A stretch of 64,000 nt of DNA, from the NCBI GenBank assembly GCA_020850695.1, contig JADZEF010000081.1, positions 1 through 64,000 on the forward strand. The letters are read 5' to 3'. This document shows positions 1 through 64,000 of this stretch, one piece after another (the stretch's first letter is position 1; each line of letters starts with the position of its first letter). The notes under the pieces are model-generated. The model was not told the DNA's origin. It ran no database searches and saw only the letters and a list, made by a program, of their open reading frames with translations. Position numbers and translations under genes: made by a program. This DNA comes from Planctomycetaceae bacterium (GTDB lineage Bacteria > Planctomycetota > Planctomycetia > Planctomycetales > Planctomycetaceae).

Positions 1-869
1 CAGGGTCCCACCCCCGCGCTTTGAATCACGCGCCGCGCCACCGCATCCACCGCGTCGCACGTCACTCCCGGCCGCATCGCTTCAAACGCCGCCTGCTGCG
101 ACTGCAACACAACCCTATACATATCCATAAGTTTCGGCGGGATCGTACCGGTGGCGATGACACGCGTCAAGTCACTGCGATACCCCCGTGGAGTGATGGC
201 CCCCCAGTCGATGAGGGCAAACCCGGACGTCCCGAGACGCTCCTTCGTCGGCCGCGCGTGCGGCAGCGCCGACCTCGGACCCGCCGCAACGATCGGATCA
301 AAAGCCGCTTTTGTCGCCCCGAAGCGACGCATCAGGTGTTCAAGTTCATGGGCGGCCTGAAGCTCAGTCATCTCGGGCAGCCACGCCGCCCGGGCGGCGA
401 TGAATCCCCGCTCCGCCATTCGGATCGCTTCGCGAATCTCCGCAACTTCATGCTCATCCTTGACTTCCCGCAGCGCCTCGACCTTTCCTGCAACCGGCTT
501 GAGCGTGATCCCCTTCAGCTTCTCCGACCACTTCTCCAGATTCTCCACCGTGACCGAGCCACTCTCGAAGGCGATCGTCTTCAGCCCCAGTTTCCCAAGG
601 ACGTCGCCGAGAGTGTCCTCCAGCGAAGTCTTCGATGTCCGGATGTGAGTCTTGAGACCCGGGCACTCGTCCGCCAGCTGGGTCTCGTAGCGGGTGTCGC
701 TGATGATCAGTTCATGCTTCGGACCGAGCAACAGCAGCGACGAGTCTCCCGAAAACCCCGTCAGGTAGGAAACGTTGGCGACGTTCGAGACCAGCAAGGC
801 GTCCGCCTTGGCCTCGCCCACGCCCGGGAGCAGATTCTGCCGCCGTACCGCGAATCGGTTGTCCGCCAT
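1..869 (-). CDS. Xaa-Pro aminopeptidase (M24 family), 3' end cut by window edge
   Basis: The minus-strand frame is open from an ATG at 869 to base 1, giving 289 residues without a stop. A GAGG ribosome-binding site lies 6 bases before the ATG. Residues 1-130 look like the creatinase-type N-terminal domain (SYLTGFSGDSS, then LIISDTRY). From about 140 the pita-bread catalytic domain begins (EVAEIREAIRMAERGF). D221 in LIDWGA and D233 in SDLTRVI match the first two metal-binding Asp residues of M24 peptidases, and HARPT near 204 is also typical. The remaining His and Glu ligands lie beyond the edge, so completeness cannot be judged. Members release N-terminal residues before proline using two divalent metal ions in the cytoplasm. 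It ends about 100 bases upstream of the cysteine desulfurase frame on the same strand and points the same way. Confidence 0.9.
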   Translation of the reverse strand, partial: MADNRFAVRRQNLLPGVGEAKADALLVSNVANVSYLTGFSGDSSLLLLGPKHELIISDTRYETQLADECPGLKTHIRTSKTSLEDTLGDVLGKLGLKTIAFESGSVTVENLEKWSEKLKGITLKPVAGKVEALREVKDEHEVAEIREAIRMAERGFIAARAAWLPEMTELQAAHELEHLMRRFGATKAAFDPIVAAGPRSALPHARPTKERLGTSGFALIDWGAITPRGYRSDLTRVIATGTIPPKLMDMYRVVLQSQQAAFEAMRPGVTCDAVDAVARRVIQSAGVGP

Positions 870-964
870 GTCTGCCTCATCGTCTCGAATCGGTCGATCG
901 AGTCGGACTATAGCGGGCGTGCGGGGACGGTCCAAGGAATGCCGCCGGACGGCGGCACACGGAG

Positions 965-2128
965 CTACTTCGAGTGGCCCGGATGATTCATGCCCCGCAA
1001 GCGCTCAATCTGCGCGGCGACATAGCTGCCGGCGAAGTCGACTTCTTCCTGGGTGTTGAACCGCCCGATACCCAATCGCAGGCTGGCGCGCGTCAGGCGA
1101 TCGCTCCGCCCCATGGCCCGCAGCACGTGGCTGGGCTCCGGGTCAGCCGTCGTGCAGGCCGATCCCGAACTCACGGCGATCTCGGTCAGGGACGTCATCA
1201 ACGCCTCGCCGTCGACACCTTCGACGCTGAAGTTGAGGTTTCCCGCAAGACGTTCCGTCGGATGCCCGTTGAGCAGTAGCCCTCCCACGCGCGACGTCAG
1301 ACCCGTCCAGAGCCGGTCGCGCAGCTCCCGCAGTCGAACCGTTTCTGCGTCGCGCTCGCGCGTCGCAATGTCGCACGCGCAGCCAAATCCGACGATGAGC
1401 GGGACCGGAAGCGTTCCGCTGCGCAAGTGCTGCTCGTGCCCGCCGCCATCGAACAGCGGTTCGATGCGGATCCGAGGCTCGCCCCGACGGACGATGAGGC
1501 AGCCGATACCCTTCGGACCATACAGCTTGTGGGCCGATCCGCTCAGGAGATCAATGGGCATCGACGAGAGGTCGAGTGGAACCCGTCCGAGGGCCTGCGC
1601 GGCATCGGTGTGGAACAGCACCCCGCGATTGCGGCAGACGCGGCCGATCTCGTTTAACGGACTGAGGCTCCCCACTTCGTTGTTGGCGGCCATCACCGAG
1701 ACGAGAACCGTGCGCGGCGTCAGTGCCTCCGCAATTCGCCCGACGTCGACGACTCCATGGACGTCGACCGGAAGCACCGTCACCTCGCACCCCGCGCGCT
1801 TCAGTCGCTTTGCGGGATCAAGGACCGCCCGATGCTCCGCAGCGGTCGTGATGATGTGGCTTCCGGCCGGAGCGGCCCGCATCACTCCCTTGATCGCCAG
1901 GTTATTGGCTTCGGTCGCCCCACTCGTGAAGACGACACACCGGGGCTCGACTCCCACCAGGGCCGCCACCTGTCCGCGCGCCGTCTCGACCGCCTCGGCC
2001 GCCGCTCGCCCGTAGGCGTGATTGATGCTGGCCGCGTTGCCGAAGGCCGTTGTGAAGTAGGGCATCATCGCCTCGAGCACCTGCGGATCGAGCGGAGTCG
2101 TGGCGTGATGGTCGAGGTAGGGAATCAT
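965..2128 (-). CDS. Cysteine desulfurase (NifS/IscS family)
   Basis: A 387-residue class V PLP enzyme, the usual length for IscS/NifS proteins. It takes sulfur from cysteine for Fe-S clusters and thiolated cofactors. Residues 4-12 (YLDHHATTP) are the family N-terminus. H99 in AAEHRAV, D175 in FHTDAAQ and K201 in SAHKLYGPKG match the PLP-stacking His, pyridine-nitrogen Asp and Schiff-base Lys. C325 in SSGSACTT is the persulfide cysteine. I chose the ATG at 2128 because it places the YLDHHATTP motif at the very start. An ATG at 2155 would add nine residues, and neither has a strong ribosome-binding site. No iscU, iscR or suf gene is visible nearby. The upstream gap is shared with a divergently transcribed NagB-like gene. 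Confidence 0.93.
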   Translation of the reverse strand: MIPYLDHHATTPLDPQVLEAMMPYFTTAFGNAASINHAYGRAAAEAVETARGQVAALVGVEPRCVVFTSGATEANNLAIKGVMRAAPAGSHIITTAAEHRAVLDPAKRLKRAGCEVTVLPVDVHGVVDVGRIAEALTPRTVLVSVMAANNEVGSLSPLNEIGRVCRNRGVLFHTDAAQALGRVPLDLSSMPIDLLSGSAHKLYGPKGIGCLIVRRGEPRIRIEPLFDGGGHEQHLRSGTLPVPLIVGFGCACDIATRERDAETVRLRELRDRLWTGLTSRVGGLLLNGHPTERLAGNLNFSVEGVDGEALMTSLTEIAVSSGSACTTADPEPSHVLRAMGRSDRLTRASLRLGIGRFNTQEEVDFAGSYVAAQIERLRGMNHPGHSK

Positions 2129-2155
2129 GCGGGGCTCGCGAGTGAGTCGAACCAT

Positions 2156-2504
2156 TATCGCGCGCCGGAGAGTCACGCTCCACTGCACATCGTTCGCCCT
2201 TCGGACAATCGCGCCGCGCTGCGACTCGAAGCCACCGGGGGGGCCGGGACAGACGACCCTCAACGATCGTTGCGGCCATGAGATTCGAGAGTCGTCGGAT
2301 TCCGCATCCTGAGGGGGCCAAAGCGGTACCCTGAAGCGGTCGCATGCAGCATTTGGAAATCGTTGGCGATTTGCGTCGTCCGCGCCGTTGAAATTCACCG
2401 CCGTGACCGCTGAGATAGGACGGCCTGCATGGTCTCGCCGTGCGGGCGATTTCACAAGCCGCCCGGCGGCATTCCCCCTCAGCCAATCCACACCAGGGTT
2501 TCAA
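2156..2504. other. Divergent intergenic region, no gene seen
   Basis: These 349 bases separate the divergently transcribed cysteine desulfurase and NagB-like genes, so promoters for both must lie here. The plus-strand frame is open back to an ATG at 2388, but the extra 39 residues have no family resemblance. I see no convincing -35/-10 pair or hairpin. Confidence 0.4.
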
Positions 2505-3455
2505 ATGGACCTTCTGAGCACGATCGCCGGTTCGATGATGGAAGGGTATTTCCCTGCCGGCTGGGACCTGAAGAAGATTGATGCGTGCGTCGACGACGAC
2601 CCGTCGACCATCACCAAGCGTCAGAAGTGGTGGAGCCCGGGCTTCGAAGCGATCCCGTGTGATTCGCAGGCCGACTTCGACACGTTGATGGGGCATGAGA
2701 TCGCCCTGACGATCAAGCGGGCCCGCGACGCCGGCGAGAAGTTGATCCTCATCCTGCCGGTCGGCCCGATGGGGATGTACCGCTGGGCGGTCTACTTCCT
2801 CACCGAGTGGAATGTCCCGTGCGACCACGTTTACGGCTTCAACATGGACGAGTGGAGCGACGCCAAGGGGAACACGCTCCCGTCCGACAACCCCGGCGCC
2901 TTCCAGTACGCGATGGAACACGCCTTCTACGGACCGCTCGGCAAGCTCACCATCCCGACGAAGCAGCGGAACTTCGCCACAAAGAAGCTGCTGCCGACGT
3001 ACCCCGAGAAGATCGGCGAACTGAAGTCGAACGGCGCGAAGCTGACCGTCATCTTCGGCGTCGGCCGCGTCTGCCACATCGCCTTCTGGGAACCGCACTT
3101 CGCCGGCGAATATTCCAGTGAGGCCGACTGGAAGGCCCAGCACTACCGCATCGGCGCGAAACTCCATCCGCTGACCATCGAGCAGAACGCCCTCACCAGC
3201 TTCAAGAGCCGCACCACGCTCGTCCCGGCCTACGCCAACACCATCGGCCCCGGCATCTTCCTGAGTGCGAACAGCATCATCGGCGGCGCGGATGGAACGT
3301 TCGGACGCGGGATGCAGTGGCAGGGGCTCAGCCTGTGGATGACGTTCCGCCACCAGCCGACGCCGTGGATCCCGTCAACCTACATGCCGACGCAGCCCGG
3401 CCGTCTCTTCTTCCTCAAGGAGCTTGCCGGCCCGCTTGTCGCCGAGTGCAACTGA
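2505..3455 (+). CDS. NagB/RpiA-type sugar-phosphate isomerase-like protein with altered active site
   Basis: A 316-residue protein resembling glucosamine-6-phosphate deaminase, with about 50 more residues than E. coli NagB. The phosphate loop is around residues 84-93 ([10 protein letters not shown]). GFNMDEW (111-117) corresponds to the NagB FNMDEY motif and supplies D115, equivalent to the enolising base Asp72. [14 protein letters not shown] (184-197) matches NagB GVGVDGHIAFNEP: H191 and E196 are kept, but the ring-opening Asp141 position is V189. The fold is clear, but ordinary deaminase chemistry is doubtful. The ATG at 2505 was preferred over one at 2388 because homology begins there. The gene stands alone, with no nagA or sugar transport gene beside it. 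It may act on another sugar phosphate. Confidence 0.8.
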
Positions 3456-3727
3456 ACAAATCGAGAGATGCAAAGTCCTCTCATGACTCGTTGATCAAGC
3501 TTGTTTGATGCGACGCGCGGTCCGAATTCCTCACAAGCCGAGCGGAACCTCTCTTCCGCTGGCGGGTTTCATCTCGAAGTGGCCGGCGAAAAACGGCTTG
3601 GACGACGACGCGGACCGGTTTTGCGAATCGGCGTCTGTCCAGGCCGTGTCCAAGAATTCGCCGGGCGATTCGGGGCCCGCAGCGACAAGCTTCGCAACCG
3701 GGCCAGTACCTCAAAAGGACTGATGCC

Positions 3728-4900
3728 ATGCTGTTGCGTCGAGGAAACTGGTGGCGGATCGCCGCCTTGGGGTTGGCGGTCGGCTGGGGAGAGACGCTCG
3801 CCGCACAGGACGGAGGACGCTCCCCTGACGACCTCTTCAAGCAACTCGACAAGAACAGTGACGGGGTCATCAAGGCCAGCGAAGTCGGCGAGGATCAAAC
3901 CCGCCACTTCGAACGCCTCATTCGAGTCGCCGACAAGGATGGCAATGGCGAACTGACGCGCGAAGAGTTTCTGGAGGGAGTCCGTCGTCCGGACCGTCCC
4001 GCCGGCGAGCGCCCGGAAGGGGACCGCGGCCCGGGTGAGCGCGGGCCCGGCGACCGTCCGCGGTTCGGTCCGGAGCAACTGTTCGAGCGATTCGACGCGA
4101 ACAAGGATGGAAAGCTCACGCTCGAAGAGCTTCCCAATGAAGCCCGCGAACGGCTGCGTCCGTTCTTCGAACGGTCGGGCAGGGATGCCATTTCCCGGGA
4201 AGACCTTGGCCGCTTGATGGCTCAGGCAGGTGGTCGCCCCGGTGAAGGCCGGCCTGGCGAAGGACGACCGGAAGGCCGACCGATGTTGCCTCGGCTATTC
4301 CAGCGGCTGGATGCCAACGGCGACGGACGCCTCTCGAAAGAAGAACTCGCCAAGGCGGCCGATCAGTTCGACGCCATGGATGAAAACCGCGACGGACAGC
4401 TCGATCCGCGTGAATTGCTGGGACCTCCGCCGGGAGAACGGCGCCCCGGGGAAGGTCGTCCCGAAGAAGGCCGGCCGGGAGAACGGCGACCGGAAGGCGA
4501 TCGACGCCCCGAGGGGGAACGTCGTCCGGAAGGGAATCGCCCTGAAGGCCCACGTCCCGAAGGACAGAATCCGGAGCGGCGTCGCCGTGGCGGTGAAGGA
4601 GGCCCCCCGTTCGAGCGCATCCTCTCGGAGATGGACTCGAACAAGGACGGCAAGCTCTCGAAGGACGAGGCCCGCGGACCACTCCAGCAGAACTTTGACC
4701 GGCTTGACGCAGACAAGGACGGCTTCATCACTCGCGATGAAATCCGTCGTGGATTCTCAGAACGTCTTCGTGAAGGAACCGGTCGACCGGAAGGGGGCCG
4801 CCCCGGGGCGCGTCGCCCGGACGGTGAACGTCCGGACGGAAAGCGTCCCCCAGGAGATCGCCCCGCAGGCGAGCGTCCGCCAGAGAAGAAGCCCGAATAA
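3728..4900 (+). CDS. Exported EF-hand protein with seven calcium loops and RPEG-rich linkers
   Basis: A 390-residue protein with an N-terminal signal sequence (residues 1-26, ending near LAAQ). It has seven canonical 12-residue EF-hand loops: D41-E52, D69-E80, D123-E134, D195-E206, D218-E229, D313-E324 and D337-E348. An eighth position near 150 (SGRDAISRED) has lost the ligands. Loops are separated by low-complexity Arg/Pro/Gly/Glu linkers (RPGE, RPEG, GERR), longest at 234-300 and 352-390. An AAGGAC ribosome-binding site lies at 3715-3720. Such proteins are presumed to bind Ca2+ outside the cytoplasm, but no enzymatic domain is visible. It stands alone. The linkers make alternative frames look open, but only this frame has the EF-hand pattern. 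Confidence 0.85.
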   Translation: MLLRRGNWWRIAALGLAVGWGETLAAQDGGRSPDDLFKQLDKNSDGVIKASEVGEDQTRHFERLIRVADKDGNGELTREEFLEGVRRPDRPAGERPEGDRGPGERGPGDRPRFGPEQLFERFDANKDGKLTLEELPNEARERLRPFFERSGRDAISREDLGRLMAQAGGRPGEGRPGEGRPEGRPMLPRLFQRLDANGDGRLSKEELAKAADQFDAMDENRDGQLDPRELLGPPPGERRPGEGRPEEGRPGERRPEGDRRPEGERRPEGNRPEGPRPEGQNPERRRRGGEGGPPFERILSEMDSNKDGKLSKDEARGPLQQNFDRLDADKDGFITRDEIRRGFSERLREGTGRPEGGRPGARRPDGERPDGKRPPGDRPAGERPPEKKPE

Positions 4901-4937
4901 CTCATCGCCTTGAGACGCGGGGCGTTGGGACCATCAC

Positions 4938-4974
4938 AAGCGGGATTCGAGACCCCAACTCTCGGATCTCGCTT
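4938..4974 (+). terminator. Hairpin after the EF-hand gene
   Basis: Arms 4938-4951 and 4961-4974 match at 12 of 14 positions as an inverted repeat, with a 9-base spacer and GATTTA following. It lies 38 bases past the EF-hand stop. It is plausibly a terminator, although the T-run is weak. Confidence 0.45.
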
Positions 4975-5319
4975 GATTTAACGAAGCTGTCCGCCGCCAA
5001 AACTTGAGTCCGAATCGACGATTTTCTTCGATTTTGGCTAAAGTCCCCTTGGCACTCTCGACACGAAACACTAAAACCCCGCCGCCTTCAGGCCCTCTCT
5101 GCGCGGACCGGTCCCCTCTCTCTCCGGTCCTGAGCGGGTCTCCCCTCTCGACGAATAATCCCCCTTCCATCGCCGATTGACGTTTTCCGGTGCGACCGTG
5201 TCGCTCCCTTGCGGACTCGCGTATTCGTGGAATCGCGACTTCTCCGGGGCACGCTGCGGGCCTGGCCAGAAGGAACGGCCTTCCGTTCCCAAGGCTGTCG
5301 CGCGGAATGGAGTCCGTCC
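4975..5319. other. Intergenic region upstream of the OmpA-like lipoprotein
   Basis: No gene is supported here. Short open frames exist on both strands but lack family motifs. The plus-strand frame of the lipoprotein extends upstream to 5209, but those residues precede the signal peptide and are unlikely to be translated. Confidence 0.4.
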
Positions 5320-6150
5320 ATGATTGCCCCCTCCCGCTGGCTTGTGATGCGTCGCCCCGTCGTGCTGTTGGCCGCCACCGCGGCCCTGGCCGCTGGTTGC
5401 GTCTCGTCCCCTCGCGAACGTATGGCTCTGCGTCAAAGCCAGCTCCATGCCCTGCAACTGCACCAGCAGAATCAGGCGCTCGCGTCGGAACGCAACCAGG
5501 CGACGCAGTCGTACCAGTCGCTCCTCGCTCAGAAGCAGCAGCTCGAGGGGAGCCTCGAAGTCGCCAACCGGCGGCTCGATAACCTCAACAGCGAACGCTC
5601 GGAGCTGCAGCAGCGCTACATCAGCCTGATGAACCGCGCCCGCAACTCGCCCAGCCCCCTCTCAAGCGACATGACGCGGCGGTTCGAAGAACTCGCGAAG
5701 AAGTATCCCGAGTTCGAATTCGATCCCGCCACCGGCGTGAGCAAGTTCCATTCGGACATCCTGTTCTCTTCCGGCTCGTCCGACATCAAGTCCTCGGCCG
5801 CCCCGCTGCTTCAGGACTTCGCCCGCATCATGAACGAGGGCGAGGCGCAGCGGCTCAACATCCTTGTGGTCGGCCACACCGACGACAAGCCGATCTCCAA
5901 GGCCGGCACGCGGCAGCACCATCCGACCAACTGGCACCTCTCGACCAACCGGGCCGATTCCGTCGTCGTGGCGTTGCATCAGTACGGCATCAAGGACAGC
6001 CGCATGGGTGCCGCAGGCTACAGCATGTACCAGCCCGTGGCCCCCAACACCGACGAAAAGAACCGCCAGCTCAACCGCCGCGTCGAGATCTTCGTCCTCG
6101 CGCCCGACGCGGTCGTTGCGGGCTGGGATCCGGGATCGTCGCGGAACTGA
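5320..6150 (+). CDS. OmpA-family lipoprotein with coiled coil and peptidoglycan-binding domain
   Basis: A 276-residue protein starting at ATG 5320. Residues 1-27 form a lipoprotein signal with lipobox AAGC (C27). Residues 34-105 are rich in Gln, Glu and Leu and look like a coiled coil (QLHALQLHQQNQAL, NRRLDNLNSERSEL). The C-terminal half is an OmpA domain: ILFSSGSSDIK, then VVGHTDDKPI, then RADSVVVAL and NRRVEIFV, the pattern used by Pal, OmpA and MotB to grip peptidoglycan. It should be lipid-anchored and face the periplasm. An in-frame ATG at 5347 is a possible alternative start. The flagellar genes are 50 kb away, so a motility role cannot be inferred. Its neighbours are unrelated single genes. 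Confidence 0.88.
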   Translation: MIAPSRWLVMRRPVVLLAATAALAAGCVSSPRERMALRQSQLHALQLHQQNQALASERNQATQSYQSLLAQKQQLEGSLEVANRRLDNLNSERSELQQRYISLMNRARNSPSPLSSDMTRRFEELAKKYPEFEFDPATGVSKFHSDILFSSGSSDIKSSAAPLLQDFARIMNEGEAQRLNILVVGHTDDKPISKAGTRQHHPTNWHLSTNRADSVVVALHQYGIKDSRMGAAGYSMYQPVAPNTDEKNRQLNRRVEIFVLAPDAVVAGWDPGSSRN

Positions 6151-6277
6151 CCGGCGGCGACACTGACATCGTCAGGCACGCTCGCCGCACAACGAGAGGG
6201 CAAGCCATTCCGTCTTCCATTGGAAGCGAAAAGGCAAACATCGGGCTCGCTGTCATGCGCGAAGCTTCGATGTCACA

Positions 6278-7657
6278 ATGCGGGACCGGTCGCGGTTCGA
6301 TGACGCGCCGCCCGACATTTTCGCTCGCCTTGAATGGACTTCCGGAATGCCCTGGATCGTTGAACAAGCCCCCGAGATCGGCTGGGACCGTCTCGCCCAG
6401 CTCATGCAGCAGACCGTCGCCGAAGCAAAGAAGCGGCTGTGCGGAACGCCGCGCCGCGTGCTGCTGCTGCCGCCCGACATCACCCGCATGCACTCCGGAG
6501 CCGGCCGCCTCACCGAAATCCTCTACCAGCTGCTTTCGCCCGAGGCCGAAGTCCACGTCATCCCGACGCTCGGCCAGCACGTCCCGCACACGCCCGAAGA
6601 AAACCAGCGGATGTTCGGGTCGATTCCCGAAGAGCGGATCCACAAGCACGACTGGCGCGGCGGCTGCGTGAAGGTCGGAGAAATCTCGGCTGAGGAAGTC
6701 GCCGCCTCGTGCAACGGCGTCGCCGACTGGCCGATGCCGATCGTCCTCAATCGATCGCTCATGGAAGACAAGTGGGACCTGATCATCAACGTCGGGCACG
6801 TCGTCCCGCACGAGGTCCTGGGCTTCGCCAATCACAACAAGAACTACTTCATCGGCATCGGCGGCAAGGACCTGATCTGTGCGGCGCACCTGATGGCGGC
6901 GCGGTGCGGGATCGAGAACAACCTCGGCAACCTCGTGACGCCGGTGCGGCACCTGTTCAACGTGGCCGAGGAACGCTACCTCGGCAAGCTGCCCGACCTC
7001 TACGTCCAGGTGGTGATGGCTCGCAACGCGCGGAACGAACTCGTCCACACCGGCGTGTTCGTCGGCGACGACCTCGAGACGTACCTCTCGGCCGCCCGCC
7101 TGAGCCGCGAGCAGAACATCACCGTGTTCGACGAGCCGGTCAAGAAGATGGTCTGCGTGATGCAGGGGGATGAGTTCGTCAGCACGTGGGTCGCCAACAA
7201 GGCGGTCTACCGCACCCGCATGGCGCTCGCCGACGGGGGCGAGCTTCTCATTCTCGCTCCGGGCCTCAAGCGATTCGGCGAACAGCCGGACGTCGACGCC
7301 TTCATCCGGAAGTACGGCTATGCAGGAACGCCCGCGGTGATGGCCGAGTATCGCCGTCAGGCCGATATGCAGGATCTGGCCCATGCGACGGCCCATCTCA
7401 TGCATGGCTCGTCGGAAGGCCGCTTCAAGATCACCTACGCCCCGGCATTCCTCACGCAAGCCGAGATCGAGCAGGTGAAGTTCAGCTACGCCGACCTCCC
7501 GGCGATGATCGAGCGTTATCGCCCGGACGAGCGCAAGGAAGGCTGGAACCGCACCGCGGACGGCGAGGAGTTCTACTTCATCCCGACGCCGTCGGCCGGC
7601 CTCTGGTCGACCCGCGACCGCCTCTACAACCGCCCCACGGGTTTTGCGAAGTCCTGA
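6278..7657 (+). CDS. LarA-like nickel-pincer racemase/epimerase family protein (DUF2088)
   Basis: A 459-residue protein resembling nickel-dependent lactate racemase LarA. PPDITRMHS (65-73) is the N-domain motif. LGQHVPHTPEE (98-108) carries H101, matching the LarA His108 region. PHEVLGFANHNK (177-188) gives H178 and K188, with the same 10-residue spacing as LarA His174 and Lys184. H204 keeps the 16-residue spacing of LarA His200. All four cofactor and catalytic positions are therefore present. LarA enzymes use a nickel-pincer nucleotide cofactor to invert 2-hydroxy acids, and some homologues act on sugar acids such as mannonate, so the substrate is unknown. No larB, larC or larE cofactor gene is visible here. 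Start alternatives are ATG 6278 and the ATG encoding M24. Confidence 0.8.
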   Translation: MRDRSRFDDAPPDIFARLEWTSGMPWIVEQAPEIGWDRLAQLMQQTVAEAKKRLCGTPRRVLLLPPDITRMHSGAGRLTEILYQLLSPEAEVHVIPTLGQHVPHTPEENQRMFGSIPEERIHKHDWRGGCVKVGEISAEEVAASCNGVADWPMPIVLNRSLMEDKWDLIINVGHVVPHEVLGFANHNKNYFIGIGGKDLICAAHLMAARCGIENNLGNLVTPVRHLFNVAEERYLGKLPDLYVQVVMARNARNELVHTGVFVGDDLETYLSAARLSREQNITVFDEPVKKMVCVMQGDEFVSTWVANKAVYRTRMALADGGELLILAPGLKRFGEQPDVDAFIRKYGYAGTPAVMAEYRRQADMQDLAHATAHLMHGSSEGRFKITYAPAFLTQAEIEQVKFSYADLPAMIERYRPDERKEGWNRTADGEEFYFIPTPSAGLWSTRDRLYNRPTGFAKS

Positions 7658-7682
7658 AGCGCTGACAGCACCCGGCATAGCA

Positions 7683-7716
7683 GCACCCCGGCTGCGGCTC
7701 TGAGCAGCCGGGGTGC
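7683..7716. terminator. Perfect 13-bp hairpin between the LarA-like and DUF4375 genes
   Basis: 7683-7695 and 7704-7716 are exact inverted complements with an 8-base loop, GC-rich and 25 bases after the LarA-like stop. No T-run follows, so it may be a terminator, a processing signal or a dispersed palindromic repeat. Confidence 0.5.
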
Positions 7717-7744
7717 CGGATCAGACGGCAGTGAGAGACCGACC

Positions 7745-9079
7745 ATGAGCGACGGACAAGAGCGTTATCGCGCCGCGGTCGCTGCCGCCGCCGAATGGGA
7801 TGATGAGCAGATTGCGGCGAACGTCTGGACGCTCACGTTTGAACCACAGACGCGCGAGGATGAATGGTCGATGTCGGTTGGCTTGGAGTCGCTGGGGCGG
7901 AAGGTTCATCCCCACGTTCTGGCGATTCTTCGTGATCACTCTCTGCATGAGCGGTTGACCAAAACGACCGAACGACGTGTCGTGCTCGCGGACGAATCGC
8001 CCCTGAGCCAGCTTTGTGGAGTGATCGGGAAAGATCCGCCCGCGGAAATCGTCGCACTCCTGGCTCCTTTTTTCGATTCTTCCAACGAAGGGGCGCGGTG
8101 TGCGGCCGCTCGGACGGTGGCCGCCTGCGGCAGCGACGAATCCGTTCCTTTCGTCCGCAAGGGTCTGACCGATTTTCTCTCGGACGGACCGCGGCTTGCG
8201 AAGGTCGGGTTGTCGACTCTTCATGGGATCCGCAGAGCGATCAAGGTCGGTCGAATCAGTGACCTCTTCCGGCGTTCCGTATTCGAAGCAATCGCCCAGC
8301 TCATCGCGCGAGACATTGCGGGGCTGGAGATCTGCGAGTTGCTCCTCGAGCTGGATCGTGACCGCGCGGTGCAGGCGATTCTCGACGAGCGGTGTTTCGT
8401 GATCGAGAATCCCTACTTGCATAAGTTGCTTAAGGCCGTCAATAAGCAGGGGATTCTGGTCCCGCGAGAACGGCTGCTGTGGCTCATCGCTCAACTGCGT
8501 GCTGTCGAACTGAAATATCCGTCCACCTATCTGATGGCTGCGGCTTTACTGGCGCTCGGACGACATCACGTTCCAGAGGATCGTGAGTGTCTTGAAGAGA
8601 TGGCGGGACACATGGACGAAACTGTGGCTGAAGGAGCCACCGATGGACTGATCGCTTGTGATGGGCTCGAACATTTCAGGAAGAAGATGGACGACGCACT
8701 GTCGAGCGGCGGCTACGACGCTCTCAATTCGCGACAGCAGCATTACTTCGGCGTCCAATGGTTGGACATTGAAGTCAACAACGGCGGCATCCATCAGTAC
8801 TTTTCGAACTCGACCGGCGAAACCTGGAAGATGGCGCTCGAAGGGTTCGACGCGATGGGAATGGCCGACCGTGCGTCCGCCTTCCGCGGGATGATCAACC
8901 TTTTCGGCCCCGAGGGGCCCTCAATTGATCGCGAACGGCGCAATGCCCAACTCGACGAAATCAATCCGGACTACGAATGGTGGACCGACACCTTCAACAA
9001 GACGTACTACTCCTGCGCGGGGAACGTGATGGTTGCAGCCAAGCGATACGTCTTGGCGCATCCCGAGTCATTTCGCTGA
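7745..9079 (+). CDS. HEAT-like repeat protein with C-terminal DUF4375 domain
   Basis: A 444-residue cytoplasmic protein without a signal peptide or membrane segment. Residues 1-300 are helical and resemble HEAT/ARM repeats (EIVALLAPFFDSSNEGARCAA and similar units). Residues about 316-444 match DUF4375: a Tyr/Asn/Gly-rich segment with VNNGGIHQYFSNSTGE near 347-362 and a following DAMG. DUF4375 also occurs in DMP19, a Neisseria DNA-mimic protein, but that does not establish the same role here. The gene is preceded by a strong hairpin and stands alone. Its function is not known, and a scaffold or small-molecule sensor is equally possible. Confidence 0.75.
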   Translation: MSDGQERYRAAVAAAAEWDDEQIAANVWTLTFEPQTREDEWSMSVGLESLGRKVHPHVLAILRDHSLHERLTKTTERRVVLADESPLSQLCGVIGKDPPAEIVALLAPFFDSSNEGARCAAARTVAACGSDESVPFVRKGLTDFLSDGPRLAKVGLSTLHGIRRAIKVGRISDLFRRSVFEAIAQLIARDIAGLEICELLLELDRDRAVQAILDERCFVIENPYLHKLLKAVNKQGILVPRERLLWLIAQLRAVELKYPSTYLMAAALLALGRHHVPEDRECLEEMAGHMDETVAEGATDGLIACDGLEHFRKKMDDALSSGGYDALNSRQQHYFGVQWLDIEVNNGGIHQYFSNSTGETWKMALEGFDAMGMADRASAFRGMINLFGPEGPSIDRERRNAQLDEINPDYEWWTDTFNKTYYSCAGNVMVAAKRYVLAHPESFR

Positions 9080-9278
9080 GTTCGTGGCGAAGTTGAGTAG
9101 TCTCTGTTCATCGCTTCGGAGCGATTGAACTGCGGAAGTCGCCGAACACGGCACTCCGTCCGTTTCCTGTCATCCCGCCGCACGATTGCTATGATGCGAG
9201 CTTGCCGTCCTGGGCCGTGCGGGGAGTCGGCCGCGGCAGGCATTCATTGAGGATTGTCAGCGAGAAGGGTTTCGTCGC

Positions 9279-11597
9279 TTGAACCGCGTTCCGGATGACT
9301 GGACTTCGGCCGACCCGTCCTTGCGTGCGCGCGTCGAATCGGTTCTGGGGCCGGGGGAAGAGATTGTCGCCTGGTTTCAGGCTGATCTGAATGCCGCTCA
9401 CCAGTTTTCACCGGTGCTGGTGGCCCTCACCAACCGGCGGATGATCTCGGCCGACTCGGAAGGCGAAGTCTCCCCCAGTGGGACGTCCCGCATCCGCACC
9501 TGGGAACGGCCGACGATCGCGGCGATCATCTCGCACGACCACGGAGGGATCGGCCGGCTCGAACTCTTCTCACAGACGGCACGGCTCGCGGTGTGGAGCT
9601 ACACCGTTGCCCTCGCCAAGGCGGCCAACTCCTACGTCGAGCAGGTTGAGGCGCAGCTCAAGCAGTTGCCAGCGGTCCCGCACATCGAGCAGCCTGAGCC
9701 CGACACGGCAGACGAAGACGAAAACGCCAACCGCATGGCCCTGTTCCGGCTGGCGCGATTCGCCCGCCCGCACATGTTCATGATCCTCGTCGGCTTCGCC
9801 CTCTCGGCGGCCGGCACGGCGGCAGGACTGGTCCCTCCGTACCTGACCAAGCCCATCATGGACTACATCCTCGTTCCGTACACCCAGGCGGTGTTGCTGG
9901 AACCGGATGGCGGGGCGAAGGCGAACACCGAACCCGCTAACGCCGAAACCCCTGAGGAAAACGAGAAGGCCGATCCCAACGTCGCGGCCTCGGCGGAAGA
10001 AGCACGCGCCCGGTTCAAGCTCGTGCCATACTACCTCGGTGGACTCGCGGGGGCGGCGGTCCTCGCGTGGCTTCTCAGCTGGGGGCAGGGAGCCGTCCTT
10101 GCCTGGGTCAGCGAGCGAATCAGCGCCGATCTTCGCAACAAGACGTACTCGCACCTGCAGGGATTGTCGCTGGAATACTTCGGCGGCAAGCGGACCGGCG
10201 ACCTGATGTCCCGCATCAGCACCGACACCGACCGGCTCTGCACCTTCCTCTCAGACAGCGTCGTCGACTTCTCCGCCGACGTCCTGCTCATCCTGGGGAC
10301 GGCCATCATCCTCGTCTGGATGGACCCACTCCTCGCGACCGTGTCGCTGTTGCCCTTTCCGCTCATCGCATGGTTGATGTACTCCACGCGCGACCGTCTG
10401 CAGCACGGTTTCACGCAGGGAGGCCGGGCCTGGGCGACGATGACGAGCGTCCTCGCCGACACGATCCCCGGCATCCGTGTCGTGAAGGCCTTCGCCCAGG
10501 AACGCCGCGAGATCGAACGGTTCGAACACGCCAATAAGGACGTCGTGCAGGCGAACGATCGGGTCAACTCGGTCTGGACGTTCTTCTGGCCGATGATCGT
10601 CCTGCTCAACCAGTTCGGCCTGCTGGTCGTCTGGGGATTCGGCATCTGGCTCATTTTCCGCGGACGCATCACGGTCGGCGACCTCACCGTCTTCCTCGCC
10701 TACATCGGCCGGTTCTACACGCGCATGGAATCGATGAGCCGCATCGTCAGCGCTTCGCAACGGGCGGCCGCCAGCGCCCAGCGCATCTTCGATGTCCTCG
10801 ATCGCGTCTCGAGCGTGCCGGAACCGCGGCGGCCCATCCCGGCCGACCGCATTCATGGCGATATCGAGTTCCGGCACGTCGGCTTCCGCTACGGCAATCG
10901 GAAGGTCATCCACGACCTCAATTTCAACATCGCCGCCGGCGAAATGGTCGGACTCGTCGGTCAGACGGGGGCCGGGAAAAGCACGCTGGTCAACCTCGTC
11001 TGCCGCTTCTTCGACGTGGCCGAAGGGGCCATCCTGGTCGACGGCATCGACATCCGGTCATTCGCCGTGTCGGACTATCGCCGGCACATCGGCATCGTCC
11101 TTCAAGACCCGTTCCTGTTCTTCGGGACGATCGCCGAGAACATTTCCTACGGCAAGCCGGATGCGACCCGCGAGGAGATCATCGAAGCGGCCAAAGCGGC
11201 CCGGGCTCACGAGTTCATCCTGCAACTCCCGGAAGGCTACGACTCGCTCGTCGGCGAGCGCGGCCAGAGCCTCTCCGGCGGCGAGCGGCAACGCATCTCG
11301 ATCGCCCGTGCACTTCTCATCAATCCGCGAATCCTGATCCTCGACGAAGCCACCTCCGCCGTCGACACCAAGACCGAGCGTGAAATCCAGGAAGCCCTCC
11401 AGAATCTCGTCCGCGGCCGCACGACGATCGCCATCGCTCACCGTCTCAGCACGCTCCGCCGGGCCGACCGCATCGTCGTCCTTGAATACGGCCGCATCGT
11501 GGAAGTCGGCTCCCACGCCGAACTCGTCAGCCAGCACGGACACTACGCCCGCCTCCATCAGGCACAGCAGCAGTTGCATTCGGATATCGCGTTGTAG
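9279..11597 (+). CDS. ABC exporter (permease-ATPase fusion), cyanophycin-associated type
   Basis: A 772-residue half-transporter. Residues 1-125 form a soluble PH-like domain (FSPVLVALTNRRMISAD). Residues about 165-510 are the membrane domain, with an acidic insert around 207-245 between the first helices. The ATPase domain has Walker A GQTGAGKST at 561-569, the LSGGERQR signature near 664 and Walker B LILDEATSA near 685-693, so it should be active. It begins with TTG at 9279, preceded by GAGAAGGG. The next gene encodes a DUF1854 protein. That pairing is known next to cyanophycin genes in other bacteria and is annotated as a cyanophycin-metabolism ABC transporter. No cphA is visible here, so the substrate remains open. 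Confidence 0.85.
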   Translation: MNRVPDDWTSADPSLRARVESVLGPGEEIVAWFQADLNAAHQFSPVLVALTNRRMISADSEGEVSPSGTSRIRTWERPTIAAIISHDHGGIGRLELFSQTARLAVWSYTVALAKAANSYVEQVEAQLKQLPAVPHIEQPEPDTADEDENANRMALFRLARFARPHMFMILVGFALSAAGTAAGLVPPYLTKPIMDYILVPYTQAVLLEPDGGAKANTEPANAETPEENEKADPNVAASAEEARARFKLVPYYLGGLAGAAVLAWLLSWGQGAVLAWVSERISADLRNKTYSHLQGLSLEYFGGKRTGDLMSRISTDTDRLCTFLSDSVVDFSADVLLILGTAIILVWMDPLLATVSLLPFPLIAWLMYSTRDRLQHGFTQGGRAWATMTSVLADTIPGIRVVKAFAQERREIERFEHANKDVVQANDRVNSVWTFFWPMIVLLNQFGLLVVWGFGIWLIFRGRITVGDLTVFLAYIGRFYTRMESMSRIVSASQRAAASAQRIFDVLDRVSSVPEPRRPIPADRIHGDIEFRHVGFRYGNRKVIHDLNFNIAAGEMVGLVGQTGAGKSTLVNLVCRFFDVAEGAILVDGIDIRSFAVSDYRRHIGIVLQDPFLFFGTIAENISYGKPDATREEIIEAAKAARAHEFILQLPEGYDSLVGERGQSLSGGERQRISIARALLINPRILILDEATSAVDTKTEREIQEALQNLVRGRTTIAIAHRLSTLRRADRIVVLEYGRIVEVGSHAELVSQHGHYARLHQAQQQLHSDIAL

Positions 11598-11627
11598 GGT
11601 TGAGGGTTCAAGGTTGAGGGTTGAGGG
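11597..11627. repeat. Heptamer array GGGTTGA, four units
   Basis: Four near-identical 7-base units (GGGTTGA, GGGTTCA, AGGTTGA, GGGTTGA) plus GGG begin on the last base of the ABC-transporter stop codon. They are in inverse sense to the ACCCTAG array at 11777-11814 and could pair with it imperfectly. Confidence 0.8.
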
Positions 11628-11680
11628 CCATGCAGCAATCCAATCAATCAATAGCGGGTGTTTCGCTCGTCCCACATTCA

Positions 11681-11756
11681 TCGCTTGCGGATTCGCAATG
11701 CCTTTTGGCTGCGTTTGTCGGAAGAGGATGCAAAGACATTGCGAACCCGCAAGCGA
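11681..11756. repeat. Inverted repeat with 20-bp arms
   Basis: Arms 11681-11700 and 11737-11756 are inverted complements at 19 of 20 positions, separated by 36 bases. The same 20-mer, with one base changed and the next four bases kept, occurs at 48326-48349, so this is a dispersed motif. Confidence 0.8.
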
Positions 11757-11776
11757 CACTCGTGAGCCCATCGACC

Positions 11777-11814
11777 ACCCTAGACCCTAGACCCTAAACC
11801 CTAGACCCTAGACC
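11777..11814. repeat. Telomere-like heptamer array (ACCCTAG)5 abutting a start codon
   Basis: Five 7-base units (ACCCTAG, ACCCTAG, ACCCTAA, ACCCTAG, ACCCTAG) plus ACC run directly into the ATG of the DUF1854 gene. They occupy the place where a ribosome-binding site would be. Confidence 0.9.
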
Positions 11815-12282
11815 ATGTCCCCCTTCACCCTCAAACGCGACGGTTGGGGTCGCCTTGTCCTGCGGCATTCGGATGGGCGCGAGGTTCCCGGCGTCCATCC
11901 CGTCCGCAGCTTTCCGCTAAGCGATCCGGACCGCTGGGTATCGCTCATCGATACGAAGACCGGCCAGGAAGTCGTGCAGGTCAGCGACATGGCGGAGCTT
12001 CCGGAAGAGGTGCGAGCCATCGTCCTGGCCGAGCTCTCCGAGCGACAGTTCGTGCCGAAGATCCAGCGGATCCTGAACGTCACCGGCGACAGCCCGCCAT
12101 GCGTGTGGGACGTCGAGACGAGCCGCGGCCGGACGAAGTTCACGCTGGACTCGGAAGATAACCTGCGGAAGCTCGGCGGCGGCCGGCTCATCATCACCGA
12201 CAGCCATGGAGTGCGATACGAGATCGTCGATCGGAAGGCGCTCGACGCCGCAAGCCTGAAGTGGCTGCGGTTGTTCCTGTGA
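11815..12282 (+). CDS. DUF1854 protein, partner of the ABC transporter
   Basis: A 155-residue soluble protein. The N-terminus (FTLKRDGWGRLVLRHSDG, then GVHPVRSFPLSDP) and the central region (VWDVETSRGRTKFTLDSEDN) match DUF1854, a family with two small beta-rich halves. DUF1854 genes commonly follow a cyanophycin-associated ABC transporter, as here, so the two products probably work together. The gap from the transporter is 217 bases and filled with repeats. No Shine-Dalgarno sequence is visible because heptamer repeats run to the ATG, so translation may be leaderless or SD-independent. The biochemical role is unknown. Confidence 0.8.
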   Translation: MSPFTLKRDGWGRLVLRHSDGREVPGVHPVRSFPLSDPDRWVSLIDTKTGQEVVQVSDMAELPEEVRAIVLAELSERQFVPKIQRILNVTGDSPPCVWDVETSRGRTKFTLDSEDNLRKLGGGRLIITDSHGVRYEIVDRKALDAASLKWLRLFL

Positions 12283-12294
12283 GCGGTGAAGAGG

Positions 12295-12440
12295 ATTGAG
12301 GGACAGAGGGATTGAGGGACAAAGGGAACGATGGGGCTTGCATAGAGTGACATCGGTAGACGATTGAACGAGAATTAGCGAGTGGTGACCAACACCATCG
12401 CGCTCGATCTCCGTCACTCCGTCACTCCGTCTTCCCCGAC
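12295..12440. repeat. Short direct repeats before glpK
   Basis: 12295-12328 holds two copies of a 16-base GATTGAGGGACARAGG unit. Bases about 12410-12430 hold a TCCGTCACT tandem, and the glpK start itself is a duplicated ATGCCCGAC. No gene is supported. These look like slippage-prone tracts. Confidence 0.6.
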
Positions 12441-13940
12441 ATGCCCGACATGCCCGACTACACCCTCGCTCTCGACCAGGGGACCACCTCCAGCCGATCG
12501 ATCCTTTTCCGACGCGACGGGCATCCCGCGGCCTCGGCTCAGCAGGAGTTCCCGCAACTCTTCCCGCAACCGGGGCATGTCGAGCACGACCCCGAGGCGA
12601 TCTGGGCGTCACAACTGGCGACGGCCCGCGAGGCGATGAAGGCGGCGAACGCCGCGCCGGGCGACATCGCGGCCATCGGCGTCACCAATCAGCGAGAGAC
12701 GACGGTTCTCTGGGAACGCGACAGCGGAAAGCCGGTCGCCAACGCCATTGTCTGGCAGAGCCGCATCACGGCTCCGATCTGTGCGCGGCTCAAGTCGGAC
12801 GGCCTCGAACCTCTGTTCCGTGAACGGACCGGCCTCGTCCTCGATGCCTACTTCTCCGGGACGAAAATCGCGCATTTGCTGGTCACGATTCCCGGCCTGC
12901 GGGAGCGGGCCGAGCGCGGCGAGATCCTCTTCGGGACGGTCGATTCATTCCTCGTCTGGCGGCTCACCGGCGGCAAGCAGCACATTAGCGATGTCAGCAA
13001 CGCCAGCCGCACGCTCCTCTTCAACCTCCATACGCTCGAATGGGACGACGAACTTCTGAAGGCGCTCAACATCCCGCGAGCGATGCTGCCCGAGGTGCGG
13101 GCCTCCAGCGAAGTGTACGGCGAGACCGATCCCGCCCACTTCGGCAAGGCGATTCCGATTGCGGGGATCGCGGGCGACCAGCAGGCGGCGACGTTCGGCC
13201 AGGCCTGCTTCGAGCCCGGCAGCGCCAAGAACACCTACGGCACCGGATGCTTCCTGCTGATGAACAGCGGGACGAAGCCGATTGCCTCGAAGCACGGACT
13301 GCTGACGACCGTCGGCTGGAAGATCGGCGATGAGGTCGTTTACTGTCTCGAAGGCTCGGTCTTCGTGGCGGGGGCGGTGGTGCAGTGGCTCCGCGACGGG
13401 CTCAAACTGGTGAAGTCCGCTTCGGAGATCGAGGCTCTCGCGGCCAGCGTCCCCGACACCGAGGGGGTCTACATCGTTCCGGCCTTCGTCGGCCTCGGCG
13501 CCCCGCACTGGGATCCCGACGCCCGCGGCACAATCGTGGGCATCACGCGCGGCACCACGCAGGCGCACCTGGCGCGAGCAGCTCTTGAGTCAATGGCCTA
13601 TCAGACCCGCGACGTTCTCGACGCCATGCAGCAGGATTCAGGGTTGAATCTCGCCTCGCTCAAGGTCGACGGGGGAGCGACGGCCAATAACCTGATGATG
13701 CAGTTTCAGGCGGATCTGCTGGGGGTGACGGTCCAGCGGCCGAAGTGCCAGGAGACGACGGCCCTGGGGGCGGCCTATCTCGCGGGGCTGGCGGTCGGCT
13801 TCTGGAAGGACCGCGACGACATTCGCCGCAACTGGGCTCTCGACCGGGAGTTCAAGCCGACGGCGGACCGTGCGCCCTTTGACGAAAAGCACGCCCGCTG
13901 GAATGCCGCCGTGCAGCGTTCGCTCGGTTGGGCAAAATAG
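12441..13940 (+). CDS. glpK: Glycerol kinase
   Basis: A 499-residue FGGY-family kinase of standard length that phosphorylates glycerol with ATP to sn-glycerol 3-phosphate in the cytoplasm. The N-terminal phosphate loop [13 protein letters not shown] is complete. [12 protein letters not shown] and IVWQSRI are typical GlpK motifs. [16 protein letters not shown] and [11 protein letters not shown] mark the ATPase core, and [21 protein letters not shown] marks the C-terminal domain. The start is uncertain by three codons because MPD is repeated (ATG at 12441 and 12450), and no clear ribosome-binding site precedes either. No glpF, glpD or glpR gene is adjacent. Confidence 0.95.
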
Positions 13941-14113
13941 GCTCGATTTTTTGAGCCAACCACCGCGAGTTGTGCGTTCTCTGAAGAGGAAGTCCGACCC
14001 CTCTCGCGAACCGGGGTTACATTTGTGGTGTCCCCCACGTGAGATCGGACAGGCCACCCGGCCCTCCGCGTTCGATCGGTGTGGTCGAACGGTTTCCTCT
14101 TGAGAGCTCGCCC

Positions 14114-14314
14114 ATGACGGTCGACGAAAAGCGGTTCTACCGCGAGTTGAAACGGGATCTGAAGCGTCGCGGCAACCGGCAGTTGCGGCGGTTCCTCAAA
14201 GACGTCGAGGCCGATCCGTCCGATTTCAAGTATGGCTCGAAGTCTTCGGCGACTCTCAACGGCATGGACGACATGAACCGCCAGTCCCGCGACTTCGCCG
14301 AAGGGGATGACTGA
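14114..14314 (+). CDS. Small basic protein of unknown function
   Basis: A 66-residue highly charged protein (MTVDEKRFYRELKRDLKRRG, then RQLRRFLKDVEADPSDF) with no signal, membrane segment or cysteine. It looks like one or two helices rich in Lys, Arg and Glu with a flexible acidic tail (FAEGDD). The ATG at 14114 follows TTGAGAG. The frame extends upstream to 14039, but those residues look non-coding. It lies 173 bases after glpK. I do not recognise a family. Confidence 0.55.
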   Translation: MTVDEKRFYRELKRDLKRRGNRQLRRFLKDVEADPSDFKYGSKSSATLNGMDDMNRQSRDFAEGDD

Positions 14315-14402
14315 CGGGTTGCGTTTTTGTAGGGTGAACACTCCCCACCATGCTCCTGACCTGAGCGAATTGGTGGTCAGTGCCCACCCTGCAAGAGCTG
14401 GC

Positions 14403-14951
14403 TCATCCGCCAGACCACAGCTTCTGGAAGATCAACCCTTTCAGCCCGAGCATCTCAACCCTGCCCTTGAACTCGTCGTGAGGAGCTGACAATCCCTCGA
14501 CGCAAAGAACTTCTGACATCGCGGTCTCAGGGATTTTGAATAAGGAGTATTCAAAACGGTTCGGATGAAAAACGTATTCATCAATCCAATGTGGTAAACC
14601 TTCCTTGTGCTTGGATTTCTTTCGGTCAAGCGCATTTACCACGCAGGTCACGTTGCAGAGAAGCAGGTTCATGCCATCGCATTCCATTGGCAAACCTTCG
14701 CAGGACTGGTCAATGAAAGTGCAGAGCTCCGTCGCCGCCTTTGGTGCTACTGCGAGAACTGTTCTGTATGGCGAGTAACCCCAGATGTCCGGTTCTGGTT
14801 TCATGGGGTTTGCCAGATAGAGGGGCAGCGGTACCCAAGCATCCTTGATCGATGTTCCGTCAAATCGATGCACCATTGAGGCAGCGACATCGTCGGTCAT
14901 GATGTACCGAAAGTTGTTGAAATCCGGGACGATGCGGTAGACAGAAAGCAT
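14403..14951 (-). CDS. Imm11-like (DUF1629) protein, AT-richer than its surroundings
   Basis: A 182-residue protein starting at ATG 14951, with a GGGGAG ribosome-binding site just upstream. Features resembling the Imm11/DUF1629 (MXAN_0049-like) family are the YRIVPDFNNFRYIMTDD start, EYSLFKIPETAMSEVLCVEG, and a C-terminal GLKGLIFQKLWSGG. Imm11 proteins are predicted immunity proteins of polymorphic toxin systems. No toxin gene is seen on either side, so it is an orphan. Base composition is visibly more AT-rich than the neighbours, suggesting recent acquisition. It lies 80 bases downstream of comM on the same strand. The family assignment rests on the C-terminal pattern and is moderate. Confidence 0.65.
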   Translation of the reverse strand: MLSVYRIVPDFNNFRYIMTDDVAASMVHRFDGTSIKDAWVPLPLYLANPMKPEPDIWGYSPYRTVLAVAPKAATELCTFIDQSCEGLPMECDGMNLLLCNVTCVVNALDRKKSKHKEGLPHWIDEYVFHPNRFEYSLFKIPETAMSEVLCVEGLSAPHDEFKGRVEMLGLKGLIFQKLWSGG

Positions 14952-15031
14952 GTCTTCTCTCCCCGGAGGCCTGCAAACCCGCTTGGTTCGAATCAGATCC
15001 GAGATGGTGAGTTGTCCCCACCGAATAAGAA

Positions 15032-16567
15032 TTACGTCCAATACCGCCGGTCGAGCGTGCGGTAGTTGATCGCCTCGCTGAGGTGTGACGCCTGAATGCG
15101 GTCCGACTGTTCGAGGTCGGCGATGGTGCGGCTGACGCGCAGGATCTTGTCATGGGCGCGGGCCGACAATCCCATCTCGTCCATGGCGGTCTTGAGCAGG
15201 TTCTCCGCATCGGCATCGAGCCGGCAATGAGTGCGGATCTGCCGCGGCGACATCTTCCCGTTGATCTGCACCGGCTGACCTTCGAATCGCCGCTGCTGGA
15301 TCTCGCGGGCCGCCATCACCTGGGCGTGCATATGCTGGCTGTCGGTCCCCGTCTTCTGTTCGGACAACTCGCGGAACGGAACCGGCGGAACTTCGATGTG
15401 GATGTCGATCCGATCGAGCAGCGGTCCGCTGATGCGGGCGAGGTATCGCTCGATCTGAATCGGGTTGCACTGGCACTGCCGCCGCGGGTCGCCACGAAAT
15501 CCGCACGGGCAGGGATTCATCGCAGCGACCAGCATCAGGCTCGCAGGAAACGTCACACTGCCGATGGCCCGCGAGATCGTCACGCAGTTCTCTTCGAGCG
15601 GCTGACGCAACACTTCGAGCGTCCGCCGATTGAATTCGGGAAGCTCGTCGAGGAACAGGATCCCGTTGTGAGCGAGCGAGATCTCCCCGGGAGCCGGTGT
15701 GCTGCCGCCGCCTACCAAACCGGCTTCTGATACGGTGTGATGAGGGGGTCGAAACGGACGCAGCAGCACGAGCGACTGCCCCGGTTCCATGCGACCGACC
15801 GCGCTCCAGATCCGCGTCGTCTCCAGGCTTTCCTGCTGCGACAGCCGCGGGAGGATCGTCGCGATCCGCCGGGCGAGCAGCGTCTTCCCGGTTCCCGGGC
15901 TGCCGATCATGAGAATGTGATGATTTCCAGCCGCCGCTACAATGACCGCCCGCTTGGCCGCTTCCTGTCCTTTGACATCGGAGAAGTCGTCCACGTACGC
16001 GCCGTGGTCGGCGACCGCCTGCTGCCAGCTGAAGCTGACTGGCTCCAGCGGAAGCTGCTCGGTGTAGAAGCCGACCGCCTCGGCCAGCGTATCGGCGGCG
16101 AAGATGTCGAGCCCTTCGACGACCGCCGCCTCCTGCGCGTTCGAAACGGGAACAAGAAGCCCCTTCTTTCCCTGCTCACGGGCCGCGAGGGCCATCGAGA
16201 GCGCCCCGCGAATCGGACGCAGCGTACCATCGAGGGCCAGTTCTCCGACGCAGGCATAGTCGGCGAATCGCTCGGACGTCATCTGACCGCTGGCGGTCAG
16301 GAGTCCGAGCGAGATCGGAAGATCGAACGAGGCGGCGTCCTTCGGCAGATCGGCGGGACTGAGGTTGATGACGATCCGATCGAACGGCCGCTCGTACCCG
16401 CTGTTGACCAGCGCCCGCTCGACGCGGTGAATGCTCTCCTTGACCGCCGCTTCGGCCAGTCCGACGAGGATCGTCTTGGGCATGGCGGCGGGGGAGATGT
16501 CGACTTCCACCTCGACCGGCTTGGCCTCGATGCCAAAGAGCGAGTAGGTGTGAAGCTTCGCGAGCAT
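15032..16567 (-). CDS. comM: YifB/ComM family Mg-chelatase-like AAA+ ATPase
   Basis: A 511-residue protein of standard ComM length. Residues 1-200 form the Lon-protease-like N-terminal domain (YSLFGIEAKPVEVEVDIS, SFDLPISLGLL). The AAA+ core has Walker A GSPGTGKT at 222-229, and HNGILFLDELPEFNRRTLEV contains Walker B. MNPCPCGFRGDP and ARISGPLLDRIDIHIE are family signatures. The C-terminal helical domain ends with NYRTLDRRYW. In naturally transformable bacteria, ComM is a helicase that extends branches during DNA integration; in others its role is less clear. The start at ATG 16567 was chosen because homology begins with LAKLHTYSLFG. The plus strand shows a long but meaningless open frame here. 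Confidence 0.93.
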   Translation of the reverse strand: MLAKLHTYSLFGIEAKPVEVEVDISPAAMPKTILVGLAEAAVKESIHRVERALVNSGYERPFDRIVINLSPADLPKDAASFDLPISLGLLTASGQMTSERFADYACVGELALDGTLRPIRGALSMALAAREQGKKGLLVPVSNAQEAAVVEGLDIFAADTLAEAVGFYTEQLPLEPVSFSWQQAVADHGAYVDDFSDVKGQEAAKRAVIVAAAGNHHILMIGSPGTGKTLLARRIATILPRLSQQESLETTRIWSAVGRMEPGQSLVLLRPFRPPHHTVSEAGLVGGGSTPAPGEISLAHNGILFLDELPEFNRRTLEVLRQPLEENCVTISRAIGSVTFPASLMLVAAMNPCPCGFRGDPRRQCQCNPIQIERYLARISGPLLDRIDIHIEVPPVPFRELSEQKTGTDSQHMHAQVMAAREIQQRRFEGQPVQINGKMSPRQIRTHCRLDADAENLLKTAMDEMGLSARAHDKILRVSRTIADLEQSDRIQASHLSEAINYRTLDRRYWT

Positions 16568-16723
16568 TCGAGGTCGACTCAGGGAACGGGCGTGCGGTGG
16601 ACGCTCATTGTGAGCCCGTGACGGAATGGAGGCAAGGAAGACCTCATTGACCGTGGCCATCCGGCGTGCGAGCGGATCTGCATTGCCCGTTGTGGTGGAC
16701 TCGAGAGATGCTGCGGGCTTCCC

Positions 16724-16785
16724 TACGCCAAAGGCGTTTCATCAGAGAGCCCAGCGTCGCGAGCCCCGGCGAACGCACGCTGGGT
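16724..16785. repeat. Dispersed repeat: ACGCC/GGCGT pair plus CCCAGCGT hairpin
   Basis: A short inverted pair at 16725-16737 is followed by a hairpin whose arms are 16750-16757 and 16777-16784. Related sequence occurs at 62957-63015 and, inverted, at about 63230-63283. It lies in the gap between comM and the oxidoreductase gene. Confidence 0.6.
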
Positions 16786-16815
16786 GGGGCTTTTCATGCC
16801 GGAGAACGACGTCCC

Positions 16816-17937
16816 TCACTCCAGCGGACGCGCACGCTCAACCAGCGGAATGGCCAACCGTCGTCCGCCATCGAGGTGCGAGGCGTAGACCCCCTGCACC
16901 ATCTCCGAGACGAGTCTCCCCGCGGAAATCGGTGAGAGGGGTTCGCGGTCTCGCTCGATGGCGTCGAGGAGGTCGTGGGCAAGGTAGGTATTCCCTTCGC
17001 GAATGAACGTCTTCGCATGATCCCGCGGCTGATGCTCGGCGGTGAAATGCCACGCTTCGACCCACAACTTGCTCCATTCGAGCTTCGAGAGGTCGGGCAG
17101 CACGAGCGGAGCCGCGTAGATGTAGACGTCCCCCGGCTGCCGCAGGTAGAGCAACGCTCTTTCGCATTCGAGAGAGAGTCCGTAGAGGTGGTCCCAGTCT
17201 CGCTTTCCCACCGCCAGCCCGGCCGTCGAATCGAAGTAGCCGCGGACGCCCCCGTCGAAGCCATACATCGCCGAGATCGAATCGCCGACGATCGTCCCGC
17301 ACGGCTCGGTCCCCTGCCGGGCATCCGCTTTCGTCGCGTCCCGCGGACCAACCCCCACGTGCCCGCTCACCCAGCGAGGCGGACCGGCAAAAGCCATCAT
17401 CAGGTCGAACAGATGGGTTCCATGAACAAGAAGTTCCTCGCCCCCGCCCCGGGCATCGTCCTTGGCCCGCGCCCGCATGCGGAGCAGGCGGCCGTACTTT
17501 CCGGCCGCCACGTCACGAATCGCCTGCTGCACCGGCGGCGAAGCCCGCCACTGATGAGCCATCGCGAATTTCACGCCCGCCTTGCGAACCGCCGCGACCA
17601 TGACGTCGGCTTCAGCCAGTGAACCGGCCATCGGCTTTTCACAATAGACATGGCAACCCGCGCCGACTGCCGCCTCGGTCATCGGGACTCGATCGGTAAT
17701 CCAGCGCGGGCCGATACAGACGACGTCGGGCTTTTCCTTCGCCAGCATCTCGCGGTAATCGGCATAGGCGCGCTCGGCGCCGATCCGTTTTGCTGCCGCC
17801 TCGCGCCCCTTGGGATCATCATCCGCGACAGCGACGATTCTGGCCCGGTCGACGCCGACGAAGGCGGTGTCGAGACCATGACCATAGTCTCCTTTTCCTG
17901 TCGAACCGATGACGGCGATGCGATATGTGCGCGGCAT
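16816..17937 (-). CDS. Gfo/Idh/MocA family oxidoreductase
   Basis: A 373-residue NAD(P)-dependent oxidoreductase. The N-terminal Rossmann fold has RIAVIGSTGKGDYG, with the glycine motif spread as GSTGKG rather than GxGxxG. VAVADDDP follows the second strand. CEKPMAGS contains the conserved EKP lysine. The C-terminal domain carries HGTHLFDLMMAFAG, a His/Asp arrangement typical of the catalytic region, and ends with LDGGRRLAIPL. Such enzymes oxidise or reduce sugars, inositols and related polyols, and planctomycetes encode many of them. No Tat signal is visible, so it is probably cytoplasmic. The substrate is unknown, and no sugar operon surrounds it. Confidence 0.88.
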   Translation of the reverse strand: MPRTYRIAVIGSTGKGDYGHGLDTAFVGVDRARIVAVADDDPKGREAAAKRIGAERAYADYREMLAKEKPDVVCIGPRWITDRVPMTEAAVGAGCHVYCEKPMAGSLAEADVMVAAVRKAGVKFAMAHQWRASPPVQQAIRDVAAGKYGRLLRMRARAKDDARGGGEELLVHGTHLFDLMMAFAGPPRWVSGHVGVGPRDATKADARQGTEPCGTIVGDSISAMYGFDGGVRGYFDSTAGLAVGKRDWDHLYGLSLECERALLYLRQPGDVYIYAAPLVLPDLSKLEWSKLWVEAWHFTAEHQPRDHAKTFIREGNTYLAHDLLDAIERDREPLSPISAGRLVSEMVQGVYASHLDGGRRLAIPLVERARPLE

Positions 17938-18364
17938 GGCGAGCGACTCGATCGGCCCGGTTCAACAAAACGCCAACTGTTCCGATTCAGCTTACCGTGG
18001 GTCGTAAGAGGTGTCTTGCATCGGAAGTGGACTGACAGCCGGCCAGTCCGCCGAAGCAACTCGTCATTTCCCTCTCGGCGGCCCCCCGTCCGTGCCGTCT
18101 TCTCCGGACCTCGCAGCGGACCGCTCAACGAAAGTCGACTTGTGAGACTGCCGCCGCCGGCCACCATCGCTTGGCGCTTCGCGTTCTTACGGGATGGAAA
18201 ATGGCAATATCGAAGCTCAAGGTGACGTTGAGAGGGCGTGCCAACTCTCCCACTTGACATTCCCCCCCGGCAATTCCAGACTCCGCGAAGAGTCCGGTGG
18301 TCGGCGGCGCGGGCCGCACGCCTCGGATTTTGGATGCCCCTCTCGTCGTTCTGGAGTGTCGGAC
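17938..18364. other. Divergent promoter region between oxidoreductase and PGK-like genes
   Basis: These 427 bases separate two divergent genes. No reading frame here has protein-like motifs. The PGK frame is open back to 18194, but that extension lacks homology. I could not pick out a convincing promoter pair. Confidence 0.35.
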
Positions 18365-19765
18365 GTGACCGTGTCGCCGGAGAAGACCGCTGCGTGGTGT
18401 ACTCAGCTCGTTCAGGAAACCGGGGGCTTCGCGCCGCTGGAAAAGTGCCTGGAGGCGATCCCGTCGCTTGATTCGCTCGCCAAGCTCCCCGCCGGAACGC
18501 GGATCCTCGTCCGCGGCGACACCGACGTGAAGGTCGACTCGTCCGGCAAGGTGAAAGAGGATGAACGGCTGAAGTCGCTCATCGGGACGCTCAAGTTCTG
18601 CCTCGAACACAAGTTCATCCCCATCCTCTACGGGCATATGGGCCGCAAGCCCGAGCTGTCGCTGGCCCCCGTCGCGAAGCACATCTCCGGCCTTTTGAGC
18701 GCCGCGGGCGCTCCGGCGACCGTCGATTTCGTTCCCGAGTGGATGAACAACGACACGGGTGAGATCCTCGACTCCGCCGTGGCCCAGGTGAGCAAGGCCG
18801 CTCCCGGAACGACGGTGCTGCTGGAAAACACCCGCCGCTACAGCCTTGAGCAGTACCTCTGGAAGGCGACTCCCGAGAGCATCGCGAGGGATGCGGGGAA
18901 GCTGGCGGCCTACGCCAACGGCATGCGGAAGCTGGCGGCGGTGCACATCAACGAAGGCTTCGCGTCGTCGAACATGGACCTCTCGTCGACGCTCGTTCCC
19001 CTCACCATGGACCAGGTCGCGTTGGGGGCCTACATTTCGAAGGAACTCCGCGAGCACGTCACCAAGACGCGGCTGGCCGAACTCGTCGTCTTCTCGGGCA
19101 TCAAGCTCGAGAAGCTGACCGACCTCGAGCAGATTCTCGCCCGCGGCACGGTGAAAATGGTGATCTGTGCGGGTTCGCTGGCGCTGTCGCTCATCAAGGC
19201 GGCCAAGCCCGACTTCAAGCTCGGCCTCTCCGGCGATCCGGTCAACAAGGAAATCTACATCGGCGAGAAGCACCTCGCACAGGCGCGGCGGATGCTGGAA
19301 GATGGCCGCAGCAAGGGGATCGAATTCGTGCTGCCGGTCGACTTCGTCCTGGGCGATGAGTCGGTCAGCGACTTCATTCCGGATGGCCAGGCGCAGTTCG
19401 ACGTCGGCCCGAAGACTCGCGCCGTGCAGCAGCAGAAGGTGGGCGAGTTCATCGAGTTCCACAATCAGAAGCTGGTCGCGGGCAAGGGGCCGGCCTACGC
19501 CTTCCACAACGGCGTCTTCGGCAAGTTCGAGGAAGAGCGGTTCTCGCACGGCACGCGCGAGTTCATGAAGCAGCTGAAGCGGTTGACCGAGGCGGGCGTG
19601 CAGACCTACGTCGGCGGCGGCGAAGGGGGCTCAGCCCTCATGCAGTACGGCGACGAAAGCTGGGTCACTCACTGCTTCACAGCCGGCGGGACCATTCTCA
19701 AGGCGCTCGGCAATGAACCGATTCCGTACCTCAAGGCACTCTACTTGAAGTGCCAGGGGACCTGA
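18365..19765 (+). CDS. Divergent phosphoglycerate kinase family protein
   Basis: A 466-residue protein recognisable as PGK, which interconverts 1,3-bisphosphoglycerate and 3-phosphoglycerate, but about 70 residues longer than usual. RILVRGDTDVKVDSSGKVKE matches the PGK strand with R-D-N-V, here R-G-D-T-D-V. LYGHMGRKP matches SHLGRP. LLENTRRY replaces LLENVRF. YVGGGEGGSALMQ followed by CFTAGGTILKALGNEPIPYL matches the C-terminal nucleotide motifs GGGDS and STGGGASLE. GTG 18365 is chosen as start because GGAG lies 8 bases upstream. GTG codons at 18356 and 18371 are alternatives. No gap or tpi gene is adjacent. Whether this is the main glycolytic enzyme or a specialised paralogue cannot be told from the window. 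Confidence 0.8.
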   Translation: MTVSPEKTAAWCTQLVQETGGFAPLEKCLEAIPSLDSLAKLPAGTRILVRGDTDVKVDSSGKVKEDERLKSLIGTLKFCLEHKFIPILYGHMGRKPELSLAPVAKHISGLLSAAGAPATVDFVPEWMNNDTGEILDSAVAQVSKAAPGTTVLLENTRRYSLEQYLWKATPESIARDAGKLAAYANGMRKLAAVHINEGFASSNMDLSSTLVPLTMDQVALGAYISKELREHVTKTRLAELVVFSGIKLEKLTDLEQILARGTVKMVICAGSLALSLIKAAKPDFKLGLSGDPVNKEIYIGEKHLAQARRMLEDGRSKGIEFVLPVDFVLGDESVSDFIPDGQAQFDVGPKTRAVQQQKVGEFIEFHNQKLVAGKGPAYAFHNGVFGKFEEERFSHGTREFMKQLKRLTEAGVQTYVGGGEGGSALMQYGDESWVTHCFTAGGTILKALGNEPIPYLKALYLKCQGT

Positions 19766-19796
19766 GACGCTCGCTGACAGGACATGCGGAACTCGA

Positions 19797-19852
19797 GACG
19801 CCGGTGCTGCATCTGGCGGGGAACGATCCCTGACCGACGCAGCACCGGCGTT
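19797..19852 (+). terminator. Hairpin after the PGK-like gene
   Basis: A perfect 13-bp inverted repeat has arms 19798-19810 and 19839-19851 around a 28-base loop. It begins 32 bases past the stop and is followed by TTGTCGCTTC. The loop is long for a classic terminator. Confidence 0.45.
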
Positions 19853-19945
19853 GTCGCTTCGCTGACGGGGCACTCGTCCCTTGCGCGCTTCATCTTCCAT
19901 CGCTCTCCATCCGTGGAGATGCCCGACGGACGCCGGACGGCAAAT

Positions 19946-20239
19946 CTACTCGCCACTCCGGGAAGCGCGCCGCCAGTGACCCGAGTCGGTCGCCGCGGAA
20001 TCCTGAACGGTGATCCGGTCGACGACGCGACGGACGCCGATCACGTGCTGCGCGCACTTCAGTGCGACCTGGCGGTCGTAATACCGCCGGACCACTCCGC
20101 TCAGAACGATTCCCCCCTCATCTTCACCAATCTCGATCTGCCCGCGGCGCAATCCCGCCCGCGATTCGATCAATGCCCCCACCCGTTCCTTCAGTGTCGG
20201 TTCCGTGATGGCCGACCGACCGTCCAAGATCGTCAACAT
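19946..20239 (-). CDS. Small BON-domain protein
   Basis: A 97-residue protein starting at ATG 20239 with a strong GGGAGGA ribosome-binding site 6 bases upstream. Residues 15-85 resemble a single BON domain: LKERVGALIESRAGLRRGQI, then EDEGGIVLSGVVRRYYDRQV, then VIGVRRVVDRITV, the hydrophobic-glycine pattern of OsmY-type domains. BON domains bind phospholipid or other ligands and usually occur in exported proteins. Here there is no signal peptide, so it is probably cytoplasmic or membrane-surface. It ends close to the PGK hairpin, convergent with pgk. The C-terminal tail (DSGHWRRASRSGE) is unstructured. Confidence 0.8.
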   Translation of the reverse strand: MLTILDGRSAITEPTLKERVGALIESRAGLRRGQIEIGEDEGGIVLSGVVRRYYDRQVALKCAQHVIGVRRVVDRITVQDSAATDSGHWRRASRSGE

Positions 20240-20945
20240 GTGTGGTCCTCCCCGCGTTCCGTCCGAATCATTCATGTGATGGGGACATCGAGTCCCGATG
20301 CTCTCGAAGCATCGTCTTCGACCGGCCATCCGATGATGCTTCACACGACGGTGCGCGACGAGAATTGCCACGCGGGGCAATCCGAACGGAGCGGCCTGGA
20401 AGTGCGAAGAGTGGGCGGAAGAAAGACGAGCCGCGACGGTCTCGTTTGGCCCAGGTCGAAGGGTGCATCAGCATTCGTCACGTTACTCCGAATGCTTCAT
20501 CGTTCCAAGAAGATTCCAGCGTTGCGGTATATGCCTCGCATTTCGGGCCGGACTCCGACGCGTGCACCTTCTCTTTGGTACACCGCCAATCGTCCACGAC
20601 GATCGGTCCGCAGATCCACTTTGCCGCTTGCTTCCACACGGCTTCTCGCGGAAGACAAAAGCGTTCAACAGGAGCACGCAGAGGAGGCAGAGAAAATGCA
20701 GGTGTCGATAGGAAGCGGCCGATTCCGCATGCGACATGAGTTCTTTCGCCTCTGCTTGTCTTCTCTCTGCTTCCCCTGCTTGATCCTGCAAATCGCCTTT
20801 TGCCTTCTGCATTGGAGTGCTCCGAGCATCCGAGGCGCACGGAGCGCGGGAGACAAGTGACACGAGACATGCTCAGAAGCACGGCCACGCATTGAAGGAT
20901 GCAACTGACGCCGTCTTGCCACTGGCCGGACAGTCGTCCGGGACG
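20240..20945. other. 706-bp gap without a supported gene
   Basis: The gap contains several short open frames on both strands, none with domain motifs. The part from about 20640 to 20800 is purine-rich on one strand (repeated GCAGAGGAGG, GCAGAGAGAAG) and looks like low-complexity non-coding sequence or the remains of an eroded gene. Confidence 0.35.
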
Positions 20946-21830
20946 CTACTCGGCGGGATGACGCCAGTGCTCCCAGGCCCGTTGAAGGAATCCGGCGAAA
21001 TCCCGCGGGCGGAAAAGATAGGCCTGAGGGGCTTCCCGTTCGATCGTGCGAGTGACTTCGCTTTGCTTCTCCTCGAGTGCGGCCACCAGAGATTCGGCCA
21101 AACCTTGCGGTAGCCGATCCAGGGTGGGACGGTCGACCGCTTCGCGAAAAACCGACAGGTCATGCTGCCGTCCGAGAAGATCCCCGAGTCGCAGCCAGAG
21201 ATCGTGCTCGGGTGAAAGTCGCGACGGGCAAGCCTTGTGCATCAATTCCAGTTGATACTGAGTGCGTTTGACAGTCTTGCGCACCTTGTGAAGCAGACGG
21301 TCCGATGCGGAATGCAGGCCCGGCTTCACGATCCGGTGGCCGCGACGGTATTCCTTCCGCACGGCATCGAGAAACCACGGGGCTTTCGTCGAGGGAAGCT
21401 CCACCTGCTTCCATTCGCGATCGATGGCGTCCAGATCGCCCAGCCACGCGGTCTCTTCTGGACCTTTTTCCGCATCCTGAGAATGGCGTTGCGCCAAGGC
21501 CTCCCAGTTCATCGCCTGGTCGATGTCGGTCGTCCCGACCAATCGTTCGCAGAACTCCTTCCAGATCGACCGCATCACTTCGGCGTCCCGACGCGGTCCG
21601 ATGGGGTGGCGAAAATGCTGAATGGCATGCTCAAACGCCTTGCCTTCCGAGCCCGGAATCAGGCACGCGATGGCCACCAACCGCTTCGTGGCTTTGCTGA
21701 TTTCGTGCAGCGCCTTCTCGCTTGTCTCAGTCTGAGGGATCAGTTCTCGGATCGACTGCAGCAGGTCGTCGACAATCCGCCGAAGCGATTCTGCCGCCGT
21801 TTCATGCTTCCGAAATGCGAATCCAGACAT
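20946..21830 (-). CDS. CHAD-domain protein
   Basis: A 294-residue helical protein with conserved His and basic residues spread through two CHAD halves. KALHEISKATKRLVAIACLI (40-59) is in the first half, and LLHKVRKTVKRTQYQLELM (184-202) with LGDLLGRQHDLSVFRE (226-241) is in the second. CHAD domains bind inorganic polyphosphate through these His, Lys and Arg residues. Some CHAD proteins are fused to CYTH-type triphosphatases; this one stands alone. No signal peptide is present, so it is cytoplasmic. A polyphosphate kinase is not seen nearby, but a Ppx/GppA-like gene lies at 48.4 kb. The start at ATG 21830 gives a natural N-terminus (MSGFAFRKHETAAESL). Confidence 0.85.
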   Translation of the reverse strand: MSGFAFRKHETAAESLRRIVDDLLQSIRELIPQTETSEKALHEISKATKRLVAIACLIPGSEGKAFEHAIQHFRHPIGPRRDAEVMRSIWKEFCERLVGTTDIDQAMNWEALAQRHSQDAEKGPEETAWLGDLDAIDREWKQVELPSTKAPWFLDAVRKEYRRGHRIVKPGLHSASDRLLHKVRKTVKRTQYQLELMHKACPSRLSPEHDLWLRLGDLLGRQHDLSVFREAVDRPTLDRLPQGLAESLVAALEEKQSEVTRTIEREAPQAYLFRPRDFAGFLQRAWEHWRHPAE

Positions 21831-22400
21831 GTCTCGCTCTCGTCACGCGCCACCGGGGCACGGCGCATCACCCGGCCGAAAAGACACGAGAGGGTTTCTG
21901 CGGTCCGTCGGCCGGGGAGGAACTCGTGAGCCAACAGGAGACTGCCGGCCGGTTGGACGTTCCACGATCGATCGAGTCTCACGTGGAAGGGCTCCCTTGG
22001 CAATGGCAGACGGCCGGTCACTCCGCGATCGACGAACCGCATGGGAACGACACGCCAACGGCGCGTTTCCGCGCATTCACCGCTTGCGCCTCGCAACGGA
22101 TTTCATTCCGCCGGCCTTCGTGGAGGCACGTGGCGTCGAACCGCGCGCGACGACGCGGCCTCGAGACGGTCACGGAAGTCGATTCCCGAGTTAAGATCGA
22201 GGCCCCGCTCCGGCCGATGCCCGATGCATGGCCGGAGCGGGGCAATTCGCGGGAGTACTGCGACGCGGAATTCTGTATCGCTGGCGCCGCGCTCGACCGG
22301 ATCCTGATGCGGACGGCCGAGCCAGCCTGCTTCGATTGTCGAGCGCCTTGGCGACCGCGGCATGCGAAGGGCGCCGCCGTCAGCGATTCGCCACATTGGC
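21831..22400. other. 570-bp gap without a supported gene
   Basis: Open frames occur on both strands because of high GC, but none shows recognisable motifs, a signal peptide or a good ribosome-binding site. The region separates the divergent halves of the CHAD and methyltransferase neighbourhood. Confidence 0.35.
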
Positions 22401-23480
22401 TTACTGCTGATGCACCAACGCGGCTTGCGCCGGAACGGAACGCGAGAGGGAGTGCGCCTCATCCAGTCGGTGGCGCCGCAGGGCCGGTTGGCGAGCCACG
22501 AAATTCATGATGATGCCGGTCTCGTCGCGGAACATCTGCAGGCGATCGGCGTCATAACCGGCCCTGGCAAAAAGCTCACGGCAGTCGGCCTCCGTCCGCT
22601 CATAGAAGAACCAGTCGACGTGCCACTGGTACTCGGCCGCCACATACTGCGTGGAGTCCTTGAAGGCCACATAGACGATGCCGTCCGGCGACACGGATTC
22701 GCGCCATCCCTCCAGGATCCGAAGGAGATAGCGATCCGGGATGTAGTCGCAGAGGCCGACGCTGTAAATGATGTCGCACTCTCCAAAGGTGGCGAGATTC
22801 GCCTTAGCCGATGACATCTTCAATGCGTTGTAGCGGAAGCAACTCAGCTCGACTGAATCCTGGAGATTCGGATCGATATGCGTCCGCAGGTATTCCAGCG
22901 CCTGGTCGTCCGTGTCGACGCATTTGAGGGCGATCCCCGGCTTGGCGGAAAGAAACCCGACGGCATATTCGCGACCCGGGCCCGAGGCGACATCCAGAAT
23001 CGACACGCGCTTCGCCCGGTGGAGCGTCTCTCGAATCAGGAACGTCTGGATGCCGTCCAAACGTCCCCGCACCGCCCGCGCCAGGTCGGATTTCAGAAAG
23101 TACCGGTCGAGGTAGCCGCCAAAGCCCTTCGATTTCGGCAACTGCTCGTAGATGCCGGTCAGCGTTTCGAAGTCGCCGGGATAGCCGCGAGGCTTCAATT
23201 TGGCGCGCTGCATGAACCAGCTCTGGTCGAACCAGGGCGCGATCTCCTGTCGAAATCGCTCCTGGGCGGGCTTGAGCTCTTCCGAAGTCAGCTCGCACTC
23301 CACCGCCTTGCAAGCCTCTCGCGAATGATGGATCGCCGCGGTCAACTTTTCGAGCAGGTCGTCGGATTCGGGGTCGTCGTCAGGGTCGGCCTGCGCCTCA
23401 ATGGCGGCCAATGCTTTCTTGAACTCCTCGACATCCTGCGAAAAGAATTGACGGAGGGGGGTGTGAACAGAACTGCTCAT
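22401..23480 (-). CDS. Class I SAM-dependent methyltransferase (PhcB-like subgroup possible)
   Basis: A 359-residue protein. Residues 1-125 are helical and acidic (EAQADPDDDPESDDLLEKL). LKPRGYPGDFETLTGIYE precedes the methyltransferase core. The SAM-binding motif I is SILDVASGPGREYAVGF, motif II is ALKCVDTDDQALEY, and motif IV is CDIIYSVGLCDYI. The GYPGDFE segment is characteristic of a subgroup annotated as extracellular-factor (3-hydroxypalmitate methyl ester) biosynthesis proteins related to PhcB, but I cannot confirm that substrate. ATG 23480 was chosen; the frame extends to 23552 without homology. It is a single gene, with no phcSRQ-type sensor genes next to it. The C-terminal 30 residues look disordered. 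Confidence 0.8.
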   Translation of the reverse strand: MSSSVHTPLRQFFSQDVEEFKKALAAIEAQADPDDDPESDDLLEKLTAAIHHSREACKAVECELTSEELKPAQERFRQEIAPWFDQSWFMQRAKLKPRGYPGDFETLTGIYEQLPKSKGFGGYLDRYFLKSDLARAVRGRLDGIQTFLIRETLHRAKRVSILDVASGPGREYAVGFLSAKPGIALKCVDTDDQALEYLRTHIDPNLQDSVELSCFRYNALKMSSAKANLATFGECDIIYSVGLCDYIPDRYLLRILEGWRESVSPDGIVYVAFKDSTQYVAAEYQWHVDWFFYERTEADCRELFARAGYDADRLQMFRDETGIIMNFVARQPALRRHRLDEAHSLSRSVPAQAALVHQQ

Positions 23481-23784
23481 GTGAATTCCGACTGGAACGA
23501 GCGAAGGGAAAAGAACGGTTTTGATTGTTCCAGTGCTTAGAACACTTATCAATATCCTAGCGGATAATCTCCAAAGACCGGTGGTGCCACCCCCAGTGCA
23601 ACCGTGAGAACCGTCAAGGTTTATGGTTTTGCGAAATTTTCCTGAATTCCCTAGAGCGCCATTTTGTTGCTTTGGAGGGACATCGGTCCCACGTGATTCC
23701 CAAGCCCATCAGGGGAAACGACTCATTCGCCTCCTGATGCAGCGGCATGAGCTATGGAACTGCTGACGGGTAACGCGGCGCTCC
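23481..23784. other. Divergent region upstream of methyltransferase and kinase genes
   Basis: About 300 AT-richer bases (notably 23510-23660) with no protein-like frame. It should contain promoters for both divergent genes, but I see no unambiguous -35/-10 pair. Confidence 0.35.
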
Positions 23785-24426
23785 GTGCGTCGCAGGCGAT
23801 CCGCGCCAGTTGTGGGAAGCGACGTGACCGCATCGAGGGGAACCGCAAGAGAATCCCAGCCGTCCTCCGGAGATGTTCTCGCCGGACGGTTTCGCCTCGG
23901 CGCGCGCGTGGAGCAGTTCGGGGCGACCGAGGTGTTCGAGGGGATCGATGCGTCCAACAGCTCAAATGTGCTGCTGCGGTCGCTGCGGCTCGATGGTTTT
24001 CCGTCGGGACTCCCCATCCGCCTCGCGCATGAAGCCGCAGTCCTGGCGCGCCTCAACCACCCTCATCTGGTGCCACTCGTGTTCCAGGGACGAGAGGATG
24101 GCCGATTCTGGCTGGTGACTCGCCAGCCAGAGGATGGCGTCACACTGAAGGCCCGCCTCCAGGCCGGGCCCCTGTCGACGATGGATGCGATTTCGACATG
24201 CCTCGGCGTGCTGGGCGGACTGGCGGAGCTGCATCGGCATGGAATCCTGCATACGGGGATTCAGCCGAGCGACATCATCTGCATCAAGCAGGATGCCGGA
24301 ACGACCTCCCTCCTGAGCTGGCCAGGTGCCCTTGAGTTACTCCTCTGCGAATCGTCCTCCGCGACCGCACTGCTCGACGTCTCGCGATATTCCGCGCCAG
24401 AACGCAGTCAGATCATTTGTGGTTAG
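23785..24426 (+). pseudogene. N-terminal pseudokinase fragment of an interrupted hybrid kinase
   Basis: This 213-residue frame (GTG start; GTG 23824 is an alternative) encodes the first part of a Ser/Thr-kinase-like domain: LAGRFRLGARVEQFGATEVFEG, then ARLNHPHLVPLVFQG, then ISTCLGVLGGLAELHRHGILH and RYSAPERSQ. It ends in TAG at 24424-24426. The bases after the stop, read in the same frame, give VSESSDLYSVGCLLFHSLVG, which is the next conserved kinase segment (DLYSLGxxLY). The domain is therefore continuous apart from one amber codon, consistent with a TGG to TAG change. The domain is also catalytically degenerate: the HRD loop reads HTGIQPSD, no DFG is present, and the strand-3 lysine is missing. 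It is probably a ligand-binding pseudokinase rather than an enzyme. Confidence 0.8.
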
Positions 24427-24480
24427 GTATCGGAATCTTCAGATCTATACTCGGTCGGTTGTCTCCTGTTCCATTCCCTC

Positions 24481-27400
24481 GTGGGACACCCCCCGTACGA
24501 CGGTGCTGATCTCAATCAGCTTCTGTGGCATCAGGCCACGCAGCCGCTGCGCGGTCCGCGGGAACTGGGCGTCGATGTTCCTCGCGCGCTCGACGAACTC
24601 CTGCAGCGACTTCTGGCGCGAGAGGTTCATGCGCGCTACCAGACGGCAGAGGCCGTCCGCCATGACCTGCAGAACCTTCTAGCCGGACTGCGGGCGGGCA
24701 TTGCTGATCCGGATCTGACGATCGGGGCGCACGATCATCGCGGGTCGCTCGCACGGCCGGCGTTCGTGGCGCGGCAGGCGGAAGTCGCGATCCTGGACAA
24801 GCAGATCGAGCTGACCCGCGCCGGAACGCCGCAGCTGACGGTCGTGGAAGGGCAATCGGGCTACGGCAAGACGCGGCTCCTGTCCGAGTTCGCAGTCCGC
24901 TGCACGAAGGCCGGGCTATGGGTGTTCGAAGGGCGGGCCACCCCGGACGTCGGGCAGCCGTTCCAGCTCTTTGAAGGCGTCGCGGCGTCGTTTCTTTCGG
25001 CCGCCCAATCGCAAACGCGGTTGGCGGACCATGTCAACGCGCGGCTTCAGGGACAAACGGCCGACCTCGTTGCGGCCTTGCCGACTCTCGCCCGGGTGCT
25101 CCGAAGCGAGGAGACGCAAGGACCGTCCGTCGTCGCAGGCGAGTCGCGATTACTGGCGGCGATGGCCGACTTTCTGGACGCCCTGGGAACGAGCGAACAT
25201 CCGGCGGTCGTTATCCTGGATGACGTCCAGTGGGCGGATGACCTGCTGTATCGAATGATGCTGCGGTGGCAGGTTCTCCAGGCCCAGCGCCCCGGAGAAA
25301 AGCGATACGTCCAGCTCGTCGTCGCCTACCGTTCGGATGAAGTGTCGGAGACGAACCCGCTTCGCCGCATTGAGCCGGGAGTGCGGATTGGCGTCGGGCC
25401 GCTCAAGGACTCCGAGATCCTTCGGCTGCTGGAATCGATGGCTGGTCCGCTGCCTCCGCCGGCGGTCGAAGTCGTCACGCGACTGGCCGACGGCAGTCCG
25501 TTCATGGCGTCGGCCATCCTTCACGGACTGGTCGAATCGAGGGCGTTGATCTCGGAATCGCAGACCTGGAAAGTCGACCTGAAGGCGCTCGACGTCGTGC
25601 GATCGTCGCGGCATGCGGCGGCGTTCCTCGCCCGGCGGCTCAGCCAGCTCGATCCGGTCACGCTGGCCTTTCTCGAAGCGGGCGCGCTGCTGGGATCCGA
25701 GTTCTCGCTCGAAATGGCCGTCACGCTCAGCGAACTCCCCACCACGGACGCCTTGAATGCCGCCAACGATGCGCGGCAGCGGCATCTCCTCTGGTGGAAC
25801 TGGAACGATGTCTGCGCGTTCGTCCACGACAAGATCCGCGAGACGTTGCTCGAACGTCAGGCGCCGGAGAAGAAGACGCAGCTCCATTCGCGAGCCGCGG
25901 ACCATCTGCTGAAGCAGGCCGTGGTTCCGCACGCCGAACTCGCGATCCATCTCGATGCCGCGGGACGGAGCGAGGAAGCCCTGCAACACGCGCTCGTCGC
26001 GGCGGCAGACGCTCGAGAGCAGCATGCCCTCGAGCTGTCAGAGAATCTCTTTCGCATCGCCGAGCGGGCCGCAGCGCAAAAGCCGGCGGCCATTCGGTTC
26101 CAGATTGCCGAGGGGCTCGGCTCGGTCCAGATGCTGCGTGGTCGATATGCTGAAGCGGGAGAGCAGTTCAACCGGGCCGCCGACTTCGCCGAAGGCCCCG
26201 AGTCGCGGGCCGAGGTCAGTTGCAAGCGAGGCGAATTGTCGATCAAGCGAGGGGATATGCATGCCGCCCTCGCGCAGTATTCCGAGGGATTGCGGACCAT
26301 TGGCTTCCGGGTGCCCGTCTGGCGCGTCACGGTGGCCGCCTGGCTCTCGTGGGAAATCCTCGTCCAGGCGCTGCACACGGTTTTCCATGGGTGGTTCGTG
26401 CATCGAACGCCGCGGCCTCCCGACGCGCGTGAACGTCTCGCCATGCGCATGCTCAGCGGGTATGCGCACGCCTGCTGGTATTGCCGAAGCCTGCCGTTGG
26501 CCATGTGGGCTCACCTGCGGTGCATGAATCGCGGCGAGACTTATGCGCCGACCCTAGAGCTGGCGCAAGCCTATTCGGACCATGCGCCGGCAATGGTTCT
26601 GTTGCGGTGGATCGGACGCGGAACCACGTATGCCGAGCGGTCGCTCGCCATTCGACGCGACCAGAACGACCTCTGGGGCCAGGGGCAGTCGCTGCATTAC
26701 TACGGCGTGGTGCAGTATGCGGCAGGACGCTACGACGAGTGCATTGAGCTGTGCGGGCGGGCAGTGCGGATCCTCGAACGTCTGGGCGATTACTGGCAGG
26801 TGCATATTGCCCGGTACCAGATCGCCGCGGCGCGGCTGCACCTGGGTGACCTCCGCGGGGCGGCGGACGAATCGCAGCGGAACCATGCCTCGGGAATGAT
26901 GGTGGGAGACGAGCAGGCATCGGGCATCATCCTCGACGTTTGGGCCCGCGCGACCGCCGGACGCGTTCCCGCCGACCTGCTTCAACGGGAACTCGCCCGC
27001 GAGCGACATGACGCGCAGGGAACCGCTCAGGTCCTTCTGGCATCTGCCGTGCAGGATCTTTATCTCGGCGAAGCGCTCCGATCGGTGGTGACGCTCGAAC
27101 GGGCCCGCTCCATCGTCGAGACGAGCGGCGTGCGGAACCCCTACACATTGCCGGTCTACGTGTGGCTGGCGACCGCCTCCCGGATCGTCGCCGAGCGCGA
27201 CCATTCGCTCGACCTTTCGATGCGCCGCCGGCACATGGCAATTGCCGAATCGGCCCTGCGCGTGGCCACGCGGGAATCGTGGCGGTTCCGCAATGACCTT
27301 TCCCGAATCCTCCGCGAAAAAGCCCTGCTCGCCGTGATGCGCGGACGGCCGTCCCGCGCACGGAGGCTCTTCAACCGCAGCCTGGCGAAGGCGGAATCCC

Positions 27401-29700
27401 ACCGCGCCCCGCACGAGCGGGCACTGACCCTTTCCGAAATGGCGCGGGTCGCCGCACAGCAGGGATGGTCGGACGCGGAGGCACTCCAGCAATCTGCTCG
27501 GACCGAACTTGCCCGGCTTTCAGCACTCGACCAGCCCCGCTCTGGCACTGCGGACGCCACGGCGCAGCCGAGTGTGTCGCTCATCGACCGGTTCGACACG
27601 TTGCTGAAGACGGGACGCGTGATCGTCTCGTCGTTCTCGAAAGACACGATCTGCGAGAAGCTCACGCACGCGGCCAAGCGGCTGTTGCGTGCCGAGCAGG
27701 CGCAGGTGGTCTGGTTCAATGAGGGATCCCCGGACGAGCGCGGCGACTGGCCGGAAACCCTGGAAGGGAGCGGGATCCTGCCGCCGAAAACGGACGCGAG
27801 TGCAGAGGACGAATCGCGCTCGGCGCTGCGGGCGCCGATCCAGATGCGCGGGAAGGTCGTGGCGGCCCTCAACGTCGTTCATAACCACGTCGCAGGGCTG
27901 TTCGGATCGGACGAAGAACGAATCGCCGGTTTTCTGGCGACGCTGGCCGGTGCGGCGTTCGAGAACGCCGAGGGGTTCGCCAAGCTCGAACAGTTGAATG
28001 CCACCCTCGAACGCAAGGTCGCCGACCGGACGGCCAGCCTGCAGGAGCGTGCGAAGCAACTGGCGCAATCGAACCAGGAACTGGAACGCACGACGGCCGA
28101 ACTGCGCGTCACGCAGGATCAGTTGCTTGTCTCGAAGGCGATCGCCGAATCGGCCAACGTCGCGAAGGGGCGGTTCCTCGCCGCGATGAGCCACGAGATC
28201 CGCACGCCGATGAACGGCGTGATCGGAATGGCCGAACTAGCCCTTGCCACCGAATTGTCGAACCGGCAGCGGACCTACGTCAGCACGATCAGCCAGTCGG
28301 CGAAGGCCCTGCTGGCGATGCTCAACGACGTGCTCGACTTTTCCAAGATCGAAGCGGGGAAGCTCGAACTCGAATCGCGGCCGTTCCCGCTGCACGAGAC
28401 GATCGTCGAATCGGTTCGGCTGCTGTCGGTGTCCGCCTGGCAGAAGGGGCTCGACATCTCCACGCGTCTCTCGCCGAGCCTGCCGGCGACGGTCGTCGGC
28501 GATTCGGCCCGCCTGCGGCAGGTGCTGCTGAACCTGATCGGCCACGCGGTGAAGTTCACGTCGAGCGGCGGCATCGACATCCGGGGCGAGGTGGATGCGG
28601 ATGGCTCGATCCATCTGGTCGTCCGCGACAGCGGCATCGGCATTCCCCGCGACCGTCTCGACCGCATCTTTCAGGCGTTCGATCAGGGGGAGGCGTCGAT
28701 CACGCGGCGATTCGGCGGCACCGGGCTCGGATTGGCGATTTCCTCGCAGATCGTGTCGCTGATGGGGGGCCGAATCTGGGTCGAGAGCGAATTCGGGCAC
28801 GGAAGTGAGTTTCACATCGCGATTCCGACCCGGCTCCCCGACGCGGCCGAATCGGTCGTCGATGTCACCAGCCTTCCTCTGGCTGGAAAAGGGCTCGTCT
28901 TCTCGTCGAAAGGCGAAGTCGGCAGCGCGCACTCGGCCTGGCTGGACGCATGGGGCCTTACTCCCTCGACGCTGAACCGGATCGACGACATCAAACTGGC
29001 CCTCGTCGGGTGGCCGGGCCTCGATGTTCTGCTGTTCGACGTGTCCGCGAATGCAGACGACGAGATGGAAGTCCTCGCGCAGATCGCGAAAGCGGGTCTC
29101 ATCGATGTCGGGCGGATCGTGACGCTGTTGCCGGCCGGCGCCGAGGAGGCCGCGTCGCGGGCGCAGCAGGCGGGGATGACCCACGTCCTCATGAAGCCGG
29201 TCAGTCCCCGCGACCTGCACGACGCCCTGGCGTCGGCGATGAGCGGCGAACGGAAGGTCGAGAGCCCCAGCGAGATGAGGCCGTCGCCATCCGAAGTCGC
29301 GTTGAGGATCCTGGTGGTCGACGACAGCCCGATCAACCAGGAAGTCGCGGTGGGATTGCTGGACCTGATGGGGCACCAGGCGATGGCGGCGGAGAGCGGA
29401 CAGGACGCGCTCGATCTGTTGCGGGACCGAGAGTTCGACGTCGTCTTCATGGACGTCGAAATGCCGGAGATGGACGGGTTCGAAACGACCCGCCGCTTGC
29501 GGGCGCGCGAGAGATCGCGCCGGGTCCCCGTGCTGGCGATGTCGGCTCACGTCATGGACGAAGTCCGGCAGGACTGTCTCGCCGCCGGAATGGATGGGTT
29601 TGTGTCGAAGCCGGTCGATCCAGAGGAGATCCGCGACGTCCTGGCGGAGATTGTGCAGTGGACTCGGAGCAACAGAGGGGTTGGCTTTGCGAGCACCTGA
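24481..29700 (+). CDS. Hybrid histidine kinase: kinase C-lobe, AAA/TPR, GAF, HisKA, HATPase, two receivers
   Basis: A 1739-residue frame in phase with the fragment upstream. Residues 1-70 complete the kinase-like lobe. An ATPase module follows, with Walker A GQSGYGKT at 124-131 and Walker B VVILDDVQWAD near 242-252. Residues about 480-1010 are helical TPR-like repeats. A GAF domain spans roughly 1035-1170, then a coiled coil. HisKA carries H1238 in AAMSHEIRTPMNG. HATPase has DSGIGIPRDRL and GGTGLGLAIS. A degenerate receiver (LLFDVSAN) is followed by a complete receiver with DDS at the start, phospho-acceptor D1658 in FMDVEMPEMDG and K in VSKPVD. This is the known kinase-ATPase-GAF hybrid kinase architecture. 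If the upstream TAG is real, translation must restart near GTG 24481, without the N-lobe. Its likely output is a phosphorelay through an HPt protein. Confidence 0.88.
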   Translation: MGHPPYDGADLNQLLWHQATQPLRGPRELGVDVPRALDELLQRLLAREVHARYQTAEAVRHDLQNLLAGLRAGIADPDLTIGAHDHRGSLARPAFVARQAEVAILDKQIELTRAGTPQLTVVEGQSGYGKTRLLSEFAVRCTKAGLWVFEGRATPDVGQPFQLFEGVAASFLSAAQSQTRLADHVNARLQGQTADLVAALPTLARVLRSEETQGPSVVAGESRLLAAMADFLDALGTSEHPAVVILDDVQWADDLLYRMMLRWQVLQAQRPGEKRYVQLVVAYRSDEVSETNPLRRIEPGVRIGVGPLKDSEILRLLESMAGPLPPPAVEVVTRLADGSPFMASAILHGLVESRALISESQTWKVDLKALDVVRSSRHAAAFLARRLSQLDPVTLAFLEAGALLGSEFSLEMAVTLSELPTTDALNAANDARQRHLLWWNWNDVCAFVHDKIRETLLERQAPEKKTQLHSRAADHLLKQAVVPHAELAIHLDAAGRSEEALQHALVAAADAREQHALELSENLFRIAERAAAQKPAAIRFQIAEGLGSVQMLRGRYAEAGEQFNRAADFAEGPESRAEVSCKRGELSIKRGDMHAALAQYSEGLRTIGFRVPVWRVTVAAWLSWEILVQALHTVFHGWFVHRTPRPPDARERLAMRMLSGYAHACWYCRSLPLAMWAHLRCMNRGETYAPTLELAQAYSDHAPAMVLLRWIGRGTTYAERSLAIRRDQNDLWGQGQSLHYYGVVQYAAGRYDECIELCGRAVRILERLGDYWQVHIARYQIAAARLHLGDLRGAADESQRNHASGMMVGDEQASGIILDVWARATAGRVPADLLQRELARERHDAQGTAQVLLASAVQDLYLGEALRSVVTLERARSIVETSGVRNPYTLPVYVWLATASRIVAERDHSLDLSMRRRHMAIAESALRVATRESWRFRNDLSRILREKALLAVMRGRPSRARRLFNRSLAKAESHRAPHERALTLSEMARVAAQQGWSDAEALQQSARTELARLSALDQPRSGTADATAQPSVSLIDRFDTLLKTGRVIVSSFSKDTICEKLTHAAKRLLRAEQAQVVWFNEGSPDERGDWPETLEGSGILPPKTDASAEDESRSALRAPIQMRGKVVAALNVVHNHVAGLFGSDEERIAGFLATLAGAAFENAEGFAKLEQLNATLERKVADRTASLQERAKQLAQSNQELERTTAELRVTQDQLLVSKAIAESANVAKGRFLAAMSHEIRTPMNGVIGMAELALATELSNRQRTYVSTISQSAKALLAMLNDVLDFSKIEAGKLELESRPFPLHETIVESVRLLSVSAWQKGLDISTRLSPSLPATVVGDSARLRQVLLNLIGHAVKFTSSGGIDIRGEVDADGSIHLVVRDSGIGIPRDRLDRIFQAFDQGEASITRRFGGTGLGLAISSQIVSLMGGRIWVESEFGHGSEFHIAIPTRLPDAAESVVDVTSLPLAGKGLVFSSKGEVGSAHSAWLDAWGLTPSTLNRIDDIKLALVGWPGLDVLLFDVSANADDEMEVLAQIAKAGLIDVGRIVTLLPAGAEEAASRAQQAGMTHVLMKPVSPRDLHDALASAMSGERKVESPSEMRPSPSEVALRILVVDDSPINQEVAVGLLDLMGHQAMAAESGQDALDLLRDREFDVVFMDVEMPEMDGFETTRRLRARERSRRVPVLAMSAHVMDEVRQDCLAAGMDGFVSKPVDPEEIRDVLAEIVQWTRSNRGVGFAST

Positions 29701-29843
29701 CTGTTGGAGCCTCAGATGCGTCAGAAGGGCCACGGAATCGACGGATTGGACGGAGACCACGGAGCTGCTGACAACGACCGTCTTCGTTTTCGTTCCGCTC
29801 CGTTCTCTCCGTCGTTTCCGTGGCCGGATTGAACGGGCTTCGC

Positions 29844-31091
29844 TCAGAACCTCTTGATCAGATTGAGGCAGGCGGCATGCGTCTGTCCGCTGTGCGTGCT
29901 GTTGCTGAAGTCCCCGCCGAGAAATGCGCTCGTACCGACCCGCTCGGTTCCGCTGACCGTGAACATGTAGGCGAGATCGACATCCCAGTCGAAGACGCGG
30001 AACCCATAGCCTCCCGAGAACGCGTTCTGGGTGATCGCCTGGATGTAGGGCGTCAGCGTCGAGGACGGGATCGGGTTCGGATGGTGGGCGTAACCCAGCC
30101 GCAACGTCTGGTTGTCGCCGAGGTCGTATTCATAACCAAGGCGGACCGAGAGGGTATCTTTCCAACGCAGCGGAAGCGGATCGTTGACCACCGGCGGAAA
30201 GCCGGGAGTGCTCGGATTCGACAGCTTGATCGTGTAGTTGTCGAAGCTGTCTCCCCAGTTGAGCCAGATGAGATCGGCGGCGAAAACGTGCGACCCCAGC
30301 TGCTGCCGAACACCGAACGCCACCGACTGCGGCCACTTGATGCCGAGCTTCGTGTCGTAGTCGGAACTCAGGCCGCCGGGGAGAATGACGTTCGTCTTGC
30401 CTTTGAGGTCCATATTCGTCTGGCTCTGCCATGTGAGGCCGAGCGTCGTCGTTTCTGTCAGCAGGTACTGCAGGCCGATCGAGCCGTTGATGCCGGTTCC
30501 ATCGACATCGAGGTCGGTCAGCGTCGGAAGGCCACCGAGGCTCTGCAGGGCATACGGACCGCGAAGCTCCACCTCGCTGATCGAGACGCCGAGTGTTCCG
30601 CCGATCGAAAGATCTTCCGTCAGTTGGATGGCGACGGCCGGCAAAATGCGGATCAGCGAGCCGTACGACTGATATTCCTGCGGCCCGACGAACGGCGCGG
30701 GGCCGTTCATCGTGTAGTTCTGCGAGAACCCGGCCGGCACGAACACGCCCAGGCCGAACGCGAACACGCCGTCCTCGGTCTTGTAGATGCCGGACATCTG
30801 GGGAAGCGGCGCGACCGTCGTGCTCGAGGCTCGTGAATTCGCCGGGTCGGAGTAGAGAAAGTCGGTGAACAGCAGATCGCCGCCGATGTCGAACAGTCCC
30901 CGGCCTTCGACATTCGTCATGGCGGCGGGGTTTTCGAGAATGATCGCTCCGTTGTCCGCGAACCCCTGGTTCGTTCCTCCGCGCCCGATGGACCGCGGCG
31001 AAACCCCGTTGAGAAAGAGCCCGTCGGCCAGCAGGCTGCGAGAGGCGAACACCACGACCAAAGCGACAGAAGTCGTCAGGGACCGTGACAT
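29844..31091 (-). CDS. FadL/OmpP1/TodX-type outer membrane transporter
   Basis: A 415-residue outer membrane beta-barrel protein. Residues 1-22 are a signal peptide ending near LLADG. SPRSIGRGGTNQGFADNGAI followed by ILENPAAMT matches the FadL N-terminal hatch (GARxxGxGGA, NPA). The rest alternates hydrophobic and polar residues with aromatic girdles, and the protein ends in KRF with a terminal Phe, as expected for BAM-dependent insertion. FadL proteins pass hydrophobic compounds such as fatty acids or aromatics through the outer membrane. It is convergent with the hybrid kinase gene, 143 bases apart, and divergent from the HPt gene. The substrate is not predictable. Confidence 0.88.
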   Translation of the reverse strand: MSRSLTTSVALVVVFASRSLLADGLFLNGVSPRSIGRGGTNQGFADNGAIILENPAAMTNVEGRGLFDIGGDLLFTDFLYSDPANSRASSTTVAPLPQMSGIYKTEDGVFAFGLGVFVPAGFSQNYTMNGPAPFVGPQEYQSYGSLIRILPAVAIQLTEDLSIGGTLGVSISEVELRGPYALQSLGGLPTLTDLDVDGTGINGSIGLQYLLTETTTLGLTWQSQTNMDLKGKTNVILPGGLSSDYDTKLGIKWPQSVAFGVRQQLGSHVFAADLIWLNWGDSFDNYTIKLSNPSTPGFPPVVNDPLPLRWKDTLSVRLGYEYDLGDNQTLRLGYAHHPNPIPSSTLTPYIQAITQNAFSGGYGFRVFDWDVDLAYMFTVSGTERVGTSAFLGGDFSNSTHSGQTHAACLNLIKRF

Positions 31092-31391
31092 CGGACATTC
31101 CAGGGTCGAATGAATGCGGAGCGGATCTTCTCACGATACGTCGGCTACCGGTTGTAACCGTCGTGAGGGATGGCACGGAGCGCCATTGTAAGTTTCAAGC
31201 ATTCCATCCCCTTTGTAGCGGCTGTAACGATTGGGCAAATCTCATGAGTGAAATCACCAAGGTCTCTCGAAAGAACCCCTTTTCTCGCCTTTGCCCACCC
31301 GCAGATCGTTATCAATTCCTTGTTTCCCCCCTTCTCGCCGCAGCGGGCCTCCGTGGCGAGCTAAGTTTCGTGATGAACGATCAGAGTTCAC
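31092..31391. promoter_or_regulatory. Divergent promoter region between fadL-like and HPt genes
   Basis: 300 bases between divergent genes, noticeably AT-richer around 31170-31330. Both transcripts must start here. No clear operator palindrome or consensus promoter could be named. Confidence 0.3.
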
Positions 31392-31868
31392 TTGAGTGAG
31401 GCCTTCCTCGTGGCGCCGAATGCAGCTTTTGACATCGACACCCGCAACGCGGAGCGCGTCCCAGCGACTGAACGTTGGATTAACGCACGCGATCTGATCG
31501 ACCGGTGCATGGGCAACCTGAACCTGGCGAACCGCGTTCTCGCGCGGTTCCGCAGCGGCCTGGACGAGGCGGTGCAACAACTGGAACAGATGGTCGAAGC
31601 GGCCGACTGGGGGCAGGCCTGCATAAGGTCGCATCGTCTGAGAGGAGAAGCGGGAAACGTCGGGTGCCGCCATTTGGCGGAACTGGCATCACAACTTGAG
31701 GGTGCCTGTGTCCGCGGCGACGGAGAGTCGGCCCGTTCTTCGCTGAAAGCGCTGGCGAAGGCCTGCGGAGAGTTTCAGCAGGCTGCGCCGAGCCTGCCCG
31801 ATGTCCATGCCGAGTCCGCGAAAAAGACCAATGCCATCCTCCATGCGACGTTCCGAAGCAGGGAATGA
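31392..31868 (+). CDS. Histidine phosphotransfer (HPt) protein
   Basis: A 158-residue protein beginning at TTG 31392. Residues 28-135 form a helical HPt domain: LIDRCMGNLNLANRVLARF, then SHRLRGEAGNVGCRHLAEL. H81 in HRLRGEAGNVG is the phospho-accepting histidine. The usual lysine three residues later is replaced by arginine (R84). HPt proteins shuttle phosphate between a hybrid kinase receiver and a response regulator. Its stop overlaps the start of the HD-GYP regulator gene by four bases (ATGA), so the two are co-translated. The hybrid kinase 1.7 kb upstream is the obvious possible donor, though that is inference. Confidence 0.85.
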   Translation: MSEAFLVAPNAAFDIDTRNAERVPATERWINARDLIDRCMGNLNLANRVLARFRSGLDEAVQQLEQMVEAADWGQACIRSHRLRGEAGNVGCRHLAELASQLEGACVRGDGESARSSLKALAKACGEFQQAAPSLPDVHAESAKKTNAILHATFRSRE

Positions 31869-32926
31869 CCTCCATGAACATCCTTGTCGCCGACGACGAT
31901 CCGCAGATCTGCGAACTGCTCGATCATGCGCTCAGCAGTTTCGGGTACAGCGTGACGACCGCGCGTGACGGCCTGGAGGCCTTCGAGCTGCTCCGAAGCG
32001 GGAAGTTCCGCATCCTCCTGACCGACTGGCAGATGCCCGGACTGACCGGCATCGAGCTCTGTGAGTTGATCCGCAAGCAGGATGCCGGCAACTACATCTA
32101 CATCATCGTTCTCACCAGCCATTCGTACCTGGATTCCGTCGTCTGCTGCCTCGAAGCCGGCGCCGACGACTACCTCTCGAAGCCCTTCCGCCCCGCGGAA
32201 CTTCTGGTGCGGATTCGCGCCGGAGAACGACTGCTGAGCCTCGAGAGCCGCGAGCTGACGATTTTCGCGCTGGCCAAGCTGGTTGAGTCTCGGGATGACG
32301 AAACAGGCTGTCACGTCGATCGAATGCGTGATTACGCGCGAATCCTTGCCGAAGAGCTCGCGCAGGACAAAGACTTCTCCGGGACGATCGACGGGCGTTA
32401 CATCAACCTGCTCTATCTCACGACGCCGTTGCATGACATCGGCAAAGTGGGAATCCCCGACCAGATCCTGAGGAAGCCGGGAAAGCTCACGGCCGAAGAA
32501 TTCGCGGTGATGAAGACGCACACCACCATCGGGGCGAGCACCCTCGAAGCGGTGACGGCTGTCCACAAGAACGCCGCCTACCTGGTGATGGCGCGCGAGA
32601 TCGCGCTGACGCACCATGAGCGTTGGGACGGAACCGGGTACCCGCACGGACTCTCCGGATCGTCGATTCCGCTGTGCGGAAGGATCACGGCGGTGGCGGA
32701 CGTTTACGACGCCTTGACGAGCAAACGCTCCTACAAAGAAGCGTTTCCCCACGAGCGGGCCGTCGAGATCATCAAGGAAGGAAGCGGCAAGCACTTCGAT
32801 CCGCGACTGGTCAGCGCCTTCCTGCGCTGCGCCAAGGCCTTTGAGTCGCGCAGCTGGCGTCTCAAAGAGCAGGGCGCCTCATCCAATCTCCTCGATCGTG
32901 GGGATCAAGGCCAGATCAGCGTTTGA
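31865..32926 (+). CDS. Response regulator with HD-GYP phosphodiesterase domain
   Basis: A 353-residue two-domain regulator. The receiver (1-125) has acidic residues D10-D12, phospho-acceptor D54 in LLTDWQMPG, T/S at 84-85 and K106 in LSKPF. The HD-GYP domain (about 145-330) has LHDIGKVGIP and ALTHHERWDGTGYPHGLSG, with all metal-binding His/Asp motifs, then AVADVYDALTSKRSYKEAF. HD-GYP proteins hydrolyse cyclic di-GMP and typically shift cells toward motility. The gene overlaps the HPt gene by four bases, strongly suggesting direct phosphotransfer from H81 of that protein to D54. The Ser-rich C-terminal tail has no domain. Confidence 0.93.
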   Translation: MTSMNILVADDDPQICELLDHALSSFGYSVTTARDGLEAFELLRSGKFRILLTDWQMPGLTGIELCELIRKQDAGNYIYIIVLTSHSYLDSVVCCLEAGADDYLSKPFRPAELLVRIRAGERLLSLESRELTIFALAKLVESRDDETGCHVDRMRDYARILAEELAQDKDFSGTIDGRYINLLYLTTPLHDIGKVGIPDQILRKPGKLTAEEFAVMKTHTTIGASTLEAVTAVHKNAAYLVMAREIALTHHERWDGTGYPHGLSGSSIPLCGRITAVADVYDALTSKRSYKEAFPHERAVEIIKEGSGKHFDPRLVSAFLRCAKAFESRSWRLKEQGASSNLLDRGDQGQISV

Positions 32927-32976
32927 CCAGATCAGCGGTTGAATCCTGACGCTTCCCTCCCGCCAAGGCCGAAACG

Positions 32977-33900
32977 TCACAGCTGGTTGTATTCCAGTTC
33001 GAACAGATCGCTCATCTGCTTGATATCGCCGGTTTCGTAGCCGCGGTTGAACCACCGGGCGCGCTGTTTCGAGGTGCCGTGCGTGAAGGACTCCGGCTTG
33101 ACATAGCCTCTCGCCTGCTTCTGCAGCCTGTCGTCACCGACCGCCCGCGCCGCCTCGATGGCTTCCTCGATGTCGCCCGGGTCGAGGACCTTCTTCGTCT
33201 GATCGACCCGCTTGGCCCACACGCCCGCGAGGAAGTCGGCCTGAAGCTCGAGCCGGACCGAAAGCTTGTTGTATTCCGCTTCGCTCAGACGCTCGCGAGC
33301 GGCATGGACCTGATCCGAGATGCCGGCGAGGTTCTGCACGTGGTGCCCGATTTCGTGCGCGACGACGTATGCGACGGCAAAGTCGCCCTTCGCTCCGAAC
33401 CGGTCACGAAGTTCATCGAAGAACTGCACGTCGAGGTACACCTTGCGGTCGGCCGGGCAGTAGAACGGCCCCATGTTGGCGCTGGCAAGCCCGCAGCCCG
33501 ATCGAACGTTCTGCGTGAAAAGCACGAGCTTCGGGTCGCGATACTGGCCGCGGCCGAGTTTCGGGTACTCGGCATGCCAGACGTCTTCCGTGTCCTTCAG
33601 GACGACCTTGATCAGTTTGACGGTATCGGCGTATTCGTCTTGTCCCGGAGGCGGTCCCCCTTGGCGGCCAGGCGCGCCCTGTCCGGGGGGGGCTTGCCCC
33701 CCTCCAGGATTGAGCAGCCGCATCGGGTTGACGCCCAGCAGCATCAGAACGACGAAGATGACGAGCGTGCCAACGCCGCCCCCCATCGCCATGCGCGGTC
33801 CACCGCCACCGCCGCCGAACCCGCCAAATCCTCCGCCGTAGCCGCCTCCGCCGCGTTGATCTTCGACGTTGGAGCTCTCTTCGCGTCCTTCGTATTGCAT
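32977..33900 (-). CDS. YpfJ-family predicted zinc metallopeptidase
   Basis: A 307-residue protein with ATG at 33900 and AGGAG 7 bases upstream. Residues 15-42 are a Gly-rich tract (GGGGYGGGFGGFGGGGGG). A single membrane helix lies at about 45-58. The Pro/Gly/Gln-rich stretch 64-88 links to the peptidase domain. HEIGH at 182-186 is a zincin motif (AHEIGHHVQNL), and ELQADFLAGVW near 218-228 supplies the third-ligand region. GCGLASANMGPFYCPADRKVYLD is a family signature. The orientation of the active site relative to the membrane is predicted outward. YpfJ function is unknown. The Gly tract causes long open frames on the other strand. Confidence 0.9.
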   Translation of the reverse strand: MQYEGREESSNVEDQRGGGGYGGGFGGFGGGGGGPRMAMGGGVGTLVIFVVLMLLGVNPMRLLNPGGGQAPPGQGAPGRQGGPPPGQDEYADTVKLIKVVLKDTEDVWHAEYPKLGRGQYRDPKLVLFTQNVRSGCGLASANMGPFYCPADRKVYLDVQFFDELRDRFGAKGDFAVAYVVAHEIGHHVQNLAGISDQVHAARERLSEAEYNKLSVRLELQADFLAGVWAKRVDQTKKVLDPGDIEEAIEAARAVGDDRLQKQARGYVKPESFTHGTSKQRARWFNRGYETGDIKQMSDLFELEYNQL

Positions 33901-34319
33901 CGCCCACTCCTGCAATGTGATCGGATCATTACATCCCCGGCCCTCTGAAGCTGCAAGCCCCTGCCGGGAACGGACCCGCAGTGTTGTTTCCCGGCCAAAC
34001 AGCACGATCCGTGCCGAAGGGACATCCGGTGCATCAGGAAGATCCCTTCCCCTCGGGCAGTCTCGTCCTCATCGGTGGGGTTTGCCGCGCGCCGCTTCGC
34101 TTGGCATGGAGTACCCCGTTGCGGGAGGTCGATACCTGAAAGGTCCGTCGACGGATCGGCCCGTGACACCATTGGAAGGAGTCGCCCAGCGCGTGCGCCT
34201 CCAATGCGTGCGGCCGGGCGTTCCGTCGCCAGGGTGCGCAGGGCTCGGCCACGGGAGCGTGGTCCTCCGTCGATCGGCCATCCGACGGCTCTCCCCTCCA
34301 GCCTGACGCACCCCCCGCC
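33901..34319. other. Intergenic region between ypfJ-like and sigma factor genes
   Basis: These 419 bases lie between divergent genes. No protein-like frame is seen. It probably carries the promoters of both, but no specific site is assignable. Confidence 0.35.
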
Positions 34320-35159
34320 ATGCAGAAGACTGCCCGACGCCGCCTCTCACCCGGCGTCCAGACCCCGCTGGAAACCTATCTGCGGGAAATCAACGAGACG
34401 GCGCTGCTGACCGCCAAAGAGGAAAAAGACCTCTCGCGTCAGATCTCGGCCGGCAGCAAGGAAGCCCGTGACCGCATGGTCCGGGCGAACCTGCGGCTCG
34501 TCGTGAACATCGCCCGGGCCTACACGGGCAAGGGGCTGCCGCTCCAGGACCTCATTGAAGAGGGGAACCTCGGTCTGCTGCGCGCGGTGGAAGGCTTCGA
34601 CCCCGACATGGGGACGCGGTTCAGCACGTACGCCAGCTACTGGATCAAGCAGTCGATTAAGCGGGCGCTGGTCAACTCGGCCAAGACAATCCGCATTCCG
34701 GCCTACATGGTCGAACTCCTGTCGAAGTGGCGTCGCGCCACCGCGAAGCTGACCGATGACCTGGGCCGCCCGCCGACACCGGAAGAAGTCGCCAAGGATC
34801 TCGGCTTGCCGCGGAAGAAGCTCCGCATCGTCAAGAAGGCCATTCAGCTCTACAACCAGAACCCGCAAGGCGATCAGCCCGACGGCGGCTGGACGATGGG
34901 CGAAATGGTCGCCGACGAGCGGACGAAGGCCCCGGACGAAGAACTGATCGACAGCGACAACCTCGTCCACGTGCTGCGGATGCTCGAGACGATGGAGCCG
35001 CGCGAAGCGACCATCCTGCGGATGCGGTTCGGCCTCGACGACGCCGAGCCCCGCACGCTGAAGGAAATCGGCGAGGCGATGGGCCTGACCCGCGAACGCG
35101 TCCGTCAGATCGAAGGCGAGGCGTTGGGACGGCTGGCGAAGGGGCTGCTCGGCGAGTGA
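34320..35159 (+). CDS. Sigma-70 family RNA polymerase sigma factor (group 2-like)
   Basis: A 279-residue sigma factor lacking region 1.1. Region 1.2 is LETYLREINETALLTAKEE. Region 2 contains ANLRLVVNIARAY, LIEEGNLGLLRAVEGFDPD and RFSTYASYWIKQSIKRAL, the core-binding and -10 recognition helices. Region 3 spans IRIPAYMVELLSKW through LGLPRKKLRIVKKAI. Region 4 ends with TLKEIGEAMGLTRERVRQIEGEAL, the -35 recognition helix-turn-helix. The compact form and full region 2 and 4 suggest a group 2 factor similar to RpoS/HrdB-type proteins rather than the housekeeping RpoD. No anti-sigma gene is adjacent. Confidence 0.93.
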   Translation: MQKTARRRLSPGVQTPLETYLREINETALLTAKEEKDLSRQISAGSKEARDRMVRANLRLVVNIARAYTGKGLPLQDLIEEGNLGLLRAVEGFDPDMGTRFSTYASYWIKQSIKRALVNSAKTIRIPAYMVELLSKWRRATAKLTDDLGRPPTPEEVAKDLGLPRKKLRIVKKAIQLYNQNPQGDQPDGGWTMGEMVADERTKAPDEELIDSDNLVHVLRMLETMEPREATILRMRFGLDDAEPRTLKEIGEAMGLTRERVRQIEGEALGRLAKGLLGE

Positions 35160-35289
35160 CGCCGTCAGGCAAGAGACCGATCAATCGATCAACGGACTCG
35201 GGTTCGCGAGCCGACATCCCACGCGGACCTGTTGGTTGTCCTTGCTCTCCTCGAGAGCCTCTGTCCCGCACCTCTCCGTCATGAGAAAC

Positions 35290-35329
35290 AAAAACGGCCG
35301 GCAGCCCGCGTAAACGGGCCATCCGACCG
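35290..35329 (-). terminator. Rho-independent terminator after sod
   Basis: Read on the minus strand, a GC-rich stem (CGGTCGG...GGCCCG pairing with CGGGC...CCGGCCG) is followed by TTTTTG and further T residues. It begins 27 bases past the SOD stop and has the classic form. Confidence 0.65.
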
Positions 35330-35355
35330 CTGAGATCCCTTCGTCTCCGGACGAA

Positions 35356-35964
35356 TTACTTCGCCGCCAGGAACCGGCGACCCACTTCGTCCCAGTTCAC
35401 GACGTTCCAGATGGCGTCGACGTAGTCGGGACGACGGTTCTGGTAGTGCAGGTAGTAGGCGTGTTCCCACACGTCGATGCCGAAAATCGGCGTGCGGCCT
35501 TCGGACAGCGGGGTGTCCTGGTTCGCGGTGCTTTCGACCTGGATCTGTCCCTTCGCCACCGATAGCCACGCCCAGCCGCTGCCGAAGCGACCGACGGCCG
35601 CCTTCTTCATTTCGGCCTTGAAGTTGTCGAAGCTGCTGAACTTCGCATCGATGGCCGAGGCCAGCTCGCCGGTTGGCTTGCCGCCGCCCCCCGGCTTCAG
35701 GACCGTCCAGAACAGCGTGTGATTGGCATGCCCCCCGCCATTGTTGCGGACCGCGGTTCGAATCGCTTCAGGAACCGCGGCCAGGTCCTTGACCAGATCT
35801 TCGACCGACTTCGACGCGAGTTGCGGGTGGTCGGCGAGTGCCGTGTTCACGTTCGTGATGTAGGCCTGGTGGTGCTTGCCGTGATGGATCTCCATCGTCT
35901 TGGCATCGATGTGCGGTTCCAGCGCGGCGGGCGGATACGGCAGCGGGGGGAGCGTGTAGGCCAT
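35356..35964 (-). CDS. sodA: Superoxide dismutase, Mn-type signature
   Basis: A 202-residue Fe/Mn superoxide dismutase, which disproportionates superoxide. Metal ligands are H27 in [12 protein letters not shown]82 in [12 protein letters not shown]164 and H168 in [12 protein letters not shown]. Residues distinguishing metals point to manganese: GGGHANH at 76-82 and Q149 in STANQDTP, where iron enzymes usually have a different Gln position. ATG 35964 gives the usual N-terminus [11 protein letters not shown]. There is no signal peptide, so it is cytoplasmic. A good terminator follows. It is a single gene between the sigma factor and a glycosyltransferase. Confidence 0.95.
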
Positions 35965-36193
35965 GGCAAGAATCCTGGTGGAGGGCGATGTAAGGTTTCC
36001 CGGCGCGTATTGTAGACCTCTGCAGGGGAGTCTCAACCGAACCGCTGGAAGGTTTTCCGGATCCCGCCGGTCGCACGGAAGGTCTTCCCGGAAAAAGACT
36101 TTGATGCTTGTCGCATGCCGTTGCGGCGATTGACCTCCAACACGCCTGGTCTAGAATCGGGCGAGTGCTCGAACATCACCCGGAGCTTTCCTG

Positions 36194-36952
36194 ATGCCAC
36201 GGATTCTTACGGCGCTTCCCGTCTACAACGAAGAGCGGCACGTTCTGGAAGTTCTCCCGGAGGTGAAGCGGTTCAGCCAGGATGTCCTGGTCGTCGACGA
36301 CGGCTCGAAGGATCGAACGCCGGAACTTCTGTCGACGCAGACCGACGTGCGGGTGATCACGCATGAGACGAATGCCGGCTACGGCGCGGCGTTGCGGACG
36401 GCCTTCCTGACGGCGATCGACGAAGAATACGACGTCCTCGTGACCATCGACTGCGACGGCCAGCACCAGCCTCGGCTGATTCCGGAACTCGCCGCAGCCC
36501 TCTACCCGGCGGACGGCCGGCACATCGACATGGTGTCAGGCAGCCGCTACCTCAAGCAGTTCGAGGGGGCCAGCATCCCGCCGGAAGAGCGCCGCAAGAT
36601 CAATGTCGAGATCACGCGCCTGATCAACGATCGCCTCGGACTCAACCTGACGGACGCCTTCTGCGGTTTCAAGGCCTATCGGGTTCCGTCTCTCAAGGCG
36701 TACGACATCACGGAGCTGGGGTACGCAATGCCGCTGCAGGTATGGGTGCAGGCCGTGGCGGCGGGGCAGACGATCGTCGAATTCCCCGTGCCTCTCGTGT
36801 ATCTTGAAGAGGCCCGCTCGTTCGGTGGTTCGCTCGACAAGTCCGAGATCCGGCGGAAGTATTATCTGGATCTCTTCGAACGCGAAATGGCGCGGAGCTT
36901 CGCGGGGAAGTGCGAGTCGCCGGCGGCATGCGAATCGGGGTGCGGAAGCTGA
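36194..36952 (+). CDS. Family 2 glycosyltransferase (dolichol-phosphate-mannose synthase-like)
   Basis: A 252-residue GT-A enzyme. ILTALPVYNEERHVLEVLP is the GT2 start, VLVVDDGSKDRTPELL binds the nucleotide, and VTIDCDGQHQPRLIPEL contains the DxD-like metal site. SGSRYLKQFEGASIPPEERR and LTDAFCGFKAYR are typical of polyprenyl-phosphate mannosyl/glucosyl transferases. No membrane helices follow, so it is the short cytoplasmic form. The start at ATG 36194 is followed immediately by homology. The next gene begins 85 bases downstream on the same strand and may be co-transcribed. The acceptor is unknown. Confidence 0.88.
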   Translation: MPRILTALPVYNEERHVLEVLPEVKRFSQDVLVVDDGSKDRTPELLSTQTDVRVITHETNAGYGAALRTAFLTAIDEEYDVLVTIDCDGQHQPRLIPELAAALYPADGRHIDMVSGSRYLKQFEGASIPPEERRKINVEITRLINDRLGLNLTDAFCGFKAYRVPSLKAYDITELGYAMPLQVWVQAVAAGQTIVEFPVPLVYLEEARSFGGSLDKSEIRRKYYLDLFEREMARSFAGKCESPAACESGCGS

Positions 36953-37037
36953 CTCGGATCAACTCGTAAAATTCCGACGTCTCCCACCTCGAGCATGGAA
37001 TCATCCATTGACCGTCGCCACCTCATCACCCCTCTCC

Positions 37038-38759
37038 ATGCTCGACCCCCGCTGCGCCGCCGAACGTCCGTGGGTTCGACAGCATCTGCGCGTTCCGAAG
37101 TCAGACGGCTCGTTGTACGCAAGGCCCGAACTCTCAGACGCCGAGCAGGTCCTGGCGTCCAACCGGGAGTTGTTTGATGCCGCGAATCCGAACCTTCAGG
37201 GCCGCTCGCTCCAGCGACTCCGCGCCTGGGCGCGACAATCGGTGCTGGAAGCGGCCGTGCGGTACACATCGGCGCTCCGCGGCGTCGACGTCGCTCCCGT
37301 CGCCGATCCCTCGGTGCCGCTCATCGTTGGTGGACATCAGCCCGCATTGTTTCACCCGGGAGTCTGGGCCAAGAATTTCGCAGTGGCGGGCATTGCGGCC
37401 AGGGCGGGGGGAATCCCGCTGCACCTCGTCGTCGACAATGACACACTGCCTGGGACGCGCCTGATCGTGCCGAGTGGTCCGCGCGAGCGTCCGGTGCTCG
37501 ACACGATCGCGGTCGACGTCGAGCGTCCGGCTCAACCGTGGGAAGAGGCCCGCGTCCTCGATCGCGGCCTCTTCGAATCGTTCGCCCGCCGCGCCGGCGA
37601 AGCGTTGAAACCCTGGGGCGTTCGTCCGATGGCGATCGACCTCTGGCAGGATGCGGTCGCCGGCGCCCACCTGACCGCTGCGATCAATCCATCAAGGCGT
37701 TCCGCGGGCGAGCTCCCCGGGGGCTCGCTTCGAGACGCTTTCACCACCATCCGCCACCGGCTCGAGAACCGCTGGGGGCTTCAAAACCTCGAAGTCCCTC
37801 TCAGTCATCTCTGTCAACTCGACCCCTTCCTGTGGTTCACCGGCCACATCCTCGCGAATCTTCCGCGGTTCCGCGAAGTCTATAACACCGCGCTGGGGCA
37901 GTACCGGCGGATCAATCGAGTCCGCAGCCGCACTCATCCCGTCCCCGATCTGAAGGAAGAAAACGGTTGGCTCGAAGCGCCGTTCTGGGTGTGGCGCGAA
38001 GGAGATCAGGTCCGCGGCCGACTGATGGCCCGTCAGGAAGGACGATGCGTTCTTCTCTCGGACGGCCGCCGGGAATTCGCGCGACTGAAGCTGGCGCCGG
38101 ACATGGATGCCTGCTGTGCTGTCGAAGGGCTACGCGAGATGTCACAGCAGGGAATCCGCTTGCGGACCCGCGCTCTGACGACGACCCTCTTCTCTCGGCT
38201 CTGCCTGGCCGATGTCTTCGTGCACGGCATCGGCGGGGCGAAGTACGATGAGATGACCGACCGGATCTGCTCGCGGTTCTTCGGCGTCTGTCCGCCCGAG
38301 TTCCTGACGGTTTCCGCGACCGTTCATCTCCCGATCGGTCCCGCCTACAACGTGACGGCCGCGGACGAGCGACGGCTGGAGACGCTGCTCCGCGACCTCG
38401 AATGGAACGGCGATCGTCATCTGTCGTCCGGTTGGAACGCGGACGCCGATACGTTGCGGGCCGAGCGGCTCGCGCTGCGGAATCAACGCGAACCCGAGTG
38501 TCCGCCCGGCATGTCCTGTCGGAAGGTACGGCACCGGGCGCGGGTCGAGCGGTTTCATCGCTTCCAGGATCTCGCTCGCCGCATCGCCGCGTTCACCGCC
38601 GATCAGCAGCAGAAGGCGAGGGCGGAACTCGCTCAGATTCGCCAGCAACGTGCGGCAAATAGCGTTTTCCGCAATCGCGAATACTCTTTTGTGATGTTCC
38701 CCGAAGAAAAGCTTCGCGGATTCATGCAGGGGATCGCGGGGATCGATCCACGGGATTGA
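37038..38759 (+). CDS. Conserved-looking protein of unknown function, remotely BshC-like
   Basis: A 573-residue soluble protein with no signal or membrane segments. The segment LIVGGHQPALFHPGVWAKNF followed by PLHLVVDNDT recalls the TGQQ...LFTGP region of BshC, the putative cysteine-adding enzyme of bacillithiol synthesis, but the match is weak. LRTRALTTTLFSRLCLADVF and HGIGGAKYDEMTDRI look like a second conserved block. The C-terminal 100 residues are a basic coiled coil (LARRIAAFTADQQQKARAEL). ATG 37038 was chosen because upstream residues overlap the previous gene in another frame. It follows the GT2 gene closely. Function unassigned. Confidence 0.7.
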   Translation: MLDPRCAAERPWVRQHLRVPKSDGSLYARPELSDAEQVLASNRELFDAANPNLQGRSLQRLRAWARQSVLEAAVRYTSALRGVDVAPVADPSVPLIVGGHQPALFHPGVWAKNFAVAGIAARAGGIPLHLVVDNDTLPGTRLIVPSGPRERPVLDTIAVDVERPAQPWEEARVLDRGLFESFARRAGEALKPWGVRPMAIDLWQDAVAGAHLTAAINPSRRSAGELPGGSLRDAFTTIRHRLENRWGLQNLEVPLSHLCQLDPFLWFTGHILANLPRFREVYNTALGQYRRINRVRSRTHPVPDLKEENGWLEAPFWVWREGDQVRGRLMARQEGRCVLLSDGRREFARLKLAPDMDACCAVEGLREMSQQGIRLRTRALTTTLFSRLCLADVFVHGIGGAKYDEMTDRICSRFFGVCPPEFLTVSATVHLPIGPAYNVTAADERRLETLLRDLEWNGDRHLSSGWNADADTLRAERLALRNQREPECPPGMSCRKVRHRARVERFHRFQDLARRIAAFTADQQQKARAELAQIRQQRAANSVFRNREYSFVMFPEEKLRGFMQGIAGIDPRD

Positions 38760-38863
38760 CCCTCGTCAAACCGCTCAGAATAATCGACGGAAGAGAGATC
38801 GCTGCCGTGAGGGGACAGGATCAAACGGAGCTTTGAAAAGCATTAATGAGGGCGGGGTTCGCC

Positions 38864-40246
38864 ATGTCGGGCTGGCTGCAGTCGGCGGCGAAAGTATTCG
38901 GTCGAGGCGGTCCGGATCCGACTCCCGAACCCGTTCCGTACGACGTCGCCTGCCGGTGCGGCCATCACATCGAAGGGGAGCGGCTCGCACGTTTTCAGAC
39001 CGTTCCCTGCCCGCGCTGCGGCGAACTGCTATTCGTCCTGCCGAACGACGTCTATCCCCGGCCGAAGCCGAAGAAGCTGAAATCCAGCACGCCGGTCCGT
39101 CCCGCCTCGCCGTTCATCGACTCCGAAAAGTCGCCTCAAGCGCCCTCGCCTGGAGCAACGACCAGGACCGACGAACCGCTGCCGCCCACTGAGGCGGACG
39201 TCGCTTCCTGGGCGGACGAAGACACCCCCCGCGCTCCCCGGCGACCGCGTCCAGACTTTGACGCCGTGGATCAGCCGGGGGCTCAGTCCGCTCCGGAAAA
39301 GACGGTGTCGAAGCCGGTCGAACCCGTTCCCTGGGGCCGCCCGACGGAGACCTTCGACGAGCGCATGGTCCGCTGGCGCGGCGGTATGACGGAAGGCCTG
39401 CGACAGTTCCGGCGGCAGCTGACCCCCGTTCGGATCCTGACCGCGACGATCCTGATTGCCGTGCTCGTCACCGGGTGGTCGGTTCAGCGTGCCAAAGCCC
39501 GCGAGCAGGCCGAGATCATGCTGCGGACCCGCGCCGAAGTGGTGAATGAACTGATCGCCGCACGCGACCTCGTCGGTCTCGAGGCCGAGTTGAACGACCA
39601 GACGGCTGCGGCCGAGCTGCTGGCGCGGGATGACGATCATGTCGCACGGCTCGCAGCTCTGTTCCGCGAAACGATGGCCATCAACCGGCTCGCTCCCGGC
39701 TCTCTCTTCTCGCTCATTTCCGAAGCCAACAAAGCCGCGGACGGTTCCGACATCGAATGGGAGCGGCAGTTCGAACTTTCCTATCGCGGCAAGTGGGTCA
39801 TTCTCGATTCGCCTCTCGTCCGCGGCGCTGATGCGGCCGGTATCGACCATCTCACGCTCGACGTGCCGCTCACCATCGGCGGCAAACCGCTCCGGGTCGA
39901 GGCCGATCTCGACGCCTTCGAGCAGATCGAAGCGGGTGCAGCCCCGTACCTGTTCGCCGCACAACTCGACTTGATGCGCCCGCCGACGGTCGACGACCCC
40001 GCATTCGTCCTGGTGCTCGCTCCGGAATCCGGCTTCCTCTGGCACCGGCCCGAGACCCTGGCCTTCATCGGATGGGAAGAAACCGATCCGGACGCTCAGG
40101 CCGCCTTGACGGCGCGGCTCGACAGTCAAGTGTCCCTGGGAACGTCACCCACCCGCAGGGTCCTGCTTGCGATTGCAAAGAAGGGCCTTCCGAAAAGGCC
40201 TCCACGCGTACGCCCCGAAACTTCGTCCGAAGGCGCCGGACGGTGA
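38864..40246 (+). CDS. Zinc-ribbon, single-pass membrane protein of unknown function
   Basis: A 460-residue protein beginning at ATG 38864, preceded by GGGCGGGG; ATG 38846 would add six residues. CRCGHH and CPRCGELLF near residues 30-56 form a zinc-ribbon-like CxC...CxxC motif. A long Pro/Ser/Asp-rich linker (65-165) leads to a single membrane helix (ILTATILIAVLVTGWSV, about 190). The C-terminal half (VVNELIAARDLVGLEAELND, then FELSYRGKWVILDSPL) appears extracytoplasmic and has no named domain. This zinc-ribbon plus linker plus anchor layout is frequent in planctomycetes. It lies 105 bases after the previous gene. Confidence 0.65.
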   Translation: MSGWLQSAAKVFGRGGPDPTPEPVPYDVACRCGHHIEGERLARFQTVPCPRCGELLFVLPNDVYPRPKPKKLKSSTPVRPASPFIDSEKSPQAPSPGATTRTDEPLPPTEADVASWADEDTPRAPRRPRPDFDAVDQPGAQSAPEKTVSKPVEPVPWGRPTETFDERMVRWRGGMTEGLRQFRRQLTPVRILTATILIAVLVTGWSVQRAKAREQAEIMLRTRAEVVNELIAARDLVGLEAELNDQTAAAELLARDDDHVARLAALFRETMAINRLAPGSLFSLISEANKAADGSDIEWERQFELSYRGKWVILDSPLVRGADAAGIDHLTLDVPLTIGGKPLRVEADLDAFEQIEAGAAPYLFAAQLDLMRPPTVDDPAFVLVLAPESGFLWHRPETLAFIGWEETDPDAQAALTARLDSQVSLGTSPTRRVLLAIAKKGLPKRPPRVRPETSSEGAGR

Positions 40247-40299
40247 ACCCGCCGCGCCACTAAGTTTGCTCAGACGCGTCGGCGTCCCCGCGCCCCGGT

Positions 40300-40773
40300 C
40301 TAATCCGCTGTTCGAGTGTCGCGGCGACCGTTTGAACTCGCTGGTCCCCCCTGCCGGATCGCAATGGCCGTGGCGGTCGCGTACGCCTTGCAGTGGGAGA
40401 TCGTGATCAGGATCTCGTCGATCCCCAGCGATTCGGCAAAATCGCGGGCGCCTCCATGCATCACGATGATCGGAGCCCCGCTCCGCTGCGAGCAGACCTC
40501 GACGTCGACGAAGCCGATCCCCTTCGTGAAACCGGTTCCCAGCGTCTTGAGCACCGCTTCCTTCGCGGCCCACCGGCCGGCGAAGTGCTGAAAGGCCTGC
40601 TTGCGTCGCTGGCAGTATTGGATCTCGTCGCTGGTGTAGACGCGGGTCAGAAATCGCTCACCATGACGCTGGATCATCTGTCCGATGCGGACAATCTCGA
40701 CGATGTCAGTCCCCAGGCCAAGAATCGTGCAGCCGGCGGACGGCGGACGATCGGACGACGAATCAGCAGACAT
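40300..40773 (-). CDS. acpS: Holo-[acyl-carrier-protein] synthase
   Basis: A 157-residue phosphopantetheinyl transferase that attaches 4'-phosphopantetheine from CoA to acyl carrier protein. GLGTDIVEIVRI carries D23 and FAGRWAAKEAVLKTLG carries E72, equivalent to the Mg-binding Asp8 and Glu57 of E. coli AcpS. About 15 extra residues precede the usual N-terminus and the C-terminus is extended by an Arg/Asp-rich tail; no later start codon is available. It follows a small membrane-protein gene on the same strand by 93 bases and is probably co-transcribed with it. Confidence 0.92.
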   Translation of the reverse strand: MSADSSSDRPPSAGCTILGLGTDIVEIVRIGQMIQRHGERFLTRVYTSDEIQYCQRRKQAFQHFAGRWAAKEAVLKTLGTGFTKGIGFVDVEVCSQRSGAPIIVMHGGARDFAESLGIDEILITISHCKAYATATAIAIRQGGPASSNGRRDTRTAD

Positions 40774-40866
40774 GCGAGGACATTCCGCGGCGCAGGAGAT
40801 CCCGAAGTGGAAGAGGATGCGTCCAGCTTAGCAGACGGATTCCTGATCGACGACGGCACCCGTTTT

Positions 40867-41226
40867 TCAGACCGCCCGCGTCCCGGGACGATGCTTTCCG
40901 CGCGGCCGCAGGAAGAGGCCGATCGTGACCACCCCGATCGCGATCGGAATGATCGCAAACCGGAGCCGAGCCGTCAGAAAAGCGAGGAACGCGGCTCCGA
41001 CGAGCGTCGTGGCATTGATGCCCGACCAGGCGGCATCGCGACCGCGTGCGGGGAGGGAAATCCAAAAGGCCCCCATCACCACTCCGATGCGCAGGAACGC
41101 TCCATGCCACAGGTCGGTGGCGTTGGACGACTCTGGCAGCAGGAACATCGCACCCCAGATCGCCAGGCAGACGAGGGCGAGAACTCCCACCATCGGCCGG
41201 CTGACCTGCGACTTGGTCGGATTCAT
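40867..41226 (-). CDS. Small integral membrane protein, unknown
   Basis: A 119-residue protein with three or four predicted membrane helices (GVLALVCLAIWGAMFLL, IGVVMGAFWISL, and a long hydrophobic segment from TTLVGAAFLAFL to VTIGLFL). Loops are short and the C-terminus is basic (RPRGKHRPGTRAV). No family is recognised. ATG 41226 directly follows a TATAAT hexamer (see promoter entry), so the mRNA may be nearly leaderless. It precedes acpS on the same strand. Confidence 0.6.
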   Translation of the reverse strand: MNPTKSQVSRPMVGVLALVCLAIWGAMFLLPESSNATDLWHGAFLRIGVVMGAFWISLPARGRDAAWSGINATTLVGAAFLAFLTARLRFAIIPIAIGVVTIGLFLRPRGKHRPGTRAV

Positions 41227-41232
41227 CCCGAG

Positions 41233-41263
41233 ATTATAACCCGGCGAGGGCAAGGCCTCGCAA
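41233..41263 (-). promoter_or_regulatory. Possible sigma-70 promoter with almost no leader
   Basis: On the minus strand TTGCGA (41263-41258) is separated by 19 bases from TATAAT (41238-41233). The start codon at 41226 would then lie about at the transcription start. The -35 match and spacing are not ideal. Confidence 0.3.
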
Positions 41264-41460
41264 GCCGACCAGGATGAGGCATCCGTCCGTCAAGTTAATT
41301 TGGGGCGACCCCCTTGATTCCCGCACCCCACGCGCCGAAACTCATCGGGGACGGCAGAGCGCCGTCTTGCGAGCCGGTGCTCGTTCAGAAAATGGAATCA
41401 CGGAGGATACTCACCGACGTGCGGTCCGCCCCGGACCGCCGTCCTCGTGGAGTTCCCCTC

Positions 41461-42618
41461 ATGCGTCGATTGCCGGGTTTGTCTGCCGCCCTGTCGGCTT
41501 GTGCGTTGGCTGCATCGGTTTTCCCCGCTTCCGTCAGCCGAGCGGAAGACGGCCCCGAGCTGGGTCGTCCCCCCGAAGAGCCGCGTCCCACCGCCCCCAC
41601 GCCTGCACCCGTGCCAAAAATCCGCGGGAAGGGGGCCGGAGTCGATTCTCAGTCAGATCTCAAGGCCCGCGTCCGCCGACTCGAACGCCTGACGGAAGAA
41701 CGCCTGGAATCCCAGCGCGATTCGGAAGAGGCCCGTGCGGCAAACAAGATGTCCCGTGCGGTCAACGGCGAACTGAAGGACATTGCCCACGCCCTGCGAA
41801 GCCTCGACCAGAGCTTTTCTCTGAGAGGTCTTCAAAGCAAGAAGGCCGGAACGGCGAGCTCGGCCTACATGGACTGGCGGGCCAAGGGGATCGACCTGCC
41901 GCGGTCAGCCCGCGTTGTCCCGCCGCCCCCACGCTACCTGGGATGTGGTCCCAGGTGCCCCGGCTGCGAGGCCTGCCAGATTCTGCCGCTGTTCGCCCCG
42001 CCGTGCGACGACCCGGCCTGCGCCGAGGTCGCCCCTGCCCCTCTGGCGGCGTCGCCGGAACTCGACCTGAGCAATCTCTTCACCTACCGCACCGAAGCCC
42101 GCATCGCCTGGAAGCTGCTTCCCGACGCTTCGGCGCGCATCGATGAGGAAGGCTGCCTCGTGGCGGGAATGGTGCGGGTGACGGCCATCGAAGAGCGGGT
42201 CGCACTCGAAGCCCAATCCGCCGGTCGCTGGACGATGGGCCTCGATCTCGTCGTGGCCGACGCGTCCGCACCGCGCACGGTGTTGCTCTCGTCAGGCGAG
42301 GAAAAGGAACCGCAATTCCTGATCGCCCTCGAAGACCAGACCCTGAGTGTCACCTTGCGGACGGGAACGGCCGAGAAGCCGAAGACGACGACCGTCCCGC
42401 TGATGAAACTCGCATCCGGCGCCCAGCAGGTGGCCGTCACTTACGCTGACGGCAAGCTGACCGGCTGGATCAACGGCGAACCGGTGGCGGCGTCGAATCT
42501 CGTGTCCGGCGGACTGGAGTGCTGGACCGCCCGGTCCATTGTGATTGGCAGCCCGCGGTTCGACGGAATGGCATCCGCCCGCATCCGCGCCGTGGTGCTG
42601 ACGGCTCAGAGCGAATGA
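41461..42618 (+). CDS. Exported coiled-coil protein with LamG-like C-terminal region
   Basis: A 385-residue secreted protein with ATG 41461 after GTGGAG. Residues 1-29 are a signal peptide (LSACALAASVFPASVSRAED). A Pro-rich stretch follows, then a coiled coil (LKARVRRLERLTEERLESQR). A Cys-rich segment CGPRCPGCEACQ lies near 165 and another, PPCDDPACAE, near 182. The C-terminal 180 residues are beta-rich (VAVTYADGKLTGWINGEPVA) and resemble a concanavalin/LamG-type jelly roll, often used to bind glycans. No enzyme motif is visible. A strong terminator follows. Confidence 0.65.
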   Translation: MRRLPGLSAALSACALAASVFPASVSRAEDGPELGRPPEEPRPTAPTPAPVPKIRGKGAGVDSQSDLKARVRRLERLTEERLESQRDSEEARAANKMSRAVNGELKDIAHALRSLDQSFSLRGLQSKKAGTASSAYMDWRAKGIDLPRSARVVPPPPRYLGCGPRCPGCEACQILPLFAPPCDDPACAEVAPAPLAASPELDLSNLFTYRTEARIAWKLLPDASARIDEEGCLVAGMVRVTAIEERVALEAQSAGRWTMGLDLVVADASAPRTVLLSSGEEKEPQFLIALEDQTLSVTLRTGTAEKPKTTTVPLMKLASGAQQVAVTYADGKLTGWINGEPVAASNLVSGGLECWTARSIVIGSPRFDGMASARIRAVVLTAQSE

Positions 42619-42649
42619 CGCATTGAAGTTCCATTCAAAGAACGAAGAC

Positions 42650-42699
42650 GGCGGGAAAGGCGGGTTGCAAAACCGACCTTCTCCCGCCGATGCTTTTTT
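42650..42699 (+). terminator. Rho-independent terminator
   Basis: A long stem: 42650-42660 pairs with 42677-42688 and an inner GGTT/AACC pair closes a GCAA tetraloop. It is followed by TTTTTT at 42694-42699. It lies 31 bases after the exported protein's stop and ahead of the convergent ferredoxin gene. Confidence 0.8.
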
Positions 42700-42718
42700 G
42701 ACGGAGCGATTTCGTCGA

Positions 42719-43117
42719 TCAGGCCTTCGCCTGCTCGGCCGCCATCTGGGCCATGCGGATCGCGGGTTCGACGACGCGTTCCCAGTTGTCGTGCAGGTAG
42801 CCCGGCGGGCCACCCTTGGCCGCAACGGTCTCGCCCACGAGCACCGTCGGCACCATTTCACTCGCGTCCCACGGACAGACGGTCAACTCGTACGGGTCCG
42901 TCTTCTTGCCCGGGATGTGGACGCAGACTTCGCAGCCCACGCACCGCTCGACGTCGATCTCGCACCACGACTGCAGCACGCCGATCGTCTCGCCAGGCAC
43001 CTTGACGATGCAGTCGACCGGACAGACCTCCAGGCACGATTCGCACCCGGTGCAGTTGTCGGCATTGATGACCGCGACTTCCTTCGGAAGCTTCTTGCGT
43101 GCACCCGACTTTGCCAT
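42719..43117 (-). CDS. 2[4Fe-4S] ferredoxin with an insertion in the second motif
   Basis: A 132-residue ferredoxin. The first motif is the standard CTGCESCLEVCP (C22, C25, C28, C32). The second is CVGCEVC (C59, C62, C65) followed by 15 residues before CP (C81), where three are usual, adding a loop VHIPGKKTDPYELTV. Extra cysteines C36 and C52 are present. In classical 2[4Fe-4S] folds the cysteine before each CP binds the opposite cluster, so the geometry here is altered. A C-terminal 45-residue helix-rich tail is attached. It probably transfers electrons in the cytoplasm, but no partner enzyme is adjacent. Confidence 0.85.
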   Translation of the reverse strand: MAKSGARKKLPKEVAVINADNCTGCESCLEVCPVDCIVKVPGETIGVLQSWCEIDVERCVGCEVCVHIPGKKTDPYELTVCPWDASEMVPTVLVGETVAAKGGPPGYLHDNWERVVEPAIRMAQMAAEQAKA

Positions 43118-43300
43118 GTCATTCCCTCACACAGGTTCGGCCCTGTGGTGCGAATCCACCCTGTCGATCGAAACCAATCGCCCCCCTGAAGATCGGCGGG
43201 CGATGAACTTCCAGTCCTCCTATTCTTGCCGAAACCGCAAGGGTCAACAAGCGGTTCATCCGCCGAAAAATGTCGAGTCGGCGCCTCGGGCGAGGCGAAT

Positions 43301-43352
43301 TCCCAAAAATGAAAAACGGGCTGAGCCACCGTCAAAGGCGGCCCAACCCGTT
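43301..43352 (-). terminator. Rho-independent terminator after the TPR gene
   Basis: Read on the minus strand, a 16-bp stem with three G-U pairs (43352-43337 with 43330-43315) surrounds loop TTTGAC. It is followed by TTTTTCATTTTT. It starts 49 bases past the TPR protein stop and has the classic structure. Confidence 0.85.
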
Positions 43353-43401
43353 CGGTTTCCCACTTCAGCGATTCGTCAGGAACCGCCTGCCGTTCAACGA
43401 C

Positions 43402-44910
43402 CTACTTCCGGAGCTTGCCGCTCTCCGAGAACTTCGACAAAGCGAATTGAGAACCGCGGTAGGACGAGAGGTGCCGGGCGTTCGTGGCAATCGCCTTCTC
43501 GAACGCCTCTTCCGACTCCTTCTGCTTCCCTTCCTGGGCCAGCTTGAGCCCCTGGAAGTAGTACGCCTCGCACAATTGCTCCTGCTTGAGCTTCGGGTTT
43601 TTGTCGTCGGCCCACGAGACGAGTTCGTCATGGGTCAGATTGCCGGTGGCGTAGGCGGCCAGGCCATCGACCCAGTCATGGTCCTTCGGACGCGAACCAA
43701 CGTCCGCGCCAAACTCCTTCACCTTGTCTTCCGGCGCTCCGCCCAGGGTCAATGACCAGTACCGCCACGGGTTCAGATACTTCATATTCTGGTTCAGGCC
43801 GATCGCTTGATCGAACGCCTGCGACGCCCCCTTGTAGTCCTTCGCGAAGAACCGGGCGAATCCCAGGTCCGACCAGGCCACCGAGTTCTTCGGCGACCGC
43901 TCGATCAACTGCGTGAAGTCCGCAATCGCCGAATCGACCTTCCCCTGCCCGAGGCGCGCCGCCCCGCGGAAACTGTAGACCGAATCCTGATTCGGGTTCG
44001 CGTTGAGCGATGCGGTGAAGTCATTCTCGGCCGCGTTCAGGTTCCCCGCCGTCATCAGCGCGAATCCGCGATTCGTGTAAGCCACGCCAAACGTCGGATC
44101 GAGCTCGATCGCCTTGGTGAAGTCATCGACCGCACCATTCACATCGCCGCGCGACTGCCGGAAGCTGCCGCGGTTATTGAACACCAGGGCGTTCTTCGGC
44201 AGGGCGGTCGTCGCCCGGTCGTAAGCGTTTTCTGCCTTCGCCGCATCGCCCGCCTTGGTGTAGGCGTCGGCCAGGGCCATGAGGGCGCCGAGATGATTGG
44301 GCGACATCCGCAGCGCCTGCTCGTAGTCCTTTGCCGACGAGGCCGGATCCTTCAAGATCATGTGGGCCACACCCATCTGATAGTGGATGTTGGCCTTATC
44401 CTCGGCTTTGACCGACGGATGCGTGACGATCCCCTCGCCGACCTTGATGGCCACTTCGGCGTGTTCCGGACGCTGCTCGAGCTGGGCCAGGCTGGCCATC
44501 CCGTAGAGGTACGGCAGATAGTAGATGGCGTTGTCCTGCGGCTTCACGGTGATGGCCTGCCGGGCATCGGCCACCCCGTCGCGGACGAGCTTCGCGTTGC
44601 CGTCGCGGCGGCCGATCTCGACGCGGGCACTGCCGCGCAGATAGAGCGCCACGTCATCTCGCGGGGCTTCCTTCAGCACCCCTTCCATCAGGGTGAGGGT
44701 GTGCTGATAGTCTCCCTTCTGATAGGCGGCCTGAGCTTCCGTCTTGATCCGCTCGTGCCGCTCGTTGATCGGCCGGCCGTTCGGCGTGGTCGCCGGGCGA
44801 GTCGCGGGAGGCTGTGTCTGGAAACGGTTGGGGCCACCGGGCTGAGCCCAGGCGGGCGCGGCAATCACCGCCGCAAGGCCGAGCGCGGCGGCCAGTCGAC
44901 GAAACGTCAT
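43402..44910 (-). CDS. Exported tetratricopeptide-repeat protein
   Basis: A 502-residue protein with ATG 44910 and GAGGAC 6 bases upstream. Residues 1-23 are a signal peptide (LAAALGLAAVIAAPAWAQ). At least ten TPR units follow, for example DDVALYLRGSARVEIGRRDG, ANIHYQMGVAHMILKDPASS, and FGVAYTNRGFALMTAGNLNA. The C-terminus carries a further degenerate repeat (GLKLAQEGKQKESEEAFEKA). TPRs are protein-binding scaffolds. No catalytic domain is present, so a role in assembling periplasmic complexes is inferred only. A strong terminator follows. It is transcribed alone. Confidence 0.85.
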   Translation of the reverse strand: MTFRRLAAALGLAAVIAAPAWAQPGGPNRFQTQPPATRPATTPNGRPINERHERIKTEAQAAYQKGDYQHTLTLMEGVLKEAPRDDVALYLRGSARVEIGRRDGNAKLVRDGVADARQAITVKPQDNAIYYLPYLYGMASLAQLEQRPEHAEVAIKVGEGIVTHPSVKAEDKANIHYQMGVAHMILKDPASSAKDYEQALRMSPNHLGALMALADAYTKAGDAAKAENAYDRATTALPKNALVFNNRGSFRQSRGDVNGAVDDFTKAIELDPTFGVAYTNRGFALMTAGNLNAAENDFTASLNANPNQDSVYSFRGAARLGQGKVDSAIADFTQLIERSPKNSVAWSDLGFARFFAKDYKGASQAFDQAIGLNQNMKYLNPWRYWSLTLGGAPEDKVKEFGADVGSRPKDHDWVDGLAAYATGNLTHDELVSWADDKNPKLKQEQLCEAYYFQGLKLAQEGKQKESEEAFEKAIATNARHLSSYRGSQFALSKFSESGKLRK

Positions 44911-45475
44911 CGAAAAGTCCTCGGGCAAAGGGGACCACGGGCCAGCGCCCGGAAATGGAGAACGTTGCGGGTCGGACAACGAGGGAAGCGATCGAATCAG
45001 CCGCCGAGCTTCGCAGGGCGAGGCCGGCACGAACCCACCAGGCGCCGACACGACCAGCAGTCCCTGGGCGGTCGAGCGGCGCGGGAATCGCTCCAAAGCA
45101 TATCCGACGGTCCACCTCGTGCGGGTCCGTGACCGTCGATGCCGAAAGATATCGTGTCAGGATGGGAAAACTGTGTCAATCACGGAGACTTCGGTGCGGG
45201 TGAGGGGACGCCCGCAGAGTCTGGTCCAGCAGAAGTCGGTGAACTGATCCGCGGAAGGACGAGGAAACCTTTGCCCGCGAATAGCGCGAATCCACGCGAA
45301 TGAAGACAAAGGCCAGTCATCAGCAGCTTGGGCTGGAATTCTCTTCGCATCTGCCTTCCGAGTTTCACTCCTTTTAATCCGCGGACGCGATCGCCCCGCG
45401 TGCGACATTGGGCGGTGCGTCGATTATGCTGGCTCTCCCGCCGCTTCGTCCTCTCGAATTCCTCCGGCTTCCTTC
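44911..45475. other. Divergent intergenic region, 565 bp
   Basis: No gene is supported. A run around 45270-45305 contains repeated CGCGAAT units (GCGAATAGCGCGAATCCACG), a form of short repeat common between genes. Promoters of the TPR and MFS genes must lie here. Confidence 0.4.
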
Positions 45476-46867
45476 ATGGCTTCCGATCGCGACCACACTC
45501 CCGTTCCCCCCGTCGGCCTGAACGAACCGCCGACGCGCGTCCGGTATGGCGTCCTGTTCTTCCTGTGCTCGATGGCGATGCTGCTCTACATCGATCGCTC
45601 GTGCATCGGTGTGGCGGCCGTCACGATGCGGAAGGACCTCGACCTGCAGGAAGAACGCTGGAGTCTGGTGCTGAATGCGTTCGCGCTGGCCTACAGCCTC
45701 TTTGAAGTTCCGACGGGGCACTGGGGCGACCGTTACGGCTCGCGGGGCGTCATCACCCGGATTGTCATCTTCTGGTCGATCTTCACCGCCCTGACCGGCG
45801 CGGCGACCGGACTCTACTCGCTGATCCTGATCCGGTTCCTCTTCGGCGCCGGTGAAGCGGGAGCATTCCCGAATGCCGCACTCGTTCTGACGAAATGGTT
45901 TCCCGTCGAACACCGGGGCCGCGTCCGCGGCATGATCACGACGGTTTCGATGCTCGGCGCGGCCGCAGCCCCGCTCGTCGCCACCAAGCTGATGAAGGTG
46001 TTCGGGTGGCGGCAGATGTTCGGAATCCTCGGCATCGTCGGAGCGATCTGGGCGGCGTTGTTCTATTGGTGGTTCCGGGACCGTCCGTCGGAGCATCCGG
46101 GCTGCAACGAGGCGGAACGAAGACTGATTAATCCTCATGGGGGCGAGGCATCGACGGCCTCCAGCCACGCCCATGAACCGATTCCCTGGGGAATCGTCCT
46201 GACGAGCCCCAACGTGTGGTTTCTGGGCACCATCATGATGGTCTCGGCGACCTACTTCTATCTGCAGTTCCAGTGGTATCCCACCTACCTGGCCCAGGCG
46301 CGAGGCGTCGATCAGGACACGTCCGCCTGGATGAACATGGTCGTCATGCTGGGCGGGGCGGCCGGTTGCGTCCTGGGCGGAGTGATGACCGACATCATCG
46401 TCAGCCGGACGGACGAGCGCAAATGGAGCCGGCGACTTTATGGGGGAACGCTCGTCCTTCTCTCCAGCCTGTCCGTCTCCACGGTCGCGCTCACGGACGA
46501 GCCTTGGATCGGAGCGGTCGGGAGTTCGTTGGCGCTGATGTTTCTGCAGATGTCGATGCCCACCTGGTGGACTGTCGTAGCCGAAATCAGCGGTCGTCAC
46601 GGAGCGTCCATGTGGGGGCTGATGAACTCCATGGGAGGCATCGGCGTGATGGGTTCGACGCAGCTGATCGGATGGTACATCCAGAGCCGCAAAGCGGCGG
46701 GGTACTCTGGCCGCGATGCGTTCGACTCGCTCTACCTGATGATGGCGGGATTGTTCCTCGTCGGCGTCTGCCTGTGGCTGTTCATCGATCCGACCCGCTC
46801 CGTCGTCGAACGGTCGGCAACCGCAGAGGAAAAGTCGACTGTCGAACACGACGAACTTCCGGGCTGA
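45476..46867 (+). CDS. MFS transporter, anion:cation symporter type
   Basis: A 463-residue major facilitator with twelve predicted helices. YIDRSCIGVAAVTM in helix 1 and GDRYGSRGVI in loop 2-3 match the ACS family pattern that includes hexuronate and glucarate transporters. FLFGAGEAGAFPNAALVLTKW and FPVEHRGRVRGM are typical. A cytoplasmic His/Ser-rich loop (NPHGGEASTASSHAHEP) separates the two halves. ACS members import organic anions with protons or Na+. No catabolic operon is beside it; the LarA-like protein at 6.3 kb is too far to link. The gene is followed 8 bases later by a DUF167 gene. Confidence 0.88.
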   Translation: MASDRDHTPVPPVGLNEPPTRVRYGVLFFLCSMAMLLYIDRSCIGVAAVTMRKDLDLQEERWSLVLNAFALAYSLFEVPTGHWGDRYGSRGVITRIVIFWSIFTALTGAATGLYSLILIRFLFGAGEAGAFPNAALVLTKWFPVEHRGRVRGMITTVSMLGAAAAPLVATKLMKVFGWRQMFGILGIVGAIWAALFYWWFRDRPSEHPGCNEAERRLINPHGGEASTASSHAHEPIPWGIVLTSPNVWFLGTIMMVSATYFYLQFQWYPTYLAQARGVDQDTSAWMNMVVMLGGAAGCVLGGVMTDIIVSRTDERKWSRRLYGGTLVLLSSLSVSTVALTDEPWIGAVGSSLALMFLQMSMPTWWTVVAEISGRHGASMWGLMNSMGGIGVMGSTQLIGWYIQSRKAAGYSGRDAFDSLYLMMAGLFLVGVCLWLFIDPTRSVVERSATAEEKSTVEHDELPG

Positions 46868-46875
46868 GGCATGCG

Positions 46876-47190
46876 ATGATTTCCCTCGAAGAACGCTCTG
46901 GCGGCGTCCTTATTCCGGTGCAGGCCCAGCCGAAGGCGCGGCGGCAGGGGGTCGTCGGCGAGCATGCGGGACGGCTCAAGGTGGCGGTCACCGCTCCGCC
47001 CGACAAAGGGAAGGCGAACGAGGCTCTCGTCGAAGTGCTGGCCGAGGCCTTGGGCGTGAAGCGCGGACAGGTCGAACTGGCCAGCGGAGCGACCAGCACG
47101 GCCAAGACCTTTCTGGTGACGGGCGTCGCGCGGGACGAATTGTCGCGGCGAATCGCGGACCTCCTGAGACCCGAGTCCGAAGCCGGATAA
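46876..47190 (+). CDS. YggU-like DUF167 (UPF0235) protein
   Basis: A 104-residue protein of the DUF167 family: LIPVQAQPKARRQGVVGEHA, then LKVAVTAPPDKGKANEALVEVLAEAL and VELASGATSTAKTFLVTG. These match YggU-type proteins, whose function is unknown. ATG 46876 is preceded by GAGG. It starts 8 bases after the MFS stop, so the two are likely co-transcribed. Small cytoplasmic protein. Confidence 0.88.
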   Translation: MISLEERSGGVLIPVQAQPKARRQGVVGEHAGRLKVAVTAPPDKGKANEALVEVLAEALGVKRGQVELASGATSTAKTFLVTGVARDELSRRIADLLRPESEAG

Positions 47191-47283
47191 GCCGCTCATT
47201 GTGAATGGCGAGTTCCCGCGGCGTCTGTCAGAATGCCTCTCCGGAGACGGAGTTCCGTTCAGCGCCCACACTCCGGACATCCC

Positions 47284-48324
47284 ATGAACTCGCCGCTCCC
47301 TCCCCTCGAAGCACCGACCCAATCCGCGATGCCAGAAGCCATGAATCCCTCGCCGGACCGCGTCTACATCGGATTCGACCTGGGCGGCACCAAGATGATG
47401 GCGGCCGTGTTCGATGCGGAGTTCAATATCCTCTCGCGCCGTCGCCGCAAGACTCGCGGCAACGAAGGACAGAAGGCGGGGCTCGAACGCATCGGCGAGA
47501 CAATCGACCTCGCCCTCGAGGAAGCCAAGGTCACGCACGACCGCCTCGCCGCCATCGGCGTCGGTTGTCCCGGCCCGCTCGACCTCGACAAGGGAATCAT
47601 CTTCGACGCCCCGAATCTCGGCTGGAAAAACGTCGCGATCCGCGAGTTTCTCGAGAAACGGTACAACAGCCCCGCCCGCATCGCCAATGACGTCGATGCC
47701 GGAGTTTATGGCGAATACAGCTTCGGCGCCGGCAAAGGAGCGCGGTGCGTCCTGGGGGTCTTCCCCGGCACGGGAATCGGCGGCGGCTGTGTCTATGAAG
47801 GCAAGATCATCCGCGGCACCAAGAGCTCGTGCATGGAGATCGGCCACGTCCAGGTGCTGCGGGATGGCCCGCGGTGCGGGTGCGGATTGCGCGGGTGCGT
47901 GGAGGGCGTGGCCAGCCGACTGGCCATTTCCGCGGCTGCTGCGGCGGCCGTCTATCGCGGCCAGGCCCCCAAGCTCGCGGCCCTGGTCGGAACCGATCTG
48001 AAAGAGATCCGCAGCAGCGCGCTGGCCGAAGCCATCAAGGAGGGAGACACGGTCATTGAGGAAATCATCAAAGACGCCTGCAAGCACATCGGCGTGGCGG
48101 TTGGAGCCGTGATCCACCTTCTCTCTCCAGACGTCATCGTGCTGGGGGGTGGTCTGGTCGAGGCCATGCCCAAACTGTTTGTCGGCGAAGTCAAGGATGC
48201 CGCTCGCAAGAATGTCATGGACACCTATCGAGACACCTTCAAGGTCGTGGCCGCGAAGCTCGGCGACGACGCCACGGCTCTGGGGGCCGCCGCCTGGGCG
48301 GTCGCGTCCCTTCAGCCGGCCTAG
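47284..48324 (+). CDS. ROK family sugar kinase (glucokinase-like)
   Basis: A 346-residue ROK kinase. GFDLGGTKMMAAVFD is the N-terminal phosphate loop, GVGCPGPLDLDKG the sugar-proximal strand, and PARIANDVDAGVYGEY includes the catalytic Asp (NDV). The zinc motif is GHVQVLRDGPRCGCGLRGCVEG, with the H-x-CxCGxxGC pattern. VIVLGGGLVEA closes the ATP site. ROK proteins phosphorylate glucose or amino sugars in the cytoplasm. The C-terminal ~110 residues are longer than in E. coli NagK. ATG 47284 was chosen over one at 47233. No repressor-type DNA-binding domain is present, so it is an enzyme rather than a ROK regulator. Confidence 0.9.
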   Translation: MNSPLPPLEAPTQSAMPEAMNPSPDRVYIGFDLGGTKMMAAVFDAEFNILSRRRRKTRGNEGQKAGLERIGETIDLALEEAKVTHDRLAAIGVGCPGPLDLDKGIIFDAPNLGWKNVAIREFLEKRYNSPARIANDVDAGVYGEYSFGAGKGARCVLGVFPGTGIGGGCVYEGKIIRGTKSSCMEIGHVQVLRDGPRCGCGLRGCVEGVASRLAISAAAAAAVYRGQAPKLAALVGTDLKEIRSSALAEAIKEGDTVIEEIIKDACKHIGVAVGAVIHLLSPDVIVLGGGLVEAMPKLFVGEVKDAARKNVMDTYRDTFKVVAAKLGDDATALGAAAWAVASLQPA

Positions 48325-48325
48325 G

Positions 48326-48349
48326 TCGCTTGCGGGTTCGCAATGCCTT
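48326..48349. repeat. Copy of the 11681-type repeat motif
   Basis: These 24 bases match 11681-11704 with one difference in the first 20. They directly follow the ROK kinase stop codon. No inverted partner is seen here, so it is a solitary half of the palindrome. Confidence 0.7.
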
Positions 48350-48390
48350 CGTGATCTGACATTTCAGCACCCCTCGCGGACACTCGTCCC

Positions 48391-49977
48391 GTGACCACCG
48401 GCTCCTCACTCGCACCGCAGCGCCCCGAAGCCACGCCTGCCGTCCGCCCGGTGGCCGTCATCGACATCGGCACCACCGCCATCCGCATGGCGATTGCCGA
48501 GATTGACGCCAAGGGGGAAGTGCGGCAGATCGACGCGCTTTCGCAGGCGGTGAACCTCGGAAAGGATTCGTTCACGCGCGGTTACATCGAAAAGACGACG
48601 GTCGAGGAATGCGTGCGTGTGCTCAAGAGCTACCGCCGGCTGCTCGAGGAATACCAGATCGTTTCGCCCGAGCAGATCCGCGTCGTCGCGACCAGTGCGG
48701 TCCGCGAGGCCGCCAACCGCCTTCACTTCGTCGACCGGATTTTCATCGCCACCGGCCTCGTCGTCGAAACGCTCGACGAAGCCGAGGCCAACCGCATTAC
48801 CTACCTCGGCGCCCAACCCTACCTGAGGGCCCAGCCAGAAACTCTCGGACCGCGGACCATCGTCGTGGAAGTCGGCGGCGGCACCACCGAACTGCTGCTC
48901 GTCCAGCACGAGAACGTCTCCTACTCGCACACGTTCCGGCTCGGCTCGCTCCGCATGCAGCAGCAGTTCCATGCGTTCCGCGGCAGCGCCGACAAGCTGC
49001 GGTCGATCATGGAAAACCAGATCGATCAGATCGTCGACCAGGTGTTGCGCAGCATCCCGCCCGAAAGCGGCACGCAGATGATGGCCCTTGGCGGGGACGT
49101 CCGGTTCGCCGCGTCGCAGCTCCTCGAAGGCTGGGTGCCTGACCACATGGGGCAAATCTCCGTTCCGGCCTTGGAACGCTTCGCCAACCGCATGCTGCAG
49201 TTGTCGGTCGACGAGATCGCCCACAAGTTTCACATCCCGTTCCCCGACGCGGAGACGCTCGGCCCCGCGCTCCTCACCTATGTCAAGCTCGCCAAGGCGT
49301 ACAAGCTCGACCACCTGCTGGTGACGAACATCAATCTGCGGGACGGCCTCCTGAAGGAGATGGCGATCCGCGACGCGTGGACCGACGAGTTCCGCGACCA
49401 GATTCTCCGTTCGGCGGCCGACCTCGGCCGCAAGTTTCACTTCGACGAGCGACACGCCCGGCACGTCTCCGACCTCTGCCGCACGCTGTTCCACGCCTTG
49501 CAGGCCGAACACCAGCTTGGGCCACGGCAGGAACTCATCCTTCAGACGGCCGCTCTGCTTCACGAAATCGGCCTGTACATCGGCCTCAGCAGTCACCACA
49601 AGCATTCGATGTACCTCATCCTGCACAGCGAGCTGTTCGGGCTGGGGCATCGCGACGTCCGGCTGGTGGCGCTGGTGGCTCGCTACCATCGCCGCGCTTC
49701 GCCGAAACCGACGCACCCGCTTTACAACAACCTCGACCGCGAGGGGCGCGTCATTGTCGCCAAGCTGGCGTCCCTGCTGCGCGTGGCCGACGCCCTCGAT
49801 CACTCTCACTCGGGCCGCATCCAGGAAATCCGTTGCCACCGCGAGAGCAACCAGCTCGTCATCACGGTCCCGCGGATCCAGGACCTGGCCCTTGAACAAC
49901 TCGCCCTCAAGCAGAAGGGTCCGCTGTTCGAAGAAACGTTCGGCCTGAAGGTCCTCCTGCGGAAAGGTCGCGGGTAG
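48391..49977 (+). CDS. Ppx/GppA-family phosphatase with HD-like C-terminal domain
   Basis: A 528-residue protein beginning at GTG 48391. Residues 20-320 form the Ppx/GppA actin-like fold: VAVIDIGTTAIRMAIAEID, RVVATSAVREAANRL, then IVVEVGGGTTELLLVQHENV. The C-terminal part (about 335-520) is HD-like, with LLHEIGLYIGLSSHHKHSMY and LVALVARYHRRASP. Related enzymes hydrolyse polyphosphate or the pppGpp 5'-phosphate. The long two-domain form resembles E. coli Ppx. Which substrate it prefers cannot be told. A single gene, with repeats in the next gap. Confidence 0.9.
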   Translation: MTTGSSLAPQRPEATPAVRPVAVIDIGTTAIRMAIAEIDAKGEVRQIDALSQAVNLGKDSFTRGYIEKTTVEECVRVLKSYRRLLEEYQIVSPEQIRVVATSAVREAANRLHFVDRIFIATGLVVETLDEAEANRITYLGAQPYLRAQPETLGPRTIVVEVGGGTTELLLVQHENVSYSHTFRLGSLRMQQQFHAFRGSADKLRSIMENQIDQIVDQVLRSIPPESGTQMMALGGDVRFAASQLLEGWVPDHMGQISVPALERFANRMLQLSVDEIAHKFHIPFPDAETLGPALLTYVKLAKAYKLDHLLVTNINLRDGLLKEMAIRDAWTDEFRDQILRSAADLGRKFHFDERHARHVSDLCRTLFHALQAEHQLGPRQELILQTAALLHEIGLYIGLSSHHKHSMYLILHSELFGLGHRDVRLVALVARYHRRASPKPTHPLYNNLDREGRVIVAKLASLLRVADALDHSHSGRIQEIRCHRESNQLVITVPRIQDLALEQLALKQKGPLFEETFGLKVLLRKGRG

Positions 49978-50353
49978 AATCCTCGCGGCCGTGGAATGAT
50001 CAACGGTCATGGTGGACGCGATCTGAAAGCAGAAGAAGATTCACGAGTTGGGAATAAGGAACCCAGTAAGGCAGGAAAAAGGCAGGGAAGGTTGAAATGC
50101 CGAAGTCCAGGAACCGGAGGCCGTGCGCTGGAATGCCTCTTCTTTCCCGGTCTTTTTCCTGCCTTCCTGGGTTCCTTATTAAGACCCTCTTTCTGAAAAG
50201 CGTCCTCAAAGAGCGATCCGGCGAAGCGATGTCACCGCAATTGCGTTCATTCGGCTGAATCATCATCATTCGGTCGAACCTTCGCGGTCGTTGCAGAGTC
50301 CGCTCCTCAACGCTGATTCACTCATCGCTTCACCGCTTCCGAGCGGTTCCGTC
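49978..50353. other. Intergenic region before proB
   Basis: No protein-like frame except shadows of the long palindrome at 50053-50180. The remainder (50190-50350) contains CATCATCATTCGG-type short repeats and should hold the proB promoter. Confidence 0.4.
50053..50180. repeat. Long imperfect palindrome, 28-37 bp arms
   Basis: 50053-50080 and 50153-50180 are inverted complements at 27 of 28 positions. Including weaker inner pairs, arms reach 37 bp (50053-50089 with 50144-50180) around a 54-base loop. Arms are purine-rich on one strand. No T-run follows closely, so it is more likely a mobile or structural repeat than a terminator. Confidence 0.85.
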
Positions 50354-51502
50354 ATGTCGCAAGAGACGTCCAAGTCCACCCGCCGCGCCATCGTCGACGC
50401 CGCCCGCACCGTCGTCATCAAGGTCGGCACCAACGCCCTGTCGCGCGAGGATGACACGCTCGACGTCGACCGCATCGCGTCGCTCTGCGAGCAGGTGCAC
50501 CTCGTGCGGGAGTCGGGAAGAAACGTCGTTGTCGTCTCGAGCGGAGCCATCGGGGCTGGCATCGGGCTGCTCAAACTGAAGGAACGTCCGAAAGACCTGC
50601 CGCACCTGCAGGCGGCCGCAGCGACCGGCCAGGCGCATCTCATCCGCGTCTACGACGACTGCTTCAAGAAGCACGGCTGCCACGCCGCCCAGGTGCTGCT
50701 CACGGCGAACGACTTCCGGCACCGCTCGCGGTACCTCAACGTGCGGAACACACTGACGACGCTTTTTGAGTACGGAGCGGTGCCGATCGTCAACGAGAAC
50801 GACACGGTGAGCGTGGCGGAGATCAAATTCGGCGACAACGATCAATTGGCGGCGATGGTGGCCAACCTGTTCGACGGGGCGCTGCTCATCATCCTGAGCG
50901 TCGTCGACGGACTGCTCGACGGCCATCCTTCGGATCCGGCCAGCCGCGTCATTCCGCTCGTGCGGGAATGGGATGATTCACTCGGGAAGCTCGCAGCTCC
51001 CGTTCGCAGCGCCCGCGGTTCCGGCGGAATGCAGTCAAAGCTCTCGGCGGTCCGCACCGCGACCGACGTCGGGCACGACGTCGTCATCGCGAACGGGACG
51101 CGTCCCAACGTCATCGCCGATCTGCTCGCGGGCGAAGAAGTCGGAACGCTGTTCCTCGCGCATCCGCGGAAGGTCCCCGCATGGAAGCGATGGATCGGTT
51201 ACACGGTGAAGCCGCGGGGCCGGCTGGTCATCGATGAAGGCGCGCGGCGGGCGATCGTCGAGCGCGGCAAGTCGCTCCTGCCCGTCGGCATCCGCAGCGT
51301 CGAAGGACACTTCAGCCGGGGCGAACTCGTGTCACTCGTCGATCTTCAAGGCATCGAGGTCGCCCGCGGGCTCTGCAATTACGACGCGCGCGACACGCGA
51401 CTCGTCGCCGGAAAAAAAAGGGACGACCTGGCCGGCACGCTCGGAACCGAAACGACCGAAGAGCTGATCCATCGAGACAATCTCGTGGTCCTCGTGCAAT
51501 GA
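50354..51502 (+). CDS. proB: Glutamate 5-kinase
   Basis: A 382-residue enzyme phosphorylating glutamate in the first step of proline synthesis. The kinase domain has VVIKVGTNALSRED, VVVVSSGAIGAGIGLL and GAVPIVNENDTVSVAEIKFG with DNDQLAAMVANLFDG. GSGGMQSKLSAVRTATDVGH is the substrate loop. The C-terminal PUA domain (about 285-382) is complete (GRLVIDEGARRAIVERG, then RGLCNYDARD). ATG 50354 was preferred over one at 50291, since homology starts at RRAIVDAARTVVIKVG. proA is not adjacent. The lysine-rich KKRDD near the end is usual. Confidence 0.94.
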   Translation: MSQETSKSTRRAIVDAARTVVIKVGTNALSREDDTLDVDRIASLCEQVHLVRESGRNVVVVSSGAIGAGIGLLKLKERPKDLPHLQAAAATGQAHLIRVYDDCFKKHGCHAAQVLLTANDFRHRSRYLNVRNTLTTLFEYGAVPIVNENDTVSVAEIKFGDNDQLAAMVANLFDGALLIILSVVDGLLDGHPSDPASRVIPLVREWDDSLGKLAAPVRSARGSGGMQSKLSAVRTATDVGHDVVIANGTRPNVIADLLAGEEVGTLFLAHPRKVPAWKRWIGYTVKPRGRLVIDEGARRAIVERGKSLLPVGIRSVEGHFSRGELVSLVDLQGIEVARGLCNYDARDTRLVAGKKRDDLAGTLGTETTEELIHRDNLVVLVQ

Positions 51503-51687
51503 ACCGATGGATTCCGCGGAGTCAATCAAATTCCTGCTTTGATGCGCGGTCACGCACAAGTTTGTTGAATCGAAAAATCGTTGAACGGGACTTTCCACGT
51601 TCGCGGACTTGTGCTTAGAATCGATTTCATGGGACCGCCTGAGGTGACAGGCGGAAGATGATTCGTACGCTTCGGGAAGGATGCGCG

Positions 51688-51987
51688 ATGTTGCACTTTT
51701 CGTGCGATCTGTGCGGCAAGCAGCTTGAGGATCGCCGATATGTCGTCAAGCTCGACGTGTTTCCGGCATTCGACCCGGAAGGCATTGACGAAGAAGATCT
51801 CGACGCCGACCACCTCCAGGAAATCGCCGAAGTCCTCGACGAGATGGATGCGACCGGCTGCCGCGATCTGGAAGACTGCGGGACGAAGTCGCTCCGCTAC
51901 GATCTCTGCCCGAATTGTCATCGGCAATTCCTGAAGGATCCGCTCGGCCGCGATCGCAAGCGCCGGCTCAACTTCAGCGAGAACTGA
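51688..51987 (+). CDS. Small acidic zinc-finger-like protein, unknown
   Basis: A 99-residue protein starting at ATG 51688, with AAGG 8 bases upstream. CDLCGKQLEDRRYVVKL at the start and LCPNCHRQFLKDPLG near the end supply two CxxC pairs, probably one zinc site. The middle is very acidic (DPEGIDEEDLDADHLQEI). No signal or membrane segment. It resembles small planctomycete proteins of unknown role. It precedes the nuclease gene by 43 bases on the same strand and may be co-transcribed with it. Confidence 0.65.
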   Translation: MLHFSCDLCGKQLEDRRYVVKLDVFPAFDPEGIDEEDLDADHLQEIAEVLDEMDATGCRDLEDCGTKSLRYDLCPNCHRQFLKDPLGRDRKRRLNFSEN

Positions 51988-52030
51988 GCGTCGCGGCCTC
52001 TGACGGTTTTCTTCCGTCGCCACGAATCCC

Positions 52031-52546
52031 ATGCTCGGCCGTCTCTCTTTTCGCCTGGCCGCCATCATTCCCGCGGCCATCCTGCTGCTGACGTCGTATC
52101 GCGTTTACCAGGCGGCCACGCGTCCCGCCCCGTTCGACTTCAACGCCGACCGCCCTTACCGAGTCGAACGGGTGATCGATGGCGACACGCTCATCGTGGA
52201 GGGAGGCCACCGCATCCGGTTGCTGGGGGTCAACACCCCCGAGACGAAGCACCCCACCAAGCCAGTGGAAGCCCTCGGAGCCGAGGCGTCCGAGTTCACA
52301 CGGAACTTCGTTCGAGGCGGCGAGGTTCAACTGCAATTCGACCGCGAACGTCGCGATGCCGCGCACCGCGTCCTGGCCTACGTGTCGGTCGATGGACGCG
52401 TCTTGAATGAAGAGCTGATTCGCGCCGGATTCAGCCGCGCGGAAACGCGCTTCCCCTACAGCGAGTCGATGAAGCGCCGCTTCCAGAAGATTGAAGAGGA
52501 AGCTCGTACCGCACACCGAGGAATCTGGGCGCCCGCCGCACCATAG
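52031..52546 (+). CDS. Membrane-anchored staphylococcal-nuclease-like (SNase) protein
   Basis: A 171-residue protein. Residues 5-22 are a signal anchor (LSFRLAAIIPAAILLLTS). The SNase domain follows: VIDGDTLIVEGGHRIRLLG, then VNTPETKHPTKPVE and EALGAEASEFTRN, strikingly like S. aureus nuclease. D52, R63, T69, E71 and R113 match Asp21, Arg35, Thr41, Glu43 and Arg87. The calcium-binding Asp40 is N68. The protein should act outside the cytoplasm on DNA or RNA. It is followed by a convergent tag gene. Whether the Asn change lowers activity is unknown. Confidence 0.88.
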   Translation: MLGRLSFRLAAIIPAAILLLTSYRVYQAATRPAPFDFNADRPYRVERVIDGDTLIVEGGHRIRLLGVNTPETKHPTKPVEALGAEASEFTRNFVRGGEVQLQFDRERRDAAHRVLAYVSVDGRVLNEELIRAGFSRAETRFPYSESMKRRFQKIEEEARTAHRGIWAPAAP

Positions 52547-52572
52547 GCGATCATCCCCACCGCCCGGTCGAG

Positions 52573-53172
52573 TTACTTCTTCGCACGCCTCGGCTTCAAT
52601 TCGGTGTGCCGGAAGCAATCGACCAGATGGTCGTTGACCATTCCGACGGCCTGCATGAAGGCGTAGCAGATCGTACTGCCCACGAACCGAAATCCGCGCC
52701 GCTTGAGATCCTTGCTCAGCGCATCGGACTCGGCCGTCTTTGCCGGAACGTCTTTCAGCGACTTCCGCACGTTCTGGATCGGCGTCCCGTCGACGAAGCC
52801 CCAGACGTAGGCATCAAACGAGCCGAATTCGTCCTGCACGTTCAGGAACGCCTTCGCGCTGTCGACGGCCGACTCAATCTTCAGCTTGTTCCGGACGATG
52901 CCCGAGTCGGCCATCAGCTTCTGACGCTTGCGGGCGTCGTACTTCGCCACCACCGCAGGATCGAAATGATCGAACGCTTCGCGATAACCTTCGCGCTTCT
53001 TGAGGATTGTCGCCCAGCTCAACCCCGCCTGCGCCGCCTCGAGGATCAACATCTCGAACAGCAATCGATCGTCGTGGACGGGAACGCCCCACTCGGTGTC
53101 GTGGTAAGCGATGTATTCTTCGCCCCGCGCCCAGGGGCAGCGGCCGCGGGAGTCCGAGGGTTCACTGGCCAC
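52573..53172 (-). CDS. tag: DNA-3-methyladenine glycosylase I
   Basis: A 199-residue enzyme of standard Tag length that removes 3-methyladenine from DNA. RCPWARGEEYIAYHDTEWGVP carries the N-terminal zinc and active-site motif (C-P-W, H-D-x-E-W-G). LFEMLILEAAQAGLSWATIL, then FVGSTICYAFMQAVGMVNDH, contains the conserved Tyr/His region, ending with CFRHTEL. Single cytoplasmic repair enzyme, convergent with the nuclease gene. No ada or alkB gene is adjacent. Confidence 0.94.
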   Translation of the reverse strand: MASEPSDSRGRCPWARGEEYIAYHDTEWGVPVHDDRLLFEMLILEAAQAGLSWATILKKREGYREAFDHFDPAVVAKYDARKRQKLMADSGIVRNKLKIESAVDSAKAFLNVQDEFGSFDAYVWGFVDGTPIQNVRKSLKDVPAKTAESDALSKDLKRRGFRFVGSTICYAFMQAVGMVNDHLVDCFRHTELKPRRAKK

Positions 53173-53193
53173 GCCTGAAAGACTCCTCGTTGA

Positions 53194-55311
53194 TCAAGGG
53201 GCTTGAGTCATGCTGTGCGCCCCGGCCGTCCGTGGGGAGGTCCGCGACGCACTTGGCATTCCGCGCGACATCCAGCCGAAGATCCCGCCCGCCGGCTTGG
53301 CCGGCGCGGTCCGCGCCTGCAACTCGTGAGGATAGCACTCTTCGTCGTAGTAGAGCTGGTACGCAGACTGGAAGAACGCAATCGTGTCGAGCACCCCATC
53401 GCGACTCGACGCGGTTCGCGTCGTCAGTTCGAAGGTTGCCGGATCGAGCTGGAATTCCCAGTGACGCCGCCCCGATCCCAGGACCGTCATCTTGTGATCG
53501 GCCGAGAGCAGAGCGACCTCGTGGTTGTGCTGCATCAGGGCATAGCCCTCTTCGGCCCGGATCGCGCGGGCGTCGCGTCCGAAGAAGACCGACTTGTACT
53601 CGCCTCCCAGCGCGCCCATCACGGTGGGGGCGACATCCAGCGAGCACGCGAGCGTCGAGGACCGCTCTCCCGCATGGCTCTTGTCAGGGAAAATCATCAA
53701 CGCCGGAACGCGATAAGACTTCATCGGAAACTGCTGTCGGCCGTAGACCCGCGCCCCGTGGTCGCCCATGACGACGAACAGCGTGTTCTCATACCACGGT
53801 TTCTTGCGGGCCTGCTCGAAGAACCAGCCGAGGGCCCAGTCCGCGTATTTCACCGCATTGTCGCGCGTCTGGTCCGACGAGGGCCGGTCGATGCGGCCAT
53901 CCGGATAGGTGAAGGGGCGATGGTTCGACACCGTCAGCATGACGTTGAAGAACGGATTCCCCGTCGTCGCCATCTGGTCCATTTCCTCCAGGCCGCGACG
54001 GAACAGGTCTTCGTCCGCCACGCCCCACGCATTGGTGAATGACGGATCCACGTAGTCGCTCTGCTCACAGAACCGATTGAACCCATTCGCCGTCATGAAT
54101 TGGCGGACGCCGTCGAACGTGCCGTTGCCCCCGGTCATGAAGAGCCGCTCGTAGCCGCGCTGCTCAAGGACGTTGGCCAGCGTGTAGACGCGGTCCGACT
54201 TATCGCGTTTCAGGATCGACTCGGTCGGAATCGGCGGCAGCGACGTCAGCACCGCTTCGAGGGCCCGTGCAGTCCGGTTGCCCGTCGCGTAGAAGTTCTC
54301 GAAGAGCAATCCTTCACGGCAGAGTTCGCTGAAGTTCGGCGTCAGTCCCTGTTTGCCTCCGAGCGTTTCGACGTAGTCCGAGCCGAGGCTCTCCTCGAGG
54401 ATCAACACGACGTTCCAGGGGCGCTCCGCCGCGCCGGACGAGACCGTCCGATCGATCGGATTGTCGGACTCTCCGACGAAGGCATCGGCCTGGTGACCGA
54501 TCCGCTTGCGGAGACGATCATGCGCCAGCTTCTTGTCGATCGTCAGGTACAGCCGGTCAAACTCGAACCGGCACGTCCATGCGTGATAGCCGAAGCTGTA
54601 GACTCCGTTCATGGCGCACTGGTTGGCGACGCGGTCTTCGGTGACTTCCGAATCCCTCACTCGGGTTGTCGACAGCAGCGAGACCAGGGCAACCGCCCAT
54701 GCCAGTGGCACGCCGTATCGCGCTCCTCTCGACGTCGTCGACGCCAGCGCCGCATGGAGCCGCGGCCGCAGCAGAAAAATCATCGACACCGCGGCCAGCC
54801 CGACTCCCAGCAGCAGCCAGCCCACCGGATACGACTGCTGGATGTTGCAGCAGACCTCGGTTGGATAGACGAGGTATTCGAAGGCGATGTAATTGAGTCG
54901 CGAATCGAACTCTCCGAAGAACAAGTATTCGGCGACGCACAGCAGCGGCAGAAAGACCAGCGAGAACGTCCAAAGTGACTCGTGGAACCAGCGGCTCCAG
55001 GCGGCCTTCATCTGCCGGTGCGGGGTGATTGTCAAATGCAGCATCTGCAGCGTGACGGCCAACAGCGAGATCAACACGTCGAACCGGAGACCCGCGACGG
55101 AGATGCTCAACCACTCCGCCGCGGCCAGCTTCGTCCAGCCGACATAAACTCCCGTCAGCACCACACGCAATCCGAACGACCACAGCAGCATCAGCACCAT
55201 GAGGTCGAGGACCAGCCGGAACCGACCAAGCCGCACTGCCGCCGGTTCTTTTTCGGCGACAACGGCAGTCTTCGGAGAAGCGGGCATCGTGGTTGCGGTG
55301 GCGGTCGACAT
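53194..55311 (-). CDS. LtaS-like membrane sulfatase (phosphoglycerol transferase family)
   Basis: A 705-residue protein with four or five N-terminal membrane helices (residues about 30-215) and an extracytoplasmic sulfatase-fold domain. NVVLILEESLGSDYVETLG is the first metal site, and FYATGNRTARALEAVLTS holds a Thr that aligns with the LtaS nucleophile (T in GNRTA). GNPFFNVMLTVSNHRPFTYP, then TLFVVMGDHGARVYG, give the Asp/His metal ligands. Relatives transfer phosphoglycerol or phosphoethanolamine to lipids and sugars at the cell surface. Planctomycetes lack typical teichoic acids, so the substrate is open. It is followed 20 bases later by tag on the same strand. Confidence 0.87.
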   Translation of the reverse strand: MSTATATTMPASPKTAVVAEKEPAAVRLGRFRLVLDLMVLMLLWSFGLRVVLTGVYVGWTKLAAAEWLSISVAGLRFDVLISLLAVTLQMLHLTITPHRQMKAAWSRWFHESLWTFSLVFLPLLCVAEYLFFGEFDSRLNYIAFEYLVYPTEVCCNIQQSYPVGWLLLGVGLAAVSMIFLLRPRLHAALASTTSRGARYGVPLAWAVALVSLLSTTRVRDSEVTEDRVANQCAMNGVYSFGYHAWTCRFEFDRLYLTIDKKLAHDRLRKRIGHQADAFVGESDNPIDRTVSSGAAERPWNVVLILEESLGSDYVETLGGKQGLTPNFSELCREGLLFENFYATGNRTARALEAVLTSLPPIPTESILKRDKSDRVYTLANVLEQRGYERLFMTGGNGTFDGVRQFMTANGFNRFCEQSDYVDPSFTNAWGVADEDLFRRGLEEMDQMATTGNPFFNVMLTVSNHRPFTYPDGRIDRPSSDQTRDNAVKYADWALGWFFEQARKKPWYENTLFVVMGDHGARVYGRQQFPMKSYRVPALMIFPDKSHAGERSSTLACSLDVAPTVMGALGGEYKSVFFGRDARAIRAEEGYALMQHNHEVALLSADHKMTVLGSGRRHWEFQLDPATFELTTRTASSRDGVLDTIAFFQSAYQLYYDEECYPHELQARTAPAKPAGGIFGWMSRGMPSASRTSPRTAGAHSMTQAP

Positions 55312-55365
55312 GGCAATACCAGGCGAAAGACAGTGGAAATCGGCGACTGCAGAATCTTTGAGACA

Positions 55366-56448
55366 CTACGCAGCGACCCGGTCGCCACGACGCACGACGG
55401 ACTGCACTCCTTGCCAGACACGCTCGACGTCGAGTTCATCAAGGCAGGCGAGGTGCCGGCGGCCGCGGTGCGGGCAGGTCTTGCGATAGCTCGCGGCGCA
55501 CCCGACGCGGGTCGAGACGAGAGCATGGCGATCGCCCGGCGGCCCTGAACGCACGGCACTGGTGCAGGTGAAGACGCCGACAACCGGCGTGCCAACTCCG
55601 GCCGCCAGATGCATGGGCCCGGAATCGTTTGTCAGCATCACGTCGACCGATTCAAGGATGGCGGCCAGTTGCAGCAGAGACGTCTTCCCGGAAAGGTTCA
55701 CCACTTGTCCGCTCGGCAGAAACTCTTCGAGCAGTTTCTGGAGTTGCTCGGTCAGCACATGGTCGCCGGGGCCTCCGAGAATCACGGCTGAGAATCCGAA
55801 GGTGCGGCAGGCCTTGGATGCCACGACCGCGAACTTCTCGACGGGCCACCGCTTCGTCACCCACTTGGCTCCGGGGTTAATGGCCAGCAGCGGGCGCCGG
55901 AGCGAACCGAGCTGCGCCATCGCCCAGTTCCGATGCTCGTCGTTCATCGGCACGCAGGTCTGCGGAGTACGATCACCGAATCCCAGCGCTTCGGCCACGC
56001 GCCAGTACCGGGCGTGGGCCGGAACCTCACGGTCGGTGCCGGGAATCAGCAGATGACTCGCCCAGTGGGACATCTCGCGGGAGGTTTCGAGACCGACGCG
56101 CCACTTCGCGTGCGTGGCCCACGCCATCATTCCCGTCCTCAGCAATCCCTGCAGATCGAGGACGAGATCGAAGTCGCGCCGGGCCAGGTCGTTCCACATC
56201 CGACGCCACGCGAAGACGCCGCCGCGCCGATCGAACGGGATGACCGCGTCGAGGTCCGGGTGTCCCTGCAGAATGTCGCTGATCTCGCGGTTGATGACCC
56301 ACGAAATCTCGGCGGATGGAAAGCGCTCGCGAAGGACCGGCAGCAGCGGGAGCGTCTGAACGACATCCCCCAGAGCACTCGGCTTCAGGATGCAGACGCG
56401 CCGCGCGTCGATCGTCCGCAGATCCGCGGGCGTGATCCGTCCCCGCAT
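55366..56448 (-). CDS. Family 9 glycosyltransferase (heptosyltransferase-like)
   Basis: A 360-residue GT-B enzyme resembling LPS heptosyltransferases WaaC/WaaF. VCILKPSALGDVVQTLPLL is the N-terminal motif. FDLVLDLQGLLRTGMM, LLAINPGAKWVTKRWPVEKF and MLTNDSGPMHLAAGVGTPVVGVF are typical; the last contains the nucleotide-sugar site. CAASYRKTCPHRGRRHLACL contains cysteines near the C-terminus. It would add a sugar to lipopolysaccharide core or a related glycolipid on the cytoplasmic face. It follows flhB by 155 bases on the same strand, possibly in a separate transcript, and precedes the LtaS-like gene by 54. Confidence 0.88.
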   Translation of the reverse strand: MRGRITPADLRTIDARRVCILKPSALGDVVQTLPLLPVLRERFPSAEISWVINREISDILQGHPDLDAVIPFDRRGGVFAWRRMWNDLARRDFDLVLDLQGLLRTGMMAWATHAKWRVGLETSREMSHWASHLLIPGTDREVPAHARYWRVAEALGFGDRTPQTCVPMNDEHRNWAMAQLGSLRRPLLAINPGAKWVTKRWPVEKFAVVASKACRTFGFSAVILGGPGDHVLTEQLQKLLEEFLPSGQVVNLSGKTSLLQLAAILESVDVMLTNDSGPMHLAAGVGTPVVGVFTCTSAVRSGPPGDRHALVSTRVGCAASYRKTCPHRGRRHLACLDELDVERVWQGVQSVVRRGDRVAA

Positions 56449-56603
56449 ACTCTCATCCTTGAGACCGGTCTCAGAAGTGCCGTGCGGCGGCAGCGCGTTC
56501 TCGCGACTGCCTCCATCCCTCCGCCGGCTACTATAAAAATCGTTCGGATCTTATTCCGACATGTCAAAGAGAGGAAGACCAGTGTCGGCTGCCTGAATGA
56601 CTG

Positions 56604-57707
56604 TCACTGACCATTCCGCCGCAGCAGCTCCTGCGGGGTCTTGCCGGTCACCGAGTAAACGTATTTCATGATTTCCACGAACACTTCGTACATCTCGACC
56701 GGAATCGTCTCGCCGACCCGCACCATCTTGTAAAGCGCCTGGGCGAGCGGTCGACGTTCGATGATCGGGATACCATGCTCCGCGGCGATGCGTCGGATGA
56801 TTCCCGCGAGGTCGCCCTTCCCCTTCGCCACGACGGCGGGCGCCATCATCGTCTTGGGGTCGTATTTCAAGGCGATCGCGATTTCCGTCGGATTAGTAAT
56901 CACGACGTTCGCCGTCTTCACCTTGTCGAGTTCCTGCGCCTTCAGCAGCTTCTGCCGCTGCTCGCGGAAGTGCGCCCGGATCTTCGGATCGCCTTCCGAG
57001 TCCTTGTACTCGTCGACGACCTCCTGCCGGGTCATCTTGATCTGACGCTCGAAGCTCCACCACTGCCAGCCGAAGTCACCCAGCGCGAGAACAAACAGCA
57101 CGATGGCCAGCAGCAGCGCGAGATTCACCATCGACTTCATCATCAGAAGCAGAAACAGGCCGATATCGGCATCGGTGGTTGGCAGGAATTGCGGGATCTC
57201 ACGCCAGATGAACCACGCCGCCAGCAGGCCGAGCCCCGCGAGCTTTGCAAGGCTGCCTGCCAGCCTCATCCAGCCCTGCATCGAGAAAATTCGCTTGAGA
57301 CCGCCCACCGGGTTGAGGTTCGACCACTTGATCTCCAGCAGTTCCGGCAACCACAGGAACCCGACCTGCCCCATTCCGACGATCACGCCAGCCCCGGCCG
57401 CCAGCAACATCAGCGGCAGCATGTGAATGGCGCACCACTCGAGCACCGAGCGGAACTCGTCCGTCAGGAAACCCGCGTCGAAGCTGGTTCGCGGCGCGCG
57501 TTCGAGGCGGCTGCGCAGGAACTGTCCGAGCGATTCGACAGCCGGCGTCCCGAGTGCCCACAGTCCGATCGCCAATGCCAGGAGGTGCGACGCGGTGATG
57601 AGGTCGTGGCTTCTCGCGACCTGCCCCTTCCGCCGCAGCTCCTGGCGTTTCCTCTCGGTCGGCTCTTCCGTCCGATCGCCAACGTCATCCGGTGATTCAT
57701 CGTCCAT
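56604..57707 (-). CDS. flhB: Flagellar export apparatus protein FlhB
   Basis: A 367-residue FlhB of normal length. The N-terminus EEPTERKRQELRRKGQVARS is typical. Four membrane helices lie at about 38-55, 95-118, 150-168 and 192-212. The cytoplasmic domain begins after KMTRQEVVDEYKDSEGDP. The autocleavage loop is N272-P273-T274-E275 instead of NPTH. The rest, IAIALKYDPKTMMAPAVVAKG and PLAQALYKMVRVGETIP, is conserved. FlhB switches export specificity after cleavage between N and P. It ends the fliO-P-x-Q-R-flhB cluster and lies 176 bases after fliR, across a hairpin-rich gap. Confidence 0.94.
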   Translation of the reverse strand: MDDESPDDVGDRTEEPTERKRQELRRKGQVARSHDLITASHLLALAIGLWALGTPAVESLGQFLRSRLERAPRTSFDAGFLTDEFRSVLEWCAIHMLPLMLLAAGAGVIVGMGQVGFLWLPELLEIKWSNLNPVGGLKRIFSMQGWMRLAGSLAKLAGLGLLAAWFIWREIPQFLPTTDADIGLFLLLMMKSMVNLALLLAIVLFVLALGDFGWQWWSFERQIKMTRQEVVDEYKDSEGDPKIRAHFREQRQKLLKAQELDKVKTANVVITNPTEIAIALKYDPKTMMAPAVVAKGKGDLAGIIRRIAAEHGIPIIERRPLAQALYKMVRVGETIPVEMYEVFVEIMKYVYSVTGKTPQELLRRNGQ

Positions 57708-57719
57708 GGCGGCGGAAAA

Positions 57720-57879
57720 GGATGGGGCGAGGGGGAGATGGGGGCATGGGGGGGCTGGCTTCCTGTCCCACCCACGTCAAACGATTCGACTGTGGTCTCT
57801 CAACAAACAGCTACACGACGAACCACCTCACGGCATTGTCTTCATCCCCCCATCTCCCCATCCCCCCCTCGCCCCATCC
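57720..57879. repeat. Purine-rich long inverted repeat between fliR and flhB
   Basis: 57720-57735 pairs perfectly with 57864-57879, and pairing continues imperfectly inward to about 57754/57843, around a loop of roughly 90 bases. It fills almost the whole fliR-flhB gap. It could act as an attenuator, mRNA stabiliser or mobile repeat. Confidence 0.8.
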
Positions 57880-57883
57880 TTCT

Positions 57884-58861
57884 TCACCCGAGCCCCGTCA
57901 GGGCCGCACGGAGCGAATCAACCACGGCAGGGACAACATCGCACACCTGCCGTCCAATGCCCGTCAGCGAGACGGCGAGGACCAGAAAGCTGAGGATTGC
58001 TCGAACGGGAAAGCCGAGGACGAGGATCTGAATCTGTGGGACGCTGTGGCCGAGGTATCCCATCGCGATTCCAACCAGCGACATCACGGCGAATACCGGG
58101 GCTGCGGCCTGAATCCCGAGGACAAGCGATTGATGGACCACGTCGCGGAGGAGTTCGACGGCCGTGATGGAGACGAAGGCCTCACCGACCGGCAGCGTCT
58201 GGAACGATTCGAGCAGCGCGCCGACGATCTGCAGATGCCCGCTCAGCGGATGAGCGAGGAGCAGGGCCGTGATGCCAAACAGGTAGAGGAAGCGTCCGGT
58301 CGTTGCTCCACTGATTTCGAGGCCGGGACTGGCGATCTCGCCGAGAGCCACACCCGACTGCTGATCGATGATTTCGCCCGCGAGCTGCAGTCCCGACAGG
58401 ATCGCCAGAACGCCGAGTCCGAGGACCAGCCCCAGCACAAACTCTCCTGCGGTGAGCCAGGCGTATTCAAAGAGTGTCTGCGGGAAGCGCGGTGCGGTGC
58501 GGTATTGGGCGAGGGTGATCGAGCCTTCGGCATCAGTCGGGATCTCGAACCGCACGCGGAGGACCTCGGGGATCTCCGCCTGCGTCAGTTGGCCGTCGCG
58601 GTCCAGGTCGAGCCGATCGAAGCCCGCTTCCTGCTGCCGCGCCAGCGTCGGCGTGACGAGGAGCGAAAGCGTGACGACGATCAGCACACGGACGTTCGCC
58701 GGAACGACGGACATTCCGAAGACCGGTCCGATCGTCATCAACCCGCTCACACGGACGAGCACCAGGGTGAAGGCGTAGAAATGCTGCGTCGCCAGGTCGA
58801 GCAACTGGCGGTTGCTCCACTGCAGAATCGGGTCAACGAGGTGCTGGTCGAGGAACGACAT
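57884..58861 (-). CDS. fliR: Flagellar export gate protein FliR with an EF-hand loop insertion
   Basis: A 325-residue FliR, about 65 longer than usual. FTLVLVRVSGLMTIGPVFG and VRVLIVVTLSLLVTPTLA are the first membrane segments. Then an extra hydrophilic region, residues about 76-125, contains a canonical EF-hand loop D85-E96 (DLDRDGQLTQAE) followed by IPEVLRVRF and a second polar stretch to about 129. Conserved core resumes at FEYAWLTAGEFVLGLVLGLG, then GEIIDQQSGVALGEIASPG and VGIAMGYLGHSVPQIQILVLGFPVRA. FliR forms the export channel entrance with FliP and FliQ. The loop position predicts exposure outside the cytoplasm. Neighbours are fliQ and flhB in the usual order. Confidence 0.92.
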   Translation of the reverse strand: MSFLDQHLVDPILQWSNRQLLDLATQHFYAFTLVLVRVSGLMTIGPVFGMSVVPANVRVLIVVTLSLLVTPTLARQQEAGFDRLDLDRDGQLTQAEIPEVLRVRFEIPTDAEGSITLAQYRTAPRFPQTLFEYAWLTAGEFVLGLVLGLGVLAILSGLQLAGEIIDQQSGVALGEIASPGLEISGATTGRFLYLFGITALLLAHPLSGHLQIVGALLESFQTLPVGEAFVSITAVELLRDVVHQSLVLGIQAAAPVFAVMSLVGIAMGYLGHSVPQIQILVLGFPVRAILSFLVLAVSLTGIGRQVCDVVPAVVDSLRAALTGLG

Positions 58862-58894
58862 GGTGCCGAAGCGTTTGTCTGCGGTGCGCGGGCC

Positions 58895-59161
58895 TCAGAG
58901 TGCCGAAGGAATCGCCCGGAACAACGTGATCGAGTAGTCGGTCAGCGAGGTGATGATCCACGGCAGCGTCAGCAGCATCGTGAGCATCATCACGATGATC
59001 TTCGGAACGAATGCCAGCGTCTGGTCCTGCAGCTGCGTGACGGCCTGAAGCACGTTGACGACGAGGCTGACGACGACCGCCACGATCAAGATCGGGGCGC
59101 CAACCACCAGCGACAGCATGATGGCCCCGCGGCTCAGTTCCACAACCTGGTCGAGAGTCAT
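58895..59161 (-). CDS. fliQ: Flagellar export protein FliQ
   Basis: An 88-residue protein of standard FliQ length with two membrane helices (AIMLSLVVGAPILIVAVVVSLVVNVL and FVPKIIVMMLTMLLTLPWII). QAVTQLQDQTLAFVPKI is the conserved cytoplasmic link. FliQ joins FliP and FliR in the export gate. ATG 59161 has AAGG directly upstream; an earlier in-frame start at 59191 would add ten residues without homology. It lies 33 bases before fliR. Confidence 0.94.
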   Translation of the reverse strand: MTLDQVVELSRGAIMLSLVVGAPILIVAVVVSLVVNVLQAVTQLQDQTLAFVPKIIVMMLTMLLTLPWIITSLTDYSITLFRAIPSAL

Positions 59162-59240
59162 CCTTGAACTTCCCTGTCGAATTCCTGTCACCGGCTGTTT
59201 TTGGGCAATCCGCGAATTTCACCGCTCGGTCGATTCGAAG

Positions 59241-59660
59241 CTATGGCCGATGTCGGCCGACGGTGCTTTCCACCTTGTGGATCTCGGACACGCGCTCGTC
59301 CCGCTCCCGGGCGATTGTCTGCACGGCGCCGATGAACGTGGACGGGTGCTCGGTCTCGAATCGGAGAAAATAGCCCAGCGCCGAGTTTCGAACGTCCGCG
59401 CAGCCGGCCTGGAGCCACGCCACGCGAAGCGACAGCGAGTCGCGTTCTTCGATCGCCCTCTGCACTTCAGGTATCGCCAGTTTCGGATCGGCCGACAGCA
59501 GCTTGTCGAGCTCGACTTGCGGCGCCGGTTTGAGAAGCGGGTCGCGCAGCGACGTCTTGGACGCGAGCAGCACCGGCAGGAGCCCCACGAGCGAAACGAC
59601 GATCGCCCAGCAGAACACACGGGCGAATGGGACGGGCGGGTTATTGGAATGAAGTTCCAT
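59241..59660 (-). CDS. Unknown single-pass membrane protein within the fli cluster
   Basis: A 139-residue protein lying between fliP and fliQ on the same strand, 32 bases after fliP. Residues 14-33 are a membrane helix (VFCWAIVVSLVGLLPVLLAS). The rest is soluble and helical, with LDKLLSADPKLAIPEVQRAI and a coiled-coil-like EERDSLSLRVAWLQAG. The N-terminus is short and cytoplasmic by charge. No family recognised. Its place in the export-gate operon suggests a flagellar role or a lineage-specific accessory subunit, which is inference. A weak ribosome-binding site makes the exact start uncertain. Confidence 0.65.
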   Translation of the reverse strand: MELHSNNPPVPFARVFCWAIVVSLVGLLPVLLASKTSLRDPLLKPAPQVELDKLLSADPKLAIPEVQRAIEERDSLSLRVAWLQAGCADVRNSALGYFLRFETEHPSTFIGAVQTIARERDERVSEIHKVESTVGRHRP

Positions 59661-59692
59661 CGCAGGTCAGTCTTGGTACTCGGACGAATTCA

Positions 59693-60802
59693 TCAAGATC
59701 CCACCAGCCGCACACTTTCGACCAGCATCCCGACGGTCAGCATCCAGCCGTCGATGAGCACGAACAGCAACAGCTTGAGTGGGTTCGAGATCAGCACCGG
59801 CGGCAGCATCATCATCCCCATGCTGGTGAGGATCGACGAGACCACCATATCGATCACCAGAAAGGGAAGATAGATCTGGAAGCCGATGACGAAGGCGGTC
59901 TTGAGTTCGCTTAACATGTAGGCCGGGAGCAGTACGCTGAGCGGGACGTCCTCGTAGTTCTCGGGCTCGACATACTCCTCGGCGGCACGAGTGCCGGCCG
60001 CAGGGCGCTGCATCTCGAGCAGCATCCAGATGCTGTCGCTGTTCCCCGTCTGCTCGATCTGGTCGGCCATGAACTGCCGGATCGGCTGCAGCGTCAACCG
60101 CGTCGCCGCCGCAAAACGATCTTCGCCGTTCCGCATCCCTTCGATCGGAGCCTCTTCCGTGTACGGCTTCACCCCCGCGTCGTAGGCCTTCTGCCACACG
60201 GGGGCCATCACGAAAAACGTGAGGAAGAGGCAGAGCGAGACGATCACCTGGTTGGGCGGAAGCTGCTGCGTTCCGAGCGCCTGCCGCAACAGTCCGAAGA
60301 CGATGACGAACCGGATAAAGCACGTCGTCATGATGAGGATCGACGGCGCGAGACTGAGGATCGTCAGAACGAACATCAGCCGCAGCGTCGACGACATCCC
60401 CTGCGGCGACGTCATCTGCTCGAGGTTTGGGGGGGCCGGCGGGACGAGCAGGTTCGGGGCTTCCGCACCGGCGGGCACAACGCGATCGTTGGCGACGCGT
60501 GGGCGCGGGGGACGGGGTGGTTCGCCGCGTCCGTTGATTTCGACATCGCCGCGGGTGGGCACGACGCGTCCCGCGCCGGCTTCCTGGCCGGCGGCAGCGC
60601 CGGACATCACGGCGAGAATGCCGATCGCGACCAGTGCCGTTCGCAGTGAGGTGACGCCGAGGCCGAGAGGCTTGGCCGCTCCGTAGCACGGGCACTCATG
60701 CCCGTGCGTGCTCGACAGATTCTTCACTGGCTCACGGGCAGGAGTGCCCGTGCGACGGTTGTTGTCGAGGTTCTCCGCACCCTCCGAGTCACTATGCCAC
60801 AC
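59693..60802 (-). CDS. fliP: Flagellar export gate protein FliP with unusual N-terminus
   Basis: A 369-residue FliP. A GTG at 60802 overlaps the fliO stop by 11 bases. Residues 1-50 are unusual and are partly encoded by a hairpin repeat (see repeat entry); a signal-type hydrophobic segment follows ([19 protein letters not shown]). A Pro-rich spacer precedes the core: [42 protein letters not shown], then [21 protein letters not shown] and [13 protein letters not shown]. The large loop between helices, including [19 protein letters not shown], is typical. FliP builds the export channel. The true start could be further in, but no good internal candidate with a ribosome-binding site is present. 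Confidence 0.9.
60686..60752. repeat. Double CCGTAG-type hairpin repeat inside the fliP reading frame
   Basis: Two hairpins: arms 60686-60694/60699-60707 (9 bp, loop CTCA) and 60733-60740/60745-60752 (8 bp, loop GGAG). The first is preceded by CCGTAG at 60681. The segment is translated as part of the fliP N-terminus. A related CCGTAG hairpin is at 61673-61694. Confidence 0.75.
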
Positions 60803-61532
60803 GGAACTCCTCCTCTCCCGCGTTCGCCGCGCTGGATCGCTGGAACCGGCGGGCGAAGGCTTCGTCGGGCAGGCTGTCGGGAAGACGTGCGGTTGTTTCG
60901 GCGGACGATTTCGTCTTGGTCGATCGGGAGGGGGAGGGCGTTGCAGTTACGTCCTCTCCCCGCTGGAAGAGCGTACGAAAGGTGTCGACGTACGATTCGC
61001 CGTTGGTCGGCCGGCGGCAAAGCCCGGCCAGCAGATCGACTTCCACCGGGTCGCTCACTTCCGAGAGATTCTCGACACCGGCCGGCGAAACGCCGAGGAC
61101 GAGAATTTTCGACCCGAGACGGACAAGCCACAGCGTGGTGCGGGGATCGAGCGGGCGGCGTCCCAGGACGTCGACCGCATCACGCGGCAGGCCCGGCGTG
61201 ACACCGGGACCGTGCCGCTTCCACAGGGTGGCTCCTGCGAGAACGACAATCAGCAGCAGGACCAGCGGCCCGCCCACCGCCCACGGAGACGACGAGACCC
61301 GCGACTTCGTTTCACCGGCCGCGTCGTTCTCGCTGCGGGAACTGGAGTTCTTTGAGATCCGCCGCGGGGCGGGCTCGTCGACGGGAGCTTCCGTTGCGCG
61401 CAGTCGCTGCCCTTTGCGAGGTGTCGCAACGGCCGGGATTTCTTCGTCGGCGTACTGCGCATGGACGGACTCGGAGAGCGCCAGCAGCGCTATCAATCCG
61501 AATCCGATCGCGATGAAATATGTGCGCAGCAT
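60792..61532 (-). CDS. fliO: FliO-like flagellar export protein
   Basis: A 246-residue protein at the head of the fli cluster. Residues 1-25 are a signal or first membrane segment ([19 protein letters not shown]). A polar linker rich in Pro, Arg and Ser follows, then a membrane helix ([19 protein letters not shown]) near 90. RKRHGPG-type residues, then [20 protein letters not shown] and [18 protein letters not shown], match the FliO cytoplasmic domain. FliO is a scaffold for FliP ring assembly. ATG 61532 is chosen; TTG 61550 would add six residues. The stop overlaps the fliP start, suggesting coupled translation. Confidence 0.85.
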
Positions 61533-61893
61533 CCTTGCCACCCCTGACAAAGCTCGCGGGCTCAGCCTGCGAAGACAGGTGAAATACCGCGACGCGGCAA
61601 CTGCGCCAAGACGGATTCAAGACGTGAGTGCAACTCCGTGCAGTGAGAGTGCGTTGCCGTGAGTCTTCCGTAGTCCGGCCTTCCCAGGCCGGACGAAACC
61701 TCCCCGACCCGGTAAAGGCCCGGCGACGAAGCGGAACATCGGCGGGTACAGCGCGATAGTGAGGGATTTGACACGGTAGGCTTCGACGCCTCGTTGCTCC
61801 CGTTCAAGACAGAATCGCGTGCGGTTGGCCGTGTCGCGATTTCCAGCCATACTGTCGGTCATCCCTGTTTCGTCGTCGCGCGGGGCCGGTTCC
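61533..61893. other. Divergent intergenic region, 361 bp
   Basis: It lies between fliO (minus) and the dehydrogenase gene (plus) and must contain the promoter for the whole fli cluster. I see no convincing sigma-28 or sigma-54 element. It contains the 61673-61694 hairpin. Confidence 0.35.
61673..61694. repeat. CCGTAG-type hairpin, 9-bp perfect stem
   Basis: 61673-61681 and 61686-61694 are perfect inverted complements around loop TCCC. Preceded by CCGTA, as is the hairpin at 60686. Likely the same dispersed repeat family with a different stem sequence. Confidence 0.6.
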
Positions 61894-62910
61894 ATGTCGC
61901 TCTCACATAAGAAGCTCGTCCTGTTTCCACCGGTCGAAGAGCCGCGTCTGACGCTCATTCGTGAAGCGGCCGGGCCGATGACCGTCGTCAACGCAATGGA
62001 TGCCTCCGAAGCGGAGCGCGAGATTGCCGACGCCGACGCATTCTTCGGCAAGATCACGCCGCCGCTCCTCGCCGCCGCCCGCCGACTCAATTGGGTGCAG
62101 TCCCCGACCGCGAGCCTTGAGCACTACCTGTTCCCCGAGTTGATCGAGCATCCCTGCCGCCTCAGCAATATGCGGGGACTTTTCTCCGACGTCATCGCCG
62201 ATCATGTGATGGGCTATGTCACCTGCATCGCCCGCAACCTGCATCTCTACCTGCGGCGGCAGCAGCAGAGAAAATGGGAACCGGTCGGCGGAGAAGCCGC
62301 CCGCACCACATTCGCCGCGGGGCCCGCCCACATCAGCGAGATGGACCGCCGGCACATGCATCTCGCCGACTGCACGCAGGGAGTCGTTGGCGTCGGGGCC
62401 ATCGGGGCCGAGGTCTGCCGCCGGGCGCACGCCTTCGGGATGACGATCCTCGGCGTCGATCCCGTCTGCCGTCGAGTCGAGGGAGCCGTCGAGTCCGTCT
62501 GGCCGACGGAGCGGCTTGATGACCTTCTGGCCGAATCCGATTTCGTCGTCATAGCGGCCCCGCACACGCCCGAGACGGAACGGCTCTTCCGCCGCGAGCG
62601 CTTCCGCCGGATGAAACGATCGGCGTGGCTGATCAACATCGGGCGAGGGGCGATCGTCGACCTCACCGACCTGACCGCATCGCTTCAGGCCGGCGAGATC
62701 GCGGGCGCAGCACTCGACGTCTTCGAGACAGAACCGCTCCCCGCCGATCATCCGCTTTGGGGAATGGAGAACGTCCTGATCACTCCGCACGTCGCGGCCT
62801 GCTCGCCGCGGATTGCCGAGCGGCACACCGCCACGCTGCTCGACAACATCCGCCGCTATGTGCGGGGTGAAGATCCGGGAACGCTGGTCGACAAGCGGAA
62901 GTGGTATTGA
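61894..62910 (+). CDS. D-2-hydroxyacid dehydrogenase
   Basis: A 338-residue NAD-dependent dehydrogenase of the D-isomer family. GVVGVGAIGAEVCRRAHAFG is the NAD-binding Rossmann motif, DFVVIAAPHTPETERL follows, and LINIGRGAIVDLTDL contains the catalytic Arg region. TPHVAACSPRIAERH supplies the catalytic His. An unusual insert in the middle (RRQQQRKWEPVGGEAARTTF) precedes the NAD domain. These enzymes reduce 2-keto acids or oxidise D-hydroxy acids. ATG 61894 was chosen. Single gene. Confidence 0.88.
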   Translation: MSLSHKKLVLFPPVEEPRLTLIREAAGPMTVVNAMDASEAEREIADADAFFGKITPPLLAAARRLNWVQSPTASLEHYLFPELIEHPCRLSNMRGLFSDVIADHVMGYVTCIARNLHLYLRRQQQRKWEPVGGEAARTTFAAGPAHISEMDRRHMHLADCTQGVVGVGAIGAEVCRRAHAFGMTILGVDPVCRRVEGAVESVWPTERLDDLLAESDFVVIAAPHTPETERLFRRERFRRMKRSAWLINIGRGAIVDLTDLTASLQAGEIAGAALDVFETEPLPADHPLWGMENVLITPHVAACSPRIAERHTATLLDNIRRYVRGEDPGTLVDKRKWY

Positions 62911-63408
62911 TAACCCTTTGAGTTAGCACATAGCGATTCTGCCGTGCGAGGTCTTTACGCCGAAGGCGTTGTACTCCACAGCCCAGGGTCGCGAACGAAG
63001 TGAGCGCACCCTGGGTCAGCAACATCGGACACCGCGAACCCCAACGAGGCAGCCCTTCCAACATGTGCATCGAGTTGTTCATGTGAAGATAGGAAAGGCC
63101 AACCGGACTTGGAAATGCACCCTACGCGGAGCAGAAATTTCCGAACCTACATCTTGCGATTCGGGCGATATCTGACCGCCAGATAAAGCATGTTGGAAGG
63201 GCTGCCCCGTTGGGGTACCGACGCATCGTCACTCGTGACCCAGCGTGCGCTCGCAAAGCCTCGCGACCCTGGGGTGCAACCGGTGATCTGCGCGGTTGGC
63301 GGTGCTGACAGGGGCCTCCGCACCTCAAAGTGCCTGGGCGGAACGAAGTAGGGCGTCGAGGGCTTCGTTGCTCCAGCCAACCATCTTCCGTTTGCCACGA
63401 ATCGTCTT
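62911..63408. other. Intergenic region carrying a long inverted repeat
   Basis: These 498 bases between the dehydrogenase and the transposase contain the inverted repeat at 62981-63283 and an ACGCC-GGCGT pair at 62957-62969. No protein-like frame is supported. Confidence 0.5.
62981..63283. repeat. Large imperfect inverted repeat beside the transposase
   Basis: 63039-63065 pairs with 63189-63215 at 26 of 27 positions. Flanking blocks (62981-63030 with 63220-63283) match more loosely, with the CCCAGGGTCGCG core recognisable on both sides. The centre is about 120 bases. This could be a MITE-like element or two oppositely oriented copies of a dispersed repeat. Confidence 0.75.
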
Positions 63409-64000
63409 CTATTTCAACGACGTGTCCTGCTGCAGAACCATCAACGCCAGCTGCCTGAGCATCGACGAGATCTGCGGCGATGATCCCTTCCGGATCCGGC
63501 TGGCATCTTCTGCAAACTCCACGTCCAGCATCCAGTGCAGACGGTTCTCGATTCCCCAGTGCCCACGCACCGCCCGAGCGAACTTCCTGACGTTCACCTC
63601 GAAGCTCATGATGTAATAGTTCACGCTCACCTCCTCCTTCCCCTGCACCACTCGCCGACGCTCCACCATCCCCAGGCTCGTCAGCTTCTTCCACCGGCCC
63701 GACCGCTTCATAGATTCCGGTGCAGCAATCACATAATAGGTCCGCTCCTCCACGCGACCGTGCCCTTTCTCCCGGGTCTTATATCTCTTCACCCGGCTCT
63801 TCGTCCCGCGCGTAGTCGCCGCATTCGCCGCGTCGTCAAAAGCCTGGCTGATCTCCGCCACCAGCGTCGGCTGGTTGTCCTTCGCACAGAAGACATAGTC
63901 CGCGTTCTTATCCACCACCTTCGCCGCAATCTCCGTCTGGCAGCCCATCGCGTCGATCGTCACGATCGCTCCCGCAATCTCGATCAACCCCAAGAGCTTC
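63409..64000 (-). mobile_element. ISAs1-family transposase, 5' end beyond window
   Basis: An open minus-strand frame from the right edge to a stop at 63409, 197 residues visible. GAIVTIDAMGCQTEIAAKVV is the DDE-domain strand with its Asp. ADYVFCAKDNQPTL follows, then RGHWGIENRLHWMLDVEFAED, the Glu-containing helix typical of ISAs1 (H-repeat-associated) transposases. The frame is open to base 63999, so it continues beyond the edge. The C-terminus (LRQLALMVLQQDTSLK) looks natural. No terminal inverted repeat can be seen because the other end is outside. Confidence 0.9.

Follow-up and report, generated by a model that had tools for sequence, protein, structure and literature searches.

The FliR protein encoded in the analysed window, i.e. 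the whole stretch of 64,000 nucleotides from a planctomycete genome, contains in place of its R-loop an insert that is homologous to a pair of EF-hands, and the predicted calcium ligands of the first hand are retained in all 52 FliR proteins found to share this insert. FliR, present as one copy per flagellum, ranks among the best-conserved components of the type III export machinery, and we know of no direct metal site in a type III export gate. An earlier note on this DNA regarded an EF-hand at this location as new, and in line with this, no earlier report of an EF-hand in FliR or of inserts in planctomycete FliR proteins was found in open-access papers. We regard it as moderately likely, judging from sequence comparison, that an EF-hand pair was copied into the R-loop of FliR and lengthens the gate tip as a Ca2+-stabilised module, which would aid the sealing or ordering of the pore and the seating of FliE.

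The fliR gene and the insert in its product

The features of the window, all coordinates referring to its forward strand, are the following:

3728-4900, plus strand: gene of a secreted multi-EF-hand protein, member of the family that is the probable source of the insert (Pfam EF-hand_5, 7.1e-36)
56604-57707, minus strand: flhB (Pfam, 1.1e-107)
57884-58861, minus strand: fliR, encoding a 325-residue export-gate protein with an EF-hand insert (ORF translation, Pfam, NCBIfam)
58484-58642, minus strand: EF-hand-pair insert in place of the R-loop, about residues 74-126 (phmmer against Salmonella FliR; family alignments)
58574-58609, minus strand: canonical EF-hand loop D85-E96, DLDRDGQLTQAE (ligand positions retained in 52 of 52)
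58505-58540, minus strand: vestigial second EF loop, residues 108-119, PTDAEGSITLAQ (alignment with secreted EF-hand pairs)
58895-59191, minus strand: fliQ (Pfam, 5.7e-24)
59693-60802, minus strand: fliP (Pfam, 1.5e-71; above the TIGR01103 cut-off)
60792-61550, minus strand: fliO (Pfam, 2.9e-09)

The export genes thus follow the order flhB, fliR, fliQ, an unassigned gene, fliP and fliO, all on the minus strand. The Pfam model Bac_export_1 matches residues 29-306 of the window FliR (E = 1.7e-42), and the best NCBIfam model is TIGR01400, fliR (7.5e-40), with the injectisome model SctT behind it (2.5e-25); the TIGR01400 match is split into two stretches and, with 137 bits, lies below the cut-off of 168.6. 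Since another contig of the same genome (C140) encodes FliE, FliF, FliG, FliH, FliI, a FliK domain and two rod proteins, the window fliR belongs to a flagellum. The unassigned gene between fliP and fliQ (59241-59660, minus strand) encodes a protein of 139 residues which by our reading spans the membrane once; neither Pfam nor NCBIfam has a model that matches it, and no homologue turned up among the fliR loci that were retrieved. In addition, residues 240-308 of FliR (57938-58144, minus strand) weakly match the FliQ family (E = 0.015), in line with the fold of FliR, which corresponds to a FliP-FliQ fusion. Near the end of the window, an ORF at 63409-63993 (minus strand) resembles, by our reading, the C-terminal part of a transposase.

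In a phmmer comparison, residues 27-75 of the window FliR align with residues 14-60 of Salmonella FliR and residues 133-300 with residues 70-234, so that residues 76-132 stand where Salmonella FliR has nine, and about 48 residues have been gained on balance. The earlier note had rightly described the protein as longer than usual, while its estimate of about 65 extra residues was too high: the excess over Salmonella FliR amounts to about 61 residues, of which about 13 are N-terminal and about 48 belong to the TM2-TM3 loop. Several Pfam EF-hand models (EF-hand_5, _6, _7 and _1) match the insert, with scores below the cut-offs for single members (EF-hand_6, E = 6e-4 on the insert fragment of the window FliR), and a profile of the insert matched EF-hand chains in the PDB (2.3e-08). 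Together with the retained ligands, these profile matches bear out the canonical EF-hand loop D85-E96 that had been proposed from the letters of the sequence. In the second loop the hydrophobic residue at position 8 is retained and the ligands at positions 1 and 12 are gone; a second canonical EF loop occurs in no FliR of the family set. In an AlphaFold model of the full-length FliR, computed with one relative, residues 92-93 and 114-115 form short strands of the kind expected in an EF pair, but with a local pLDDT below 50 this carries no weight by itself; the overall pLDDT was 38, and that of the 60-residue insert alone was 57.

Conservation, origin and distribution of the insert

FliR proteins were collected by PF01311 searches of 59 relatives and subsequently of 148 genomes of the planctomycete family to which the source belongs, extracted and aligned. 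A FliR search of genome contigs yielded a single relative, JANQSH010000169.1 of Planctomycetaceae bacterium isolate IP29b_bin.91. Long-insert FliR proteins, defined by at least 80 residues between the flanking anchors, numbered 55, and the EF loop is present in 52 of them; as the selecting regular expression itself fixes positions 1, 3, 5 and 12, this proportion of matching long inserts is the fair count. The three others (L111, L115 and L119) bear unrelated inserts. Counted by genus labels, the 52 proteins span 26 genera of the source family.

Throughout these 52 loops, which align without indels, position 1 is D, position 3 N or D, position 5 D or N, position 8 L, I or V, and position 12 E, while position 14 is P in 51. 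Non-conservation of D85, D87, D89 and E96 in close relatives, which the earlier note had named as grounds for giving up its proposal, was therefore not what the alignment revealed. Among 31 representatives sharing less than 75% identity, the insert has no invariant columns other than D1 and E12; identity in the ligand columns ranges from 64 to 100% (100% once D and N are pooled), as against an average pairwise identity of 23% in the non-ligand columns. Moreover, the codons of these two residues vary within the 52 genes (D1: GAT 27, GAC 25; E12: GAA 44, GAG 8), and this synonymous change under a constant amino acid indicates that the ligands are under purifying selection. Chance predicts 0.0004 occurrences of the loop pattern per FliR; the pattern occurs once in each of the 52 insert-bearing proteins and in none of the 74 FliR proteins devoid of the EF insert. 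Position 6 is less uniform: Gly occupies it in only 22 of the 52 loops, Q in 18 and H in 6, so that some lineages may have a site of low affinity.

The insert probably derives from a family of secreted EF-hand proteins of these bacteria. When 392 genomes of the phylum, from 265 genera, were searched with a profile of TM2, insert and TM3 (A3), full-length matches were confined to the source family. Weaker matches, which cover the insert alone, led to secreted proteins possessing several pairs of EF-hands (L147-L162; best 5.8e-12), and a profile of the insert matched residues 35-89 of the product of 3728-4900 in the window itself (6.4e-09). The secreted pairs take the form F..LD.N.DG.LT..EVPE...R.FE.L...GDKNEDGKLT..EF, and the second hand of the insert preserves the corresponding hydrophobic and aromatic pattern, with L or I at position 8 and F or Y after position 12; loss of ligands in the second hand also occurs in some of the secreted pairs. 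These profile matches indicate that the FliR insert represents a whole EF pair whose second hand has decayed. Outside the source family, the FliR matches listed in a survey of the class (E up to about 5e-41) span at most 732 nt, which leaves no room for the insert. As far as searched, the insert is thus restricted to one planctomycete family.

In a FastTree phylogeny of 108 FliR cores, from whose alignment the insert was excluded, the insert-bearing tips fall into one group, in which 37 of 42 tips have the insert; the basal node of this group has a support of 0.42, and the group together with its insert-less sister 0.94. On the simplest reading, there was one gain followed by about four losses (L019, L026, L064 and L069); the sequence of L123, the fifth tip lacking the insert, begins only within it, at the end of a contig. 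The shortened loop of L064, a member of the EF group, contains GLGFDRLA, resembling a remnant of the entering helix of the EF-hand (GFDRLD). FliE was detected in all 20 insert-bearing genomes of one survey and in 13 of 14 in another, the sole exception being a fragmented assembly (G096); the genome of L123 (G101) was left out of this count. Among the genomes that lost the insert, G006 and G118 lack a detectable FliE, while G002 and G109 possess one, and the insert is accordingly dispensable in the latter two. No obvious matching change was seen in FliE of insert-bearing genomes.

Four FliR-like proteins of the same family (L116 and the above-mentioned L111, L115 and L119; genera g31, g35 and g68) lie outside the EF group and bear unrelated R-loop inserts of about 30-55 residues; FliE was found neither in the g31 genomes nor in the one g35 genome searched. 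The FliP encoded at 59693-60802 shows a long proline-rich N-terminal stretch ahead of its core, at the place of the beta-cap hairpin of Salmonella FliP. This extension was considered as a partner of the insert and rejected, since it is also present in genomes whose FliR has no insert.

Location in the export gate and possible roles of calcium

In the 2025 cryoEM structure of Salmonella FliPQR, FliR residues 55-68 form the R-loop, which is located at the periplasmic tip of the gate, in the pore that receives the first FliE subunit; the loop reaches into the beta-cap pore, clashes with helix alpha3 of FliE1 and has been proposed to block premature secretion (PMC12403130). The part of the window FliR that has no aligned counterpart maps exactly to this loop, which connects TM2 with TM3. 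Homology to the Salmonella R-loop, together with the secreted nature of its relatives, argues that the insert faces the periplasm, which agrees with the earlier proposal of a loop outside the cytoplasm following the second membrane helix.

According to the mechanism we favour, an EF-hand pair from secreted proteins would have been copied into the R-loop of flagellar FliR and would occupy the periplasmic face of the FliP5Q4R1 gate, at its tip. One Ca2+ would be bound by hand 1, with hand 2 serving as a structural partner only. As periplasmic Ca2+ tracks that of the surroundings, the site would probably be filled most of the time, and the Ca2+-stabilised module could prolong the gate tip as a rigid element, helping to seal or order the beta-cap pore and perhaps to seat the first FliE subunit. 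Given that the ligands remain unchanged in at least 26 genera, calcium probably helps to build or hold the gate.

Alternatively, the module might be a calcium sensor which external Ca2+ reshapes so as to open or block the gate or the docking of FliE, rendering flagellar assembly Ca2+-responsive. Strict conservation of the ligands and the role proposed for the Salmonella R-loop as a block to premature secretion (PMC12403130) are compatible with such a sensor, and loops without Gly at position 6 might bind with lower and tunable affinity. We nevertheless consider it a minor possibility, because the dead hand 2 leaves no cooperative pair and the sequence offers no regulatory evidence; moreover, external Ca2+ would normally keep a canonical EF loop filled. 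There is likewise a rather small chance that a single Ca2+ at the gate tip decides between blocking by the R-loop and admission of FliE, whereby external Ca2+ would license the start of rod assembly.

It appears improbable that conservation of the EF fold reflects a structural need or a different ion, for example Mg2+, Ca2+ itself playing no specific part. Ca2+ binding is a prediction from sequence and position 6 is often not Gly, but Glu at position 12 of every loop is the bidentate Ca2+ ligand of EF-hands, and D or N occupies positions 1, 3 and 5 throughout. A role confined to biogenesis, in which the module by folding outside the membrane fixes the topology of FliR or shields it from proteases while the finished gate is unaffected, is quite unlikely: the source domains, being secreted (with N termini resembling signal peptides) and acid-rich, would indeed fold outside, yet most FliR proteins manage without the insert, which moreover occupies the functional R-loop and not a neutral place. 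The unrelated inserts at the same place in L111, L115, L116 and L119 could point to an R-loop that merely tolerates neutral or decaying insertions devoid of function, but this is very improbable, as the contrast between ligand columns and the remainder of the insert and the synonymous codon change contradict it. A dockerin-type or Excalibur-type Ca2+ repeat can practically be dismissed in spite of the similar DxNxDG start, since position 12 is invariably Glu rather than Asp, no dockerin appeared among the Pfam matches of the insert and its closest relatives are EF-hand pairs.

With the Ca2+-stabilised gate-tip extension as the preferred reading, the insert offers a defined molecular site at which Ca2+ could affect a type III export apparatus. 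A module with predicted Ca2+ binding that selection has kept family-wide, in the very loop proposed to guard FliE docking, constitutes a natural handle on the workings of the gate tip.

Comparison with known systems

The window FliR resembles other flagellar FliR proteins (TIGR01400, PF01311) in its transmembrane core and in the minus-strand order flhB-fliR-fliQ-fliP-fliO, but differs from them by the additional R-loop residues that make up the EF-hand pair, of which none was found in solved FliR chains. With the secreted multi-EF-hand proteins of planctomycetes, encoded at 3728-4900 and in L147-L162, the insert has the pair unit in common, i.e. F..LD.N.DG.LT..E.P followed by a second hand; whereas those proteins possess a signal peptide and several pairs, FliR harbours one pair whose second hand has lost its ligands. 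Finally, the insert lies where the R-loop of Salmonella FliR lies, at the periplasmic gate tip and flanked by TM2 and TM3, yet where Salmonella has 14 residues without a metal site, the window FliR has a domain.
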